A stretch of DNA of 64,000 bases from Rhypophila decipiens. Its lineage: Eukaryota; Ascomycota; Sordariomycetes; Sordariales; Naviculisporaceae. How positions within the stretch are numbered: position 1 is the first letter of the stretch; each line of letters starts with the position of its first letter. The translations under genes and the position numbers were made by a program. Where the stretch lies: assembly GCA_033297075.1 (NCBI GenBank), contig MU858099.1, positions 62,001 to 126,000 of the forward strand, given 5' to 3'. Under the pieces are notes generated by a model that was not told the origin of the DNA, ran no database searches, and worked only from the letters and a program-made list of their open reading frames with translations. Of this stretch, positions 1 through 64,000 are shown piece by piece.

Positions 1-1105
1 GAATTTGGGGACCGGGTCGAGGTCGATGACTAGACGCTTGCTGCGTGGGACTGAAGGGGACGAGTCAAAGTTGTCAAATATTTCTTCCTCTTCTTCAGGT
101 GCCCTTTTTTGTTTCTTCTGGATAGGATCTACTGCGTTTGTGCTCTGGATTTTGTGCTCTGACATCCGGTCAGGCTGGAAAGGCCAAGTTAGTGATGTGC
201 TGCATGGTGAGAGAAGATGTGGATTTTGCCTACCGGAACAAAAAAGTCGCTGACGGCTGCCGCAAGGTACAGCAGACCTCTTGGACCAAGAGGGTCCATG
301 AGTCTCGCTATGCTGCGGAGCTCATGCAGATAGTCCGATATGCTCACGAAGGGGAGCACAAGCAGCATATTGCGGTCCTTCGCATCACGGTACTTTCGCA
401 AGACTTGGAGCATCTTGGATGCGTCTTCATCTCTTGCCACGACGCTGCCATTGGGGCCTTCCCGCATGAAATCAAGGAAGCAGTCTGTTGCATGGCTGTA
501 ATGGCGAGAGAAGGGTAATAAAGAGAACTGCCGATGCCTTATTGGAGAGGGTTTGATGTCAGTATACATGATCTGGACAGATTTAGGCGCTTTGGCTTGC
601 AAGATGAGCAACATACAAGAACAACACCGCATATCCAGCCTCGAGAAAGTACTCTGCGCTTGTCTAGTAATCGAGACTCAGAATTAGCATCGCTTTGTAA
701 AGCTCCAGCCGGCCAGGTCCAAGGCACTCGACGTAAAGCAGCAGTGATGCATCAAGCTACCAAGAGAGAAAGATGCTTACAGCGCCACGAGTACCGGCCG
801 AGAAGTTGTCAATGAAGCGGACAGTTTGTTTTTCTGTTTTATGAAATACGTAGTCAGTATCATTGGCCAGGGCGAGATATGGGCTTCTGTGTAAAGGGGA
901 ACTCACCCAGCGGCACCGTCGTGCCACCAGAAGTGATCAACACCAGACGTCTACCGGCTGCGGCATGGAAATTTATGAATTCCCTCGCCAATTTCTCATG
1001 CTCAGGAAGATGTTTCGGGGGCGGGTTGGTGGTGAAGTAGTGGTCCTCGGCCAGAGCTTCCAAGTTCGGAGGCGGAACCTCGGGCGAGATGGCGGTGTGT
1101 GACAT
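1..1105 (-). CDS. CAB2: Phosphopantothenate-cysteine ligase (Cab2/CoaB type), 5' part, runs off the left edge
   Basis: Predicted to join cysteine to 4'-phosphopantothenate in cytosolic coenzyme A synthesis. Five exons on the minus strand: 1105-907, 833-781, 663-617, 537-234 and 174-1. All junctions are GT-AG and phases agree. The spliced protein carries the family landmarks in order: LVLITSGGTTVPLE, VRFIDNFSAGTRGATSAEYF, a FLHRQFSLLPFSRHYSH segment and YLAAAVSDFFVPPDRMSEHK. In known eukaryotic ligases the SGGT and DNFSAGTRGA blocks bind nucleotide and the AAVSDF block lies at the active site. 259 codons are visible and the C-terminus lies outside the window. The start is the ATG at 1105; the same frame extends a little upstream but without an ATG. 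Family assignment is firm. The symbol follows the yeast orthologue. Confidence 0.93.
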
Positions 1106-2297
1106 TTTGGCCAAGTATTTAGGGATGAGGGAGTAATGTTGAAATAGTATCTATGAATATGAATGTTGAGGGTTGTCGAAAGGTAGGTAATCCTGACGTG
1201 AACCTCTCTGCTCAGGGTTGAGGTTAAAAGGTCGTTGTTGTTTGTGAGAGCGGGCACTACCCAGTTCGGGTCTGATGACCAAACCAACAGTCGACCGGGA
1301 GATCCACCGGTCTATGCCGATTGAAACAGATTTGTTTTATCTCATCCGATATTGGGCCTGGCCAGTGCTGCGACTGAAAATTAATCCTTTCCGGGAGAGA
1401 AAATGAAGATTTCTTGGATATCCCTTCACTCGTGAGCTTGTATTAAATGAAGGTGAACGGAATATAAGATGATTGAAGGCACTTGAGGCATCCAATACCT
1501 CTACAATTCGCGAGCACTGCTGCAAAGATAGGCGAGTCGAAGGTGCTACAATTCCTTCAATATATCACTGCATGAACTACACTGAATCCTCATACGATCA
1601 AGCTCTTTGAGTGAGTCTGGACAACTGCGTCACTTTCGATCTGCTGTTTATAGCGGGGTTGAGGGGTCATTCAACTGCGGGGTGATTGATCCGAGGAGGT
1701 TTCGGACTCTGGAGCTCAAGCAGCAGGGTTCAGGGAAGGCGGATGAAAGGAATTGCGCTTGCCCTGGACTCAATGGGTCCAGTGATGCAGGAACTTCAGG
1801 AACCAAAGCACACCGTATACCGTGCACCGGGCCACCTTGAAAAGGGGTTCGGAATCAAGACCGCAATGACTTGTCAGAATCAAAAGTCGGGTTCGGAAAG
1901 TTACCAGAAGAGTCAATGCCCCCGAGTATTGTTCCACAGTCATTGATAATCAGCTGCTATGTTTGTTGTGACGACACAACGAAACATACGAACTGAGAAG
2001 TATTATTGTGAATTATAATCATAATATTCTTATCTGGCATCGCAGCCCTTTTCTAATGAGCACAAGCTAACCTCGCCGGGTATATATCTTCGCAGAGGTA
2101 ATACATGTATCCTACACTGAGAACTCCATGGACAGTGAGCTGAGATGGAAGCGACGCATGCTACTGAACTAATACTGGACGGGGACCTGAAAAAGAGAAG
2201 ATAGGGAAAAAAAAAAAGACCGAACGCAGTCACCAGTTTAACAAACAAACTCTTACACACCTGTCGCTTGAATATTCCAAGCCTACCATACCTTGTC
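1106..2297. other. Intergenic, upstream of the ligase gene and downstream of MRS2
   Basis: About 1.2 kb holding the promoter of the ligase gene and the 3' end of MRS2. Small open frames exist on both strands, but none shows a recognisable domain or intron-consistent extension. Confidence 0.6.
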
Positions 2298-4090
2298 TTA
2301 GAAGATACTAAAGCCCTTCTTGGGCCTTGGCTTGCCAGCATTCTTCATCATGTTGATCCTCCTCAGCCGCTCGCGGTTGCTAGGATCGAGAAGCGTATCG
2401 GTGGCTTCTTCGCGGAACCAGTGGCCCCGAGTGCCGTGTCGTAGGTCGCTGCCGTTGATCTTGACCCGCTGCACCTTGCGCAACTTGACAAGACCGTACC
2501 AGCACACCAGGAGAGAGAAGAAAGTCGACACGGTGGTCACGGCACCGAATCCCCAGTTGGTCTCCTCAATGAAATTCTCCAGGTTCATGCCGTAGAGACC
2601 AGCGAGGAATGTGCCCATGGCGAGTCCAAGTGTTCCCACGCTGAATTTGAGATCCAGCAACATCAGCGAGTTGCGATTGGCGTCAAGAATGGCACGGATA
2701 CTGCGCGGAACAACAGTTAGCTTCCTGCAATGGATTGTGGTTTGAACCTCGGTAGACCACTTACATTTCTTCCGTGTTCCTGATGCTGGAGACCAGGTTG
2801 CCAGCCTCTTGGGCTACTTCGTCGCATATCTTATTGTACGACTCCAATAGTAGCTCGATTTCAGTGTGATCGTCCTCCCCGCGGAAAAGGTCATGTGTCT
2901 TTTCCGTCAGGTACATGGCGGCAAGATCGTCGTCCGCCTCCAACAGCTCCTCAATGGCGTCCCGGACAAGCTTGACCTTTTGTTCAAAGGTACTGACCCT
3001 CTTGGACAGAACGAGCAGGATGCGCAGCTTCTCGCGATCGATATCGTCCTCCAACTCGCTCAGAATGCGAATCACCGGTTCCCTCACCGACTCAAAGTCG
3101 GCTTCCAGTTCCGATGTCACGCTCATGAGTACGGCTTCGAGCGCACGGAACTCGTACGGCAGGCTGTTAGCCCCTGGTGACTGTTTTGTCTGTAATTTCC
3201 CCTGGAGGTCATACATGAAGGCCGATTGAGGGTATGATGTCTTGGAGCCGTACACATCGAACAGTAGGACCCGGTCGTGCTTGATAAGAACCTTCAAGTG
3301 GAGCAAGTTTAGAAGAATGGCAGAAGGGCGGACGAGGATGTGCGGGAGGTTGGATGAGTCGATCTTGCGCAAATCTCGCGGGAGAAGACCGTACTGTCCA
3401 TCGAATACACCTGTCAGATAAGAGCTCGAGACGGCATTGGATTGAGAGGATGTGCTCTAAATGTACCTTGGCAATCAGCTCGCTCTTTTTGAGCTCACCG
3501 TCGACCATAATCACATCACCATTGCCATCCACCTCAGTGCACCGCAGTCGAGGATCCAGCGCAGCCTTGGCCGTCAGTGCTCTGCGCGGGAAGATGGATC
3601 CTGCCTGTTCTTCCATGGAGAGAATGTCATCCTTCTCCTTCACGCCCAGACCACCCTTAGAGCCTGGCCCAAAGAGCCATTCTCTCCATTTTGGCCCTTC
3701 CTTCTCACATGGCGTGTTCGCTTCTGAAGATTTATATCGGCGCGCGCCTCCCGATGGTATATGCGTAGGAGCTCTGGTTGTTAAGCGCTGTTTGCGAACA
3801 GACTTGGTCAGGACCACATCAGCATCTAGAACTCTGGGGCCTATCGCAAGGCTGCCATAGTTCCTCGTAACTGTTATCGTTCGGGGCTTCGAGATGGTAG
3901 TCGACGGCTTCGGTCTGCCACTAGCTGTTCCGGCGTTACGACGCTGTTGGGTTGTCGCTGGGTTCACGCAACGGCCGATGATGCAATCGGCGCCGCGACT
4001 GGGAGCAAAGAAGGCGACACCTTCTGATTGCGCGCGGAGGAAGCGAAGGAGATTACGCGATGGCGCCGTGAGTCTCAATGCCGTCGGCAT
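2298..4090 (-). CDS. MRS2: MRS2-type mitochondrial inner-membrane magnesium channel (CorA superfamily)
   Basis: Imports Mg2+ into the mitochondrial matrix as a pentameric CorA-like channel. Three exons on the minus strand, 4090-3467, 3393-2765 and 2700-2298, give 551 residues in phase. Visible features are an Arg-rich, acid-poor N-terminus fitting a mitochondrial presequence, the YGLLPRDLRKIDSS block, a long charged helical region, the ILDANRNSLMLLDLK block and two C-terminal membrane segments (about 437-454 and 470-490). The diagnostic GMN triplet is at 455-457, followed by the short acidic loop between the two helices. The tail is basic and ends in KKGFSIF. The first in-frame ATG is at 4090; the frame is open further upstream without an ATG. 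Fungi have two paralogues (MRS2 and LPE10/MFM1), and this could be either; MRS2 is the simpler call. Confidence 0.93.
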
Positions 4091-4651
4091 CGCGAGCTTC
4101 AAGGGTTGTCTGCCGAATGCTGTACCTGCAACATGGACGATGAGTACGGGGTACCACTCCAAAAAATTCTATGGATTCGATGTCGTCAAAGCTGGTTCCA
4201 TCAAATCCTCGATACCCCTGTCCTGGTAGTGGGGCGCTGGGTAACATTCCAGTACCGATACGCCTTAAGGGGCCCCGGGCGGCGTATTGAATACGGAAAT
4301 TTCGTTTTTAGTGGCAACATATTTTCGGGTGGCTTTGTCAACAGTTCATCTTATGACTTGATGCAGGGACGATGTGGAAGTAACAGCCTCGTCCTTTCTG
4401 CCCATGGCCGGCCTCTGGTCCATGTGATGTCCACTTGCCTGGAGCAGACGTCACCAGTATGGTATTTTGAACATTTACTTTTCAGGAAAGGGTCAACTGT
4501 TGAGACTTGAGAGGTGCAAGAAGGTATGGAAGGACACCTCGGCACTTTATTTATACTTTTCGCCTTTCTCACCAACTCACTAGGCGCCGAAACTCACAAC
4601 ATCGGTTGTTTCTATCTTTGACGCTGGACAACTTCTCCATCACAGCTCAAA
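4091..4651. promoter_or_regulatory. Divergent promoter region between MRS2 and the F-box gene
   Basis: 561 bp separate the two divergent start codons. The last stretch before 4652 is pyrimidine-rich on the plus strand, as is common for fungal 5' leaders. A TTTATTTATACTTTT stretch lies at about 4546-4560. No further gene is visible. Confidence 0.45.
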
Positions 4652-5293
4652 ATGGCACCGACCCCCATCAAGGTCAAGGGAAAAGGGCCACGCAAGAAGG
4701 CCTGGGCACCTCCTGATCCCACCAAACTAAAGCGGAGACACGATGATGATGATGATGCGATGGCTCGAAGACTTGCCAGGAGGAGGAAACCCGCCCTCAT
4801 CGAGAAACTCCCCACCGAGATCCTGGAGCGGATATTCTTCCTTTCCCAGAACATCAACTTCCCCCGAAGCAGCCTCCGGATCGGCAAAATCTTCTCCCAT
4901 CCGAGCGCTTTGGTACAGCTCACCGTGGAAGCTTTCGCCCCGAGATGGAAGCTCGCGTTTGGGTGCCAGGAAGGATGCAAAACCCCGTCATGGTTGCCGG
5001 CCTATGTAGGATGCAGGACATGCCGCAATCTGTTATTTGGAGACTACGGCAAGAAAGCTGGAAGCCGTGCCTTCGAGACTGCCGTTTTGGCATGCCCTTG
5101 GATGACTATAGAGATTCTGGACAACGCCCAGCAGGTGTTCAAGCGCCGTTATAAGTCGTTTGAGCTGCGGCAGAAGATTGAAGGGCCAGAAAGCTACACG
5201 TTGGGTGGAGGCTTGGACAGAGATTTGGACGCACTGCCGAAAGAAGAGGGCGTGAATTCCAATACAGACGATGAAGCAATCATACGCCTCTAA
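4652..5293 (+). CDS. F-box-like protein with a small cysteine cluster
   Basis: Intronless, 213 residues. A basic N-terminus is followed by an Asp run coded by GATGAT repeats. An F-box-like helix then begins at about residue 49 (LIEKLPTEILERIFFLS). F-box proteins usually link substrates to SCF ubiquitin ligases, so a role in substrate selection is inferred. The rest is short for an F-box receptor and shows no LRR, WD40 or Kelch repeats. It has four close cysteines at 105, 109, 121 and 124 (CX3C and CX2C), which could bind a metal; that is speculation. Many short fungal F-box-only proteins have no known partner. The start at 4652 is the first ATG of the frame. Confidence 0.7.
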   Translation: MAPTPIKVKGKGPRKKAWAPPDPTKLKRRHDDDDDAMARRLARRRKPALIEKLPTEILERIFFLSQNINFPRSSLRIGKIFSHPSALVQLTVEAFAPRWKLAFGCQEGCKTPSWLPAYVGCRTCRNLLFGDYGKKAGSRAFETAVLACPWMTIEILDNAQQVFKRRYKSFELRQKIEGPESYTLGGGLDRDLDALPKEEGVNSNTDDEAIIRL

Positions 5294-6532
5294 ATCCAGC
5301 TTTGTGTGCATTACGGGTTATAATCGTCTTTTTCAAGCGCATTTCTGGGTTTTTTCATATGTATAAGGGATTCAATATACAGCTCATTGAGATAAATGAC
5401 CTATGCATTCATTTCACTTCCCATTTCTCGCCCCAATTTTCGAACTAGCTCTAATTCCCAGGTAAGTAAGGGAGAGAAACATGACAACCAACCTCCCGCA
5501 TCTGACATCAATGATGACCTGAAGTGTAGGCGGAAGCATCTGCACGGATCATCGAAAACAGTAGCGTCACTTTCTCCTAATCGTCAAATGGGCCCGTATA
5601 TAGGTGCTCCGGGATCTCTGTTGATGGATGAACTCGTGCTTGACAGTTGAAGTTACCTTTCCAATCTCCGTGAATACCTATGTATCTCTTCGCTACAGAT
5701 AGTAAAGTCTCCTGTACGATACACGACAGCATATACGGTGGTTGAACAGAATCCCGTCGAATTACCTACGTACTGGGTGTATCTCTTTCCTCTGGGAAGG
5801 CCGACGGACAAATATGGATACTGCTGGTATGGAATATTGTTGAAAATTAATTTCCCAAATCAGGCATCCAATACTTTAACTGGTGTCCTCAATTCATGTT
5901 TTTCCATGTAATTCATGTTTAGAGGTGTACAGTTCTTGTCGCACTCTGGGTGATGGTGCGAACTCCCGACTGCAGAGCCAATGCCCTAGAAGAGAGGTTC
6001 ATGCCTTGGCAGAGTTGCTCTTTATGGAGAACCTTCCCCAGGGAACCGATGCTAAAACAATCAAGATCATCAGTCTTCCTGAAAGGGCGATGTTTACGAT
6101 CGCCCATGTCATAGACCAAAGGTGACAAAAACAGCCAAGTTGTGCACGTCGTGTTGCGGTTGAGATTTTTTCATTTTCTCCATTTCTGCCTCTTCGCCAA
6201 AAATGACAATCCCATCCCTTATCATTGCAAAACAGCGAAACCGCAAACCGATCCCAGCCCTCGCCCTATCCTCTTAACCGACCGACATCACGGCGAGCAG
6301 CCGAGAACAAGGATCAAGAAACCGACATCGTCGTCATCATCATCCTGGCCAGCACATTAACCCCACCCTCAAGTAATAGTCCTGAAAAGATCTGGGGTCG
6401 CATAGTTCCTTCCTCTAAATAGCACCGAGCGAATACAAAGAGGTACTATTCGATTGCGCCGCATCGTTTTATCGTTCAAGAGGTCATTGTTGTTGCCGTG
6501 GAAGAGGAAGAGAAGAAGAGTTGTTGGCTGAT
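5294..6532. other. Intergenic between convergent F-box and eS30 genes
   Basis: About 1.2 kb between two convergent genes, probably both 3' ends. Short open frames on both strands are under 90 codons with no family signature. No RNA gene or repeat of note was seen. Confidence 0.55.
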
Positions 6533-7068
6533 TTAAGTGCCGGGGTTGGGGTTCATCTTGCGCTTGCCACCGGTCAGGGTGACGTTGACGAAGCGGCGGG
6601 TGTATGTGAGTCTCTTCTTCGCGCGGCCCTTACTATATCCCAGCGCAAAACATCCATCGATTAGCAACCCGAGATCCGCGAAGAAAGGAGGGGACAGGAT
6701 CAACATACGGAGTCTTCTTCTTCTCCTGCTTCTCAACCTTGGGGGTCTGAGACTTGACCTTTCCTGTAAACGAGAGTCAGGTATGTCCGCATTTTCTTGT
6801 CCATTCACGAATGTCGAAACAATCCCCATGTTCTATCGAACAAGCATCGCTGCCCCAATCACTCCATCTCTTGTTCAATCAGGCGGCAGTCGTCATAGAC
6901 GAAATATCGAATCGTAAAAAATGAAATGAGTTCATGATGGAAACATACCGGCACGAGCCAAACTAGTGATCGAGAAATGTCAGCAAAATTCTGCCCCATT
7001 GCCCCAAGTCCAAGACTTGTCCGCCATGCGGAAGTGGATTTGATTTACCTTCCGTGAACCTTTCCCAT
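6533..7068 (-). CDS. RPS30: 40S ribosomal protein eS30
   Basis: Small-subunit ribosomal protein, 62 residues, highly basic. Four exons on the minus strand: 7068-7049 (20 nt), 6962-6949 (a 14-nt microexon), 6763-6709 and 6632-6533. Phases are exact. The product begins [20 protein letters not shown] and ends [10 protein letters not shown], with the invariant block [20 protein letters not shown]. It has no ubiquitin-like leader, unlike the animal FUBI-S30 fusion, and so matches the unfused form known from yeast. Introns are 86, 185 and 76 nt. The gene is divergent from the roadblock gene. Confidence 0.97.
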
Positions 7069-7519
7069 TTTCAATTATTTGCGGTGGGCGCGGACTGACT
7101 ATCTAGAAGTTGTGAGTCGGGTGCGTTCTTCGGGACGGCGTTCGTCGTTCGTTGGGCGGATGCAGAAATCGGAATACTGACCTTGTCGGGGCGGATTTAG
7201 TTGGCGATTCTGAGAATTGTGGGAGCTGCGGGGCTTTGCCTTGGGGCTCAAAAGTCAGCTGGCGTGGCGTTCTTGACTGCACGTGATTCGGATATTTAAT
7301 GGGTCACAGTTGCTGCCAGCTGGAGGAGCTAGCCGCTGAAAAATGGGGCTCTTGAATGACGTTGGTACGATACGGAGCATCGGTACCGTAATGTAATTCG
7401 GCTAACATCGACCAACGGGAATTGGCTGTTTGTTGAACAAGTTAGGTACGACTCCACCTTCACAGCTCGACACGATATCACGAAAGACGAACACATCCGC
7501 CTCAAGTCTTTTATACAAA
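7069..7519. promoter_or_regulatory. Divergent promoter of RPS30 and the roadblock gene, with a CACGTG E-box
   Basis: 451 bp between the two start codons. It contains the palindrome CACGTG at 7280-7285, followed by AT. CACGTG is the core site of bHLH factors such as Cbf1. Its use here is inferred from position only. Confidence 0.4.
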
Positions 7520-8075
7520 ATGTCAGATACAGCCTTGGTATGTCGTTTTCCCCATAAAAGCTCCTATATAATCCGTGTGGTACATCTGGCTGACGGGAAG
7601 CCCTTGATGACCCCAAAGCAGGGTAATGTGTCTGATGCACTCGAGGAGACACTCGGGCGTCTCTCCAAGAAGCCTGGAGTCAAGGCAACCATTGTCCTGG
7701 ACCGCGTCTCGGGGTCAATATTGAAGACAAGCGGCCAGGTGGCTTCCATTCGTAAAACAAACAGCAGCAACCAGACGGTCGGGTCAGGGTCCTTCTCCAA
7801 CAATGACACGGCTGCCCCCGGCAGCAGCCTAGATCAAGGCGTCGAGGAGTTGGCGAGTATGGTATGGAACTTCGTTTCCAGTGCCGGTGATCTGGTCCAG
7901 GGGATTGACACAGAAGTAAGTCGATACCTTCCTGATGAGGAGCGCGATGAGTTATTCACACCAGACATAGGACGAACTGAAATTACTGCGACTCCGAACA
8001 AAAAAGCAAGAACTCGTCATCGTGCCCGATGCCAAGTATCTGCTGATCGTTGTCCATGACACACCGCCAGCCTGA
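7520..8075 (+). CDS. Roadblock/LC7 dynein light chain
   Basis: Predicted subunit of cytoplasmic dynein (DYNLRB family), which binds the intermediate chain as a dimer. Three exons, 7520-7537, 7622-7915 and 7971-8075, give 138 residues. The spliced protein shows the roadblock fold order: NVSDALEETLGRLSKKPGV (helix 1), then AGVKATIVLD-like strand and VSGSILKTSGQV, an insert rich in Ser/Asn, ELASMVWNFVSSAGDLVQGI (helix 2), and C-terminal strands ELVIVPDAKYLLIVVHD. The Ser/Asn/Gly loop of about 35 residues makes it longer than animal proteins of about 96 residues. Intron 1 is 84 nt, free of stops and a multiple of three, so an unspliced reading would add 28 residues. I prefer splicing because GTATGT, a CTGAC branch site and CAG are present. 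A Ragulator/MglB-like role is less likely. Confidence 0.85.
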
Positions 8076-10330
8076 AATGCGGACATGGATCAGGCAAGAC
8101 ACGAGCTTGAGGCATCACGAGAATCTCGCGTCGGTCTAAGGTGGGATGATGGTAATAGACGCGATATTACGACATGTTTTGCTCGTCTACCTGGGGCCGC
8201 TTCTTGGGAATTATTAGCAGGGCAGTGAGATATCATCACCCAATCTCATTCCACCTCCGACTCGCGAATTGTGTCTTCTTTTTTGCGCAGCAGTGGGATG
8301 GGTTAACCGGCTGTATAAAGGGGGAAATATTACTAGGCGCGAACCCGTTCTTGCCCCGAGATTACGAGTGCCTCAGTTAGAGGCGGCTGATAAGCAGAGG
8401 ATGGATAGGTTGACCGCATGCTGCAGGAACCGGACGTCCAACTACCCTACGCGTATAGTAGAAGTCCGGCATAACCAGCCCGACCCGCTTCCCCGGGAGG
8501 AGGAGGGCGGGCGGACCAACTCGGCGAAGGAAAGAAGCAGGTCAATAATGAACTTTGGGGTGTAGACGGGAAACCCGGTGAGGCTCCGCAAAGTGAAAAC
8601 GACGGGAAATTTGGTTAGGAAACTTGGTTTGGCCAACGGCGGACCCTTCCGTTTCAGATGTCCGAAAAGAAAGGACCTTTTGAAATTCAGGCTATCTTGA
8701 AGTGGAAATGAGATATGATTATTTGCATTTTCTCCCAAGTTCCGAGATCTCAATCGCTATCAAAGAGGTGAGCAAAGTCAGGCTCGCTTGAACCACAATG
8801 CACACTTTCTCAAAACAGACCAAATTCCGCCTCCTCCCCTGGTCCCTTTTGAAGTGAAATCACCGTTGTCGCACTACATATACAGGCCGGCGCAATGGGT
8901 AGCATCGCACCAGAGAAAATACGGTTTTCACAAACAACCTCACCTCGCACTTCGCTTCATATCTCCGGGACGGGTCTTGGCAGATGCCACCTGTATCGTC
9001 GCCTCGATGTGGTCTAATAAATGTGTAACCTGCAAGAAACCAGGTCAACCCTTGCACGATGAAGGGATATCCACATAAAGAAGACTGACTGACGTGAGGC
9101 AAACAACCTCACTTGGGCAAGTAAAACAGGTAATTTGCAATGATGGACAACCTACTCGAAACAGAGCCAAATACCGGGCTTATTTGCTACCTAGGTAAGC
9201 TTGAATTCTTTCAGGGCAGATCTAGTACAGTACCACATACAGGCCCATACCTCGGGCATGTGTCAGATTGTAATTAGCGGTCCTATCGCTCCGTCCTCCG
9301 AGATAATGATGATTGATACGGCAGCTTGTTCGGGTGCATTTCCCACAGCCAGATCTGAAACATGTCAGCTAGGAGCTATCTTTCCCCCAACTCCTTCAGG
9401 CGCATCGAGGTCTCTGACTGGCTGATATGTTCAAGCTTCGGAGGTCAAAATTTGCTTGGTTACGTGCAAGCTTCCTGCAGGTCAGATCAGGAACTGGTTG
9501 TGAATTTTGCCCGAAGCGCAGCCAGCAGCGTCATATCATGCGACGTGTTGGCCAGCCCAGGATACGGGTTCGATGGGAGAATGGTCAAGGTGTATAACAA
9601 TCCTGTAATAGCAACCGGCGGGCAGCTTTGTTAAGCCTCTTGACCTGAATATAGACCAGCGGCCTAGACCTGGTTTCCCTTGTTATGCCATCTTCCCTTC
9701 ATTCATTGGTCCTCCCGCCCTAGCTTGGCTCATCGATGATATAATTACCTTGGGGTTAGCGAGCAGCCTATTGTTTTCATATCTTTCCTGCACCCAAGGT
9801 TGATGATGGATCATGGATGAGGAACTTGAGACAGGCTTGGAGCTCCATTGTGTCGTCAGTCTCCCGGTCTCCCTCCCGTAGCTGCCATCCTTTACAACTA
9901 GGAGCAGGCCCTGGCCCACAAGCAGTCTGCTTTTTTCCATCTCTTCTTTCTTCTGATCTCCGTCGGCACCCAAGACTGATCGATAGGATTATTCCGTTTT
10001 GCGGGAATGATCAGCATTATTTCTCGTTATATGCTCCTTCTCTTATACATCTGACTTCACTCTCTTTATGTCGTCAGGATTGGCTGTTGCAACCTCTTAC
10101 AGCACCTCCTAGTATTCTGGTGCTTGTTCACTCCACATCGGTCTCCCGGCACACTCGACTCGAACAGCTGCACTACAGGCGGAAGGCGGCATCTTGGTGG
10201 CTTAACGCCTGTGAGAATCCCGTGTGGAGATCACTAACATCGGTGTGCTGTGTTCCCGCCGAGCCGTGTTATTGCTTTCGGATCTTTCAGCGCAGCGATT
10301 CGATGAGATCATCGACGGCACATATCGACA
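8076..10330. other. Intergenic, no gene recognised
   Basis: 2.25 kb upstream of the unknown-function gene. Open frames on both strands (longest about 220 codons, overlapping the next gene in another frame) show no domain, signal peptide or conserved block. The last few hundred bases are pyrimidine-rich and could be a long 5' leader. Confidence 0.5.
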
Positions 10331-13300
10331 ATGCCCTCCTTTTCACTACCGGATCTGCTGAGGAAATCACCCAAGGAGTCCAGGAAACAGTCAATCGAAT
10401 CACCGCCAATTGTGGAAGCAAACGGTCGAATTCCAAACGGTCGAGAAAGCAGTCCGGTAAAAGATGGGAAGCAGAATCCGGATGATGCAGCAGAGAGGAA
10501 AGGACGACGAGGATCCCGGAGAGATCTGCTCCAAGATCTCCGCAGCAGGTTCGGGAAGGCGCCCTCGTCAACCCCTCAGCGGGGAACAAGTGCGCCTCCT
10601 ACGCCCCGCGATGCAGCAGTTGTAAGTGGCTTCCACTGCTTGTTCCAGATTCCTTCATGCTCTTTCGATTGTTCTTTACTTCTTGCCCTTGTCCCTGGAT
10701 TTTTCTTTACGGCAGGCTGGTTCGACTCAGTCATTGCCGAACGTCAAAGTTTCGGAAACCGTCTCTCGCGCCATCCATTCGTTCTTGAGACTTCATGTGT
10801 CTGTCTGCCTGGTTCCCTTGTTCTTCAGAGTTCAAATCTCCAGCCATTCCTCCTGGGTTCAAGTGTACTCAGCCTTGCTCTCGGGACGACTCTGCCCTTG
10901 CCATGCAAGACTGAAATATACCGGTAACTGTCTCCCCAGGTCCGGTCTGCAGCTGGGATTTACATATCCAGTTACCGTTGCATCTGTTACATCACAGGCT
11001 CCGTATAGGTCTAGAGTGGTGCCAGACATAGAGAGTCAGGACCCAAGAAACCAAGCATCATAGTGTCATTTATCCAACAGGCGCTCACCACCGCACTCAA
11101 TTCGGAGAGAGGGGGACGCGCGTGACCACCACAACGGCTCTCACAGCCTGCACTCCACCCAATCGTACGAGAGGGGCCCCAAAGGGATATGACGGTGTTC
11201 GGGTCACCCTGCACTTGCAGAGGTCCGTCCTACACATCCTAGGACCTCCAGGTACCAATACGTATATCCATTGGCTTTCGCAGACCCCATCTGAGAGGCA
11301 GCACAATCTCTCTGGTCAATTCATGCTGTTCAACCATTGTCATCTGTTTACCTAGCCATGTGATATCCATGCAATTGCTGACGTTGATGTCATGATACCT
11401 GATAGGTCTCTCCGTTACCGGGCTCAGAGACACCAACACCCCTTTCGCCGCTCTCGCCGCTCTCACCTCGCTCCCCTATCAACCCCAATAAACCTCTGCC
11501 CTCACCTCCGCCGCCCGGCAGCGAGCTGACCCGCGACCCCCCAGCTAAACCGGTCCTCCGGCTTGCCCGCATCATGGCTACCTTGACCGAATCCGAGCTC
11601 GAGAAGCTCTTTTCGGGGGCTCCGCAGTATTTCTGCCGCTCCGAGGGACATTATACCGGCGCCCCTCATCCGTCGGTGGCCTTCCCATGGGATGAGAAGC
11701 TCGAGATCCGTGATCTTACCGACCATACCCAAATCGAAGACAGGGCTTGGACCCGTGTAACGGCATGGCCTCATATTACACGTGATGTACAAGGCGATCG
11801 ATCGGCCGCCAAAAAAGCCTCGGAAGAGAAGAGGCGGGCGCATTTCTACCCACGATGCCGAGAAAGACCAACCATGTTGAGCGTGGGAGGGCTTGAGAAA
11901 GGCAGCATGGGCTATCAGGCCTTTTTGGAGCTTGGCGTGGCCGATGCGCTTCAGGAGGAGCAACCGGGATTCGAAAGCATGGGGTCAAGGACACCAACTG
12001 TGGTCGAGCAACGCCAGAAGATGCTCACATCGAAAGATGGCCTTCGCCATATGGAGGAAAACCTGATTTTAGAGCAATTGATCAAGAATGGCCGGAGATA
12101 TAGCGAGCAACACCTTCGAGAGCGGCGGGTTACGAGTGAACTTTACAATGAGTTGTTCCTCCAGATCCTACATCCGCCTGCCAAGGTGCTTGATCATAGG
12201 GACCCCTACAGCCTCACAGTTCAGATATCAGCTCTGGTCAAAGTCCTGGCCGCCCCTAACATGTGGATTGACTTCTCACACGTTGAATGGAGGATCCGGC
12301 TGGGCCAGTTGCTGTGGGGGTATCCTACAGAAGACGAGATCGATGATGGCATGTCGGCCAAGACTACTGATTCGGCCACCGAGATCTTTGAGGAGCGGTA
12401 TTGGCTGCTTCTTCAAATACTATTAGGTTGCGAGCTATTGATCAGGCTAGACGCCATCACCGAAGGCGAGGAGCTCGGGATCGAGAGCATCAGGCCAGCA
12501 GAAATCCATCGGTTCGAAAAGGACGCCAACAAGTCGGTTAAGTGGACATTGCATTTGGCTAGAGCCTGGTTGGAGAATATCGAAGTCATCAAGACTGGGA
12601 CGATTGAGGAGCCCGATCCAGAGCCCACGGGCTGGTTGGCAACATTGACCAAACGGATGTCGATATCTCGTACGCACGAGAACCACCACCATCGCGGACC
12701 CCTGTATGCTATTAAGGGGAAGCATGTCCAGCGACAGGTTGACGGTCTCACTCATTTCGCAAGGAAACTCCGGTGGCCAGATGTGGACTTTGAGCCGTCC
12801 AAGGTCTCTGACAATGTTCGCAGCGTTACGGACGGTGCTCCCCTTAACACACCTCTTGCGAGCCCTCTCAGCCGGGCTGAAAGCCATAGGTCTTCGTATT
12901 TTGGGGACTCTAACTCGGACCATAGGGTCAAGCACACACCATCTAGGCGAAGAAAGATTTCAGCGGCCCTTCACCCATCAGGTTGGCTGTCTAAGAGTTA
13001 TGTGTCAGGCTTGATGTTGCCTGGTGAAGGGCTGAGTCACTTTTTGATGTCCACTTTGTTAGAAAATGATCCGGACGCCATGGAGAGACTGGGGCCCATG
13101 GCGAACTTGTGTGGTGGTTTCATCTACAGTGGAAAGAGCTTTTGGAGCACTTCGTGCATTGTCGGTCGTGTGCTTGCTGCTGGCAAGGGCTCTGCCGAGT
13201 GTATGGGCTGGATTTCCAGCGACATCACCCCTCGGGGACTCGGCGACGGTTGGGTCGATGTCAAGGTGGAAGAAACGCTCGGTAAGTAGCTTGCTGCGAA

Positions 13301-14431
13301 TTCCCCATCATGAACGACCTCATCTAATACTCGCTGTCCAGAGGACGTCCAGCAGGTCGACAAGAAGGCTCGTATATGGGCCAAGCAACTCATTGAACGA
13401 GAATCTCGGATTTTTGGCGACGGGGATCCGTCATCTGTTCTCCCGGCCGACTTCATCATCCCGTTCGAGAACGTATACAAGGATAGGTCTCCTCCCAGTA
13501 TTCGCGTCGAGTTCAGGAGTCTGAATCTCAAAGCGTTGGAGAATTCCATTCGCACTGCGGCATCATCAGTGGCCGATGGATTGACGCCAGTGTCCGACGT
13601 CAGCACTCCTCCTCCAGGCATTCGTACCTGCCCGGCGACAGTAACATTTACGGTCAGCGACAATGACACCGGCGATGAGCGCGATTACACGTATTCTCTG
13701 TCAAAGGACATTAATTTTGTCACGGCGCACCCGTGTGTGCCCTCTCCGCATGTCAAGATTCTCAAATCACCATCCAGTCCAACCATCCAGCAGGTTGATC
13801 TCTCTGGGTCCACGCCTAGCAGTACGAAGACTGCTAGTATAGTCGGTAGGTGCACCTTTCTGACTGAAGGCATTCCTCTTTGCCTTTCGGCGCGCTAATG
13901 ATTTATTATCCAGGCCATCCGCTCCACAAATATTATACCTATACCGCCCTTCACCTGTCGGAACTGATTATGAAGCAGGACTTCTCGTTGGAGGCACTGC
14001 TAGGCGACTATTCTTCCTCGAGTCGCCGTGGTAGTATGACTCCGTCAGCAAAGGCCGCCAAAGTGCTCGTCATTGACTGCATAACTGGCTTCAAGTCGCT
14101 TCCACAAGAGCACGAGATTCCGCTCTCCCCAGTCGTCAGCAGGTCGGGTAGTAATTTATCTGCTGCCGATTCGGCTTGGTCTGTGACTTCGCCTGGTGCG
14201 GGTGATTCAGGAGAGGGATTTTTCGGCGCGGCGCTTGAGAGTGCCTCAAAGAAGATGCATTCTGAGACGCGCCGGCGCCAGTTTGGGTCGGACCCGGAGA
14301 TGCTTGTGCGTGCCATCTGTGCCGAGAAGGGCTGGAACGCAATCATCAGCCGGAGGAGGAGGGGCTGTCTTGCTTGTGCGATTCGCGAGGCTGGAGCTCT
14401 GGGGGTCAAGGTTATCATTAGGGTTGATTAA
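10331..14431 (+). CDS. Large fungal protein of unknown function
   Basis: I do not recognise this family. Certain exons are 11406-13281, 13342-13845 and 13914-14431, joined in phase. The likely first exon is 10331-10621, which starts MPSFSLPDLLRKSPKESRK and is basic and Ser-rich. A second begins at 10716 (AGSTQSLPNVKVSETVSRAI); its 3' end and any exon up to 11405 are unresolved. The exon at 11406 opens with a Pro/Ser linker, then reads without a stop through an ATG at 11574 that an automated call might mistake for the start. The central part is alpha-helical in character with many Trp and Leu. The C-terminal part has Ser-rich loops and ends with a Cys-containing CLACAIREAGALGVKVIIRVD-like stretch. 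Total length is about 1,100 residues. No membrane segment or catalytic motif was found. Confidence 0.7.
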
Positions 14432-15121
14432 CGAAACTGGACGGAGGCTTTCAGTGAGAATGTGGGTCGGTGGTCATTGTTGGCATTGCTGACTTCAGGT
14501 TTTTTTTGGCGAATGAAGCTGCTGGCAGGTCAAGCAAATGCGAATATGTCTTGGGTCCTTTCAAGTTGAAGCGGTAAATTGAGACGAACTGAGCTGGGAT
14601 CGCAACTAGGAACCTACGGAACCTACGTTAGCTGAAGGTTGCGGTCGGATTAAATGAGTGAACGAACGAAATAACATGTACGTATACAGGGAAGATATTA
14701 TAGCAGCTGAGATACCAAATCATTACCTTGCGGAAGCAGTTCACTGGGTCGCCTAGGTATATACAGTGTTATCTACATGGCTATATTGATGGAGATAACT
14801 GAGTTGAACAATGTTGCTTTGTCTCGGTATTTATGTACTATCCAGACACGCCGTGTACTACCATCGTCTCCGGCGTCTCTCCGTGTCTTATACCCATGTT
14901 GTGTACCTCTTGTACGTCCAGATGGGACATATGTTTGATCTTGCGATAATTACTTGATTCTGATCGCCCACTCTTACTCTCTCTCCTCTATCAAAGAGAA
15001 GCATCATACTTCTGGTCTGGATGGGACCCACGATGGTAAGGCGAACTTACCAGATATGTGTGCCTCACAAAGCCCGCCTCCTAGCTTGAATTAGAGCACA
15101 AAAAATTTTTTTTTTCATCAT
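14432..15121. other. Intergenic between convergent genes
   Basis: 690 bp, probably two 3' ends. Nothing else is visible apart from a short A/T run at about 15100-15118. Confidence 0.55.
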
Positions 15122-15973
15122 TTAAAGATCGTTGTTTCCGTCGTCCAACGACCACTCCTTCCACCCCTTCTTCTCCCCAGGCAAACGAATAGATTCCCAC
15201 TCTTGGCGGGAGACTTTATTCCACTCCTCGACGGGGATCCAGCCGATGAAAGCGCGGTCGCCGAACCCGCCGACCCAGTAGATCCGGTCGACTACTAGGC
15301 GGACAAAGTAGGACGTGTGGATCCTGTTGCCGGGGAGCCAGTACCGCGCGTCTGGGTGGGTTTTTGTGTAGCAAGTTGATATCGCTGCCGCGGTGGCAGC
15401 TTGGTCGTCGTCTAGGGCTATGCGCTCGATGTGGCCCAGTAGAGAGAAGCGTGGGAGGTTCGCTGCTGAGTAGGGGGCTGGATCGTACTCTTCGGAATCT
15501 GAGGAGGAGGAGGAGGAGGAGAGACCAAAAAACGAGCGGAGTTGGTTTGTCAAACACCAAGAAGACGAACTCCTCTGGATGCGCTTAGCAGGCGGGTGCG
15601 GAGGCGTCCACTGCACCGCGAGGCTGACGTTGCTCCCCGCCGCGATGTTTCGAAAGGTCGTGGAGATGGTTATTGCTAGCAGCGTCGGGTTGCCTTTGTC
15701 GTCGTTTTCGCAGTCCGAGATGTATTCCATCAGGGAGTGCGGCATGCCGCCTACGTCGGGGGGACGTCGCTTGTCGTTGGAGTCTTTGGGGAAGATGGTC
15801 GCTATCGTGCCTAGTGGTGTTAGGGCGAGGATTCGTCGCCCCATGACGGCGGATTCGTAGGATGTTGGGATTCGTTTGGGAAGTAGTTCATCGCGCTCGA
15901 GGGTTGCTGGGATGGTAGCAGCGGAGCAGTAGTAGGTTGCTCCGAGGAGCGCTGTGAGCGTGATGGGCTTCAT
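15122..15973 (-). CDS. CREG-like secreted protein (FMN-binding split-barrel / PNPOx-like fold)
   Basis: Intronless, 283 residues. An N-terminal hydrophobic segment ending near CSAATIPAT looks like a signal peptide. The body follows the CREG pattern: the start of the barrel (YESAVMGRRILALTPLGTIATIF), then GGMPHSLMEYISDCENDDKG, LLAITISTTFRNIAAGSNVSL and a C-terminal YFVRLVVDRIYWVGGFGDRAFIGWIP. Animal CREG is a secreted or lysosomal glycoprotein with a PNPOx fold that does not use FMN as an oxidase. Fungal members are uncharacterised. An NVSL site could be N-glycosylated. A Ser/Asp/Glu-rich loop at about 150-163 is coded by a GGA-type repeat on the plus strand. No enzymatic role can be claimed. 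Confidence 0.8.
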   Translation of the reverse strand: MKPITLTALLGATYYCSAATIPATLERDELLPKRIPTSYESAVMGRRILALTPLGTIATIFPKDSNDKRRPPDVGGMPHSLMEYISDCENDDKGNPTLLAITISTTFRNIAAGSNVSLAVQWTPPHPPAKRIQRSSSSWCLTNQLRSFFGLSSSSSSSDSEEYDPAPYSAANLPRFSLLGHIERIALDDDQAATAAAISTCYTKTHPDARYWLPGNRIHTSYFVRLVVDRIYWVGGFGDRAFIGWIPVEEWNKVSRQEWESIRLPGEKKGWKEWSLDDGNNDL

Positions 15974-16700
15974 GATGGATTTGGGATGTATGGTATGATG
16001 AGCTCAGTAGCGAGTAATGGCGAAGGTGGTAGTATGGAGGAAGGGTATGTAGAATAGAGTAGGAGGGTGTTCATGGATCAGGACGAGGAGGGGAATCCTC
16101 CAGGGAGCCTCTTATCGCCATATCAGTTGACCGCCGAGAACCTTGGAGACTGGGGGAGCTGGAGCTAACACTGGAAGCATGTTCATCAGTGGGCCGCGGT
16201 TGTAAACTTCCCCGCTTATTTATTATCCAGATATGCATAACTATGGGGTTCTTGGTCTTATATTTCGTCCTGTTCATCGAGGTCACGATACTTGACTAGT
16301 TGTTTTTGACGGAATAGCTTTTCCTATGGTGGGAGACGATCCCAAAGTTGAATATTGATATGGTTTCCTATCGTGTAGGATTACAAGTGGAAGCTGAGCC
16401 GAAACGAAAACGGTACGGATACCAGCGACCACACTAGGTAGGTACCTAACAAGTTCCCGTCCGTCGCACATTACACCATCGTACGTATGTACATGTACTG
16501 AGACGCAAGAGCTCGTTAATACTGTACGGTAATTTCTCCAGGCGACACCGCCAAAATTTTCAAACTCTCATCCACTCCATAACACCTTAACAGGGCAAAC
16601 AGGATTGTCCTGGGAGAGCGTGTCCCCAGGTACCAATGTGTTTTCAGCAATCTCGAGATTTTGAGCATCTCATTCCTTTGAACCCGCCAATGCAAGCACA
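15974..16700. promoter_or_regulatory. Divergent promoter region of the CREG-like gene and IPI1
   Basis: 727 bp between divergent start codons. It includes an ACTAGGTAGGTACCTAAC stretch at about 16433-16450, a motif type that recurs elsewhere in the window (39999-40017). No gene was seen. Confidence 0.4.
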
Positions 16701-17893
16701 ATGGGTTCCAGCAACAGGAAAAAGAAGGAAAAGAAGAAGGACTTTCAGGTACACCCAAATTCCCCCCTCAACAACGATCTTATCTGCCGTCTCCACTGTG
16801 GAATGAATTCCGGCTCACATCTCATTGCTCTATTCAGAAAGCAAAGTTGAAAGTAGGCAAGGCTAAAGCCAAGGCCGCGAACTTCACCGATACCAGCTTC
16901 AAGGCAAAATGTATGGATATATCATCTTTTCTGTTTGTTGAACTTGCATAAGCCATTCATGGGCGCTAATAAAGACTTTGCACAGCTATCATCGTCAATC
17001 AACAGACTGTCAGCCATGCTGATGAAGGAGAAAATCGGCCAGAGCAGTTCAAACAAACCCTTTCATCGGCCGTCGCAGCCAAGTCAGACAACCAGCGGCG
17101 CGATGCGCTTGCCTACATGATCAATCAGCTGTCGGCAAACCCTCCGAACAACCCCGTGGGCACTTCTGGGCTCCTCACCAAACTGCTCCCTCTCATATCA
17201 GATACCTCAACAGCTGTGCGCGCTAATCTTCTGAAGCTCTTCCGAGTCCTTCCACCTGCGGAGGTCGGCCCTCACGTGGAGAAGATCCTCATGTATATCC
17301 GCGGCGGCATGACACATCTCTCAACCGATATCCGCAACGACACGCTCAACATGATGGAGTGGCTCCTAGAGGTTGCTGGCGATGAGGTTGTGTCCTGCCC
17401 GGGCGGCTGGCTCAAGACTCTGAACAGCTTCAGTTCCATGCTAGGCTGGAATCCAACCGTAAATGCGGTTACAGTCAGCAAAGGCTGGACGTCAGCCTCC
17501 AAGGCCACTCTTGGAGCGACTAGCAAGAAGGGGCCTGAGGCCCAGGCGCGACAGATGCTGGTGCTGGCTAGATTCCTCCAGGTCGGATTCCAAGAAGAGT
17601 CCCCCACGCCCTATGACCCCAGAGCTTACTGGGACAACCTATATCGGCTACCTGCGACTGCCAATCCATTCGCGTACCTGAATCTATTCGGGACGCCGCG
17701 CGACGAGGACAGCGAGATGTACCCTGATCGATTGTCGAGACAAAGGGTATTCGAGGCCAAATGGAAGAGCGCCATTCTGGAGGGCATGGAGGGGGCAAGG
17801 AAGGAAGGCGGCGCGGTTGGACGATCTGCTTCCTCGCTGGCAAAGGTACTCAGCGGTGAGATGAAGGTGAAACCATCCGAGCTGGAGGTTTAG
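16701..17893 (+). CDS. IPI1: Pre-rRNA processing protein Ipi1 (Rix1 complex)
   Basis: Nuclear factor of the Rix1-Ipi1-Ipi3 complex (TEX10 in animals), needed for ITS2 processing and 60S maturation. Three exons, 16701-16748, 16838-16910 and 16986-17893, give 342 residues. The N-terminus is the family hallmark: a Lys-rich start (MGSSNRKKKEKKKDFQ), then KAKLKVGKAKAKAANFTDTS and FKAKSIIVNQQ. An armadillo-like helical region follows, with DALAYMINQLSANPP, SGLLTKLLPLISDTSTAVR and an IRGGMTHLSTDIRNDTL block in which each helix pair resembles a HEAT repeat. The length fits yeast Ipi1 (334). Starting at the later ATG (17117) would lose the diagnostic N-terminus. Confidence 0.92.
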
Positions 17894-19828
17894 TTACGTA
17901 GTATTCTCAAATCTATGCCTTCTGGCTTTTTCCACCTAACGTGTCTCAATTATTTTATCTGTTTGCTTTCTGCGCCCTCTATGCTTTCGCCTCGACTTGT
18001 CACCCACGTATGCTTTTCCTTGATAGTCTGAATTGTCACCAGGTGTTCTAAAAAGACGGATTTGCTTGAAAATGTATTTTCTATATACCTCTACCATGTC
18101 TATTGTCAGCCCTTTCGCCCAAGTCCATGGCGCCTTGTATCTTGTTTGGGTGGAGGTCAACCCGCCAGAGGTCAACACGGAATTCTCAATCTACATTTTC
18201 GAGGCCCCTCGTAGCTGAGACTTTAATGCCTCTACGGGTGGGCTCAAATGATTTGGGCCCACAAAGCTCTCAAGCCTAGGTCTCTCAATATCTCCTGACA
18301 ATGGGCCAGCCCTCAGGTGCCTGGATAGCATCAAGCGGTGCTCCTTGATTCAATACCGTGGGTGTCACTTTAGTACCCATCATGCTATATCTGTCGACCA
18401 CCACCATGACATCTTGCACGCCTAAGGCACGAGTGTAGCTGGCCACATTGTTCTACGGGCAGGTGCAGGATGCAGTTTGGTCTGTAGTTGCTTGCGTTGT
18501 TTGATTCATGCTCTTTATCCCTGCCTGTTCTCTAAACTCTACCTTCCAGTGAGGACCTTGATGGTCTGACCAAACAGTGTCACTCGGATGCAAGAGACGG
18601 ATACGGGATCATAGGACGGGGGGTTCCGGTAGCCAAAGGGGGCTCCAGACCAGAATGGGTTGACCAGAGAGAGAGGGGGAGGTCAAGAGGGCCCCATCCA
18701 CACTAGACATTGTCACGACCTTCGTAGAATACGGCCGCAAGGGCTTTTTGATGGGAGGGGCGAGAGTCAGCCACACTGCTCTTTGCTTAAACCGACGGGG
18801 CAAGTGGGAGTGGTTCGTGTGGTGGAGCGGGGAGATTCGGGACCGGTGACGTTGCCCACGGAGGTTGACCGGGGTTGGTGCTTCTAGCTTACAAGAGCAC
18901 CTTCCCAATTTCTGGACGACACGCCCCCCTCCTCCCGCCGGTTGCTCATTCCTCCCGCAGATGCCCTCAACAACTGTGACCCACAAAGAAACCCGTCATC
19001 CAAAGCAGACGTGAAAATTCTCCCCCACACAACACACAGCCACTGTTGCAGGTCCCGTCGACTGCCTACAAATCTTTTCACTGCTGTCTAGAAGCTTCTC
19101 CCTTCCCTCCTCTACTATTCCTTACAAGCCGATCTCTTGACAAAAACACAGTCTGCTTGCACCTGAATCCGGGCATCCTTCTGCACACAAACCACACCAA
19201 CCCTCCTCGACAGTCGCAACTGTCCATAGTACAAAACGTAAGCAGCAAATTTCTAGTACAACTCTTCCCCATTCCTACCCTTCCCGTCAACTTCAACTTG
19301 TCTACGTATTCCAGAGGTGAAGACCTAAGCCCAGGTGCCTCTGCTTACCGATTAAGTCGGTGGTCGTGCCTTCCCTATCTATCAGCTTTTCCCCCTCCAC
19401 TCTCTTCCACCACTTCTCTTCAACCACTTCTCTTCCACCACTTCTCTTCCACCACTTCTCTTCCACCACATTCTTCCGTCAAACTTTTCAATTCAGACCT
19501 CTCACACAAAACCCTCTCTCAGCTCTGCAACCACCAGACTTCAACCGTCTCGTTCGTGCTCCCTCGTCTGCCCTTCATCAACCGTCCGACGCCCGCCAGC
19601 TGTGTATCTCGACGCCATTCGTGCTATTTACACCCGCTGCACCTCACAAGGTTCGTTATTCTCCCCCGAATGATCTCTCAATCAAGACAATCAAATTTCA
19701 CTCCCACTTCCTCTACCCAAATCCCAGAGAAGTGGCTCCGTTCATAGTCAGACACCCCTCTTCCCGTCTGTGATCGAGACTTGCGGTCTTCAATCAGCAG
19801 CAGAAGCTAACACATCCTACACAGAAAC
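17894..19828. other. Intergenic and long pyrimidine-rich leader of the DED1-like gene
   Basis: 1.9 kb. The part from about 19040 is strongly C/T-rich and lacks guanine runs, as expected for a long mRNA leader. It includes a 14-bp tandem repeat (listed separately). No coding signal was found in 17894-19040. Confidence 0.5.
19401..19470 (+). repeat. Five tandem copies of a 14-bp pyrimidine-rich unit
   Basis: The unit TCTCTTCCACCACT occurs five times head to tail; copy 2 has CAACC for CCACC and the last copy ends in A. It lies about 360 bp before the helicase start codon, probably within its leader. The unit is not a multiple of three, which argues against coding use. Confidence 0.9.
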
Positions 19829-21810
19829 ATGTCAGACCGGAACGGCGGCGATTCCGGCTGGAATGCCAATGGCGATGATTCCTTCAACAAAAGCAACGCT
19901 TGGGGTCAGGCCAGCGACATCCCCCAGGACGCCAACACCGATGCCTTTGACACCAAGGAACTGAAGGAGGCTCTGCCTCCCCCGCCTCCTGTCAATCAGA
20001 TTGAACCTGAGGCACTCGAAGGTTGGGAGAAGCCTACCAAATATGACTACACCGCCGAAGACCCGGACAAGTGGGAAAGCGGTGCTCAGGTCTATGAGTA
20101 TGTGGCCAAGGATGATGAGGACGGTGAGATTGGTCCTGAGCATCCTGAACTGGAGCTGGAATTGTTTGGAGACCCAGCCAAACGTCACCACCAAGGAATT
20201 GATTTCACTCGGTAAGTCCAGCCATCATCCCAGGCTTGAAGGTCGACCAACTAACATGTGGAAAAGCATTGCCGCGATTGAACTCTACCAAGAGGGCCCC
20301 GCTCGTGTCGAGCCCATTTCCAAATTTGAGGATGCCGGTCTGCATCCTGCCATGCTACGCAACGTTGTGCTGGCTGGCTATACCGCTCCAACGCCTATCC
20401 AGCGATACTGCCTTCCTGCCATCGGCGCCGGATATGACGTGATCGCTATTGCACAGACCGGTATGTCCTTGAGTCCACTCACTTTGACCACTTGTGAGAG
20501 CATCTTACTAACCTTGACGCAATATAGGATCCGGCAAGACTGCTGCATATCTGATCCCCATTCTCAACAAATTGATGGGCAAGGCCAAGAAGTTGGCGGC
20601 TCCCCGTCCTGACCCCACAACATACCAGCCAGGTCTCGACCGTCCCTATCGGGCTGAGCCATTGGTGGTCATTGTCTGTCCAAGCCGCGAGCTGGCGATC
20701 CAGATCTTCAACGAAGCTCGCAAGTTCTGCTATCGCACAATGCTGCGGCCCTGTGTGATCTATGGCGGCGGCCCTATCCGCGAGCAGATCGTGCAGCTTC
20801 AGAAGGGCTGCGATGTCCTTGTGGCCTCACCTGGACGTTTGATCGACTTTATCGAACGTCCCGAGATCCTTTCTCTCAGACGTCTTCGTTATATGGTCAT
20901 CGACGAGGCAGACGAGATGCTCCACGACGACTGGCAGGCTGAGTTCACTGCCATCCTCGAGGGTGGCGAGCAAGAGGAAGGCAACGTCAAGTATATGCTT
21001 TTCTCAGCCACTTTCCCCAAGGCCGCTCGCGACCTTGCCAAGACTCATCTGGCGGAGACTCATGTTCGTCTCCGTGTGGGACGTGCTGGCAGCACACACG
21101 AGAACATCAAGCAGAACATCATCATGGTCGACCCACCCATGAAGAAGAAGGCCTTGTTCGACTTGGTCAATTCACTGCCACCTACGCGCACGATCATCTT
21201 CGTCAACAGCAAGCGGGCTGCTGATGAGTTGGACGATTTCCTCTACAACCAGGGTATCCCGTGCGCTTCCATGCACTCTGACCGCACCCAAAAAGAGCGC
21301 GAGGCCACTATGCGAGCTTTCCGTGCTGGAAAATGCCCTGTTCTGATTGCCACCGCTGTTTCAGCTCGTGGAATCGATGTCAAGAACGTCATGCATGTCA
21401 TCAACTATGACCTTCCAACCATTGACTATGGTGGTATTGAGGAGTACACCCACAGAATTGGCCGCACTGGACGCATTGGCTTCCGTGGCCTGGCGACTTC
21501 TTTCTACACGGAGCGTGATGAGCCTCTGGCGTCTGTGCTCACCCGCACCCTGATGGAGACAAACCAGGAGATCCCCGACTTCCTGGAGAGGTTCAAGCCA
21601 CAAAGCGGACGTCTCACCTTCGAAGCCGACTCTGACTTTGACGAGAATGACATTGTCGGTGCTGATGACCTGGTCGATGAGAACAACCCCCCCATTGATC
21701 TTGAAGCCCTCGAAAATGGTGGCGAGGCCTATCAGAACGGATTCGACACCAACGGTGGTGGATTTGAGGAGACTGCGGCTAGCCCAAAGATGGAGGGCGG
21801 TGGCTGGTAA
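19829..21810 (+). CDS. DEAD-box ATP-dependent RNA helicase, DED1/DDX3/Vasa type
   Basis: Unwinds RNA duplexes using ATP; Ded1/DDX3 members act in translation initiation and mRNP remodelling. Three exons, 19829-20211, 20267-20460 and 20528-21810, give 619 residues. Visible motifs in order: isolated Phe and Q motif (F148, GYTAPTPIQ at 165-173), motif I AQTGSGKT (190-197), Ia PSRELA (244-249), Ib SPGRL, II DEAD (318-321), III SAT (352-354), IV IIFVNS, V ATAVSARGID and VI HRIGRTGR. The TAVxARG form of motif V is typical of the DDX3 branch. The N-terminal 145 residues are acidic, Gly/Asn/Asp-rich and end in EGPARVEPISKFEDAGL. The C-terminus is acidic and finishes GGGW, without RGG boxes. Whether this is Ded1 itself or a divergent Vasa-like paralogue needs a tree, so I give no symbol. 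Confidence 0.92.
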
Positions 21811-23757
21811 TATGCTCACATGAGTGTATCGCAAGCCACAATATGCCCCCTCACTGGGAATCCCGTGGTGATGCCCTTCTCTGTCTGTGTTTTCTTGGTT
21901 CGGGCTGGGAGCATCGGGTTGCTTCCTGGCTTCTGGAGGTGGACTATATGATACCCACTTGACGGGCACAGAAAGAGTTCTTTTTATTTGCGTTGCTATT
22001 TAGAGGCTTCCTCTGGGTGGCTTCTATCTCCAAGGTTTCTGGTAGAGTTGTCACAGTTCAGCATGTCTCCAGACATGAGGAAATGTGCTTGGTGGAAAAT
22101 TGATAGAAATTCAATGAGAAAATAGTAACGCTTCATTTCCATACCTTTGCTACTGCCATGTGATTTAATGCTAGACGTGACATAAAGCTGGATATTCACA
22201 AACATCATAAGCTTGCTGAACAAGAGTTTGCCTGTGCTGGATAGACAAAATCAATGCTTCCGGCAATGAGCGGCCAGGGCAAGCCCGACAAGGCAGTAAC
22301 CAGTACAGACACTCCCTTTGGGAACCAAGCAGGGAGTCTAGCAGAGCTATTATATGTCCATGAGAGGTTCATTTAAACGGTATTTGGGTCTTTTGAAGGA
22401 AGGTAAGCGCCTTGAAGCATCATGTACATCTGATTGGGATGGGCGTAAACTCGCACAAGCCTCCTAGGATGTAACAACGGATGCCATTCGCTGGATTTTA
22501 TTCCTACCTTGCTCTAGATTACCCACTGGGGGGCATGCAGATGAGCAGAGGAGGAAAGAGACATTTGTGAACCCTGCTCAGCTGAAGACTTGAAGCCTCT
22601 CTGTGCACGTCTGAATAAATGAGAGGCCAGCAATAGGGTGAGTGGACTGTATTATATTACTGACTCTTTTGGTTTGATCAGTGGAGGGTCATTGTTCTTT
22701 AGTCAATGACTGTGGATTAGTTAATGTGTGTGTGTAAGTGACTGGTTTCTTTTTTTTGGTTGGAAGGTGTGTCGTGTCGACTGGTTCGGTCCGCTTGGTC
22801 CGCTTGTTCCGCTCACGTAAATGCTGGTTTCTGTTCTATTCATATTTTTTCTTCTTCTGCCCTACTGGCCTTGTCGGTTAGTGAAACAAGTACCTACCTT
22901 GCAGGGTACCTGTAGAACACTGCATATCAAGTCTGTTGGTGATGTTTGGGTCCATGGGTAAGCTGCATACAAATTGTTGATTTGTGTGGGGGATTGTTGG
23001 ATTCTTTTGTTTTTTGTTCAAAGTGCTGTTTTTATTGAGTGAGAATTGCGAGATTGGAGTATACTTTTGGGCTGAGATAGAGCAAACATTGTGTGTGTGT
23101 GTGTGTGTGTATTTGTGAGTGAGTGAGTGAGTGAGTGTTAGGACTGGACTGGGTAAACCTTAAATTGAACAATCTTTGTGTGAGAGAAATGAAAAGGGGC
23201 AAGGTGGTAATGTAAACAGATTTCCTAATTTGGTCATGTCTGTGGAGTCTCGCTTAGGTCACCGTTCCACATAGACAGACAGCTTGACAGGTGATGAATA
23301 CTCTCATAGCATGCACAAGAAAAGAAGAAGAAAAAGAAACCAGAACAGGCTCTCAAAACGTATTTTGTGTTAGTGCATACTCTTTCACTTGGGTGCGGTC
23401 TTTGCTTGAGTCCGGTTGAGATGCCATGTGGTGTCGCGATCACAGCACCTGAGCACCCCAAAGGATCTGAAAGGGTCCACTCAAAGAAGCACTAAAAGGA
23501 TACGACGTCTGTTACTACTAATCCCATTATGTTGCACAGAGTGTTTCCAGAACTTGGACTTTGATTTATTTTATTCCACCATGTCTTGCTTGTTTGGCTC
23601 GCTCGCTCGCTCGCTGGCTTGCTTATATCTTCTATTTACAGCCAAACCACCAAAAGATCGCCGCGATTCTTATATATGCGCAGCTCGCTCCACGAAAAGA
23701 AAGAGATATTTTTACATGAAATGAATAGATAACCAGAAATGAATTCCCATCTCCACA
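21811..23757. other. Intergenic between convergent genes
   Basis: 1.95 kb, T/G-rich on the plus strand. It holds the microsatellite at 23091-23136 and a CGCTCGCTCGCTCGCTGG stretch near 23600. No gene was seen. Confidence 0.5.
23091..23136 (+). repeat. Compound microsatellite (GT)10 and (GAGT)5
   Basis: Ten GT units at 23091-23110, a six-base spacer, then five GAGT units at 23117-23136. Confidence 0.95.
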
Positions 23758-25560
23758 TTACTTGGGCGAAGACGGCCCAGACGAGGTAGATAACCGCCAC
23801 GCACGGAGCGGCAGACCCTGCAAATGCAACACCTTGGGACGGATATACATGAGCAGCGTCACGACACCAAGGGCCACGCAAATCATGTTGACCATGTAGT
23901 AACCGTCGCGCTCCATGTGGCAGGTGCCACCGCCTTCGATGCAGCGCTCCTTGTCGGCCTGGATGGCACAGCTGAAGGGCTGCGTGATGGGCGAGGACAG
24001 CTTGGCCGTGTCGCTGGGTGGGATGCAGGTCGCGCTTGTGAAGGCGTCGACCAGTCGGAGGACGAAGAATCGGGGGAAGGTTCCGCCTAGGTTGCATACG
24101 CTGGAGAACGAAATTAGTTGAGCTGTCCTTTGGTGGGAGAAATATGAGATCGCGACTTACGTTGCGAGGAGGGTCATGTATGTGCCGCCAATGACTGGAT
24201 CGGCAATATTGGCATGGAAAGCCGAGACGGCGACAAACATGACGGTGTTGGTGAAGGTCGAAAATATATGCGACCCAATGACGGTTAGGAGATACCAAGA
24301 TGTGACGCCCTCGGCGGGGAAGATGGCCACGGTAAGTTGAGCGACGACAGCGGCGAGCAGACGGCCCATGAAAGCCCCGCACCAGAGCCGCATGGGAGTG
24401 TACTCCTGCGACCATTTTCCGGCGTAGTAACCCAGGCCAATCTCGAAGGGGAAGTCGATCAAAACCGTCAAGGCCATGTTCTCAGTGCCAAAGCCTTTGT
24501 CTAGGAGCTTGAGGTTGGTCACGCCATCGTTGGCCTGGAAGCCGATCTTGGCGATAAGGTGGACGATGATGATGGTCTGGATGTTCTTTAGTTTGAGAAC
24601 ACCCCACATGATCTGGTAAACGTCCCAGATGCCATCTTCATTCTTAGTCTTTTCCTCCTTCTTGAACAAGAAGAGCCCGATCGTGACAGCGATGTAGGCC
24701 CAGCCCCAGAAGGTCAGGTAACCGCCCAGGCTCATCAGACCGTGCTCGAGAGGCTCGGCCCGGAACCATTTGTTGGCGAAGTCTTTGGAGTGAAATGCGA
24801 GGAACACAGTATAAGAAAGGAACTGGCCGGCGGTAAGGCCGACGGTTTGCGCCGTGGAGGCGTACGAGACATTGCCGGGCGTCAAGAGAGTCAAGGCCCA
24901 GCCGTCAACAGCAATGTCCTGAGTGGCGCACATGAGCACCAGGAAGAACCACCATCCCGTGAAGCCCCAGACGGTTGGACCGCCGACCTTGCCCGTCATT
25001 GCCATCAATCCCTCGACCTCTGATCCCAACCATAACATGCCAATGCCCGATAGTAGCTGAATCGGCAGGATCCAGCTCTTTCTCCTCCCGACCTTGGGAC
25101 TCCACATTGCGTCGACTATGGGGCTCCATAGGAGCTTCAGGGAATAGGGGTAGGAAGCTAAGCTGAAGATGCCGATTTCTGCGTAGGACATGTGCTTCTT
25201 GAGGAGGAAGGGTACAGAGCCGGTCGCCAGGCCAAGTGGAATTCCCTGCAAGAAATAGAGGAGAACCAAGAGGCCGAAGTTCTGCTGGTCCTGCTTGGGG
25301 AGCTCGAAGAAGCCATGGTTGTTGGGGACGGGCGTTTTTTCTATGGGGTCGTCCAGGCTGAACGACTCTCGCGCCATGATGTTCTTAGCCACGGCAGCCG
25401 AGGAGGTGTCCTGGGGGATGTTGCGCCGCATGAGCTCGGCATTGTTGTTCATCTTGCGCCGAATGCTGCCGTTCTTGGACCGGCCAACAGATCCAGCGCC
25501 TGATTTCTCAGTACCACCGTTCTCGGTCGGCGACTTGGAGCGACGGGTTCGTGTACCCAT
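23758..25560 (-). CDS. Acetyl-CoA transporter (SLC33A1/AT-1 family)
   Basis: Multipass major-facilitator-like carrier; the animal homologue brings acetyl-CoA into the ER lumen. Two exons on the minus strand, 25560-24161 and 24100-23758, give 580 residues. A hydrophilic Ser/Arg-rich N-tail of about 90 residues is followed by about twelve hydrophobic segments. Family landmarks include FGLLVLLYFLQGIPLGLATG, the LLWSPIVDAMWSPKVGRRKS loop, ATQDIAVDGWALTLL, IGFQANDGVTNLKLLDKGF and a C-terminal CNLGGTFPRFFVLRLVDAFT, then a Cys-containing lumenal loop (CIEGGGTCHMERDGYYMVN). The ATG at 25560 opens the frame. The neighbouring divergent gene is CENP-O, with 1.07 kb between them. Confidence 0.92.
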
Positions 25561-26630
25561 AGGTACCGTTTTATCTTTTATTCTTTGGAGCAGATGTGTC
25601 GCGGCTAGCTGGGAGAGGGCCTCTAGGCCGGCTGTCTAGTGGCTTGAAGGTTGGTCGGAATTCAACGGCTGGTCGGCGAGTCGCGAAAAGGGGTGTTAAT
25701 GAAAGGAAGAATCGTGATGTGAAAGACGAGGCATGTAGTTGGGAGCAGTGGTGAAGGAGGCGAGGTTCGCAAGTCGCAGGGTTTAACGAGAAACGAGAAT
25801 GGATATTGAGGCCAGAGTATTTGGCGGGAAAAGGAATGTAGCCTCGTAATGGCAGGCGACCAAGTTCAGATTGTGACTAGACAGGCAGAAGAGTAATGTT
25901 GACAAAGAAAGACCCAAGTTGGGACAGTTCGCGCAAAACTCCTGTCGCACTAATTCGTGAGAAGACGCAGAAAAGCTGGCTGGAGGAATCGAGTCTGGGG
26001 TTGGGCTGAATCGCGGGGCCTGGAAGTGCTACCGTGGCCTCTATGACAGTGGCGAAGATACCTAATACTTTTACCCTTGCTTGGATCGGGCTCCCGGTGA
26101 GAAAGAAAGAAGGCCAGGACTACAGTCACAGATTGCAAGTTATTCAGGGAGAATTACTGCTCTCGCAATATTGCTTGGAATAAGTAACGAAAATGAACGA
26201 AGCCACTGGTTGGGCTGGTGGTTAACAACACGCTGAGGTCTGACGGAATAGGAGCGTCTTGTGCAACATGAAATGCATGGGTGGGCTTGCCTCGAGCGCC
26301 AAGCGTCTGGGGAAGCCGTTTCGATTGAGACGGCTTATCGTGTTCTTATCGATAAGAATGCTTATCTGACTTACAAGTAAATAGTGTACGGATACGGAGG
26401 CATCTCATTCGATGAACCGTCACGTCAGAATGAGAGCCGAAATGCCCCCCAAACGGAATACCAACGCCAGGCCGAACAGTGTACAACTGACCATTTGACT
26501 TCTTGACTCTCTACACCGCGTTGAATGATCTGAACAATTCTCAGGATTTATTCACCCCCAAGCCATTATTGGATAGGTCATCCAGCACGGATGCAAATCG
26601 ACGCGATATCACGCGCCTCACAAGTGAAAC
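25561..26630. promoter_or_regulatory. Divergent promoter region, acetyl-CoA transporter and CENP-O
   Basis: 1.07 kb between divergent start codons. A CTTATCGATAAG palindrome with adjacent GATA elements sits at about 26345-26356. GATA factors are common fungal regulators, but any function here is inferred. No gene was seen. Confidence 0.4.
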
Positions 26631-27607
26631 ATGGCATCGTCAACCTCACAGCCCTCAGATGAGGAGATGCAAAAGCAGATCCAAGCCGCCCAAGCCAAAC
26701 GTAAATACCCCAGACTAAAGCGCTCTAACACCCAGCCTACTCTAAATCATAACTAACATTCTCCTCAGTAAAGTCGCTGAAAAAAGAACTCAACGTCAAG
26801 TGTGCACAACTCCTCACTCACCCAGAAATCCGCAAGCTTCTAGAGGAGAGTGATCCTTCCCTCTTCCCCGACGAGGATACACCTCTTCGACGACGCATCC
26901 TTGAAAAGTCAGATGCGCAGATTGCCCACAACCAGGAATGCCTCTACCGCATGATGTACCCCGTCACGTCGTTCAAAGCCCATGATCCGGACCCAAACGC
27001 TGTAGACAACGGCCATGTGCTCGGGATTCGGTTCGAAGTCATGAACCACGGCAGGTTCCTCCGTCCGTATTATGTCCTGCTCAACCGACCCTGGCCGGAC
27101 CATCCCCGCCACGTTCGAGTCCATCGACATACCGTCCCGGCGTGCATCCCGCTCTCGGGATTCGCGGCGCGGTGTTTGCCTTCCCCAGCTGCTCAGTCCG
27201 AGGACAGTGGCGATGGTGAAGGTAATGCCGAGAAAGACAAAGCTAGGCCCCAAGATCTGGAGAAATTTGTCAGTTTGTTGCGGCGCGACATTGTCGGTTA
27301 CCATAACCGGCTTACTCTGGTGCAAGATCTAAGGAGCGCTGCGGGGCTGGATACCAAGGAGAATGACGGGAGAGAAACAGGGCCGGACGGTCTGGTCAAT
27401 ATTGCTCCCGTGGATCCACGCGCCAATCACATCCTTTTCGAGTGGGCGGATGGCCGAGCTGGCCGACTAGTGATTGCCGACGATGGGGAGGTTATCAAGA
27501 TGGTGGTCCTGAACGAGAGTGGTCGCGATCGGGAGACTGTGGCGTCCATACTTGGGGGAATAAAGCACGCAGAGGAAATCGCGATTAGGCTCAAGCCGAA
27601 CAAGTGA
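26631..27607 (+). CDS. Kinetochore protein CENP-O / Mcm21 (Mal2)
   Basis: Inner-kinetochore subunit of the COMA/CCAN complex. Two exons, 26631-26700 and 26769-27607, give 302 residues. An N-terminal Gln/Lys-rich coiled coil (residues about 10-60) leads into the RWD-like core with the family blocks YRMMYPVTSFKAHDPDP, VLGIRFEVMNHGRF, PYYVLLNRP and VHRHTVPACIPL, followed by LEKFVSLLRRDIVGYHNR. The order and spacing match fungal Cenp-O proteins. A Ser/Asp/Glu loop at about 170-190 is likely disordered. The first ATG of the short exon is needed to keep the coiled coil. Confidence 0.88.
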
Positions 27608-29926
27608 GATCATGACTCATGAGATCTCTTCCAAGATGGACTATCAAGGTTTTACAGTATCTGGCGAGGGGAGAGTCTGTCGAGGTAAGTCGACAGGACG
27701 GTGAGATCAGAGACTGACAGGCAAGACAGAGACTGACATGGCGACGTCCCAGATTATGTTTGCTATTACGTCTTGGGATAATCTTTTGGGCGGCAACACT
27801 AGGCTTGTCCAACTCCATGCGCACAGCAACCCCAAGCTCGTCTCGCCTTTTCCCTTTACCGTGTGCTACGAGCTCGATCGTACTCACCTACTTGTCGAGG
27901 CGCATTCTCTCTGGCGTCAAACAATCGGTGACAGACGTATTACCGACATGGAGAGCGACGACGACCCACCAGCAGATTCCGGAAATACATGGGTGTGTTG
28001 CTTGCCAGGCCCTTCTTCGCTCAGGCTGATAAAATCTCTCAGCCCATGCCAGGACCTGGGCACCTGGCAAGACAGCACACGCGGGATTGCAGAAGAATTA
28101 ATAAGTAGGGAGGGCGGAAGGGACAAGAATTATGTCATACGTTATAATTAAGCCGTTTAAGGCGTGCGTGGCTTACACAATGATTCATTAGGTAGTTGAG
28201 GCCACGTACAAAGCTGGGAGCCTTGTCGACACAGGTCTACAAAAACCTTGGTATTTACTGCCGAGTATTGAAGGCAAGTGGTATACACACCGATGAATGA
28301 TGAGATGTCTACATTATAGGCTGCTCTCAAATAAAGACAGCAAGGCTAACCAGCCGGTGGGTAGGTTCGTGATGTCAGATCAAAGATTGAGGCGCCAGAC
28401 TACGGAGTACGGAGGTGTATGTCGTACCGTTTGAGCTTGCTGCACGGCGGATAAATGACCACACTCCCACCAACTGCTCGGTTTCCTTAGCATTTCCCGC
28501 ACGAAAGTTCTCGTATATGCAGCCCCAGCGCAGGTCCATGTTATTAGTATTACCGGCAATTTATATCTATATTGCGAATTTTTTCCCGCCGTTGGTCGCG
28601 GTCGTGGTGGTGGCGTGTTTCCATTACCTACTCCATTTACTGAAGGCTGGAGGAAAAGGACTTTTTTTCACCTTGCGTAACTATGGTATAACCCATGGTT
28701 TAGCAGTGTTATAGATGGTTAAGGCCCCAAAAGTCCGTTAAACTAATGGGGAAACAGAGAAGAAAAAAGAAAGGGAGGAAAGTAAGTACAGTGAGGACCT
28801 AGAGCGGTTCCAGGTTGTGTACATCATTTCTCGCCCGTCATCACTGGGATTCTGGAACACCAATGGCAGCTGGGGAGAAAAATCTCAAAGAAATAGCAAA
28901 GACATCACGCCTGGTTGTCATGGCGTAAATGTTTCGTAACTTGGTGAGAAATGCCCGATTGTAGTCCTCACTATTTTTGCTGTCTGCTCGTGTAAATCCC
29001 ATAGACAGGATCGTTCCATTCTTGCAGCAGAGAGAATGCGAGCGGCTTTACTGAGCCATCTATCTAATTATCTAGCCTTGGCAATTCTTCCAGTACCCGG
29101 GAGATGGGCTTCATTTTTGCAGTTCCGATAATGGGGATGATAGCATTGACAGGTGGAGCTGAGTTAATCTTCTCCGTACGGAATACCACGTTGTTTTCAT
29201 CGTCCATTGACACCGGCAACATTGACAGTCCCGAACTAATGGCTACGGTTATCATCCCTGGGTCGGAGTGACATACCTTATAAAATGGATACAAAGGAAT
29301 ACATACACGCTGTCAGGTTGTGTGCTGTCTCTCTAATCATCTCTGTGAAAACTTTATGTTGGAAAATATCGAGGTGAGTAGAAGCTACCTTGCTCCAAGT
29401 TGAAAATATTTTCAGTGTTCCCGTCTACCTACTTACTGCGATAGCGTGTTACCAACAGCTCTTTTGGAGAGAGAAAGGTATTATTAACTGCCTTGGATGA
29501 ATAGGTAAGTGGTAGGTAAGCTAGCTATATAAAAGAGGTCTCGGAAGAAAGTCAGTCCTCTTGATAGATGGTCCTGGAAAGACATGAACCAGTTGGGTAT
29601 AAACCCTCAGCAAGAAACCGTTCAAAATGCACAAAGAATTACTTAAGAATAAACCATCCGCCCATTTTCCGTCGCTATCCCATCCTGTCCTATGCCGTCC
29701 TAACCTGTACAAGAAGAAAAGGGGAAAGTGAGTTTTGTTTGTAAAAGAGTCGTGCCAACTATATATGTGTTTGGGTGTGTGAGAAAATAAAAACGGTCCT
29801 TCTGCGAAAATCTGTCCAAAATTAGGTTACTCCGAGTCACCCGGCGTGAGTTCCAAGAAACCTTTTCATCAGCAGAGAGTCTTTCTAGTCAACAATGCTG
29901 ATGAAAGGAAACCACCCCCATTGCGC
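27608..29926. other. Intergenic, no gene recognised
   Basis: 2.3 kb between the convergent CENP-O and proline-rich genes. Small frames only. A TACGGAGTACGGAGG direct repeat is at about 28401-28415. The region from 28720 to 29800 is A/T-richer than its surroundings. Confidence 0.5.
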
Positions 29927-30577
29927 TTAGATGAGAGCAGCGACCATGGCGACAGCGGCCAGGGCGCCAACGGCGTTCTGGGCTGCACCGGCCGTAAAGA
30001 CCGGAGCAGGCGGTGCGGTGCTGGATGGTGGCATTATGGTGCCGTACGAAGGAACCGGCTTGGGAGTAGTAGCCGGAGGAGGAGGAGGAGGAGGAGGCGG
30101 GGGCGGGGCAGACGAAGACACGGCAGGTGGGGGAGGAGGAGGAGGAGGAGGAGGAGGAGACGGCATATAACTTGGGACCGGAGCCGGCGTCTCAACCACC
30201 GGGGGAGGAGGCGGCGGTGGAGGCGGGACGGTGGAGTAAACGGGAGGAGGAGGTGGTGGCGGCGGTAGCGGAGTCTCGGTCACGGGGCACACGGTGGTGC
30301 TCACGGGGATGGTGACTGTCGTGACCACGGTGCTGTGGGCCGGGCACTCGGTGTACACGGGAGCGCAGCTGGTGATGGTCTGGACGCTGGTCGTGTAGAC
30401 AGTGCTGGTCGTCCACTTGGGAGGCCCAGGCGCCCAGGTAGGGAACGGTGGACCTCCCAGCGAGACTGAGGCGCTCGGTGTGAATACGGCGCTGGGGTAG
30501 CCATATTGGGGCGTGGCCGAAGCACCAGCGGCGAGGGCGGTGAGAGTGATGGCTGTGCCCTTCATCTTGGATATCAT
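29927..30577 (-). CDS. Proline-rich GPI-anchored cell-wall protein
   Basis: Intronless, 216 residues. A signal peptide (residues 1-22, ending ASA) and a C-terminal hydrophobic tail preceded by small residues (about 196-216) fit a GPI-anchored wall protein. Residues 56-102 form a Thr/Val-rich block with three cysteines (C71, C78, C97; [13 protein letters not shown] and [10 protein letters not shown]). This block recurs in the chitinase at 60842. The rest contains four polyproline runs of 8-11 residues separated by Val/Thr/Ser/Tyr spacers, coded by GGA/GGC-type repeats on the plus strand. No enzymatic domain is present. Its role is presumably structural or as a spacer in the wall. The start could be M1 or M5. 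The polyproline tracts are prone to length change, so alleles may differ. Confidence 0.82.
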
Positions 30578-32623
30578 TCAAGGATGTTTAAGGAGGATGG
30601 GACTGAAAGGCTGAGGAGAAACGAGTGACTGCGACCTTGGTGCTGGGAGGATGGGAAAGGTATGATTCGAATCTGGGGAACGAGTTCTTGTCGATATATA
30701 TACCCACCGAGAAGTACTGGGGGAACCAAGGAGGGGACATGACCTGATCGGCAGCTAGAATACCCCAGAGCCACTACTCGAGGGGGACAAGGCAAGAGTA
30801 GACAAGCTGCCAGCCTATGAGATGGAAGCAACAAATGACAAACAAACAGAGCAACACAGGCAGGGAAGTGTTGACGGCGAGCAGGTCAGCGGTTTTGCCG
30901 GCTAAACACCAGCAACATAGTGCTGTGACGATGTTTCTACATGGCTTTGGCCTGCGTTGGGCCTCGTGTGCCGGCATGTTCCAAGGGAGATGCAAGACAG
31001 GCCACGGCCCTCGGTAGCACAGCCTCGTCGAAGCAATATCTCGATATGGTCATGTTTATTAAAAGTTTCCAGTTAATCGTCGCCCCTTGCCTTGGGGAGA
31101 GGAAGGTCCCCCTAGCGATGGCCGATGTCACCACACCACGCCTGTCATGCACAATGGCACACCTGAGATCGATCTGTACCTGCATCCTAGCCCAGTCGCC
31201 CTGGGATGTTGACTTGACCTGCGGCAAGCCACACAAGCGGCGGTCACCAGCCCTGCGTCGTTGACTCAGAATAACGTCCAAGCACTCAGTCAAATATTTC
31301 CCCATCTCAGACTTTTCGGGACAAGGAAATTGCCCGACAGCGCAGATCATGATGTAGGCAAGGGGTGCCATGACAGGTCGCTGGACCTGTCAAGAGATGG
31401 GGTACGGGTGAACTTGGTCAACCAAAATAGGTCTTGAAGTTCAGCCGAGCAACCGGTTCATGCGATGGACTCTTCCCCAGCCAATGTCCCAAGGCCTTCC
31501 GCGAGGTTGACGACATCATTCTCCTAGCACTGGCAAGTAATAGCACTGCCAAGTATAGAGGGCTGGTTGTTCTCGACAAAATTCCAGACCTCCAGCTTCC
31601 TCTGGACGAGGATCAACACATCCCCTCAGTATGCCGCCCGCCATGTTTGGACCCTTCCAAGGCAGAACCATATCGTCCCAAGAGACGAGCCCAGTTTGCT
31701 TCCAGACCTGGTTGCCCGGCGTGAAGCGGGGTCATGGACCTTTGGAAGTCTTGGAAGATGGCAAGATATTGGCGGGCCCATAGATGAGTCCCTTATGGCC
31801 GACTCAATTCGGATCGGATTATTCGGTGACCCGGTCCCTCGTGTTCGGCTGACTGCATCTTGCAAATAAGCAGCCATTGTATTCTAGACGGCCACAAATG
31901 CAATCGGTGAAGAGTAACCCATGAGGCCAGATTTCACCACAAATGGGAGTGTCGCCTGGATAATTGAGGATAATACCTTAAAGCCACAGGTAGAATTTTC
32001 TTTTCCCGGCCGGAGAAAACGGTAGTTCGGTCCGGGGCGTCGTTGAGAACTCCGACCTCCGAAGCAATATCACCTCGTGGACATTCTCCGTCCGGGGGAG
32101 GAAGTGTTCTGGAAGAGGCACGAGAGGGTTCGATGCGACTGAGCTGTGCCACAAGGTGGCTAGAAATCTTGTTTCAACAGTTGTTTGGAGGGGTCGCCGT
32201 GGCTTTCGCCCCTGAAAACCACTACACCGGGTCTTGGCAGCCGGCCTACCGCGGGCAAGTCACCACCACTAGCCTCGATGGTACCGCGTACCGGACAGAT
32301 CGAGACTGCGACACTATCCAACAGTTTTATCTTGCCAGTTGTTTCCATTCTCCCATTCGTTCTTTTTCTGTCTTTTTTTCTCGACTGTTCCCACCGTCTA
32401 TACGTGCTGGTCGTGATAGATTTGTTTCGCCATTCATTTCAAGGGCTTAATTGGTGGAGTCCTGTCAGTGCTCAGTCTCGAACTTGCACTTGGGTAGCTG
32501 GTCCTTGTCGAAGCTCCTACCTGGCTCTCGGTATAAGTCGCATGATCGCATCAGCATCGTCATAATCGGCGCTTCCTTTGTATTCCTCGAGCGAGAGATC
32601 AATATCGAATCTGGCCGTAGGTA
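30578..32623. other. Intergenic, divergent promoters of the proline-rich and MFS genes
   Basis: 2.05 kb. Several frames of 60-145 codons on both strands show no family signature. The plus-strand leader before 32624 is pyrimidine-rich. Confidence 0.5.
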
Positions 32624-34131
32624 ATGGCGCAACCGGTTGATGCCGCAACTCGCAAGCGAGTGCTGAAAGTCATATTCATATCCTTGTTGCTGGACCTGGT
32701 ATGCAGACGCCCCCCCGGAGTCTATTGGGATTAAGCTTCTTACTGACAGCGTGTCTCAGATATCCTTCACATTCATTCTCCCGCTGTTCCCGAAGCTCCT
32801 CGAGTTCTATCGCAATGTCGAAGCTCCTCTCGATGCCTCGGCACCTCCGTCCAAGACAATACTTTCGAGCATTCTGGGGTACCTCAACGCATACAAGGCG
32901 GCGTTCGCCCGTCCGATAGACTCGCGATATGACATTGTATTGCTCGGCGGGGCACTAGGGAGCTTGTTCTCGTATGTTGATTCACTGCGGATAACTTGAC
33001 TTGGAACAATCCCACCCTAACCGTCTTCACGTTTCCAGACTTCTCCAGGCAATTGCGTCGCCCGTCATTGGGCACCTGTCTGATCGATATGGCCGCCGTA
33101 CCGCCCTACTTGCCAGCATGGCGGGCAACATACTGTCGGTCCTCCTTTGGGTAGTCGCAGTCGACTTTCGTACCTTTCTGGCGTCGCGCATCGTCGGTGG
33201 TCTGTCCGAGGGCAATGTCCAGCTTGCCACAGCCATTGCGACCGATATATCAGACACCAGTAGCCGTGGATCTACCATGGCGCTGATCGGCGCATGCTTC
33301 TCTATTGCCTTCACCTTCGGGCCCGCGCTGGGCGCTTGGCTCAGTACCATTGCCACTGTAGCTGCTAATCCGTTCGCAACAGCCGCAGCGGTATCGCTGT
33401 TTCTCATTGTTACAGAAACAATCTACCTCTACTTTAGCCTGCCCGAGACGCTGCCGTCGTTGACAAGAACTCCGGCGGCGAACGGCCATGACGACAAGTC
33501 GGTGAAGCCGACGCCGAAGACAGCTCCGGTCCAGAGGACGAACTCGCATTTCCTCCTCAACTTCGTGCACCTCACCTTCCTCCTTTTCTTCTCGGGCATG
33601 GAGTTCTCGCTCCCCTTCATGACGTACGACTTGTTCGGTTACAGCTCTAGCAAGAATGGCAGGCTGCTCGGCTATGTTGGCCTGGTTGCCTCGCTCTTGC
33701 AAGGCGGCGTTACTCGTCGGCTCCCGCCCCTGCTCTCGGTGAGGATTGGAGTATCGGCCTGTCTCGTCGCCTTCATCATCCTCATGCGCGCCTCCACGGT
33801 GTCCGGACTTTACCTGGCTGCCACGTGCTTGGCCGCTACGTCAGCAACGGTCGTTACGGGTCTGAATGCTTTGAGCAGCTTCGAGGCGAATGAGGGTGAG
33901 CGTGGGGGGAAGCTTGGCATCCTCAGGAGCTGGGGTCAGCTAGGAAGAGGCCTTGGCCCGGTGCTCTTTACCAGTGTCTACTGGTGGGCTGGCAGAGAGG
34001 CTGCCTATGGCATGGGCTCTCTCGGCATTGCGTTTGTGGGTCTGTTGGTCTTCTTTGGGGTGAAGACGCCTCCTGGGTCTGTCAAGGTTAGGTCGAAGGC
34101 GCCGGCTGTGGGTGAGAAGAAGGAACTGTAG
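32624..34131 (+). CDS. MFS transporter, MFSD10/TetA-like
   Basis: Major facilitator superfamily efflux-type transporter. Three exons, 32624-32698, 32760-32971 and 33039-34131, give 459 residues and about twelve hydrophobic segments. The cytoplasmic loop 2-3 signature is clear (SPVIGHLSDRYGRRTALL, matching GxLxDRxGRR). After the fourth segment come GGLSEGNVQLATAIATDISD and FGPALGAWLS, the pattern seen in the TetA and MFSD10 branch. A Lys/Thr-rich central loop (PTPKTAPVQRTNSH) and a Lys-rich tail ending KKEL are cytosolic. The substrate is not predictable. The C-terminal KKEL is not in the usual ER-retrieval form. Exon 1 is short but its residues complete the first helix. Confidence 0.88.
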
Positions 34132-34629
34132 TGTATGTACAATGATATATGCTGTGTATAGTGACGTGATATATATTGACTTGCAGTTGGATTCGATCAG
34201 TTTCTGGCGTTGTACATAGAGGAACGAGCAGCTTTTCACACTGTTATACTATCTTGTTTACTTCATCGGTCTTGCAATGGCTGATTATTGTTGATGATGG
34301 GTACTGTATGCTTTGTGACACCAGTCTGCGTGATTCAAGGGCTGACAGAAACAGGCAGCAATCGTTTCTGCTGTAGCTATCCGCCCCAACAAAAACAAGC
34401 AAACATTCGCTGGAAAAGTGTGAGCCGCAGTAGGCACGAAGCTACTCCTTGTTCACAGTCTTAGACCTGGCTGTGTCTTCTCTGTTACCGAGCAGAGATG
34501 GAGACCAAACACCCTCATCAGACGAAAGGGCCCAATGGACCACGGCGCAACTGATGGTAATGGGTGTATAAGCCATCGTTTGGGGCACAATCCTCAACAA
34601 AAAAGGCAAGCGGCATAGTAAATCGCAAC
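34132..34629. other. Intergenic between the MFS gene and the tRNA locus
   Basis: About 500 bp, with no coding or RNA signal seen. Confidence 0.5.
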
Positions 34630-34651
34630 GCAGGGTGGCCGAGCGGTCTAA
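34630..34651 (+). pseudogene. 5' fragment of a tRNA (Leu- or Ser-type D-arm) with a perfect A box
   Basis: The 22 bases GCAGGGTGGCCGAGCGGTCTAA look like the first 22 positions of a class II tRNA, with the A box TGGCCGAGCGG at 34636-34646. No matching anticodon arm, variable arm or complementary 3' acceptor (ACCCTGC) follows. It lies 32 bp upstream of the tRNA-Arg gene. It is probably a truncated relic. Confidence 0.55.
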
Positions 34652-34683
34652 TATGTCACTTGTCTCTTGCCACAAGCAAAGAG

Positions 34684-34816
34684 GCCCTCGTGGAGAAATG
34701 GTAACTCGCCAGACTCCTAATCTGGATATTGCGGTAAGTCCCCTATAATCAAGATACTGCTTTCATTCACAATCCATACTAACAAGAGCAACAGGGTTCG
34801 AGTCCCGTCGGGGGTG
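34684..34816 (+). tRNA. tRNA-Arg(CCU), interrupted in the T-stem by a 61-nt intron-like insertion
   Basis: Removing 34734-34794 leaves a 72-nt cloverleaf. Acceptor: GCCCTCG pairs with CGGGGGT, including two G-U pairs; the discriminator is G. The D-arm is GAG/CTC around AAATGGTAA. The anticodon arm CCAGA/TCTGG holds the loop CTCCTAA, giving anticodon CCU (reads AGG). The variable loop is ATATT and the T-arm is GCGGG/CCCGT around TTCGAGT. Arm lengths equal those of yeast tRNA-Arg(CCU). The insertion splits the 5' strand of the T-stem, just before an intact B box (GGTTCGAGTCC, 34795-34805), not at the usual tRNA intron site 37/38. A T6 and a T8 run follow. The A box (TGGAGAAATGG) has one mismatch. 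It may be a working gene that needs splicing, or a pseudogene. Confidence 0.75.
34734..34794 (+). other. Spliceosomal-type intron inside the tRNA gene
   Basis: The insertion begins GTAAGT, carries a perfect TACTAAC branch box at 34777-34783, and ends CAACAG 11 bases after it. Its length of 61 nt equals that of ordinary introns in this window (55-86 nt). Its exact excision restores the T-stem GCG+GG. Confidence 0.75.
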
Positions 34817-34827
34817 TGGTTTCTATC

Positions 34828-34846
34828 TTTTTTGGCTCTTTTTTTT
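34828..34846 (+). terminator. RNA polymerase III terminator (T6 and T8)
   Basis: Runs of six and eight T at 34828-34833 and 34839-34846 start 11 bases after the tRNA discriminator base, as expected for Pol III termination. Confidence 0.7.
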
Positions 34847-35292
34847 ATTTTCTGTCTTTTTTTTATCCATAGTTATCGTCACTACACTCTTTTATTTCGT
34901 TGTCTATTTCTATGGTTTTGCCCTCTTATTTATTAATCGTGCTGAAATATCTGGAGTTCTTGTTGGTAAGAGTATTGACCCCGATATCCATAGTATGCCG
35001 ACCGGCGTGGAGAACCTTTCCGAAGGTTGGTGGTAAATGAGGCCTCTCCGACCCGAATCTTGGCCCGATGCCGAAATTCTCCACAGATCACCACACTTCC
35101 GGCCGCCGGCCATTTATCGGCATCTTCATCATCTCAAGCGGGAACCTGCCCTTTACTTACTCATGTCACCACATTTCGTGGCAGGCCTGAAGCGTAAAAG
35201 TAAGAAAATCAATATCATCGTGAACACCATCATCGTCGAATCCTAAAGAAGGATTTGTTTTCCTGCCTTGGCTGGCTATTCTCTCTCTCACG
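34847..35292. other. Intergenic, upstream of the amidase
   Basis: About 450 bp, T-rich near the tRNA, then a likely promoter and leader for the amidase. No other feature was seen. Confidence 0.5.
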
Positions 35293-36972
35293 ATGACGCG
35301 CATGACCAGCCCGGGCCATCTTCTAAAATTTATCTTGCTGTTCATCATTTCATACCGAACCTCAACCACATCAGCGTCTCTCTCCGACCAATTTGACCCC
35401 CGAGGCGCAACAATCCCCAGCATCCACCACGCCCTCCTCCTCACCAAACAAGCAACATGTCGCGAAATAGTATCGGCCTTCCTCTCCCGAATAGAAACCC
35501 TGAATCCCTCCATAAACGCCATAATCTCTCTCAACCCGGAAACCCTCACCATCGCAGACCAAATCGACAACAACCAAATCTCAACCGGCAACAACATGAG
35601 TACAACCCAGAAACTGCTTTGCATCCCCGTCCTGCTAAAAGATAACTTTGACGCCATCCCAATGGCAACAACAGGCGGCTCCCTGTCCCTAGCAAACAAT
35701 TATCCCGCAAACGACGCCCCAACAGTACAAGCACTAAAAACCAGCGGCGCTATAATCCTAGGCAAGACGAACCTCCACGAAATGGCCTTGGAAGGGTTGA
35801 CAGTCTCGTCTTTGGGCGGACAGACGATTAATCCGTTCGATTTTACGAGAACACCGGGGGGTTCGAGCGGTGGGAGTGGCGCTGCTGTTGCTGCTGGGTT
35901 TGCGCTGTTGGCTACGGGGACGGATACCATGAACTCGCTGCGGAGTCCGGCTAGTGCGAATGGGTTGTTTAGTTTTCGGCCGAGTAAAGGGTTGATTTTG
36001 AGGGAGGGGGTAATTCCTGTGAGTGAGACGCAGGATGCTGTTGGGGCGATGGCGTGGGATTTGGGGGATTTGAGGGTTGCGTTTGAGGTTATGGCTTCTA
36101 CAGCTGAGGATGGTGCTGCAGAGTTTGATGATGATTCGATGGTGGCTGGGAAGAAGAAATTATCCGAGATGAGGTTTGGTGTCGTGGATGGGTTCTTCAA
36201 CCACACGGCGTCGGGGGAAACTACACCGGTCAACGACCTTATGAAAGGCATGCTAGCGGCACTGGAGAGGTCTGGGGTGGGAATAGTCAACATCACAGAG
36301 GCGGTTTATAACATTGACGACTTGTTGGCTTTGGATGTCCAGATGTACGAGTTCAGGGAGCTACTAGACGAGTATCTCGGCCGACCAAACGTTGAGAATG
36401 GTGAATATCGCCCATCGCATTTTGAGGAGCTCTACGACCCCGAGAAGGAGAGGTTCCTTGTTATACCGCGCCATTACGAGAATATACGCAAGGCGCTGGT
36501 CTCGTCGACGAGAGAGCCCGACTACGCGGATAGGAAACAGAAAATCACGGAGCTGACAAAGACGCTGGAGGATACGTTTCTGAGGAACGACCTAGATGCG
36601 TTGATCTATCCCGAGCAGAAGAATCTTGTGGTCAAGATCGGGTCCGAGTCGCAACACGGTAGGAATGGGATTCTTGCCGCTCTGACTGGGTCCCCGGTCG
36701 TTACCGTGCCAGTGGGATTCTCACCAGCTACGGAGGACGCGCCCCTGGGAGTCCCTGTGGGCATGGAGATTCTCAGTCGGCCGGGAAGTGATATGATGTT
36801 GCTGAAGCTGGCGCAGGATGTTTACGACGAGGTTGGGATTGTCGGGCCTGGGGAGAGGAGAATTCCGGCCTGGGCCGACGTGTTTGTCGAGCCCAAGATT
36901 TATGAGAAGGTGCCTGATATTAGGCCCAATAGGGAGAATATTCCTCTGGAATATCCTCTGAATGTGTTTTGA
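35293..36972 (+). CDS. Secreted amidase-signature hydrolase
   Basis: Amidase-signature enzyme that cleaves a carbon-nitrogen bond; the substrate is unknown. Intronless, 559 residues. A hydrophobic N-terminus (LLKFILLFIISY) suggests a signal peptide, so the enzyme is likely secreted. The Ser-cisSer-Lys triad is visible: K116 in LLKDNFDA, S191/S192 in GGSSGGSG and S215 in GTDTMNSLRSPAS. The usual GTDTGGS reads GTDTMNS here, a variant seen in fungal amidases. The core then continues ANGLFSFRPSKG and RxGVIPVSETQDAVG. Coding-strand base use changes sharply inside the gene: C/A-rich to about 35770, G/T-rich from about 35855. The start at 35293 precedes the signal-like segment; M4 is equally possible. 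Confidence 0.9.
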   Translation: MTRMTSPGHLLKFILLFIISYRTSTTSASLSDQFDPRGATIPSIHHALLLTKQATCREIVSAFLSRIETLNPSINAIISLNPETLTIADQIDNNQISTGNNMSTTQKLLCIPVLLKDNFDAIPMATTGGSLSLANNYPANDAPTVQALKTSGAIILGKTNLHEMALEGLTVSSLGGQTINPFDFTRTPGGSSGGSGAAVAAGFALLATGTDTMNSLRSPASANGLFSFRPSKGLILREGVIPVSETQDAVGAMAWDLGDLRVAFEVMASTAEDGAAEFDDDSMVAGKKKLSEMRFGVVDGFFNHTASGETTPVNDLMKGMLAALERSGVGIVNITEAVYNIDDLLALDVQMYEFRELLDEYLGRPNVENGEYRPSHFEELYDPEKERFLVIPRHYENIRKALVSSTREPDYADRKQKITELTKTLEDTFLRNDLDALIYPEQKNLVVKIGSESQHGRNGILAALTGSPVVTVPVGFSPATEDAPLGVPVGMEILSRPGSDMMLLKLAQDVYDEVGIVGPGERRIPAWADVFVEPKIYEKVPDIRPNRENIPLEYPLNVF

Positions 36973-37743
36973 GGAGGTTCATCACGGACCTTTTGTTTCC
37001 TTGATTCCAACCACCCAGTCTGGTGGTTCTTATACGCACATGCATGAAAGCCTCCGCCCCAACCGCCAGAGCATCGTATTACAAACACAGAAATATTCCG
37101 AGCTGCAGAGATACATTATCGTGAGTGGCTCGTCGGTGGATTTTGTGCGCCTGCTTTACTCACTGCATCACTCCCGGACATATTGGCACACCCACAACCA
37201 CTACCTCTTGCACTCGACAAAGCACAAGAAGATGTCTTCTCACTGCCACAGTCTCTCCATGTCTCATCGTCTTGGTTCCTTCATCTGGATGAATCTTGTA
37301 TGTTACAGCCGGATCACGGCAGCCAGCGTCGTAGTCTACACAAATCCAAATCCGAGAGCTCGGATCCGTTGACCGATATTTTTCTCTCATGGATATCCCC
37401 AAGCAAGCACATATACCGCCGAATGTTCATTCGGCGTAACATGGCGTGTGGTACGGAATTTGGTTGGTCAATGTCGATGCCGATGAAGTCAGCATACGAA
37501 TCTCCAACCAGGTGGTTTCCCGATATCGAATATTGCACATCCTCAGACCTCATGCGGGCCCCGTATGATGGCCCTCGTCAGCGTCTCCCGCGCTTGATAT
37601 CAATGTGCGAGGACTGGAGGAGGCCCAAGTCCTCAAGTATGACGACCTCCCCAGTCCCGGACTATCCTCCAGTCGTCCTACAAAGAGCTTGTCTTTAGAG
37701 CCGAGAGAATATCCCAGGGCTTGTGTTGCCCAAAAGCAGAGCC
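36973..37743. other. Intergenic between amidase and P450
   Basis: 771 bp in tandem orientation, holding the amidase 3' end and P450 promoter. Overlapping frames of up to 171 codons have no recognisable content. Confidence 0.5.
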
Positions 37744-39695
37744 ATGGCCATTGAACATGTCCTCCAGAGCCTGTCGTATCTCCATCTGGGTGCCATAGCT
37801 GGTGTCGCCATCACAGGTTACACCCTCTACGGCATTATATGGCGACTCTACTTCAGCCCTATCGCTCATATACCAGGCCCAAGGCTCGCCGCCATAACCT
37901 GGTGGTACGAATTCTACTATGACATTATCCTGAGCGGCCAGTATACCTTCAAGATTCTCGAGCTGCACAAGCAGTACGGTCCCATCATTCGGATTAACCC
38001 CGACGAGGTCCATATTGGGGATCCCGACTTCTTCCCACAGTTGTATCCAGCTTCGAACAAGCGGAGAGAGAGATGGAGGTTTTGGACCAAGCAGTTTGGG
38101 GCTGATGGTTCGTACCTCTCACCAGTTGTAACACCAGATTCGGGCGGCAAAGGTAATAATACTGACAATGGTGACGCTCTTGTAGGAAGCGGCCTGAGTA
38201 CCATCGACCATGACCTTCACAGGATCCGACGCGCGGCGATCAGCCCATTCTTTTCACAACGGAGCGTGAGAGACCTACAGCCTGTCATCGAGGAGAGAGT
38301 AGACACCCTGCTGGCTCGATTTCATGAGCATGGGAAGGCCTCACCCGAGATCCCATTGGATATGTTCTATCCTCTCTCGGCTTTCACAAACGGTACGCAG
38401 AACAAAGATGGTATCCCAAGATGCTTGGCTAACATGTTGCACGTTGTATTAGATGTGATTAACGAGTACAGTTTCGCCAGGTGTGACCATCTGAGTACGT
38501 ACCAGCGCCAGTGCCACCATTCCTGATGGTGACAAGAACACTGACAAGTATGATGCCTCAAGCTGAGAAACCGGACTATGGGAGGAGCGTCACAGACTAC
38601 CTCCTTACCGGGACTCATTACGGGTAAGCTATCAATCACATCCTAACACCATTCATGAGATGGTCCCGTTCGTTGACATCAATTTCACCCGCCAAAAACA
38701 ACAGGAAATGGATCCAACACATTGAGCTAATCCTAAAATTCATCAACTTCCTCCCCGACTCAATATCATCAACCCTTGTCCCAGGCTGGAACGAATTCCT
38801 CAAAGCAAAAAGAGACATCCTCGACCAAATCTCCTCCATCAAGCAAACAGAGAACACCCCAAAATGGCAGCTAGACGTCTCCCACCCCACAATCTTCCAC
38901 GACCTGCTCTCCTCGGAGATCCTCACCCCACAAGACAAGGCCGTCTCGCGTCTAGCCCAAGAAGGCCAAATCGTCGTGCAAGCCGGCACGCTAACAACAT
39001 CATGGGCCCTCACCATAGCGATATTCTTCCTCCTCGAGCAAAAGCCCCTACTAGCAAAACTGCGACGTGAGCTATGTACCGCAATCCCCGACCCCAACGC
39101 CGTCACACCGCTAGCAACACTGGAGCAACTCCCCTACCTCCGCGCAGTGATCAAAGAAGCATTCCGGCATTCGATCGGCACAAGCGGACGTCTAGCTCGG
39201 GTCTGCCCAGATGAAACACTTACATATATCGACAAGTCTGTAGAGAATAAGGCGCCGAAACTATACCATATCCCGCCCAACGTACCAATCAGCATGACGA
39301 CATACAAAACCACAACAGACGAGTCCATCTTCCCCGACCCCTTTGCCTTCAAGCCAGAACGCTGGTTACAAGGTGACAGTGAGCATCAAGCAAGATTAGA
39401 TGGCTACCTTACAGTCTTTGGCGGCGGCGGGAGGTCTTGTCTCGGACAGGCGCTGAGTTATGCCGAGTTGACGCTTGCATTGGCCAAGATGTTTAGAGTC
39501 TGGGGGGCTGCTGAGGATGACGATGATGAAAATAGTAGGGGAGATGGAGATGATTCACAACCTGAACGGCCTTCTCAAACTATGAGGATTGCCGAGGGGA
39601 CCACCGCCAAAGACACGAGGATGGCCGAGGACTGGTTTATTCCCATCCCTTGGAGGGGATCAAAGGGTGTGAGGGTTTATTTCAAGAGTAATTAG
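37744..39695 (+). CDS. Cytochrome P450 monooxygenase (microsomal)
   Basis: Haem-thiolate monooxygenase anchored in the ER by an N-terminal segment (LGAIAGVAITGYTLYGIIW). Five exons, 37744-38107, 38186-38392, 38453-38494, 38563-38623 and 38705-39695, give 554 residues. Landmarks: proline hinge IPGPRLAA; C-helix region FGADGSGLSTIDHDLHRIRR, which only forms when the first intron is removed; I-helix AGTLTT (318-323); ExxR at 376-379 (EAFR); and haem loop FGGGGRSCLG with Cys470. An Asp/Glu-rich insert after the haem loop (DDDDENSRGDGDD) is unusual. The STIDHDLHRxRRAAxxPFF block is typical of the fungal CYP58-like group that includes trichothecene and isotrichodermin oxygenases, but the substrate cannot be told and no biosynthetic cluster surrounds it. 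Confidence 0.92.
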
Positions 39696-40733
39696 TTAAC
39701 TGCCAGGGATGTGGGATCGCTCGTTATCAAAGAAGTCAAGCAGCAGCAGCAGTGAGGACGGATCACCTGAATTGTGGCCTTTGGGCAGGCAGGCAGGCGC
39801 TCAATACAGAACATAAACAGCAGGACGGACACAAGGGGCAAAGGAACCAAGCAAGCTCTACCACCCAGTATAGTCAGGAACACAAAGCGCACATGCAGAC
39901 AAAGTCCTAGGGCTAATAATATGAGATTGTGAAATAATTTACCGCGTGAGCAGCTGTCTTCTCATTCACCACTAAACTAAGGTATCTACGTAGCTACCTA
40001 CCTACCTAAGGTAGGTACTCCATCTAGCCAGACAAGTTCAAGGTCTGAACCAATACTTCTTAAGTCGTTAACTCTTGTTCCCTCCCAGTCCAACACCCTC
40101 CAAGACAACAAACAAGACATGGAAGGGACTGGATGCAAAGGTGACGCAACAGGAATATTATTCTATATAAACAAGTCAAAGGTAAGGTAAGGTAGTAAGG
40201 TACAAGTGGTCTTTTTTGAGTTTATGAAAATTAAGGTTAAAAAAGCCCGTCCGACAAGCCGGTGGCTCCGAAGAAGAAAAGAAAAGCGACGATAAAACAG
40301 AAAAAGAAGAACGACAACGAGCTAAGGGGGATAGGTAAAAATAAGGTTAATAATAATAGTAGGGGGCTTGATCGAAACGAGGGTATCATTCTAGATTATC
40401 AGTCTTTTGTATGTTTTTGTGTGACGCTGAATGCAACAGCTACAGAACGAAGAGAGAAACATGGAGGGCAATGAGAAAAAGTACGACAGCATTTTAGAAT
40501 GAATGAATGGATGGAATCCACCAGGTGACCATGTTATGCAACACGCCTCATCATATCTGCCGTAGTCTCTTGGGCTCCGGGGGAAAAAAGCGACAAAAAA
40601 GAAAGATGGACAAAAGAAACATGTGTGATAGTAATAGTATATAAGTACTTCATTGACTTCGTCCCTCACTCCGAAATATCGAGCATCCAACCGCCCGCGA
40701 CATCATAACCGTAAATGCTACCATTTTGTTGCT
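39696..40733. other. Intergenic between convergent P450 and the giant coiled-coil gene
   Basis: 1.04 kb with ACCTACC-type repeats (listed separately) and A-rich stretches at 40200-40370. No gene was seen. Confidence 0.5.
39999..40017. repeat. Inverted repeat TACCTACC-TAA-GGTAGGTA
   Basis: Perfect 8-bp arms with a 3-nt spacer, preceded by one more ACCT unit. A run of GGTAA units follows at about 40180-40200. Confidence 0.85.
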
Positions 40734-43700
40734 TCAGTCGTCAAAGAAACCGGCATCATCAAAGTCTCCGACCTCGGCATCCTGATCATAGACACTCGGG
40801 CGCATCATTGGCGGTGTCATGGGCCCCGCTGACCGACGAGGGGGGCTGCTCAACGCTGGCATCTTGCCCTCCTGCGTTGTGCTGATGGAGGATCCTACCC
40901 TTGGGCGGTTTGCAAGATCCTGAGCAGTGAAACGACGACCCGTGTTGGAGAAAGCAGTGGGTTGTGGCCCAACAGGTGCCTGGGGGCTTTGACGGAGGCC
41001 AGACGCAGGCGGGGTCAGAAGACCACCAAGAAGATTACTCGGCACCGGGCTTGACTTGGAAGGTGTCGAGTTGTGTCTCTGAGCCGGAGAGTTCAAGACG
41101 CTGCCTAGGCTACCAAATGAAGTCGAGTCTCCTCGTCCCTTGCGCCAGTTGCCCCAAGCTGCAGCGAGAGGGCCAACTGCCTGAGCGACACGGGGTGTGG
41201 CTGCATCCCGGATTGTGGCGGCGATGTTGGGCAAGTTGATGGCTGACCCACCATTCATGGCCCGCTCCCGTTCTTGCTCCTCCATTTGCAGGTTGGCCTT
41301 GAGTCGGATGGCCGCGTCCTTAATCGCGTTCCTGTCGTAGTCATCCCGTCCGAGAGCTGCAATGATGTCCTGAAGGTCCGAGTGTCTCACGGCAAGCAGT
41401 TCACGGAGCCACATGATTTCATCATCCCGCTTCGAGATCTTGGATTCTGCTTCGGGGTCGGCCTTGGCCAGATTCTGCTCGAGCTCTTCGATCCTGTGCT
41501 CGCGCTCTTGGAGCTGCTCTTGGAGGACCATGATAGACTCACGCAGCGCTTGTGGAGAAATCTTCTCGGGGACATCGAATTGACGAGAGCTGGAAGACTT
41601 GTGTTGACGAGCTGGGTCTGAAGCGGCGACATACGACTTGGCGGCCTGGGCGGCAGCTTGGGCGGCAGCTTGGGCGGCCTGCTTGGCAATTTCTAGCTTC
41701 TCCTCAAGATGCGTAATCTTGTCCTGGAGATGCTTGGATTTTGATGTCGAGATGTCGAGACGTTCAAGAAGATGCTGCTCAGAACGTTGGGCATCCTCGA
41801 CTGTGTTGCCAATCTGGCGTTCATAACGGGCCTGCATATCCTCCATCTCGTTTTGATGTCGGCGGACAAGGTCCTCGAGTTCAACCTGCTTGGAGTTCTG
41901 AGCTTCCTCCAAGAGCATCTCGTGTCGTGCCTTGGCCGTATCAGCGTCCATCCTGACTTGATCGAGCTGAGCCCTGAGACCCGAGATCTGATCCTCAAGC
42001 TCGCCGCGGATGACGTTGACTTGGTGGTTCGCAGTCTCCACTTCGTTCTGCATGGAAACACGCGTCCGTTGCACCTCACGAGCAGCTGACTCCCTGGCTT
42101 CCTGGAATTCGGCCTGGTACCGGAGCGAAGCCTGCTGGAGCTTGTGGTTTTCTGTCCGCAATTCACCGAGCAGCACCTCCAGCCTCTTGCATTCCGCAAC
42201 CGCCCGCATGCCCTGGCGCTCGCCCATCTCCAATCTCTCGAGCTCTGTCTCAATGCGTTCACGTGTTCTTGCTTCAGCTTGGAGCTTGGCGTCGAGCACC
42301 TCCTGGCGAGCAAGCAATGCCTGTTCCTTCTTGGCACGCCGAGCGTTTTCTTCCGTGATGGCTCTGGTGGCACTCGCCATTTCGTCTTGGACAGCAAGGA
42401 ATCTTGACCGCCATGTGTCACGAATACGCTCATTTTCTTGCAGTTGGATTCCCAGAGTGTCGATGAGCTTGTGCAGCGCCTTGTTCTCGTCCAGCGCTTG
42501 GTTCAGTTCGTCTTCACGCCTCTGAGCAAGATCGGAAAGACGGTCTGTTCCGGCTTGCAAGTTGCGAGCCTGTAGGCGGGCATCCCGTAGATCGGTTTCC
42601 AGAACATTGATTCTGTTCTGGCCCTCGCTCTGAGACTGTTGGGCATTGGACTGGTTGGCCTCAAGGAGTGCCAGGCGCATGGCGCTCTTGCTGTGAGTCG
42701 ACTCGAGAGTCTTCATCTTCTGGTCTTTCTCCTCAACGAGCTCTCTGAGACGCGTCTCTTCTTCCGAAGATATGCGGAGCAGGCGCTGAACTTCTGATAG
42801 TCTGTCTTCGGCCGCGCGTCGGATTTTCACCTCCTCTTCGGCTTGAGATTCAGAGTGGTGTACACGGTCCTCCAAGTCAGTTATACGTTGGTTCAGAGCA
42901 CTCTTGTTCATCATCTCAACCTCAATCTTGGTCGCTGCAGACTGCAGCTCGCGGTTGAGATCAGCAGCGCGGTCCTCGGCAGCCCGTCTAGCAGTAGTTG
43001 CTGCCTCCACCTTGGCTTGCTCGAGTCGCATACACTCCTCAAGCTCGTCGATCCGAGCTTGCATCTTGTTCACCTTCTCGTCGTTCTCTTCTTGACTGGC
43101 GGTTACAGGAGCAGGTGGCAAGCGGCTTTCAACGGCCTTCTCCACAATATCACGGAGCTCCTCGTTGCGGGAGTTCGCTTGCAGAGAATCGCTGAATTGC
43201 TGCTTCATATCTTCCAAGGCTTTGAGGACAAGAGAGTCTCCGGATACAACAGCAGGGGCAGGGGAAACTTCCTTCTGGAGAGTCCGATGTTGAGTGGCAA
43301 GAGCGTCCAAGACGACCGAGCGGATCTGCTCCATTCTGCGGTCCCGCCGTGGGCTCATCGAGCGCCGCACGGGAAGTTCTTCGTCTTCGTCATCGGCATC
43401 GCTGTCTTTGATCTCAGCAGACAGGCTTCGCCTTTCTCGCATGGCGGATGAGGCGCCCTTGGAAACGCTTGCCAGTGCATGCTTGATGGCATCCAAGGTT
43501 TCTTCGAGGGGACCGAGGCGAGCAGCAAGAAGACCACCAACAAGATCATTGACATGGCCGTCGAAGAAGTTGACGCGTGACTCGAGCTTGGCCTGCTCGT
43601 CTTGGCTGAAAGTGCCCTCCCAGTCGCTGGCTGGCAAGCTTTCGCTGCCGTTGAGACGGTGAACTGGTCCCTCAAAGGAGTGCGCGCTTCGGGGCGGGTC

Positions 43701-46700
43701 GACGAAGGGGTCATCCATTTCGGTCGACAAGATGGGTTGTGACATGCCGGGAATAGGATAGACTTGGCGAGGGCTGGGGCTAGGAGCATCGCTTCTGAAC
43801 TGCTCGTGTGGAGCCAGGCGCAAAGGCGACGAGTCGGTAACAGCAGCCAGTGAAATATGGCGGCTAGGACTGGGTTGATGCCACTCTGGCTGACTATCAA
43901 GACCCCGATTGATGCTCTTGGACGGATTTTCGTTGAGATGTCGCATGATGGCATCAATGTCATCCAAGCTCGGCTCAGCCGGATCCTCCACTGCAGGCTG
44001 CTGGGCATGAGAAACAGGAGACGAGTCCTCGGAGGGATGGAACGTCTGTTGCGCCTCGTCCGCCCCAAGAGGCGAAACAATCGTTGGAGCCACCGGGGTA
44101 TCGTCTGGAACTGGTGAGGGACTGGCAGCAAAGCGTGATGCAGCAAGGCCGGTGCGCTTCGGCGGCGGGGGTGGACTTGCGTATCGGGACGTAGCCAATT
44201 CACCCCGAGCAACGGGCACGGAGGGCTGAACCTCTTCCGCCACCGGGGATGCAGAGGGAGGAGGCTGGATCGGCTCCTTTGGCTCCTCTGGTTCATCGTG
44301 GACCGGTCCATCAGTGGCAGGCTCAGTGATCTCCTCTCGCGTTATTTCATCTACAGAAGTGGACTGGGGGATGGGCTCATCAAGACCAGCAGCCAAATCA
44401 TCATCTGTGCGTTCGGCTTGATCGTCCGATGCTTCCCATGCCGATACACCCGGTACGAAGGCCTTTGCTGCTGCAGAGAGCGATTTCTTGTGTTGGCGTG
44501 TGAAAACGTCATCCCCGAATGGCCTTGCCTCAGCAAAGGATTGCAAGTCCTCGGTGTTCTTGAACTCGAATGGAGTCCAGTTCAAAGCGCCTTGATCCGG
44601 GACGGTCTCTGTTGGGCTGGATGCCTTGGTATCGGTTGATTCCGACACGATCGTAGACGACATTGTAGTGTCGGCTGGCCCCAGCTGAGACTCATCAAAC
44701 GACTTTTCTTCGGCGGGAATATCATCTTCTTGGGAAGATAGCTCTGGTTTGGGTTCAGGAACAGGAGTAGCCTCTTCGCTTGGTTGCGCAAACAGAGGAA
44801 CGGTACCGTCATCCGCATTGTTTGACCTAGCCCGTTTAACACGAGATTCATCCTGCAGACGTCCATCCGGTCCTTCACTAACACCGTCACGGACACGAGA
44901 GTCTGGCTCGGGGCTATCCGGCTTGAGAATGGGAATGGCTTTGGACTTCTTGGCCGGCACCACGATCTCCGGGGTGCTCAAATCGATATTACCGAATATC
45001 GAGCTTGCCCTGTTGCTGCTGCCCTCACCGCCCGACATGATGGGACTAGTGATTGAGTTGGAGAGCGAATGGGGCGTGAATGCCGGGGCATCGGGACGGA
45101 ACTTTGGACCAGATGCCGAGAAGCTGAACTCGCTTTGCCCTGGCGAGAATGCGGGGGCATTGACATTGATCTTGGAGGAGCTGGTCATGGGCAGACTGAA
45201 CTGACTGGAACTGGCGGAACCCAGTCCCGCATTGAAAACAGAGGGCTGGAAGGAGTTGCTCGAAAACGGCGCGAACTGTCCAGGCTTGAATGTGTTTGCA
45301 GGATTGAACTTGAACTCGGGCGCCTCGACATTCAATTTGGAGAATGAAGACTTACTCCCGTGGCTCGTGCGGCGAGCCAGAGACCCGGCAGCGGATTTTC
45401 CAGATTCGTTGTCTGTCCAGGGGTTGCTTGCTGTGGAGAACGAACGCTGGTGCATCATCTTCCCATAGTCAAACCCTTGAACAGGAGTCCCCAAGTTGCT
45501 GGGGTTAGTCTCGCCTTCGGACTCATCAGCCGTCTGGGTCTCAATTCCCTGCAGCGTCGGCCTGAATCCTCCTCTGTCGCCCGAGGCATCATCCTCGGTA
45601 AAATACTTCTGCGACAACGAGTGGCCGCGGCTGTGTGGCCTAGGATGATGAAGCACAACTCCGTGGGCGTCAGCGCCGAAAATCGCGGGCTGGGGCGCAA
45701 ACTGAACTGATGGGTCTCGGGCATGGGCCAAGTTCAATGCATGCATGATTTCCGTTCCATCGTTGCCATTGTGTGGGCTATAATCCTCGTCATTCTCCAG
45801 TTGGGAACGCATTTGTTCCTCGAGGTGATACTCGGCTTCTTCGATCTCTCTCTGGAGACTATCACTGGCGCCGTGGTGGGCTTGTGCAGGCTCGGGAGTA
45901 CCCGGGCGGCTTTCCTCCGCAACTTCTTCCTCGATCTCGCGGAGGTCTTGTAAACGTGGTGAAGCTCGTACCGGTGGTTGGAACTGATGCGGCAGTACCG
46001 GGAACTGAAGCGATTGGTGGCGCTGGTGCAGCCCAGGGCTGTTCATTCCATCAGGAGAGAATGGGGAGCTTGGTGACATCATCGAATGAAGGTTAGCAAG
46101 CGAAGGCGAACCAGCGCGATGGCCTTGGTGGAGCATCAGCTGGGGCGACCATCCATGAGGCGAAGGAATCGAGATAGATGCGCGCGGATTGTACTTGGAG
46201 GTGAACGAGATTGGTGAGATACCAGCCGGAATGCCGGGGCTCGGAGCTCCCGATGTGACCAGAGGACCTGGAAACTGGAAACCTGCAAGTCCATGGGCGC
46301 TGGAAGCAGACGACGTCGGCAGCGGTGGTGAGAAGGGAAGTGCAGGATACTGCGTAACAGACGGCTGGCGGCTCAGTGTTGAACCCGGCGATGGAGTAGG
46401 AAGTGGAACATCCTCTGCGCCAAACGACACTCCCAGAGCACGAAGCTTGGCCTCGTTCAACTCGTCGACATATTTCTTCCATGCATTTAAATCGGGCAGT
46501 TGAACTTTCCAGCCCCCGGCCTTGCGCTCGCTAACGAGTTCCTCGAAATCAGGCCAAGCTCCCCTGCTTTGAGAATTCTCGCCCGGAGCGGCAAATTGGG
46601 AGGGGCTGTCGAGCTCAAAACCCTTGGTGTTGTAGCCAAGCTCCTCCCAGCTATGCAGCATGCCTGTGACTTCAGCCTGTGTTAAGGGCTTCGGTCGGTG

Positions 46701-47738
46701 GCCAGGTTGGCCACGTACAACATCTTTCGGGAGGTGTATCATGATGTTTTTCCCCTTCCAGGGCAATCTCTTTCTGAACCGAGGTGACAGGTTTGTGTTC
46801 GCCGCGAATCGTACCGCCCGTGACGGCGTTGAGGGAGCATTTGTGGTGGTTGTAGGAGGTAGGGCTGAGCCATCAGTAGCCCCGTTGTCGACTTGTTTCG
46901 GCGTGCTAGGTCTGTCCAACACAGGCGCGGAATCGTCATGGGCAACGTCGGGCGTCGCCCTTTCATCAGAAGAGGCCATCTTGGAACTGGTGTCCTTCTC
47001 CTCCCCTTTCAAATGGGCCTGTCTCAAGGTCTCACTGCTCGACTTTGTCCGTGAATGAGCTCGCGAAACTTGGCGGGCCTTGGTGTTCACACGGCTGGCT
47101 CGTGGAGTCCTGATTTCGCTCTCTCCTGTCCACGCAGCGTCGTCACTGGAAAATGAGCCGCTCAGCGAAGAGTTCTCACTATCGCCAGTTCCGTCACTAA
47201 ACCAGTGGCGCTTTTCCAAGTCGCTCCCACCGGCGGTGTGCTGACGAATCCAACCCTCTGTGATATTGTTGGCAACGCGCCGTGCTCTATTCGCGAGGAC
47301 TGCCGCAGCCGCACTAATTGCAGGTTGGTGAGTGTCCAGGGGTGATTCTTGTACGGACGGGGCTTCTCGTAGGAATGGGGTGCGCAGCGATAGCTGATGG
47401 ATCGGCGAGTCGTCCGAAGATTCACTGCTCAAACTATCGCTGTCGCTCTTGCCTCGAAGGTGGGGCGGGTAAGGGGATCCCCAAGGGTTGCCCTCGGCTG
47501 TATCGTCCTGGGTGGTGGAATTGGTCGGTGGAGTCCTCAACAATCCAAGCACCCGATCGGGAAGCTTTGGCGCTCGGAGGGGAGGAAGCTCGGGCGATGC
47601 CTCGTCGCCAGCGGTAGATGTGGTAGAAAGAGCCGGTGAGGTTGCTGAGGATGGTCGTCGAGCTCGACTACCTCTAGGGCCGTCCTGTGCAGATGCACGA
47701 GGAGGAGTTTGCGGTGACGACGTTGGAGGAGACGTCTT
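40734..47738 (-). CDS. Giant coiled-coil protein with three PAM2-like motifs
   Basis: One uninterrupted exon codes at least 2,334 residues. It opens after a TTTAG acceptor at 47739; no ATG lies in its first part, so a short upstream coding exon must exist and is unresolved. Positions below count from the GTG codon at 47552. The N-terminal half is Ser/Pro-rich and probably disordered, with a conserved-looking block at about 265-315 (WKGKNIMIHLPKD, LTQAEVTGMLHSWEELGY). Three PAM2-like motifs cluster at about 738-830: SKLNVEAPEFKFNP, SKINVNAPAFSPG and PKFRPDAPAFTP. PAM2 motifs bind the MLLE domain of poly(A)-binding protein. Residues about 1490-2100 form a long heptad-rich coiled coil. A short AAAWGNWRKGR segment sits at about 2128-2138 and the tail is acidic (DFDDAGFFDD). 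This suggests an mRNP scaffold rather than a motor or spindle protein, but that is inference. I do not recognise an established family name. Confidence 0.8.
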   Translation of the reverse strand, partial: KTSPPTSSPQTPPRASAQDGPRGSRARRPSSATSPALSTTSTAGDEASPELPPLRAPKLPDRVLGLLRTPPTNSTTQDDTAEGNPWGSPYPPHLRGKSDSDSLSSESSDDSPIHQLSLRTPFLREAPSVQESPLDTHQPAISAAAAVLANRARRVANNITEGWIRQHTAGGSDLEKRHWFSDGTGDSENSSLSGSFSSDDAAWTGESEIRTPRASRVNTKARQVSRAHSRTKSSSETLRQAHLKGEEKDTSSKMASSDERATPDVAHDDSAPVLDRPSTPKQVDNGATDGSALPPTTTTNAPSTPSRAVRFAANTNLSPRFRKRLPWKGKNIMIHLPKDVVRGQPGHRPKPLTQAEVTGMLHSWEELGYNTKGFELDSPSQFAAPGENSQSRGAWPDFEELVSERKAGGWKVQLPDLNAWKKYVDELNEAKLRALGVSFGAEDVPLPTPSPGSTLSRQPSVTQYPALPFSPPLPTSSASSAHGLAGFQFPGPLVTSGAPSPGIPAGISPISFTSKYNPRASISIPSPHGWSPQLMLHQGHRAGSPSLANLHSMMSPSSPFSPDGMNSPGLHQRHQSLQFPVLPHQFQPPVRASPRLQDLREIEEEVAEESRPGTPEPAQAHHGASDSLQREIEEAEYHLEEQMRSQLENDEDYSPHNGNDGTEIMHALNLAHARDPSVQFAPQPAIFGADAHGVVLHHPRPHSRGHSLSQKYFTEDDASGDRGGFRPTLQGIETQTADESEGETNPSNLGTPVQGFDYGKMMHQRSFSTASNPWTDNESGKSAAGSLARRTSHGSKSSFSKLNVEAPEFKFNPANTFKPGQFAPFSSNSFQPSVFNAGLGSASSSQFSLPMTSSSKINVNAPAFSPGQSEFSFSASGPKFRPDAPAFTPHSLSNSITSPIMSGGEGSSNRASSIFGNIDLSTPEIVVPAKKSKAIPILKPDSPEPDSRVRDGVSEGPDGRLQDESRVKRARSNNADDGTVPLFAQPSEEATPVPEPKPELSSQEDDIPAEEKSFDESQLGPADTTMSSTIVSESTDTKASSPTETVPDQGALNWTPFEFKNTEDLQSFAEARPFGDDVFTRQHKKSLSAAAKAFVPGVSAWEASDDQAERTDDDLAAGLDEPIPQSTSVDEITREEITEPATDGPVHDEPEEPKEPIQPPPSASPVAEEVQPSVPVARGELATSRYASPPPPPKRTGLAASRFAASPSPVPDDTPVAPTIVSPLGADEAQQTFHPSEDSSPVSHAQQPAVEDPAEPSLDDIDAIMRHLNENPSKSINRGLDSQPEWHQPSPSRHISLAAVTDSSPLRLAPHEQFRSDAPSPSPRQVYPIPGMSQPILSTEMDDPFVDPPRSAHSFEGPVHRLNGSESLPASDWEGTFSQDEQAKLESRVNFFDGHVNDLVGGLLAARLGPLEETLDAIKHALASVSKGASSAMRERRSLSAEIKDSDADDEDEELPVRRSMSPRRDRRMEQIRSVVLDALATQHRTLQKEVSPAPAVVSGDSLVLKALEDMKQQFSDSLQANSRNEELRDIVEKAVESRLPPAPVTASQEENDEKVNKMQARIDELEECMRLEQAKVEAATTARRAAEDRAADLNRELQSAATKIEVEMMNKSALNQRITDLEDRVHHSESQAEEEVKIRRAAEDRLSEVQRLLRISSEEETRLRELVEEKDQKMKTLESTHSKSAMRLALLEANQSNAQQSQSEGQNRINVLETDLRDARLQARNLQAGTDRLSDLAQRREDELNQALDENKALHKLIDTLGIQLQENERIRDTWRSRFLAVQDEMASATRAITEENARRAKKEQALLARQEVLDAKLQAEARTRERIETELERLEMGERQGMRAVAECKRLEVLLGELRTENHKLQQASLRYQAEFQEARESAAREVQRTRVSMQNEVETANHQVNVIRGELEDQISGLRAQLDQVRMDADTAKARHEMLLEEAQNSKQVELEDLVRRHQNEMEDMQARYERQIGNTVEDAQRSEQHLLERLDISTSKSKHLQDKITHLEEKLEIAKQAAQAAAQAAAQAAKSYVAASDPARQHKSSSSRQFDVPEKISPQALRESIMVLQEQLQEREHRIEELEQNLAKADPEAESKISKRDDEIMWLRELLAVRHSDLQDIIAALGRDDYDRNAIKDAAIRLKANLQMEEQERERAMNGGSAINLPNIAATIRDAATPRVAQAVGPLAAAWGNWRKGRGDSTSFGSLGSVLNSPAQRHNSTPSKSSPVPSNLLGGLLTPPASGLRQSPQAPVGPQPTAFSNTGRRFTAQDLANRPRVGSSISTTQEGKMPALSSPPRRSAGPMTPPMMRPSVYDQDAEVGDFDDAGFFDD

Positions 47739-49829
47739 CTAAAGACCTGCAGAGATTCGGGTGTGAGCCATGACAATTTGCAGTACATGAAGAAAGATTG
47801 TGCGCAGTGTCCTCTAACGGCCAACAACGTTTCGATGGCGTTGGCATCATCGGCAATTGTGCAAGTAATAGAAAGTCGAAGGACTGGGGGCGTAAGCTCA
47901 CCAGAGAGGATCAGTGCAGACGAAGCTTAACCTCGTCTACAGCTGATTCTCGGATATTCGTGTCTCTTCTCGCGTTGCCAGCTCCCGCCTTTTTCACCTG
48001 GTGCCTGATATTCTTTATCTAACAACGACAAGACCAAACAATAGAGATCTTTATTGTTCCCTGTTGCTAAGACTTCTCGAGCGGGCCGTCGCGCGACGCG
48101 TTTTCGGCAAGTCGAAGTGTGCGCCGGCTGCTACCGATGAAAGAAACGCAGAACAAAAAAAATCCAAGCGTAAATTAAAGAATAGAATAAAACTTGTCCA
48201 GGAACGGGTCAAAGGAGCGAAATGAAGACGAGAAACCAACGGCTCTGAATGTTCGGACACATCGAGTCACATTCACTGGCTCGAGGGAACTGGAGAGTGA
48301 AAGGCGAAGTTGAAGAGAGGACTCGACAGCCGGCAACAGACAGGATGGAAACGCGAGGGGTGACCGTGGCTCTTTGGGCTGCTGCGAGGCGAGGAAGGAA
48401 AAGGGTGGATTGGAAGGTGTGTGTCCCTGCCAGCGTCGTGGGTCACCATTACAATAATTTTTTTCTCGCCTGCTGGTTGGCGGGTTTGGGCGCAATGGGT
48501 ATAGCTCTTTCCGTTTAATGAACCACGCCTTGCCCGAATACTCCACCTGCGTAGGTCGATAATCTCGCGCTCAATTTTGGCAGATGCAAAGTACCTGGCG
48601 TGGGGAAAGGGGTCCTCATAAAAGCTCCACATTTGCCCCTGGCGCCTGAAGCTCTCAGGTACCCCGTAACAATTGCGCCGAGCAATCTTTGATTGGCAAA
48701 CCATGCTCTCTGGCAATTTGAGAGGCCCTATGAATGGATGGCTGTTGAGGATTCAAAAGTGTTTCTTGCTATTGTCGATTTACACATTCTCAAGCCTTAC
48801 CAGCTCACGTTCTAATTCACACAGTTCTGAGAGAAATCATCACATCAGAAGCACTGATTCGTTATTGTCCTGATGCAAACAAGGACCAGGGCCTCCCATC
48901 AAGGCTCCACTCTCTGTGCTAGTCCCTTCCTGACGGCAAGGGTGCACTGGCTGCGTTCAAAATCGCCAAAGTTCAAAGCAGTTCTGTTCAAAATACACAA
49001 AAATACTCATGGCCACGTCCAACATGAAGAGCGCTTGGATTCCAAATTTCCAGCTTGTAAGGACGGCGTGAGGCACGCACTCTGTCACCAAAATTTTAGT
49101 GATTGATTGGGTCGTCTCGGGCAGCGAGTTACCGACAGTCGTGGGTCGGCAAGTTTCTGGATCAGAGAGCTCCACGTATTTTCGCGTCTTGGATGCATTG
49201 GTGCAGTGCAAGGAAACGGCTTCAGCCCAATCAGGAAACACGTGCAAGTCTCGAATCACGATATGGACCTGACTTGGAGCTCAAGTATTTGTTTCGAGCG
49301 CATTTCTAGTTCAACGCTCAATCCTTGGAGATTTTGTTTACTGATACGGCTCTCGGTCAGGTTAAGAGCCGTTACGGAGACCGCGAGGTTCAAGTGTTGC
49401 CACACTCGATCGTCCGACGTCATGTCACCACTGGTACAATATAAGGCGACCATGACGAACATCAAGCTCTGCTTGCTTCCATTGTTTTGAACAAATTGCT
49501 GCTGCGTATGCAGTCCCTTCTAAGTAGGCCCCGGAAACAAATAAATTCAAATAACGATAGCCCGAGGATACCCCATCAATGCCGAATGTCAACAGTCAAC
49601 CAGAACTCCAAGCTCAGACCCGTTACGCCATATGGGCAACCATACACAACTCAATATGAACCAAAACCTGATATGTTGCCTGGTCCATCCAGCACCAATA
49701 TCACATCGTACCGAAAGAAATCACCAATGAATGTAATATTTCACCACCGAGCACCAAGCGACATGATTCCGTGAACTTTGGGTCCCGAGGGTCGTTCCAA
49801 ATCCGCTTTCGAATCCCCTCTCGTCGAAA
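47739..49829. other. Intergenic and 5' region of the giant gene
   Basis: 2.1 kb. A GTGAGC donor on the minus strand near 47901 suggests a leader intron for the giant gene. No ATG occurs for about 200 bp upstream of that donor, so the exon there is probably untranslated. The remainder shows no gene. Confidence 0.45.
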
Positions 49830-50491
49830 TCACTCGCAAAAGAAGTCAAACTCGGCATTCGAACTGAAAAACGTCGCCTCCGCCGAAGCCGTGGCAGTCG
49901 GGACCTGGGCTTCTGCTTGTTTCGCAGCCGCTTTGCATTGTTCTATCCAAACACGCAGGTCTCGTTAGCAGCAGTCGCTTTTAGATCTGGTATAGAGAAA
50001 AGTTGGATGAATTCTTGCAAGAGCCATACATACCTTGCTGTCTATCACACTCATTCACAGAAAACTCCCCATTGCCCCCTTGGTTGTTTGCAATCTGGGC
50101 ACATTCGTTCTTTTGGTTGTCGCATGCTCGGTTGGCTGCTGATTCGAAGTCGGTCTGTGGTAATAGTATATCTATGTTAGCAAGAAACCATATCTAGGAA
50201 AGAGAGAGTCTAGAAGGGTGCATGACAACATACAAAAGTACTCCCGTCAACACCAAAGGGTCTCTTGGGATCACCCGTTTCGGTGATTGCCGACGGCGGC
50301 GCGCCCAAGGATCCCGTAAACGTCTGGAGATTCCTGCCCCCGCCTTGACGGGGGGCTACCAGGCCCATCTTGAACTCGTGCCGGATCGAGTCTCGGAAAT
50401 CGATCGATGATGCTGTTGCCGCCGACGAGAGGAGGAACAACCCCGCAAGGAGGGTGACAAATGACGGGGATGAGGATAATGAGCACTTCAT
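49830..50491 (-). CDS. Small secreted cysteine-containing protein
   Basis: Three exons on the minus strand, 50491-50234, 50154-50034 and 49942-49830, give 163 residues in phase. There is a signal peptide (FVTLLAGLFLLSSAATASS). A linker rich in Gly, Pro and Thr leads to a conserved C-terminal block, RACDNQKNECAQIANNQGG then FSVNECDRQQEQCKAAAKQA, with regularly spaced cysteines. This block is frequent at the C-terminus of fungal secreted or wall proteins of unknown function. The tail is Ala/Thr-rich and ends DFFCE. Whether it is soluble or wall-bound is unclear; no GPI signal is evident. An effector role is possible but not supported by anything here. Confidence 0.82.
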
Positions 50492-52030
50492 TGTGACTTT
50501 TGTAAAGGAACGGAATATTCTGTTTCGATGATGACGATGATATCGGTAGGGAAGATATCTCAGTGATACTATGAGATTGTCGCTTATATAGAGAGCGTGC
50601 CTTCAACACCAGGCGAGACGAGAGGAATATAGGTCATGTAAACAAAACAAAAATATCACAGACAGTAGAAGAGGAACGTAATCTTGGTCAACGATCACAG
50701 AATGGAAGAAGCGGGTAATCAAAAGAGAGACAGGAAGATGTAGAAAGATATCCAAAAGTGAAGATGACGAAGAAAGACGAACTGACAGGACGAACTAACT
50801 ACCAACTCCCGAGTTTTACTATGCATGGATTTCTCTCTCCATCCCCTCCTCGTCTCTTCTCATCTTCCTCCAGTATTGAACTTCTTCCCCTCCATGCCAT
50901 GAGGTAAAGTGTTCAGGACAAACCGTCACTGAAACCATACTGAGACAACGATTCACACCCATCCGAGGGTTCCCCACAGTGATTTGGTAAGCGCACGGTG
51001 ACCATTTGCTCAGGGGTTTTGTGGGGAACATCGGCACGGACTTTATCAATGCCCACCCAGCCCGATTGTTCAGATCAGATCACGTGACATGACCCATTAC
51101 ACAAAGGGATTGTTTCTGCTGGCTGATAACGAACGTGAATACCGGATGAAAATCCCAGCATCTTCTCATGGTACAGCTACGTAGAAATCCGTAGGTCTTC
51201 ACTCATCAGACGATGTTGAAATAAGGCACCACCTGGGGCCGTATCCTCGGTAACTTTAATCGCTACTCCGTAGAAAGGGGATTATCCTTCCCTCGCTATA
51301 TGCACACTGCACGCTCTCCGAGTCCAACAGTGAAGCTCGGATGTCCAAATAAAGTTGCATAACGCACCAACAGACTTCCCAAAAAAAAGATATTATTAAA
51401 GTTGGCTATGAACAAACAGTACCTAGCTTGTACAGAAGAAGCATGCCGTTGAGACGCTAGCTAGGTAAAGAAAAAGAGAGAAAAAGACAAAAGAAAACCC
51501 ACTTGATTCTTCTTCCCATGCTTTGCTTGCTTCGAAGAGGGGTATATTGGTTGAGCCCACGCTTCCTCCCACGATCAGCAAGGGAGAAGCGTAACGTGGG
51601 AGAAAGCAACCAGAACAAAACAATGACAAAAGAAACTCCCGAGTCTTCCCTTCCCCCCTTGTCCCTGAGCCCTCAACCCATGGCAATACCCCGTTAGCAT
51701 TTACATGCATACTCTTCCCTCGTTACCATAGGCAGGTCGTTCAGAACTTGAGTCACCAAACGACCCCGAGCAAGCTCCTCCCCCAGTCGGTTCCTTCTTC
51801 CCAATCTATACTGACCGAATGCTGATGACAAGAAATGACAGGAAAAATAGACCTATTCCTTTTGATACATGAGAGAAACTGTTGCTAAAACCCTTAAAAT
51901 GCAGAACTGCCGTGCGCCTGTGGTGAAAGTTTCAAATTTTGCTTCCCACTGAGATTCGGAAAGAAGCGTCGGATGGCTATGAACAAGAGACGAGGTGTGT
52001 TGATGAGCTACGCTGATGTCGGACTTGCGT
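50492..52030. other. Intergenic, upstream of the secreted protein gene
   Basis: 1.54 kb between tandem minus-strand genes. It includes a CACGTGAC E-box-like site at about 51081-51088. No gene was seen. Confidence 0.5.
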
Positions 52031-52837
52031 CTAGAAGTTGGCGGCCTGGTTCACATGCGTGGGTGCGTGGTAGCTCTCAAGCGTGCTCTGGAATGGTGTC
52101 CTTCCGCTCATTGATCCTCCAACTTCGGACTTTCCGTCGTTGGGGGTGGTATAGTCCATGAGGCCCTCGTCCTGATTCTTCTTGCGACCCCAGATTCTCC
52201 AAGCGACGAAAGCGAGACCGATCAAGACAATAGCACCACCGATACCAACAACAACACCAATCACCGTGTTCCGAGTTGTCTCGGTCATGCCTGAGCCACT
52301 GTTGTTGTTGCTGTTGTCAGCAAGCCCGGCTGGCTGTGTCGTAAGGATTTCTGAAGCAATTGTCGACTGTGAACCATCGCTGTTAGTTTTGGTAGAGAAA
52401 ACAGTGATAGTCTTCACCGTGCTGGACTTGGGCGGTTCTGGGCTTGGCTGATTAGGTGCTGGTGGCGTCGTTTCCTCGGGCGGTTCCTGGTTTGGGGTCG
52501 TCGGAGTGGGGTTTGGTTTGTCAGACGTCGGCGTTGGTTGTGGTGGCGGCGTTGTTTTGGTCGGAGACTGTGGCGGAGGAGTAGTCGGTTCCGAAGGTTT
52601 AGGCGGCTCGGAGCTCGGCTCTGGAGGTGGTGGTGTCGAGCTTGGAATTGGTGAAGGAGCTGGGGTCTTGGTGTCCGAATTCGTAGCGGCCGGGGTTGGA
52701 GTGTCATCGGCTTCTTGTCGCTGCTGGATGGCCTTCACGTTCCGTACATCGACTCTGGCGGGTACAAAGGTGGCTTCGGCCAGCGAGAGGGCTGAGAGCC
52801 CTATCACTAGGAGATCGAGAAATCGTTTGGAGTGCAT
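52031..52837 (-). CDS. Mid2-like single-pass cell-surface sensor
   Basis: Intronless, 268 residues. Order: signal peptide (1-22), a long extracellular stalk rich in Pro, Thr and Ser (about 45-190, likely O-mannosylated and rod-like), one membrane helix at 191-216 (NTVIGVVVGIGGAIVLIGLA), a basic stop-transfer GRKK, and a 50-residue cytoplasmic tail with DYTTPND and SGRTPFQSTLESYH. This layout matches Mid2/Wsc-type cell-wall integrity sensors that signal through Rom2-Rho1; the GVVVGIGGxIVL helix is typical of fungal Mid2-like proteins. No WSC cysteine domain is present, so Mid2-like is the better label. Its downstream partner is not visible. Confidence 0.8.
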   Translation of the reverse strand: MHSKRFLDLLVIGLSALSLAEATFVPARVDVRNVKAIQQRQEADDTPTPAATNSDTKTPAPSPIPSSTPPPPEPSSEPPKPSEPTTPPPQSPTKTTPPPQPTPTSDKPNPTPTTPNQEPPEETTPPAPNQPSPEPPKSSTVKTITVFSTKTNSDGSQSTIASEILTTQPAGLADNSNNNSGSGMTETTRNTVIGVVVGIGGAIVLIGLAFVAWRIWGRKKNQDEGLMDYTTPNDGKSEVGGSMSGRTPFQSTLESYHAPTHVNQAANF

Positions 52838-55800
52838 CGTGGATGTGGATGCGGATGGGTCGGGCTCTTGTCTGAGGAGGATTCTCGCTGGAAGCGATTC
52901 AAGTCGGATGTGTCGAAAGGGATTGATGGTTCTGTTTACCGCTGGACAATAACGGTATTCTAGTCGTGTCCCTGAGTCGCCGATAGGATGGTACAGGCGG
53001 TCTGTTCAACGATTGACTTGTCCAAGGAAAGCGTTGCCGCTAGATGGAGGTCCAACGGACACAAACTGGATCAAACTGAAGATTGCACAGTATGACAGCG
53101 TGAGTCGAAAGAAATTGCGCGACAGTAAAGGGAAATAAATGGTTCGTCAGATGGTGATCGAAATCGAATCTGGTGGAATGATAGGTTGTTGTATTGTCGA
53201 CGACAGGAGGGGGAAAGAAATGAAAAGAGAAAATAACGAGCGACGGGTCGGGTGTGACGGTTTCTTTCAGGTGGGATTAAGAGAAAGAGTGGCAGTGAGG
53301 GTGTGTTTGGTGTAAAGATGGAGTGAGGAGTGGACACGCTTGGAACCCACAAAACGCAGGACGAACGAAAGCACTCGCCGTCGTCCTCCGTTCAACCAGA
53401 CGAACAGGGGGAGACGCTGGTGTGTGGAGACCCGTAACCGAGACACTGGCGGACAGGTGGGTTCGTATTTTCGGCCCCGTGCAAGACTGTGAGGCCACCC
53501 AAAACCTGACGAGACGGCTGTGTTGCCCGCAAACAAAGAGGCCATACAAATTGCCACCAAATACAGCAAACCGCAGGTATAAAGATTTTATTTTTGCTCT
53601 GCACAGCACTAAAGGAATCCGAACAGGAGCCACAAGATCCCAAAAAGAACCTCCCAACAGTGTCCGAAAACCACGCAGTCTACTAGATACATGGCCGTTT
53701 ACATAACAGCAAACGGGCGAGGCCGTGAAGATGCAGAATACCGCTGCGTTCAGAGTAGAGGTGACATCGATCGAGACCGGAATGCCCCCCCAATATCGAG
53801 TTGACGATAATGATTGGTTTTCGTCCGCCCACGACTTCTCACGGCGCTGACAAAGTGGGAGACACCGACATCGAGGCACAGCGCCCTGAATTGGCTGTCC
53901 GTCAGGGAGCGCCACTCTTCCTGTTCTATGCGCGTCAACAGGGCATGCAGGATGCGGCTTCTTCTTCGGCAGTATCACACAGGGCGGTTCCCAGTGATTC
54001 ATTGGTGGTTTGGCAAACAAAAATCGCCAGTCTGTGTGCTACCAAGCTTTTGGCGATCGTCTCTCCTTCAACGGCTTGCACGCCAAATTCTTTTTATCCG
54101 CCATTGTTGTAGGCCAAAAATAGGTGGTCCCCTTATAAAATGTGTGGAGAACACAACGGCGCTATATGTGGAGCAAAGTCCCCGGGTTTGTTAAGATTCT
54201 GGGGAAACAACACACACGGAGGGATTCGCCATTATAAAATCCCGATGCTCGCCCGTTCGTTCTTGTTGAACATTTGCCGGTGAATTTTCTGTTTCAAATC
54301 ATTGCACTTTACGGACTTCGGTCGCACGCTGAGTAATGGTAGGGCACTTTCCCGGTCCCCAATTGGATCCTCAAAGTCATTCACAGTTGTCGCATGAACC
54401 AATCTGATCTCACAGTGGATCAACCACTCCCAGGGCTGCCGGGCGGTGCCTCTCTCGTCATGCGCCGATTTTTTTTCCAACTGAAAACTGGTTTTCCTTT
54501 GACAGCACGCTGGCTGCTCTTTAACGTTACTTCCCCAGCCGAGTCCAGGCTAGCCTAGCTTCGTTTGGACCCTGCCTGCATGTTCGTATTCTCTAGCTTC
54601 TTCTTCTTCCATCGCTCTCCTCTCCAGACGTGCCAAGCCCACTCTCATGATCACTTGAGGGAAGCAGAATATGAAGCGCACTGTTGTGACTGTGAGCAAC
54701 CGACATAATTTTGGGCAAGTCTACGAATATACTGCTTCTACCGATATGTTTAGACCGGCAAGTTTGGATAATAAGGTGTCTCGCTGATGGAGAGGCAGGA
54801 GGTTCCTGGTTACCTGGTACAGTTACCGTCTGACGTCGTTGTTACCGGGGTTCGGACAGATGCCGGGTTTTGGTCAGGCATAACGATGGCATCCCACACC
54901 ACCAACAAATCTTTCCCGGCCTGGCGTGATTGCAATATCAAGATCTGGGAAAATGCATGTGCGAAGTTTGGTAACCTCCTCGTGTGTGGTATCCATACAA
55001 ATTACAACACAATGTGTTTGCCACTTTGACACACGAAGGACTTGGCCAAGAGCCTCCGATGGTCGCCAATGACGACGTCCGAGGGTGTCCAGATCCAGGC
55101 ATGAGAACGGTCGGGATTTATGGCGATCTGATCGCTCAAGGGTGCGATTTGAGGTGAGGCTCAAGTTGGCTACCACCGGCCGGTTCCTGTTTCGAAATCC
55201 CAAATGCTGTGCAGAAGGAATCGAGTTTCAAAACGACAATCCATCTGAGGCCAAGTCCACTGGCCTGTGTTCCGACATGTACTCGGGCAAGTTCGCTACT
55301 CTTTTAAGACTATCCGCCCCAATTAGGAAATGTTTAGTTGGGGACTTTTAACAATTGTATGATATTCATTGTTTGTTTCCAGGCTTCCCGATGATTGTGA
55401 GTGAGAAACTACCTTGACAGCTTGACTAGAGAAGAAGAGAAAGTCTTCACATGGATTTAAGCAGACTCAGAGTGGCCAAGGCAGATCTGCTGAGGTAAAG
55501 TTATTGCTTGTTAGATGTTACCCCAGAAACCCGAGCACAAGATATCAAGTGTGTGACCCTTGAGCCCATGATGCCGTCTATTGATGTTCTGTAAGACCTC
55601 GACGAAGAAGAACTGACGTCGCACTAAGTCCGGTCTAAACAGTGCCCAGTACTGGAAGAGATGTAAGTGTGAGAGACGTGCGATTAGTATATATGAGCAC
55701 CTTATGTTAAGGTTAATTAGTGGGGAAGGGATGTAGTTTGTATTCTTTATAATCACGGCTTGCTTTAACGTCTATATTTCATGCCTTTAAAACGTCTTAA

Positions 55801-55857
55801 AGGAGAGCATTAATCTGGTAGGCTATTCGGGGAGACGTCTTCCTTTGGCGCCTCATA

Positions 55858-56072
55858 TCCAGGCACCACTACTCTCGTATACAGGCACCAGTCCAAGGTC
55901 ACTTTCTCAAGGAATTTATTCCAACCGGCTTAGGCGTCTTGTCTATTCCAGTCAAGGCGTTTATATAACCCAGTTAAGGTATTTATGCAAGCTAGTTAGG
56001 GCATCCATTCCATAAGAACAGTGCTATATATATAAAGACTGGTGCCTGTATTCGAGAGTAGTGGTGCCTGAA
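55858..56072. mobile_element. MITE, 215 bp, Tc1/mariner-like TA target
   Basis: Terminal inverted repeats of 36 bp (55858-55893 and 56037-56072) match at 34 of 36 positions. They are flanked by TA on both sides (55856-55857 and 56073-56074), as for Tc1/mariner-type insertion. Each terminus contains the 9-mer CAGGCACCA twice, 21 bp apart. The 143-bp interior has no coding capacity and holds four imperfect 22-bp tandem units. It is non-autonomous. Confidence 0.8.
55925..56013. repeat. Four imperfect ~22-bp tandem units inside the MITE
   Basis: Units start at 55925, 55948, 55970 and 55992, each beginning CCGGCTTAGGCGT, CCAGTCAAGGCGT, CCAGTTAAGGTAT or CTAGTTAGGGCAT. The first unit is 23 bp, the others 22. 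Confidence 0.7.
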
Positions 56073-59000
56073 TATTAAGCCCCTTCTTTTTACTTACACA
56101 GAAGATTGCGCGGGCTTTTTTCGATACAAGTAACCAGAAAGGTTGTTGCTGTGTTTCCAGGGAAATGCGTGTAGCAAATATCGTATGTCTTATAAGATTG
56201 CTTCGGGGCCCTCAGACTCGTCCTGACGTCCGACTGTAGACTCATGCCGATGACAGTCGGTGGGCCATTTTAATAGCAGAAATAATCATAGTCATCGAAA
56301 CGGTTCCGTAGTTTAATGCCAGTAGAACTGTGGCCATAGGACAAGTGAGATATTCCACGAAACTACTAGATGCGACCGATATGTGAGAGGGTATCTCATC
56401 ACCGGAAAGCCCTTTGTTGGTTTATATATATATAGCTTGTGGAACTTCACTGTTCATGTCTTGTGTCCTGTTGCTGAAGTTTTGAACATTGACCATGTGA
56501 GACGTGAGAGGAGTTAAGCTGCCTGACTACATGTATGCTGGGATAGGAAGAATTTGTTTTGTTCTTGTGTGTGCTTCGTGATCTTGTTGGCTTACCAACT
56601 GTTCACAAGAGGAAAGCCACTTTAAAAATATTCCCTTAGACTATGATTCTCAAATCGATGTAATAACTGGTGGGTCGGGTCTTTGAGCGTTGAACGGAGT
56701 AACCTCATGTCATCTGTTATATTACAAAATGTCGACTCGGGCTCAGTGGTTTAATGCAAGGAAAGAATACACTGGTAAGCGAAGAGATCTCGCTAGGGTT
56801 CCTTAATAATAAGATTCATGGGTTTCAGTGATAAAAGCCTGCCTAAGAGTCATGCTCAGATTCAAGCGTGAGCCACTTCCCCAGTCCTGCTTTCAAAACA
56901 TGAACCGAAATCTGTTTGAACAACAACCCGAGATAGCTACCACAGAATATATAAGAATGAGAGAGGACCTCAATACTCCATGACGCTGAAAGGGCAATGT
57001 ACTAATGTGATAGCGCCATGTCAACATAACCAGCCAAGCCAGCATCGAGGAACTACACGAAGTAGCTAACGAGCTTGGGGATGGTCACCATGAGCAGTCT
57101 GAATGGGGAGCTGAGATATATAATGAGTATCCAACATGGTTCTGGTCGGAGGACTCCATAAAGTATTGACCTAGGGGAACATACCGAGGGTGGCGAGGTA
57201 CAACAAGATGGTCTCCAAAGTCACGTGTGATGGACAACGACTGGAGCTTAACAACCCCATCTTCCATCTTCCAGCATCCACACCCGCTCGTGACCTGGGA
57301 AGAACAACGTGAGGAAAAGTCATATACATGTATACCTTAACGTATATGTGGTACTAAATGCTCCCATGTCGACACCGGATTTGCCATTTCTGGATGGCTG
57401 AGAAGCCTACAGAGCAGGGAGGACAGCTCAAAAAAGCAAAGGAAGAGCATCCGATCAACAACGTCACCAATTCACCGCGTCCCGTAAGTGAACCAACAAA
57501 GCACTGACTGGGGGCACAGCGAGCGATGTGAAGGGACGGACCATGTGATGAGATCCCGCCTACATCACTTCGAACTCCAGAGTGCCATGTTCATCGCCTC
57601 GAAAATCTTTGCGACCATCCTTAACCAACATCGATTTCCAACCGCCCCTGCTTTCCCACGGGTTCGGGAATAACAAAGAAACGGGTGTAGGTCCGACTCG
57701 TGAGCGGCCAGTGCCCGCGTTTCGTGGGACGGATCTAGCCATCCATCCATATACACCACTGAGCTGAGCACGCCTTTCGGTGATGTGCATGTCATCTTTT
57801 GGCCGTATGGTTCAGTGGTTGAGTGGTTAGCTCCTTAGACGTTTTCTACGGACAAGATGATCGAGCCTGAGGAATCCACGAAGGCTGAACATGCTGGCAT
57901 TATAAAATGAACTGGGTCTTGTCAACAACACCAACATCGCATCAAAACACTTGAGGTTTCGGCCCGAACTCCGCCTGTGGCGTTCGCGTCCGGTCGCAAG
58001 AAAGACTCGATGAGGCAGGCACACACCGAAGACAGAACCACAGAAAAGAGGCCATAAAAAGCCAATGGGTTTGCTTCATTGACCACCCTGGTTGTGACTG
58101 TTGGTATGTACCTGCGCAAATAATGCCTCTTTTCCACGCGTCGTATGCAGGTACAGCACTCACTCAGTACCTGACGGATGGGATGGGCGGCGCAGAACAG
58201 TAAGTCGCCAAAAGGACCATTCTGCCTGCCAACAATAGGGATTCACGGAACAACTTGTGGTACCGCCCAAGCAGCATGAGTCTCTGGCCTTTTGTGTGAA
58301 CCGTGTGCTATGGCAATGCGTGTAAGCAGGTTGACCTTCAGTAACTCGGCCTAACTATGAACCGACCGAACAGCAGAAGAAAATAACGCATCCCAGTCGA
58401 CAGTAGGTGGATGAGAAGTCTTTGCTCTCCCAAGTATTTGGATCTCGAAGATATCTCAATATCACTGATGTAGTATGTACGTACAAGAGGATATTATCCT
58501 TCGGGGACACCAGTCTTGATTGAACAACAACCAACGTACCGGTGCCTTTATGACACATATAACGGTTAAATAACGACGTGCAGCCAACGCCCACGAGGTT
58601 TAACCCCTATCGTACCATGATATGCCAAACAAACAAATACGTGAGAATTTTGACGGAGATAGAAAGTTGAACTAACCGCGGCAAAATACCTATGTCTGCG
58701 TTTTCAGAACATCATTACCATGTGCAATGCGCATCTTCATATGAAACTGTGCAGCAGCGCAGGACAGTGAAAAATCACCACGGAGTTAGCAATCAAAGTC
58801 AAATCTCCCTTTTACGGAGTACTGTAGTGTCGAAGGATGCACTTGGTTACACAAACCCCTTTTAGCATTGCAACGCGTCACCAGTAGCGTTTTCAGTGAA
58901 AAATTGAGAGTTGCAGACGAGCCAAGCAGTGACACAAGATCCATGCAGGGCTGACTCCACTCGAAAAAGTTCACCGCGCTGGGCCGAGAGGTCCAAGCAA

Positions 59001-60841
59001 CGGGGGAAGCCACGGCGTTCTTGGGCGTTCACTTGCTTGCATGGGAGGCGCCACGCCGTTGTGTTACAGAGTAAGACCAGATTGAGGATTTGACACATTA
59101 CACAAACTCTGTGATACCAGAATTTAAGCTTGTTACTTTTTCAATATCATTATCACGATAAATCAACGTCAGGTCGTCAACTTCCTTTTGAAAGACGATC
59201 TGCACGCCGAGGTGACCCTCCATTTTCTAATCATGGAGTGCGGAGTCCTCCGTTGACCGTGATGGAACCCAGTCTGCGAGGCTGCAACGGCCTGAAGACA
59301 CTTGACACCTCAGGCATGGGGAAACTTGAATCCCAGGAACTTGGGACAGGAACGGGCCGGTTCTAGACCTTTGCCAGGTTTTCCATGCTGACAGAGACAA
59401 AGACACGGAGAACTTAAGTCGAGGACAAGAGACGATCATCACGGCTAAAAAGATGGTAATTGGTATCAACCAGGAAAAGCCAACAAAATGGCCCTTCTGT
59501 TCGCTTGGATGATTCCACGAGAAGTTCTCCATGACTGCGGGGAGCGGGGTGGGTGGTGCAATTCTCACACAAAGCCACGAAGCCACACACTTAATTTCCC
59601 GACAGCATCTTGCACGGGAAGAACGGCACGGCGTTTTCATGGGCGATTTCTTTTTGACGGGCGTTAGGGCGCCAAAGTGGTGGATGAGGGCCGGCTCTGA
59701 TTGGTCGGCCCATCTGAACTGGGCGCATCCCGGGCCCGCTTCCCAAGCCTGCACCAACCAGGCACTGGTCTTGGCAGGGGTAATTTTCCATTTTCTCACC
59801 CCACCCAGGAACATTCACCCGTCTTTTTTAAGAACTTTGACCGGGATTCTCTCGCCTGCAAAATCTTTTGGTTCCTCTGTTTGGTAGGGACATGCCATCA
59901 AAAACACCATGACGCCCGGTGAGCTTGTGTGGGTTGCAATGGGTACGGGGGCAGCTCTTTGGCAGCAAAAACCATTGGATGAACTGAAGAACCGTCAACC
60001 AACATGCACAACTGCTTGCTCCGTTGGCCCTCGCCCACACCCTCCCGCGAACAGCAGAAGGGAAACAGAGGACAGCAAGCAGTACGAGAACGAGGAAGGA
60101 GTCCCAAATTCTCCTAGACTGCTTGCTGGCAAGCTCCATATTCCATCCACTTGGGTAGAATCTCATCATCTGCTCATCTCTTTCGTTTGCTGCCCTTCAA
60201 GTGAGGCAGGCATTCATGACCATACATTAATCTTGTCTGGTTCCATGTCAGCATCTTGGCTTGAAGTCAAGCCCGCCTTGTCGGAATCCAAAGCCGATGA
60301 TTCCTCACTCCTTGTCTTCCTATGGCTCGGTGTGGGAGTGATGGCAATTTCCATACCCTTGGACAGGGTGATGGAGATTGTAATCTAACGGTACGAAGAA
60401 CGGGGAAGGCTCAGGGCGCTAACCCGTTACCGGCCTTGATGTTATGGATTCACGACCCCTGTCTAGTTCACTTTGAAAGAGCCTCGCAGGGGTTTGTGAT
60501 GTGGGAGAGGGGAGAGGGGGCTAAGATTGAGTTGGTGTGGGTGGTGCTTGGGTGGTGCTTGGGTGCTGAGGGTGCATCAAAAAGGAAAGGCTGCCCTCGT
60601 CGGCTCGAGAACTCGATCTCCTTCTTCTTCCTCACGTCGGTACCTACCAGAGTCAACACCACGACGGCGCTCTCTCTCAAGCCGTTGCAAACTTTTGTTT
60701 GCGTCCTTTCTTTGATATCGCGCTATCATTAATCAACACAGTCATTACGGCCCCGGCCATACCCAAAATCACCAGTCACTCTTTTTCTGTTTACAGCAAG
60801 AAATATCTTTAAAAGTAATAAACCAGATCCGATAATATATC

Positions 60842-63800
60842 ATGGTCAAGGCCGCATTTGCTCTTGCGGCTCTGGCCGCTGCCGCCGAGGCAGCGCCGTC
60901 CGTGGCCGTCTATTGGGGCCAAAAGGGAGGGAACCGTCTTCGGACCTACTGCGACTCGACAGGTTTCGAATACATCACCATCTCGTTCGTAATCAACACT
61001 CCCGAGAAGGACACGTCGGGCTTGAACTATCCCGGAACCAACTTTGGTGCTCACTGCGCCGCTACCGTCTACACGAACCCCACCAACAACAAGAAGTCGA
61101 AGCTGCTCTCGGGCTGCGACCAGATTACGGCGGATATTCCCTACTGCCAGGGGAAAAACAAGAAGGTGTTGCTCTCCATCGGTGGCGATGCTAGTATTGC
61201 GGGTGTCAACTATACCTTGTCTACCAACCAGAAGGGTGTTGAGTTTGCCGATTTCCTGTGGGGTGCCTTTGGGCCAAAGAAGACTAGCTGGGGAACTAAG
61301 CCCAGACCGTTTGGCAATAGTGAGGTGGATGGATTTGATCTGGACATCGAGACGAAGTTTACGTCCGTCGGCCAAGCTGCATATGTTGCATTCGTCAACC
61401 GCATGCGTCAAAACTTCGGTGCCGGCAGCACCAAGAAGATCACGGCTGCCCCCGAGTGCCCATTGGATGATGCCAACTTCAAGATGAAGGATATCATCCA
61501 GAACGCAAAGTTCGATGCTCTCTTTGTTCAGTTCTACAACAACTATTGCGGAGCCTCGGGCACTCAGTTCAACTACAATGCCTGGGAAACCCGTCTGAAA
61601 ACCACAGCCAGCAAGGACGCCAAGATCTTCATCGGTCTTCCTGCGGCTCCCTCGGCCGCCAACGCCGGATCTTATCTCGAGCCGAAGAAGGCCGTGGAGC
61701 TGATCAACCAGTACAAGAACAAGCCATCTTTTGGTGGTGTCATGTTCTGGGACGCTTACCTTGGTCTCAACAAGACGGCCGTCACCACTCCCAGGAACTA
61801 TATCGAGTACGTGCACGACGAGATGCTTGGAATCAAACCCACCTCGACCAGGTCCTCGGCAACCCCGACCCCGACCCCCGGCACTTGCAAGGTCTATACC
61901 GTCCAAAGTGGCGACTGGTGCTCCAAGATTGCCGACGCCCAGTCCATCACCCTCGCGCAGCTGAGGCAGTACAACCCCTCGCTGAACGCCGAGTGTCTCA
62001 TCGTCCCGGGTCAGAGACTCTGCGTGTCTGCTGGCACGCTTCCCGCTCTGCCCACCACAACCACGACCTCAACGAGCAGCACCAGGACCAGCTCCTCGAC
62101 AAGCAGCACGAGAACCAGCTCGACCACCACGACCTCGACGACTAGCTCCTCGACCAGCAGCACCAAGACCAGCTCGACGACTAGCTCTTCCTCGACCACC
62201 AGCTCTTCTTCGTCCTCGACAACCAGCTCATCGTCCTCTTCGTCGTCCAGCTCCTCGTCGACTTCCTCCACCTACCCTGCAGTCATCACTCCCAGCTCGT
62301 CTGTAGTCCAGAGCAGCTCGGTCGTCCCAAGCTCTGCTGCCGCCTCCAGCAGCGAGTATCCCGTAATTTCAAGCTCCGTCGCTGTGTCTAGCTCTGCCGT
62401 CGTCTCCAGCTCTGTTGCCTCGTCTTCCGAGGTTCCTGCCAGCTCTTCTGCCCCTGCCGCTGCTTCTTCGGCCCAGTCCAGCAACACTGCCGTTTCCTCT
62501 GAGGCTCCCAACAGCTCCCTTTCCAGTGTTCCCGCTGCCTCGAGCTCAGCAGCTGTTTCCAGCTCGGCCGTTGTTTCTAGCTCGGCCGTTGTTTCCAGCT
62601 CCGCAGCCGTCTCTAGCTCGGCCGTTGTTTCTAGCTCGGCCGCCGTCTCTAGCTCGGCTGTTGTTTCCAGCTCCGCAGTCGTCTCCAGCTACCCTGCTGC
62701 GTCCAGCTCCGCCGCCGCTTCAAGCTCCGTTGCCTCGTCCTCCGAGGCCCCGAACAGCTCCCTTTCCAGCGTGCCCGCTGCCTCGAGCTCCGCGGTCGTG
62801 GTTTCTAGCTCTGCGGCTGTCTCCAGCTCCGTAGCCCCCTCCTCCAGTCTTGATGCTGCTTCTAGCGCCGCTCCCAGCTCCGCTGCCTCCGCTTCCGAGA
62901 CCCCCAACAGCTCCCTCTCCAGCCTCCCCGTTACCTCCAGCTCTGCTGCCGTCTCCAGCTCTGCTGTTGTCAGCAGCGACTCCTCCATCATTACTTCAGC
63001 CCCTGCTTCGTCCTCGGCTGTCCCTAGCTCTTCTGTTGCCAGCTCTACCGCCAGCGACGACGGAGAGGACGAATGCGAGCCTGAAGACGAGGAGCCCTCA
63101 AGCAGTGTCCCTAGTGTTTCTGCGAGCCAGACTGACAGCGCTTCTGCCTCTGCCTCTGCCTCCGTTTCCGCCGGCCAGAGCAGCGTCTATCCTAGCGCTT
63201 CTGCTTCTGCTTCCGCCTCCGTTTCTGGCTCTGCCTCTGCCTCCGTGATCAGCAGTGCTTCTCCCAGCGCCTCGGGTTCTGCTCCCGCCTCCTCTGTTTC
63301 TGGTTCTGCCTCCGCTTCCGGCTCTGCTTCCCAGAGCGGCGTTGTCTCGAGTGTTTCTCCCTCCGCCTCCGCCTCCGCCTCCAGCGCCAGCCCCATCTCC
63401 GAGAGCAGCGTCCTCTCTAGCGCCTCGGCCACTTCAAGCGGATACAGCACCGAGTCGGTCTCGCCCTCGCTCAGCACCATCGACGACGGCAGCTACGCAA
63501 CCTTCACCCACACTGACAAGCCCGCCAGCAGCACCAGCACCAGCACCGGCGGTGGCAATGGCAATGGTGGTCACCACTACCCTTACCCCGTTTATACTCC
63601 CAGCGCAAGCCCAAGCACGACCCAGTACACCACCTCGACTCTCTACTCGACCGCGACCTACACCGTCACCTCGTGCGAGCCCACCGTCACCAACTGCCCC
63701 GGCAAGCCGTACGTCACCACCAAGGTCGTCCCGTACTCGACTACCGTCTGCCCTGTCACCGAGACTGAAGCGTCCGAGGACAAGCCCACTGCTGTACCTA

Positions 63801-64000
63801 CCTATGTCCTTCCCCCCACTGGCGGTGACAGCGGGTACAACAACGACGGCAGCCACGGTGAATACGAGAACAACGACTTCTTCACCGTCACCAGCTCATT
63901 CACCACCGTCAAGACGACTACCTACTACGTCGCTGAGCCTACCCCATCCAACGGCGGCAGCGGCAGCGGAAGCGGTCCTGATGAGACTCCTGACAATGGA
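60842..64000 (+). CDS. GH18 chitinase with LysM domain and Ser-rich stalk, 3' end outside the window
   Basis: Endochitinase of the class III type that cleaves beta-1,4-GlcNAc polymers. 1,053 codons are visible without an intron. Signal peptide 1-18; GH18 domain about 19-330 with the SIGG strand and catalytic DGFDLDIE at 163-170 (acid E170); LysM domain about 349-396 ([20 protein letters not shown], ending RLCV), which binds chitin. From about 405 to 925 runs a stalk of Ser with Ala/Val/Thr, probably O-mannosylated. It includes three near-repeats of [17 protein letters not shown] and an acidic knot ([13 protein letters not shown]). Residues about 929-977 repeat the three-cysteine wall block of the proline-rich protein at 29927 ([27 protein letters not shown]). 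The end is missing; a GPI signal would be expected. The start is the ATG directly before the signal peptide. Confidence 0.93.

Follow-up and report, generated by a model that had tools for sequence, protein, structure and literature searches.

Can a nuclear tRNA be matured by the spliceosome? Separate machineries excise the introns of tRNAs and those of mRNAs, and a tRNA-Arg(CCU) gene of Rhypophila decipiens, with a T-stem split at site 51/52 by a 61-nt block resembling an mRNA intron, raises the question. The gene occupies 34684–34816 of the window, the whole 64-kb stretch of DNA analysed (G000:C55:62001–126000, from a genome of 45.7 Mb in 408 contigs; features are on the + strand unless marked). 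It sits in a 1.16-kb gap between an ORF that ends at 34131 and an amidase ORF that starts at 35293. The amidase ORF (35293–36969), the downstream neighbour on the same strand, has 85% identity to a Rhypophila sp. PSN 637 protein and 69% identity to a Naviculisporaceae sp. PSN 640 protein. Elsewhere in the window, a 216-aa ORF at 29927–30577 (−) has long proline runs and, by eye, possibly encodes a cell-wall or secreted protein. Our answer for the tRNA gene is a qualified yes: it probably represents a fifth, divergent tRNA with an Arg(CCU) anticodon, whose Pol III pre-tRNA would be spliced by the spliceosome, as U6 would be.

The anatomy of the gene is that of two tRNA exons separated by an mRNA-type intron. 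Exon 1 (50 nt, 34684–34733) comprises the acceptor 5′ strand, the D-arm, the anticodon arm with the loop CTCCTAA, the variable loop, and T-stem positions 49–51 (GCG). The block that an earlier note on this DNA had described behind GCG, with GTAAGT, TACTAAC, and CAG, is present as claimed. Specifically, a 61-nt spliceosomal-type intron (34734–34794) separates tRNA positions 51 and 52, and sequence and motif scan place its 5′ splice site GTAAGT at 34734–34739, its branch site TACTAAC at 34777–34783 (presumed branch A, 34782), and its 3′ splice site CAG at 34792–34794. Exon 2 (22 nt, 34795–34816) comprises the remaining T-arm, the acceptor 3′ strand, and the discriminator G. The Rfam tRNA model matches 34684–34816 with 38.3 bits (gathering score 29), and its alignment places the surplus nucleotides after the variable loop and before the T-stem. 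No intron is present at 37/38, which places the gene outside the canonical class of tRNA introns.

Removal of exactly 34734–34794 yields the 72-nt cloverleaf that had been predicted. ARAGORN calls the product tRNA-Arg(CCT) at all settings tried, and its stems pair at 7/7 (acceptor), 3/4 (D), 5/5 (anticodon), and 5/5 (T) positions, 20/21 in total, with an A-A at D-stem pair 13-22 as the sole mismatch. The arm lengths equal those of two Arg(CCU) genes of the same genome. The CCU-anticodon cloverleaf appears only once the block is removed: ARAGORN finds no tRNA in the 64-kb window, makes no call on the unspliced gene at the default and two intron settings, and at a lowered threshold (-ps80) reports a tRNA-Trp(cca) whose anticodon loop would hold a 59-nt intron, a call that we consider spurious. 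An ARAGORN call alone carries little weight, because the program is lenient: in a scan of 287 deletions leaving 68–78 nt, each run through ARAGORN, 154 were called tRNA. The 114 distinct products include three with a 5/5 T-stem. Four of the deletions run from GT to AG, and three of these were called tRNA; the 61-nt one, running from GTAAGT to the CAACAG that follows TACTAAC, is the only one of the four with a 5/5 T-stem.

The combination of intron signals is rare. A strict model, GTAAGT..TACTAAC..CAG with a length of 45–100 nt, occurs once on both strands of the 64-kb window and in none of 40 dinucleotide shuffles of it, and a looser model occurs 12 times (two of them with a common donor) versus a mean of 3.0 and a maximum of 8 in the shuffles. 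Excerpts of PMC5832005 give the fungal U2-type motifs as a GTRWGT donor, an RCTRAY branch, and a YAG acceptor; the window intron carries GTAAGT, ACTAAC, and CAG, and ends 11 nt past the branch motif, inside a branch-to-acceptor range of 6–36 nt. A whole-genome search for a B box shortly after CTAAC returned 7 places versus 15 for a reversed control pattern, and by eye a tRNA with a T-arm intron fits at the window gene only.

The gene is one of several with its anticodon. The earlier note had held Arg(CCU) to be often single-copy in fungi and this gene, on that ground, perhaps essential, and a search of the genome rules this out: four further Arg(CCU) genes are present (C8, C58, C108, and C139), so the window gene is redundant. 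Each of the four has a short anticodon-loop insert, read by eye in C58 and located after position 37 in C8 (16 nt), C108 (15 nt), and C139 (14 nt). The window gene thus shares with these canonical 37/38 genes the anticodon and, in the three that were excised (C8, C108, and C139), the mature length of 72 nt, and differs in having no 14–16-nt intron after position 37. The C58 and C139 genes were assigned to Arg(CCU) by eye from sequence; ARAGORN labels them '???' (L023, G000 C58) and Gly(acc) (L027, G000 C139), and L012, L021, and L029, which are of Arg(UCU) type, likewise receive other labels. Of 1769 first-look candidates in the genome, the Rfam tRNA scan scored 63, which yielded 62 matches, the window gene being absent among them, so that further such tRNA genes may be missed. 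From the 62 matches, 28 were fetched with flanks, and on the fetched loci ARAGORN made 64 distinct tRNA calls, 45 with an intron, several of which look misplaced or spurious. ARAGORN looks for introns in the anticodon loop only, and the 64 calls therefore say nothing on other T-arm introns. A further tRNA gene (L057, G000 C151) has an anticodon-loop intron of ~20 nt with CTAAC, and is labelled Ala(cgc) by ARAGORN with a body that by eye is unlike Ala.

Comparison of the spliced product with other tRNAs of the genome reveals a body under structural constraint. Aligned without gaps to one Arg(UCU) gene (L012, with its intron cut out), the product agrees at 53 of 72 positions. The 42 stem positions hold 15 of the 19 differences, yet six pairs are compensated on both sides and one is broken. 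Random mutation sets (20,000 trials for each of three types) break on average 7.6 pairs at random sites, 4.7 at the same sites, and 4.4 at the same sites with transition bias, and at most one broken pair was seen in 0.01%, 1.0%, and 1.5% of sets, respectively, a test that hinges on the choice of L012 as the relative. With 15 of 19 differences in stems and one broken pair versus 4.4–7.6 at random, the body has evolved as a tRNA. Two Arg(CCU) genes share 45 and 46 of 72 positions with the window gene (28/30 in loops), ten pairs being compensated and one broken. The pattern points to a long functional history of the body, and does not speak to the time after intron gain.

The nearest relative of the body is less certain. 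Gapped identities (56 for Arg(UCU), up to 55 for Lys(UUU) genes) favoured descent from Arg(UCU), an idea that became doubtful when a structure-based count then put one Lys(UUU) gene slightly ahead: outside the D-loop, identity is 48/65 to Lys(UUU), 46/65 to Arg(UCU), and 38–39/65 to two Arg(CCU) genes. The D-loop has the length of that of the Arg(CCU) genes and L012. Because Lys(UUU) is as similar as Arg(UCU), the origin of the tRNA and its presumed charging with arginine are uncertain.

The intron leaves the candidate Pol III signals of the gene intact. An internal A box, TGGAGAAATGG, is located at 34691–34701 and is one position off what we take to be the consensus. An internal B box, GGTTCGAGTCC, is located at 34795–34805 and starts straight after the intron; it stays whole because the insertion, at 51/52, lies directly 5′ of it. 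In the tRNA numbering of PMC3978253, the two boxes correspond to positions 8–19 and 52–62. The distance from A box to B box is 93 bp, inside the 31–93 bp of natural genes stated in excerpts of PMC11724288, where box borders may differ from those used here. A TTTTTT run at 34828–34833, a likely Pol III terminator, lies 11 nt past the gene end and is the first run of at least four T in 34401–34960, none being present from 34401 up to that point. The absence of T4 from the intron is unremarkable, since six other plausible window introns that were checked also lack it. A T4 run starts 0–11 nt behind the gene in 40 of the 64 other tRNA calls, and none is present within 40 nt in 7 of the 64. The gene would thus, as judged from its sequence, have the A box, B box, and terminator of a Pol III gene.

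Introns of the same kind also interrupt some of the U6 snRNA genes here. Rfam gives seven U6 matches above its cut-off, four of which (L081–L084, at G000 C263, C14, C122, and C67) carry inserts of 58, 62, 69, and 63 nt at one common site behind GGTCAAW, with GTARGT, CTAAC, and YAG; the other three (L079, L080, and L085, the last at a contig end) read through that site uninterrupted. The 61-nt window intron falls within the 58–69-nt range of the four, and by eye has no likeness to them except in the splice signals. The start of the four U6 introns is conserved (GTARGTWGCGTTKCRCTC), perhaps as an intronic B-box-like element. Two other Pol III RNAs that might carry introns, the SRP RNA (RF01502) and the nuclear RNase P RNA (RF00009), had no match at E up to 10. 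Tani and Ohshima in 1989 and Canzler et al. in 2016 are said to have reported introns of mRNA type in U6 snRNA genes of fungi, and fungal U6 introns are likewise known from references within the excerpts of PMC5832005 and PMC9518982. From the U6 introns and this literature, it is very likely that R. decipiens already splices one Pol III RNA, U6, by the spliceosome.

Taken together, the complete splice signals, the exact cloverleaf, the preserved body structure, and the U6 introns argue well for spliceosomal processing of the tRNA, the part of the earlier note's proposal that stands once its single-copy, essential gene is given up. We propose that Pol III would transcribe the gene from the A and B boxes spared by the intron and stop at the T6 run, that the spliceosome would take out a normal U2-type 61-nt intron as a lariat, that loss of the intron would let the T-arm form, and that ordinary end processing would then give a 72-nt tRNA reading AGG. 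The intron would in this respect work like the four U6 snRNA introns of the genome. Points against this proposal are the redundancy of the gene, the A-A at 13-22, the one deviation in the A box, and the likeness to Lys(UUU).

A first alternative is a dead gene: a spliceosomal-type intron, or an insertion resembling one, would have entered a redundant tRNA gene so recently that the gene has had no time to decay and still looks intact. The four other Arg(CCU) genes and the one mismatched D-stem pair are compatible with such a history, as are excerpts of PMC4090602, according to which D- or T-arm insertions mostly strike eukaryotic tRNA genes that have many synonymous counterparts and are supposed, as a rule, to mark pseudogenes. 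The state of the gene argues the other way: the splice signals and 20/21 stem pairs are intact, the body showing little decay, and the point of insertion coincides exactly with the border of the B box, with removal giving a complete product. A fresh insertion might also have a source copy, and the other copies of the block that the earlier note had raised did not turn up: a genome search at E up to 10 returned, among the best candidates scored, the query itself only, for the block and for the gene alike. Among those candidates the near-identical copies of an introner-like element are thus absent, and a mobile intron element was rejected as the source. The earlier suggestion that an element had recently inserted and killed the gene is weakened by the lack of a second copy among the candidates scored and by a body with a single mismatch in 21 pairs. 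We regard death of the gene as unlikely.

A second alternative, also raised before, is a Pol II transcript, either a spliced non-coding RNA or a long 5′ leader, from which the spliceosome would remove the intron and RNase P and RNase Z would then release the tRNA, or in which a tRNA-like fold would have another role. The mRNA type of the intron fits such a transcript, as does the 1.16-kb gap preceding the same-strand amidase ORF, and a possible but doubtful TATA element, TATAAG, is located upstream at 34567–34572, 117 bp before the tRNA and 67 bp before a tRNA-Leu-like fragment described below. TATAW occurs at −65 to −20 in only 12 of the 64 other tRNA calls, mostly between −50 and −31. Counting against Pol II are the A and B boxes, the T6 run at a distance usual for tRNA genes here, and the U6 genes, which suggest that intron-bearing Pol III RNAs occur in this fungus. 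A Pol II origin is in our estimate a doubtful prospect, less probable still than a dead gene.

It is very improbable that the tRNA endonuclease excises the block at a bulge-helix-bulge, as happens in Cyanidioschyzon or archaea. Ectopic introns are described for tRNA genes of nucleomorphs and the red alga Cyanidioschyzon merolae, and like the window intron they lie away from 37/38, T-arm included; they differ in being attributed to the endonuclease or an unknown mechanism, with no spliceosomal signals described in the excerpts of PMC4090602 and PMC3978253. The window intron admits a central helix of 4 bp, with zero pairs in the inner helix, and shuffled introns reach such a helix in 32% of cases and an equal total score in 17%. 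The test separates poorly, because two canonical introns used as controls have 3/4 central pairs and yet a higher total (8 versus 6 for the window intron); it lends the structure no support, and endonuclease excision would leave the splice and branch signals as an unexplained coincidence. That a tRNA-like sequence merely resembles an intron-bearing gene by chance, as the redundancy of the gene and the leniency of ARAGORN (154/287) might allow, is scarcely credible given the absence of strict introns from the 40 shuffles and the compensated stem changes relative to Arg genes.

Ribosomal RNA is made by Pol I, and Rogers et al. reportedly described an mRNA-type intron in fungal nuclear 18S rDNA in 1993. 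In view of that report, as cited in excerpts of PMC11782384, the presence of mRNA-type introns in genes for structural RNAs has a precedent; the rDNA intron resembles the window intron in interrupting a gene for a structural RNA not made by Pol II, and differs in that the host is rRNA. Fungal U3 snoRNA offers fungal-type spliceosomal introns in another small structured RNA that is not a tRNA, and in 2017 no small structured RNAs besides U3 and U6 were known to carry introns frequently (PMC5832005, in excerpts). A close parallel is fungal U6, which likewise combines a GT..CTAAC..AG intron of ~60 nt in a short structured Pol III RNA with a mixture of intron-bearing and intronless copies per genome, as seen here for U6 itself; the window gene differs in that the host is a tRNA and the intron splits a stem of its fold. 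Introns of nuclear tRNA genes are described as archaeal-type in the excerpts of PMC11782384, and, by titles and abstract openings, none of the open-licence literature matches listed reports a nuclear tRNA gene interrupted by a spliceosomal intron.

On balance we favour a nuclear tRNA matured by the spliceosome, with a Pol III precursor that would acquire its T-arm and fold only after removal of an mRNA-type intron. If so, a spliceosome-dependent tRNA gene would break the divide between the tRNA and mRNA intron machineries and tie an AGG-reading tRNA to spliceosome activity, and newly gained introns could lodge in tRNA genes immediately beyond the promoter boxes, as in U6. The gene would offer a naturally occurring case in which to ask whether Pol III precursors besides U6 can be spliced, and would bear on intron gain where promoters are internal. 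A further suggestion is that eukaryotic tRNA genes with an insertion in the T-arm be examined for splice signals before they are set down as pseudogenes.

A further tRNA-derived element precedes the gene. An exact 18-nt copy of a tRNA-Leu 5′ end, with an A box TGGCCGAGCGG at 34636–34646, is located at 34634–34651 and ends 32 bp before the tRNA. The 18 nt are identical in six tRNA-Leu(CAA) genes, five so called by ARAGORN and one labelled Lys, and with at most one mismatch they occur at 27 places in the genome versus 1 for a reversed control. No further Leu sequence follows the copy, and by eye no matching acceptor 3′ strand is present nearby, on which ground we rejected the idea that the Leu-like piece and the Arg part form a single tRNA. 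Speculatively, the piece may be left over from an adjacent tRNA gene or may serve as an additional promoter element.
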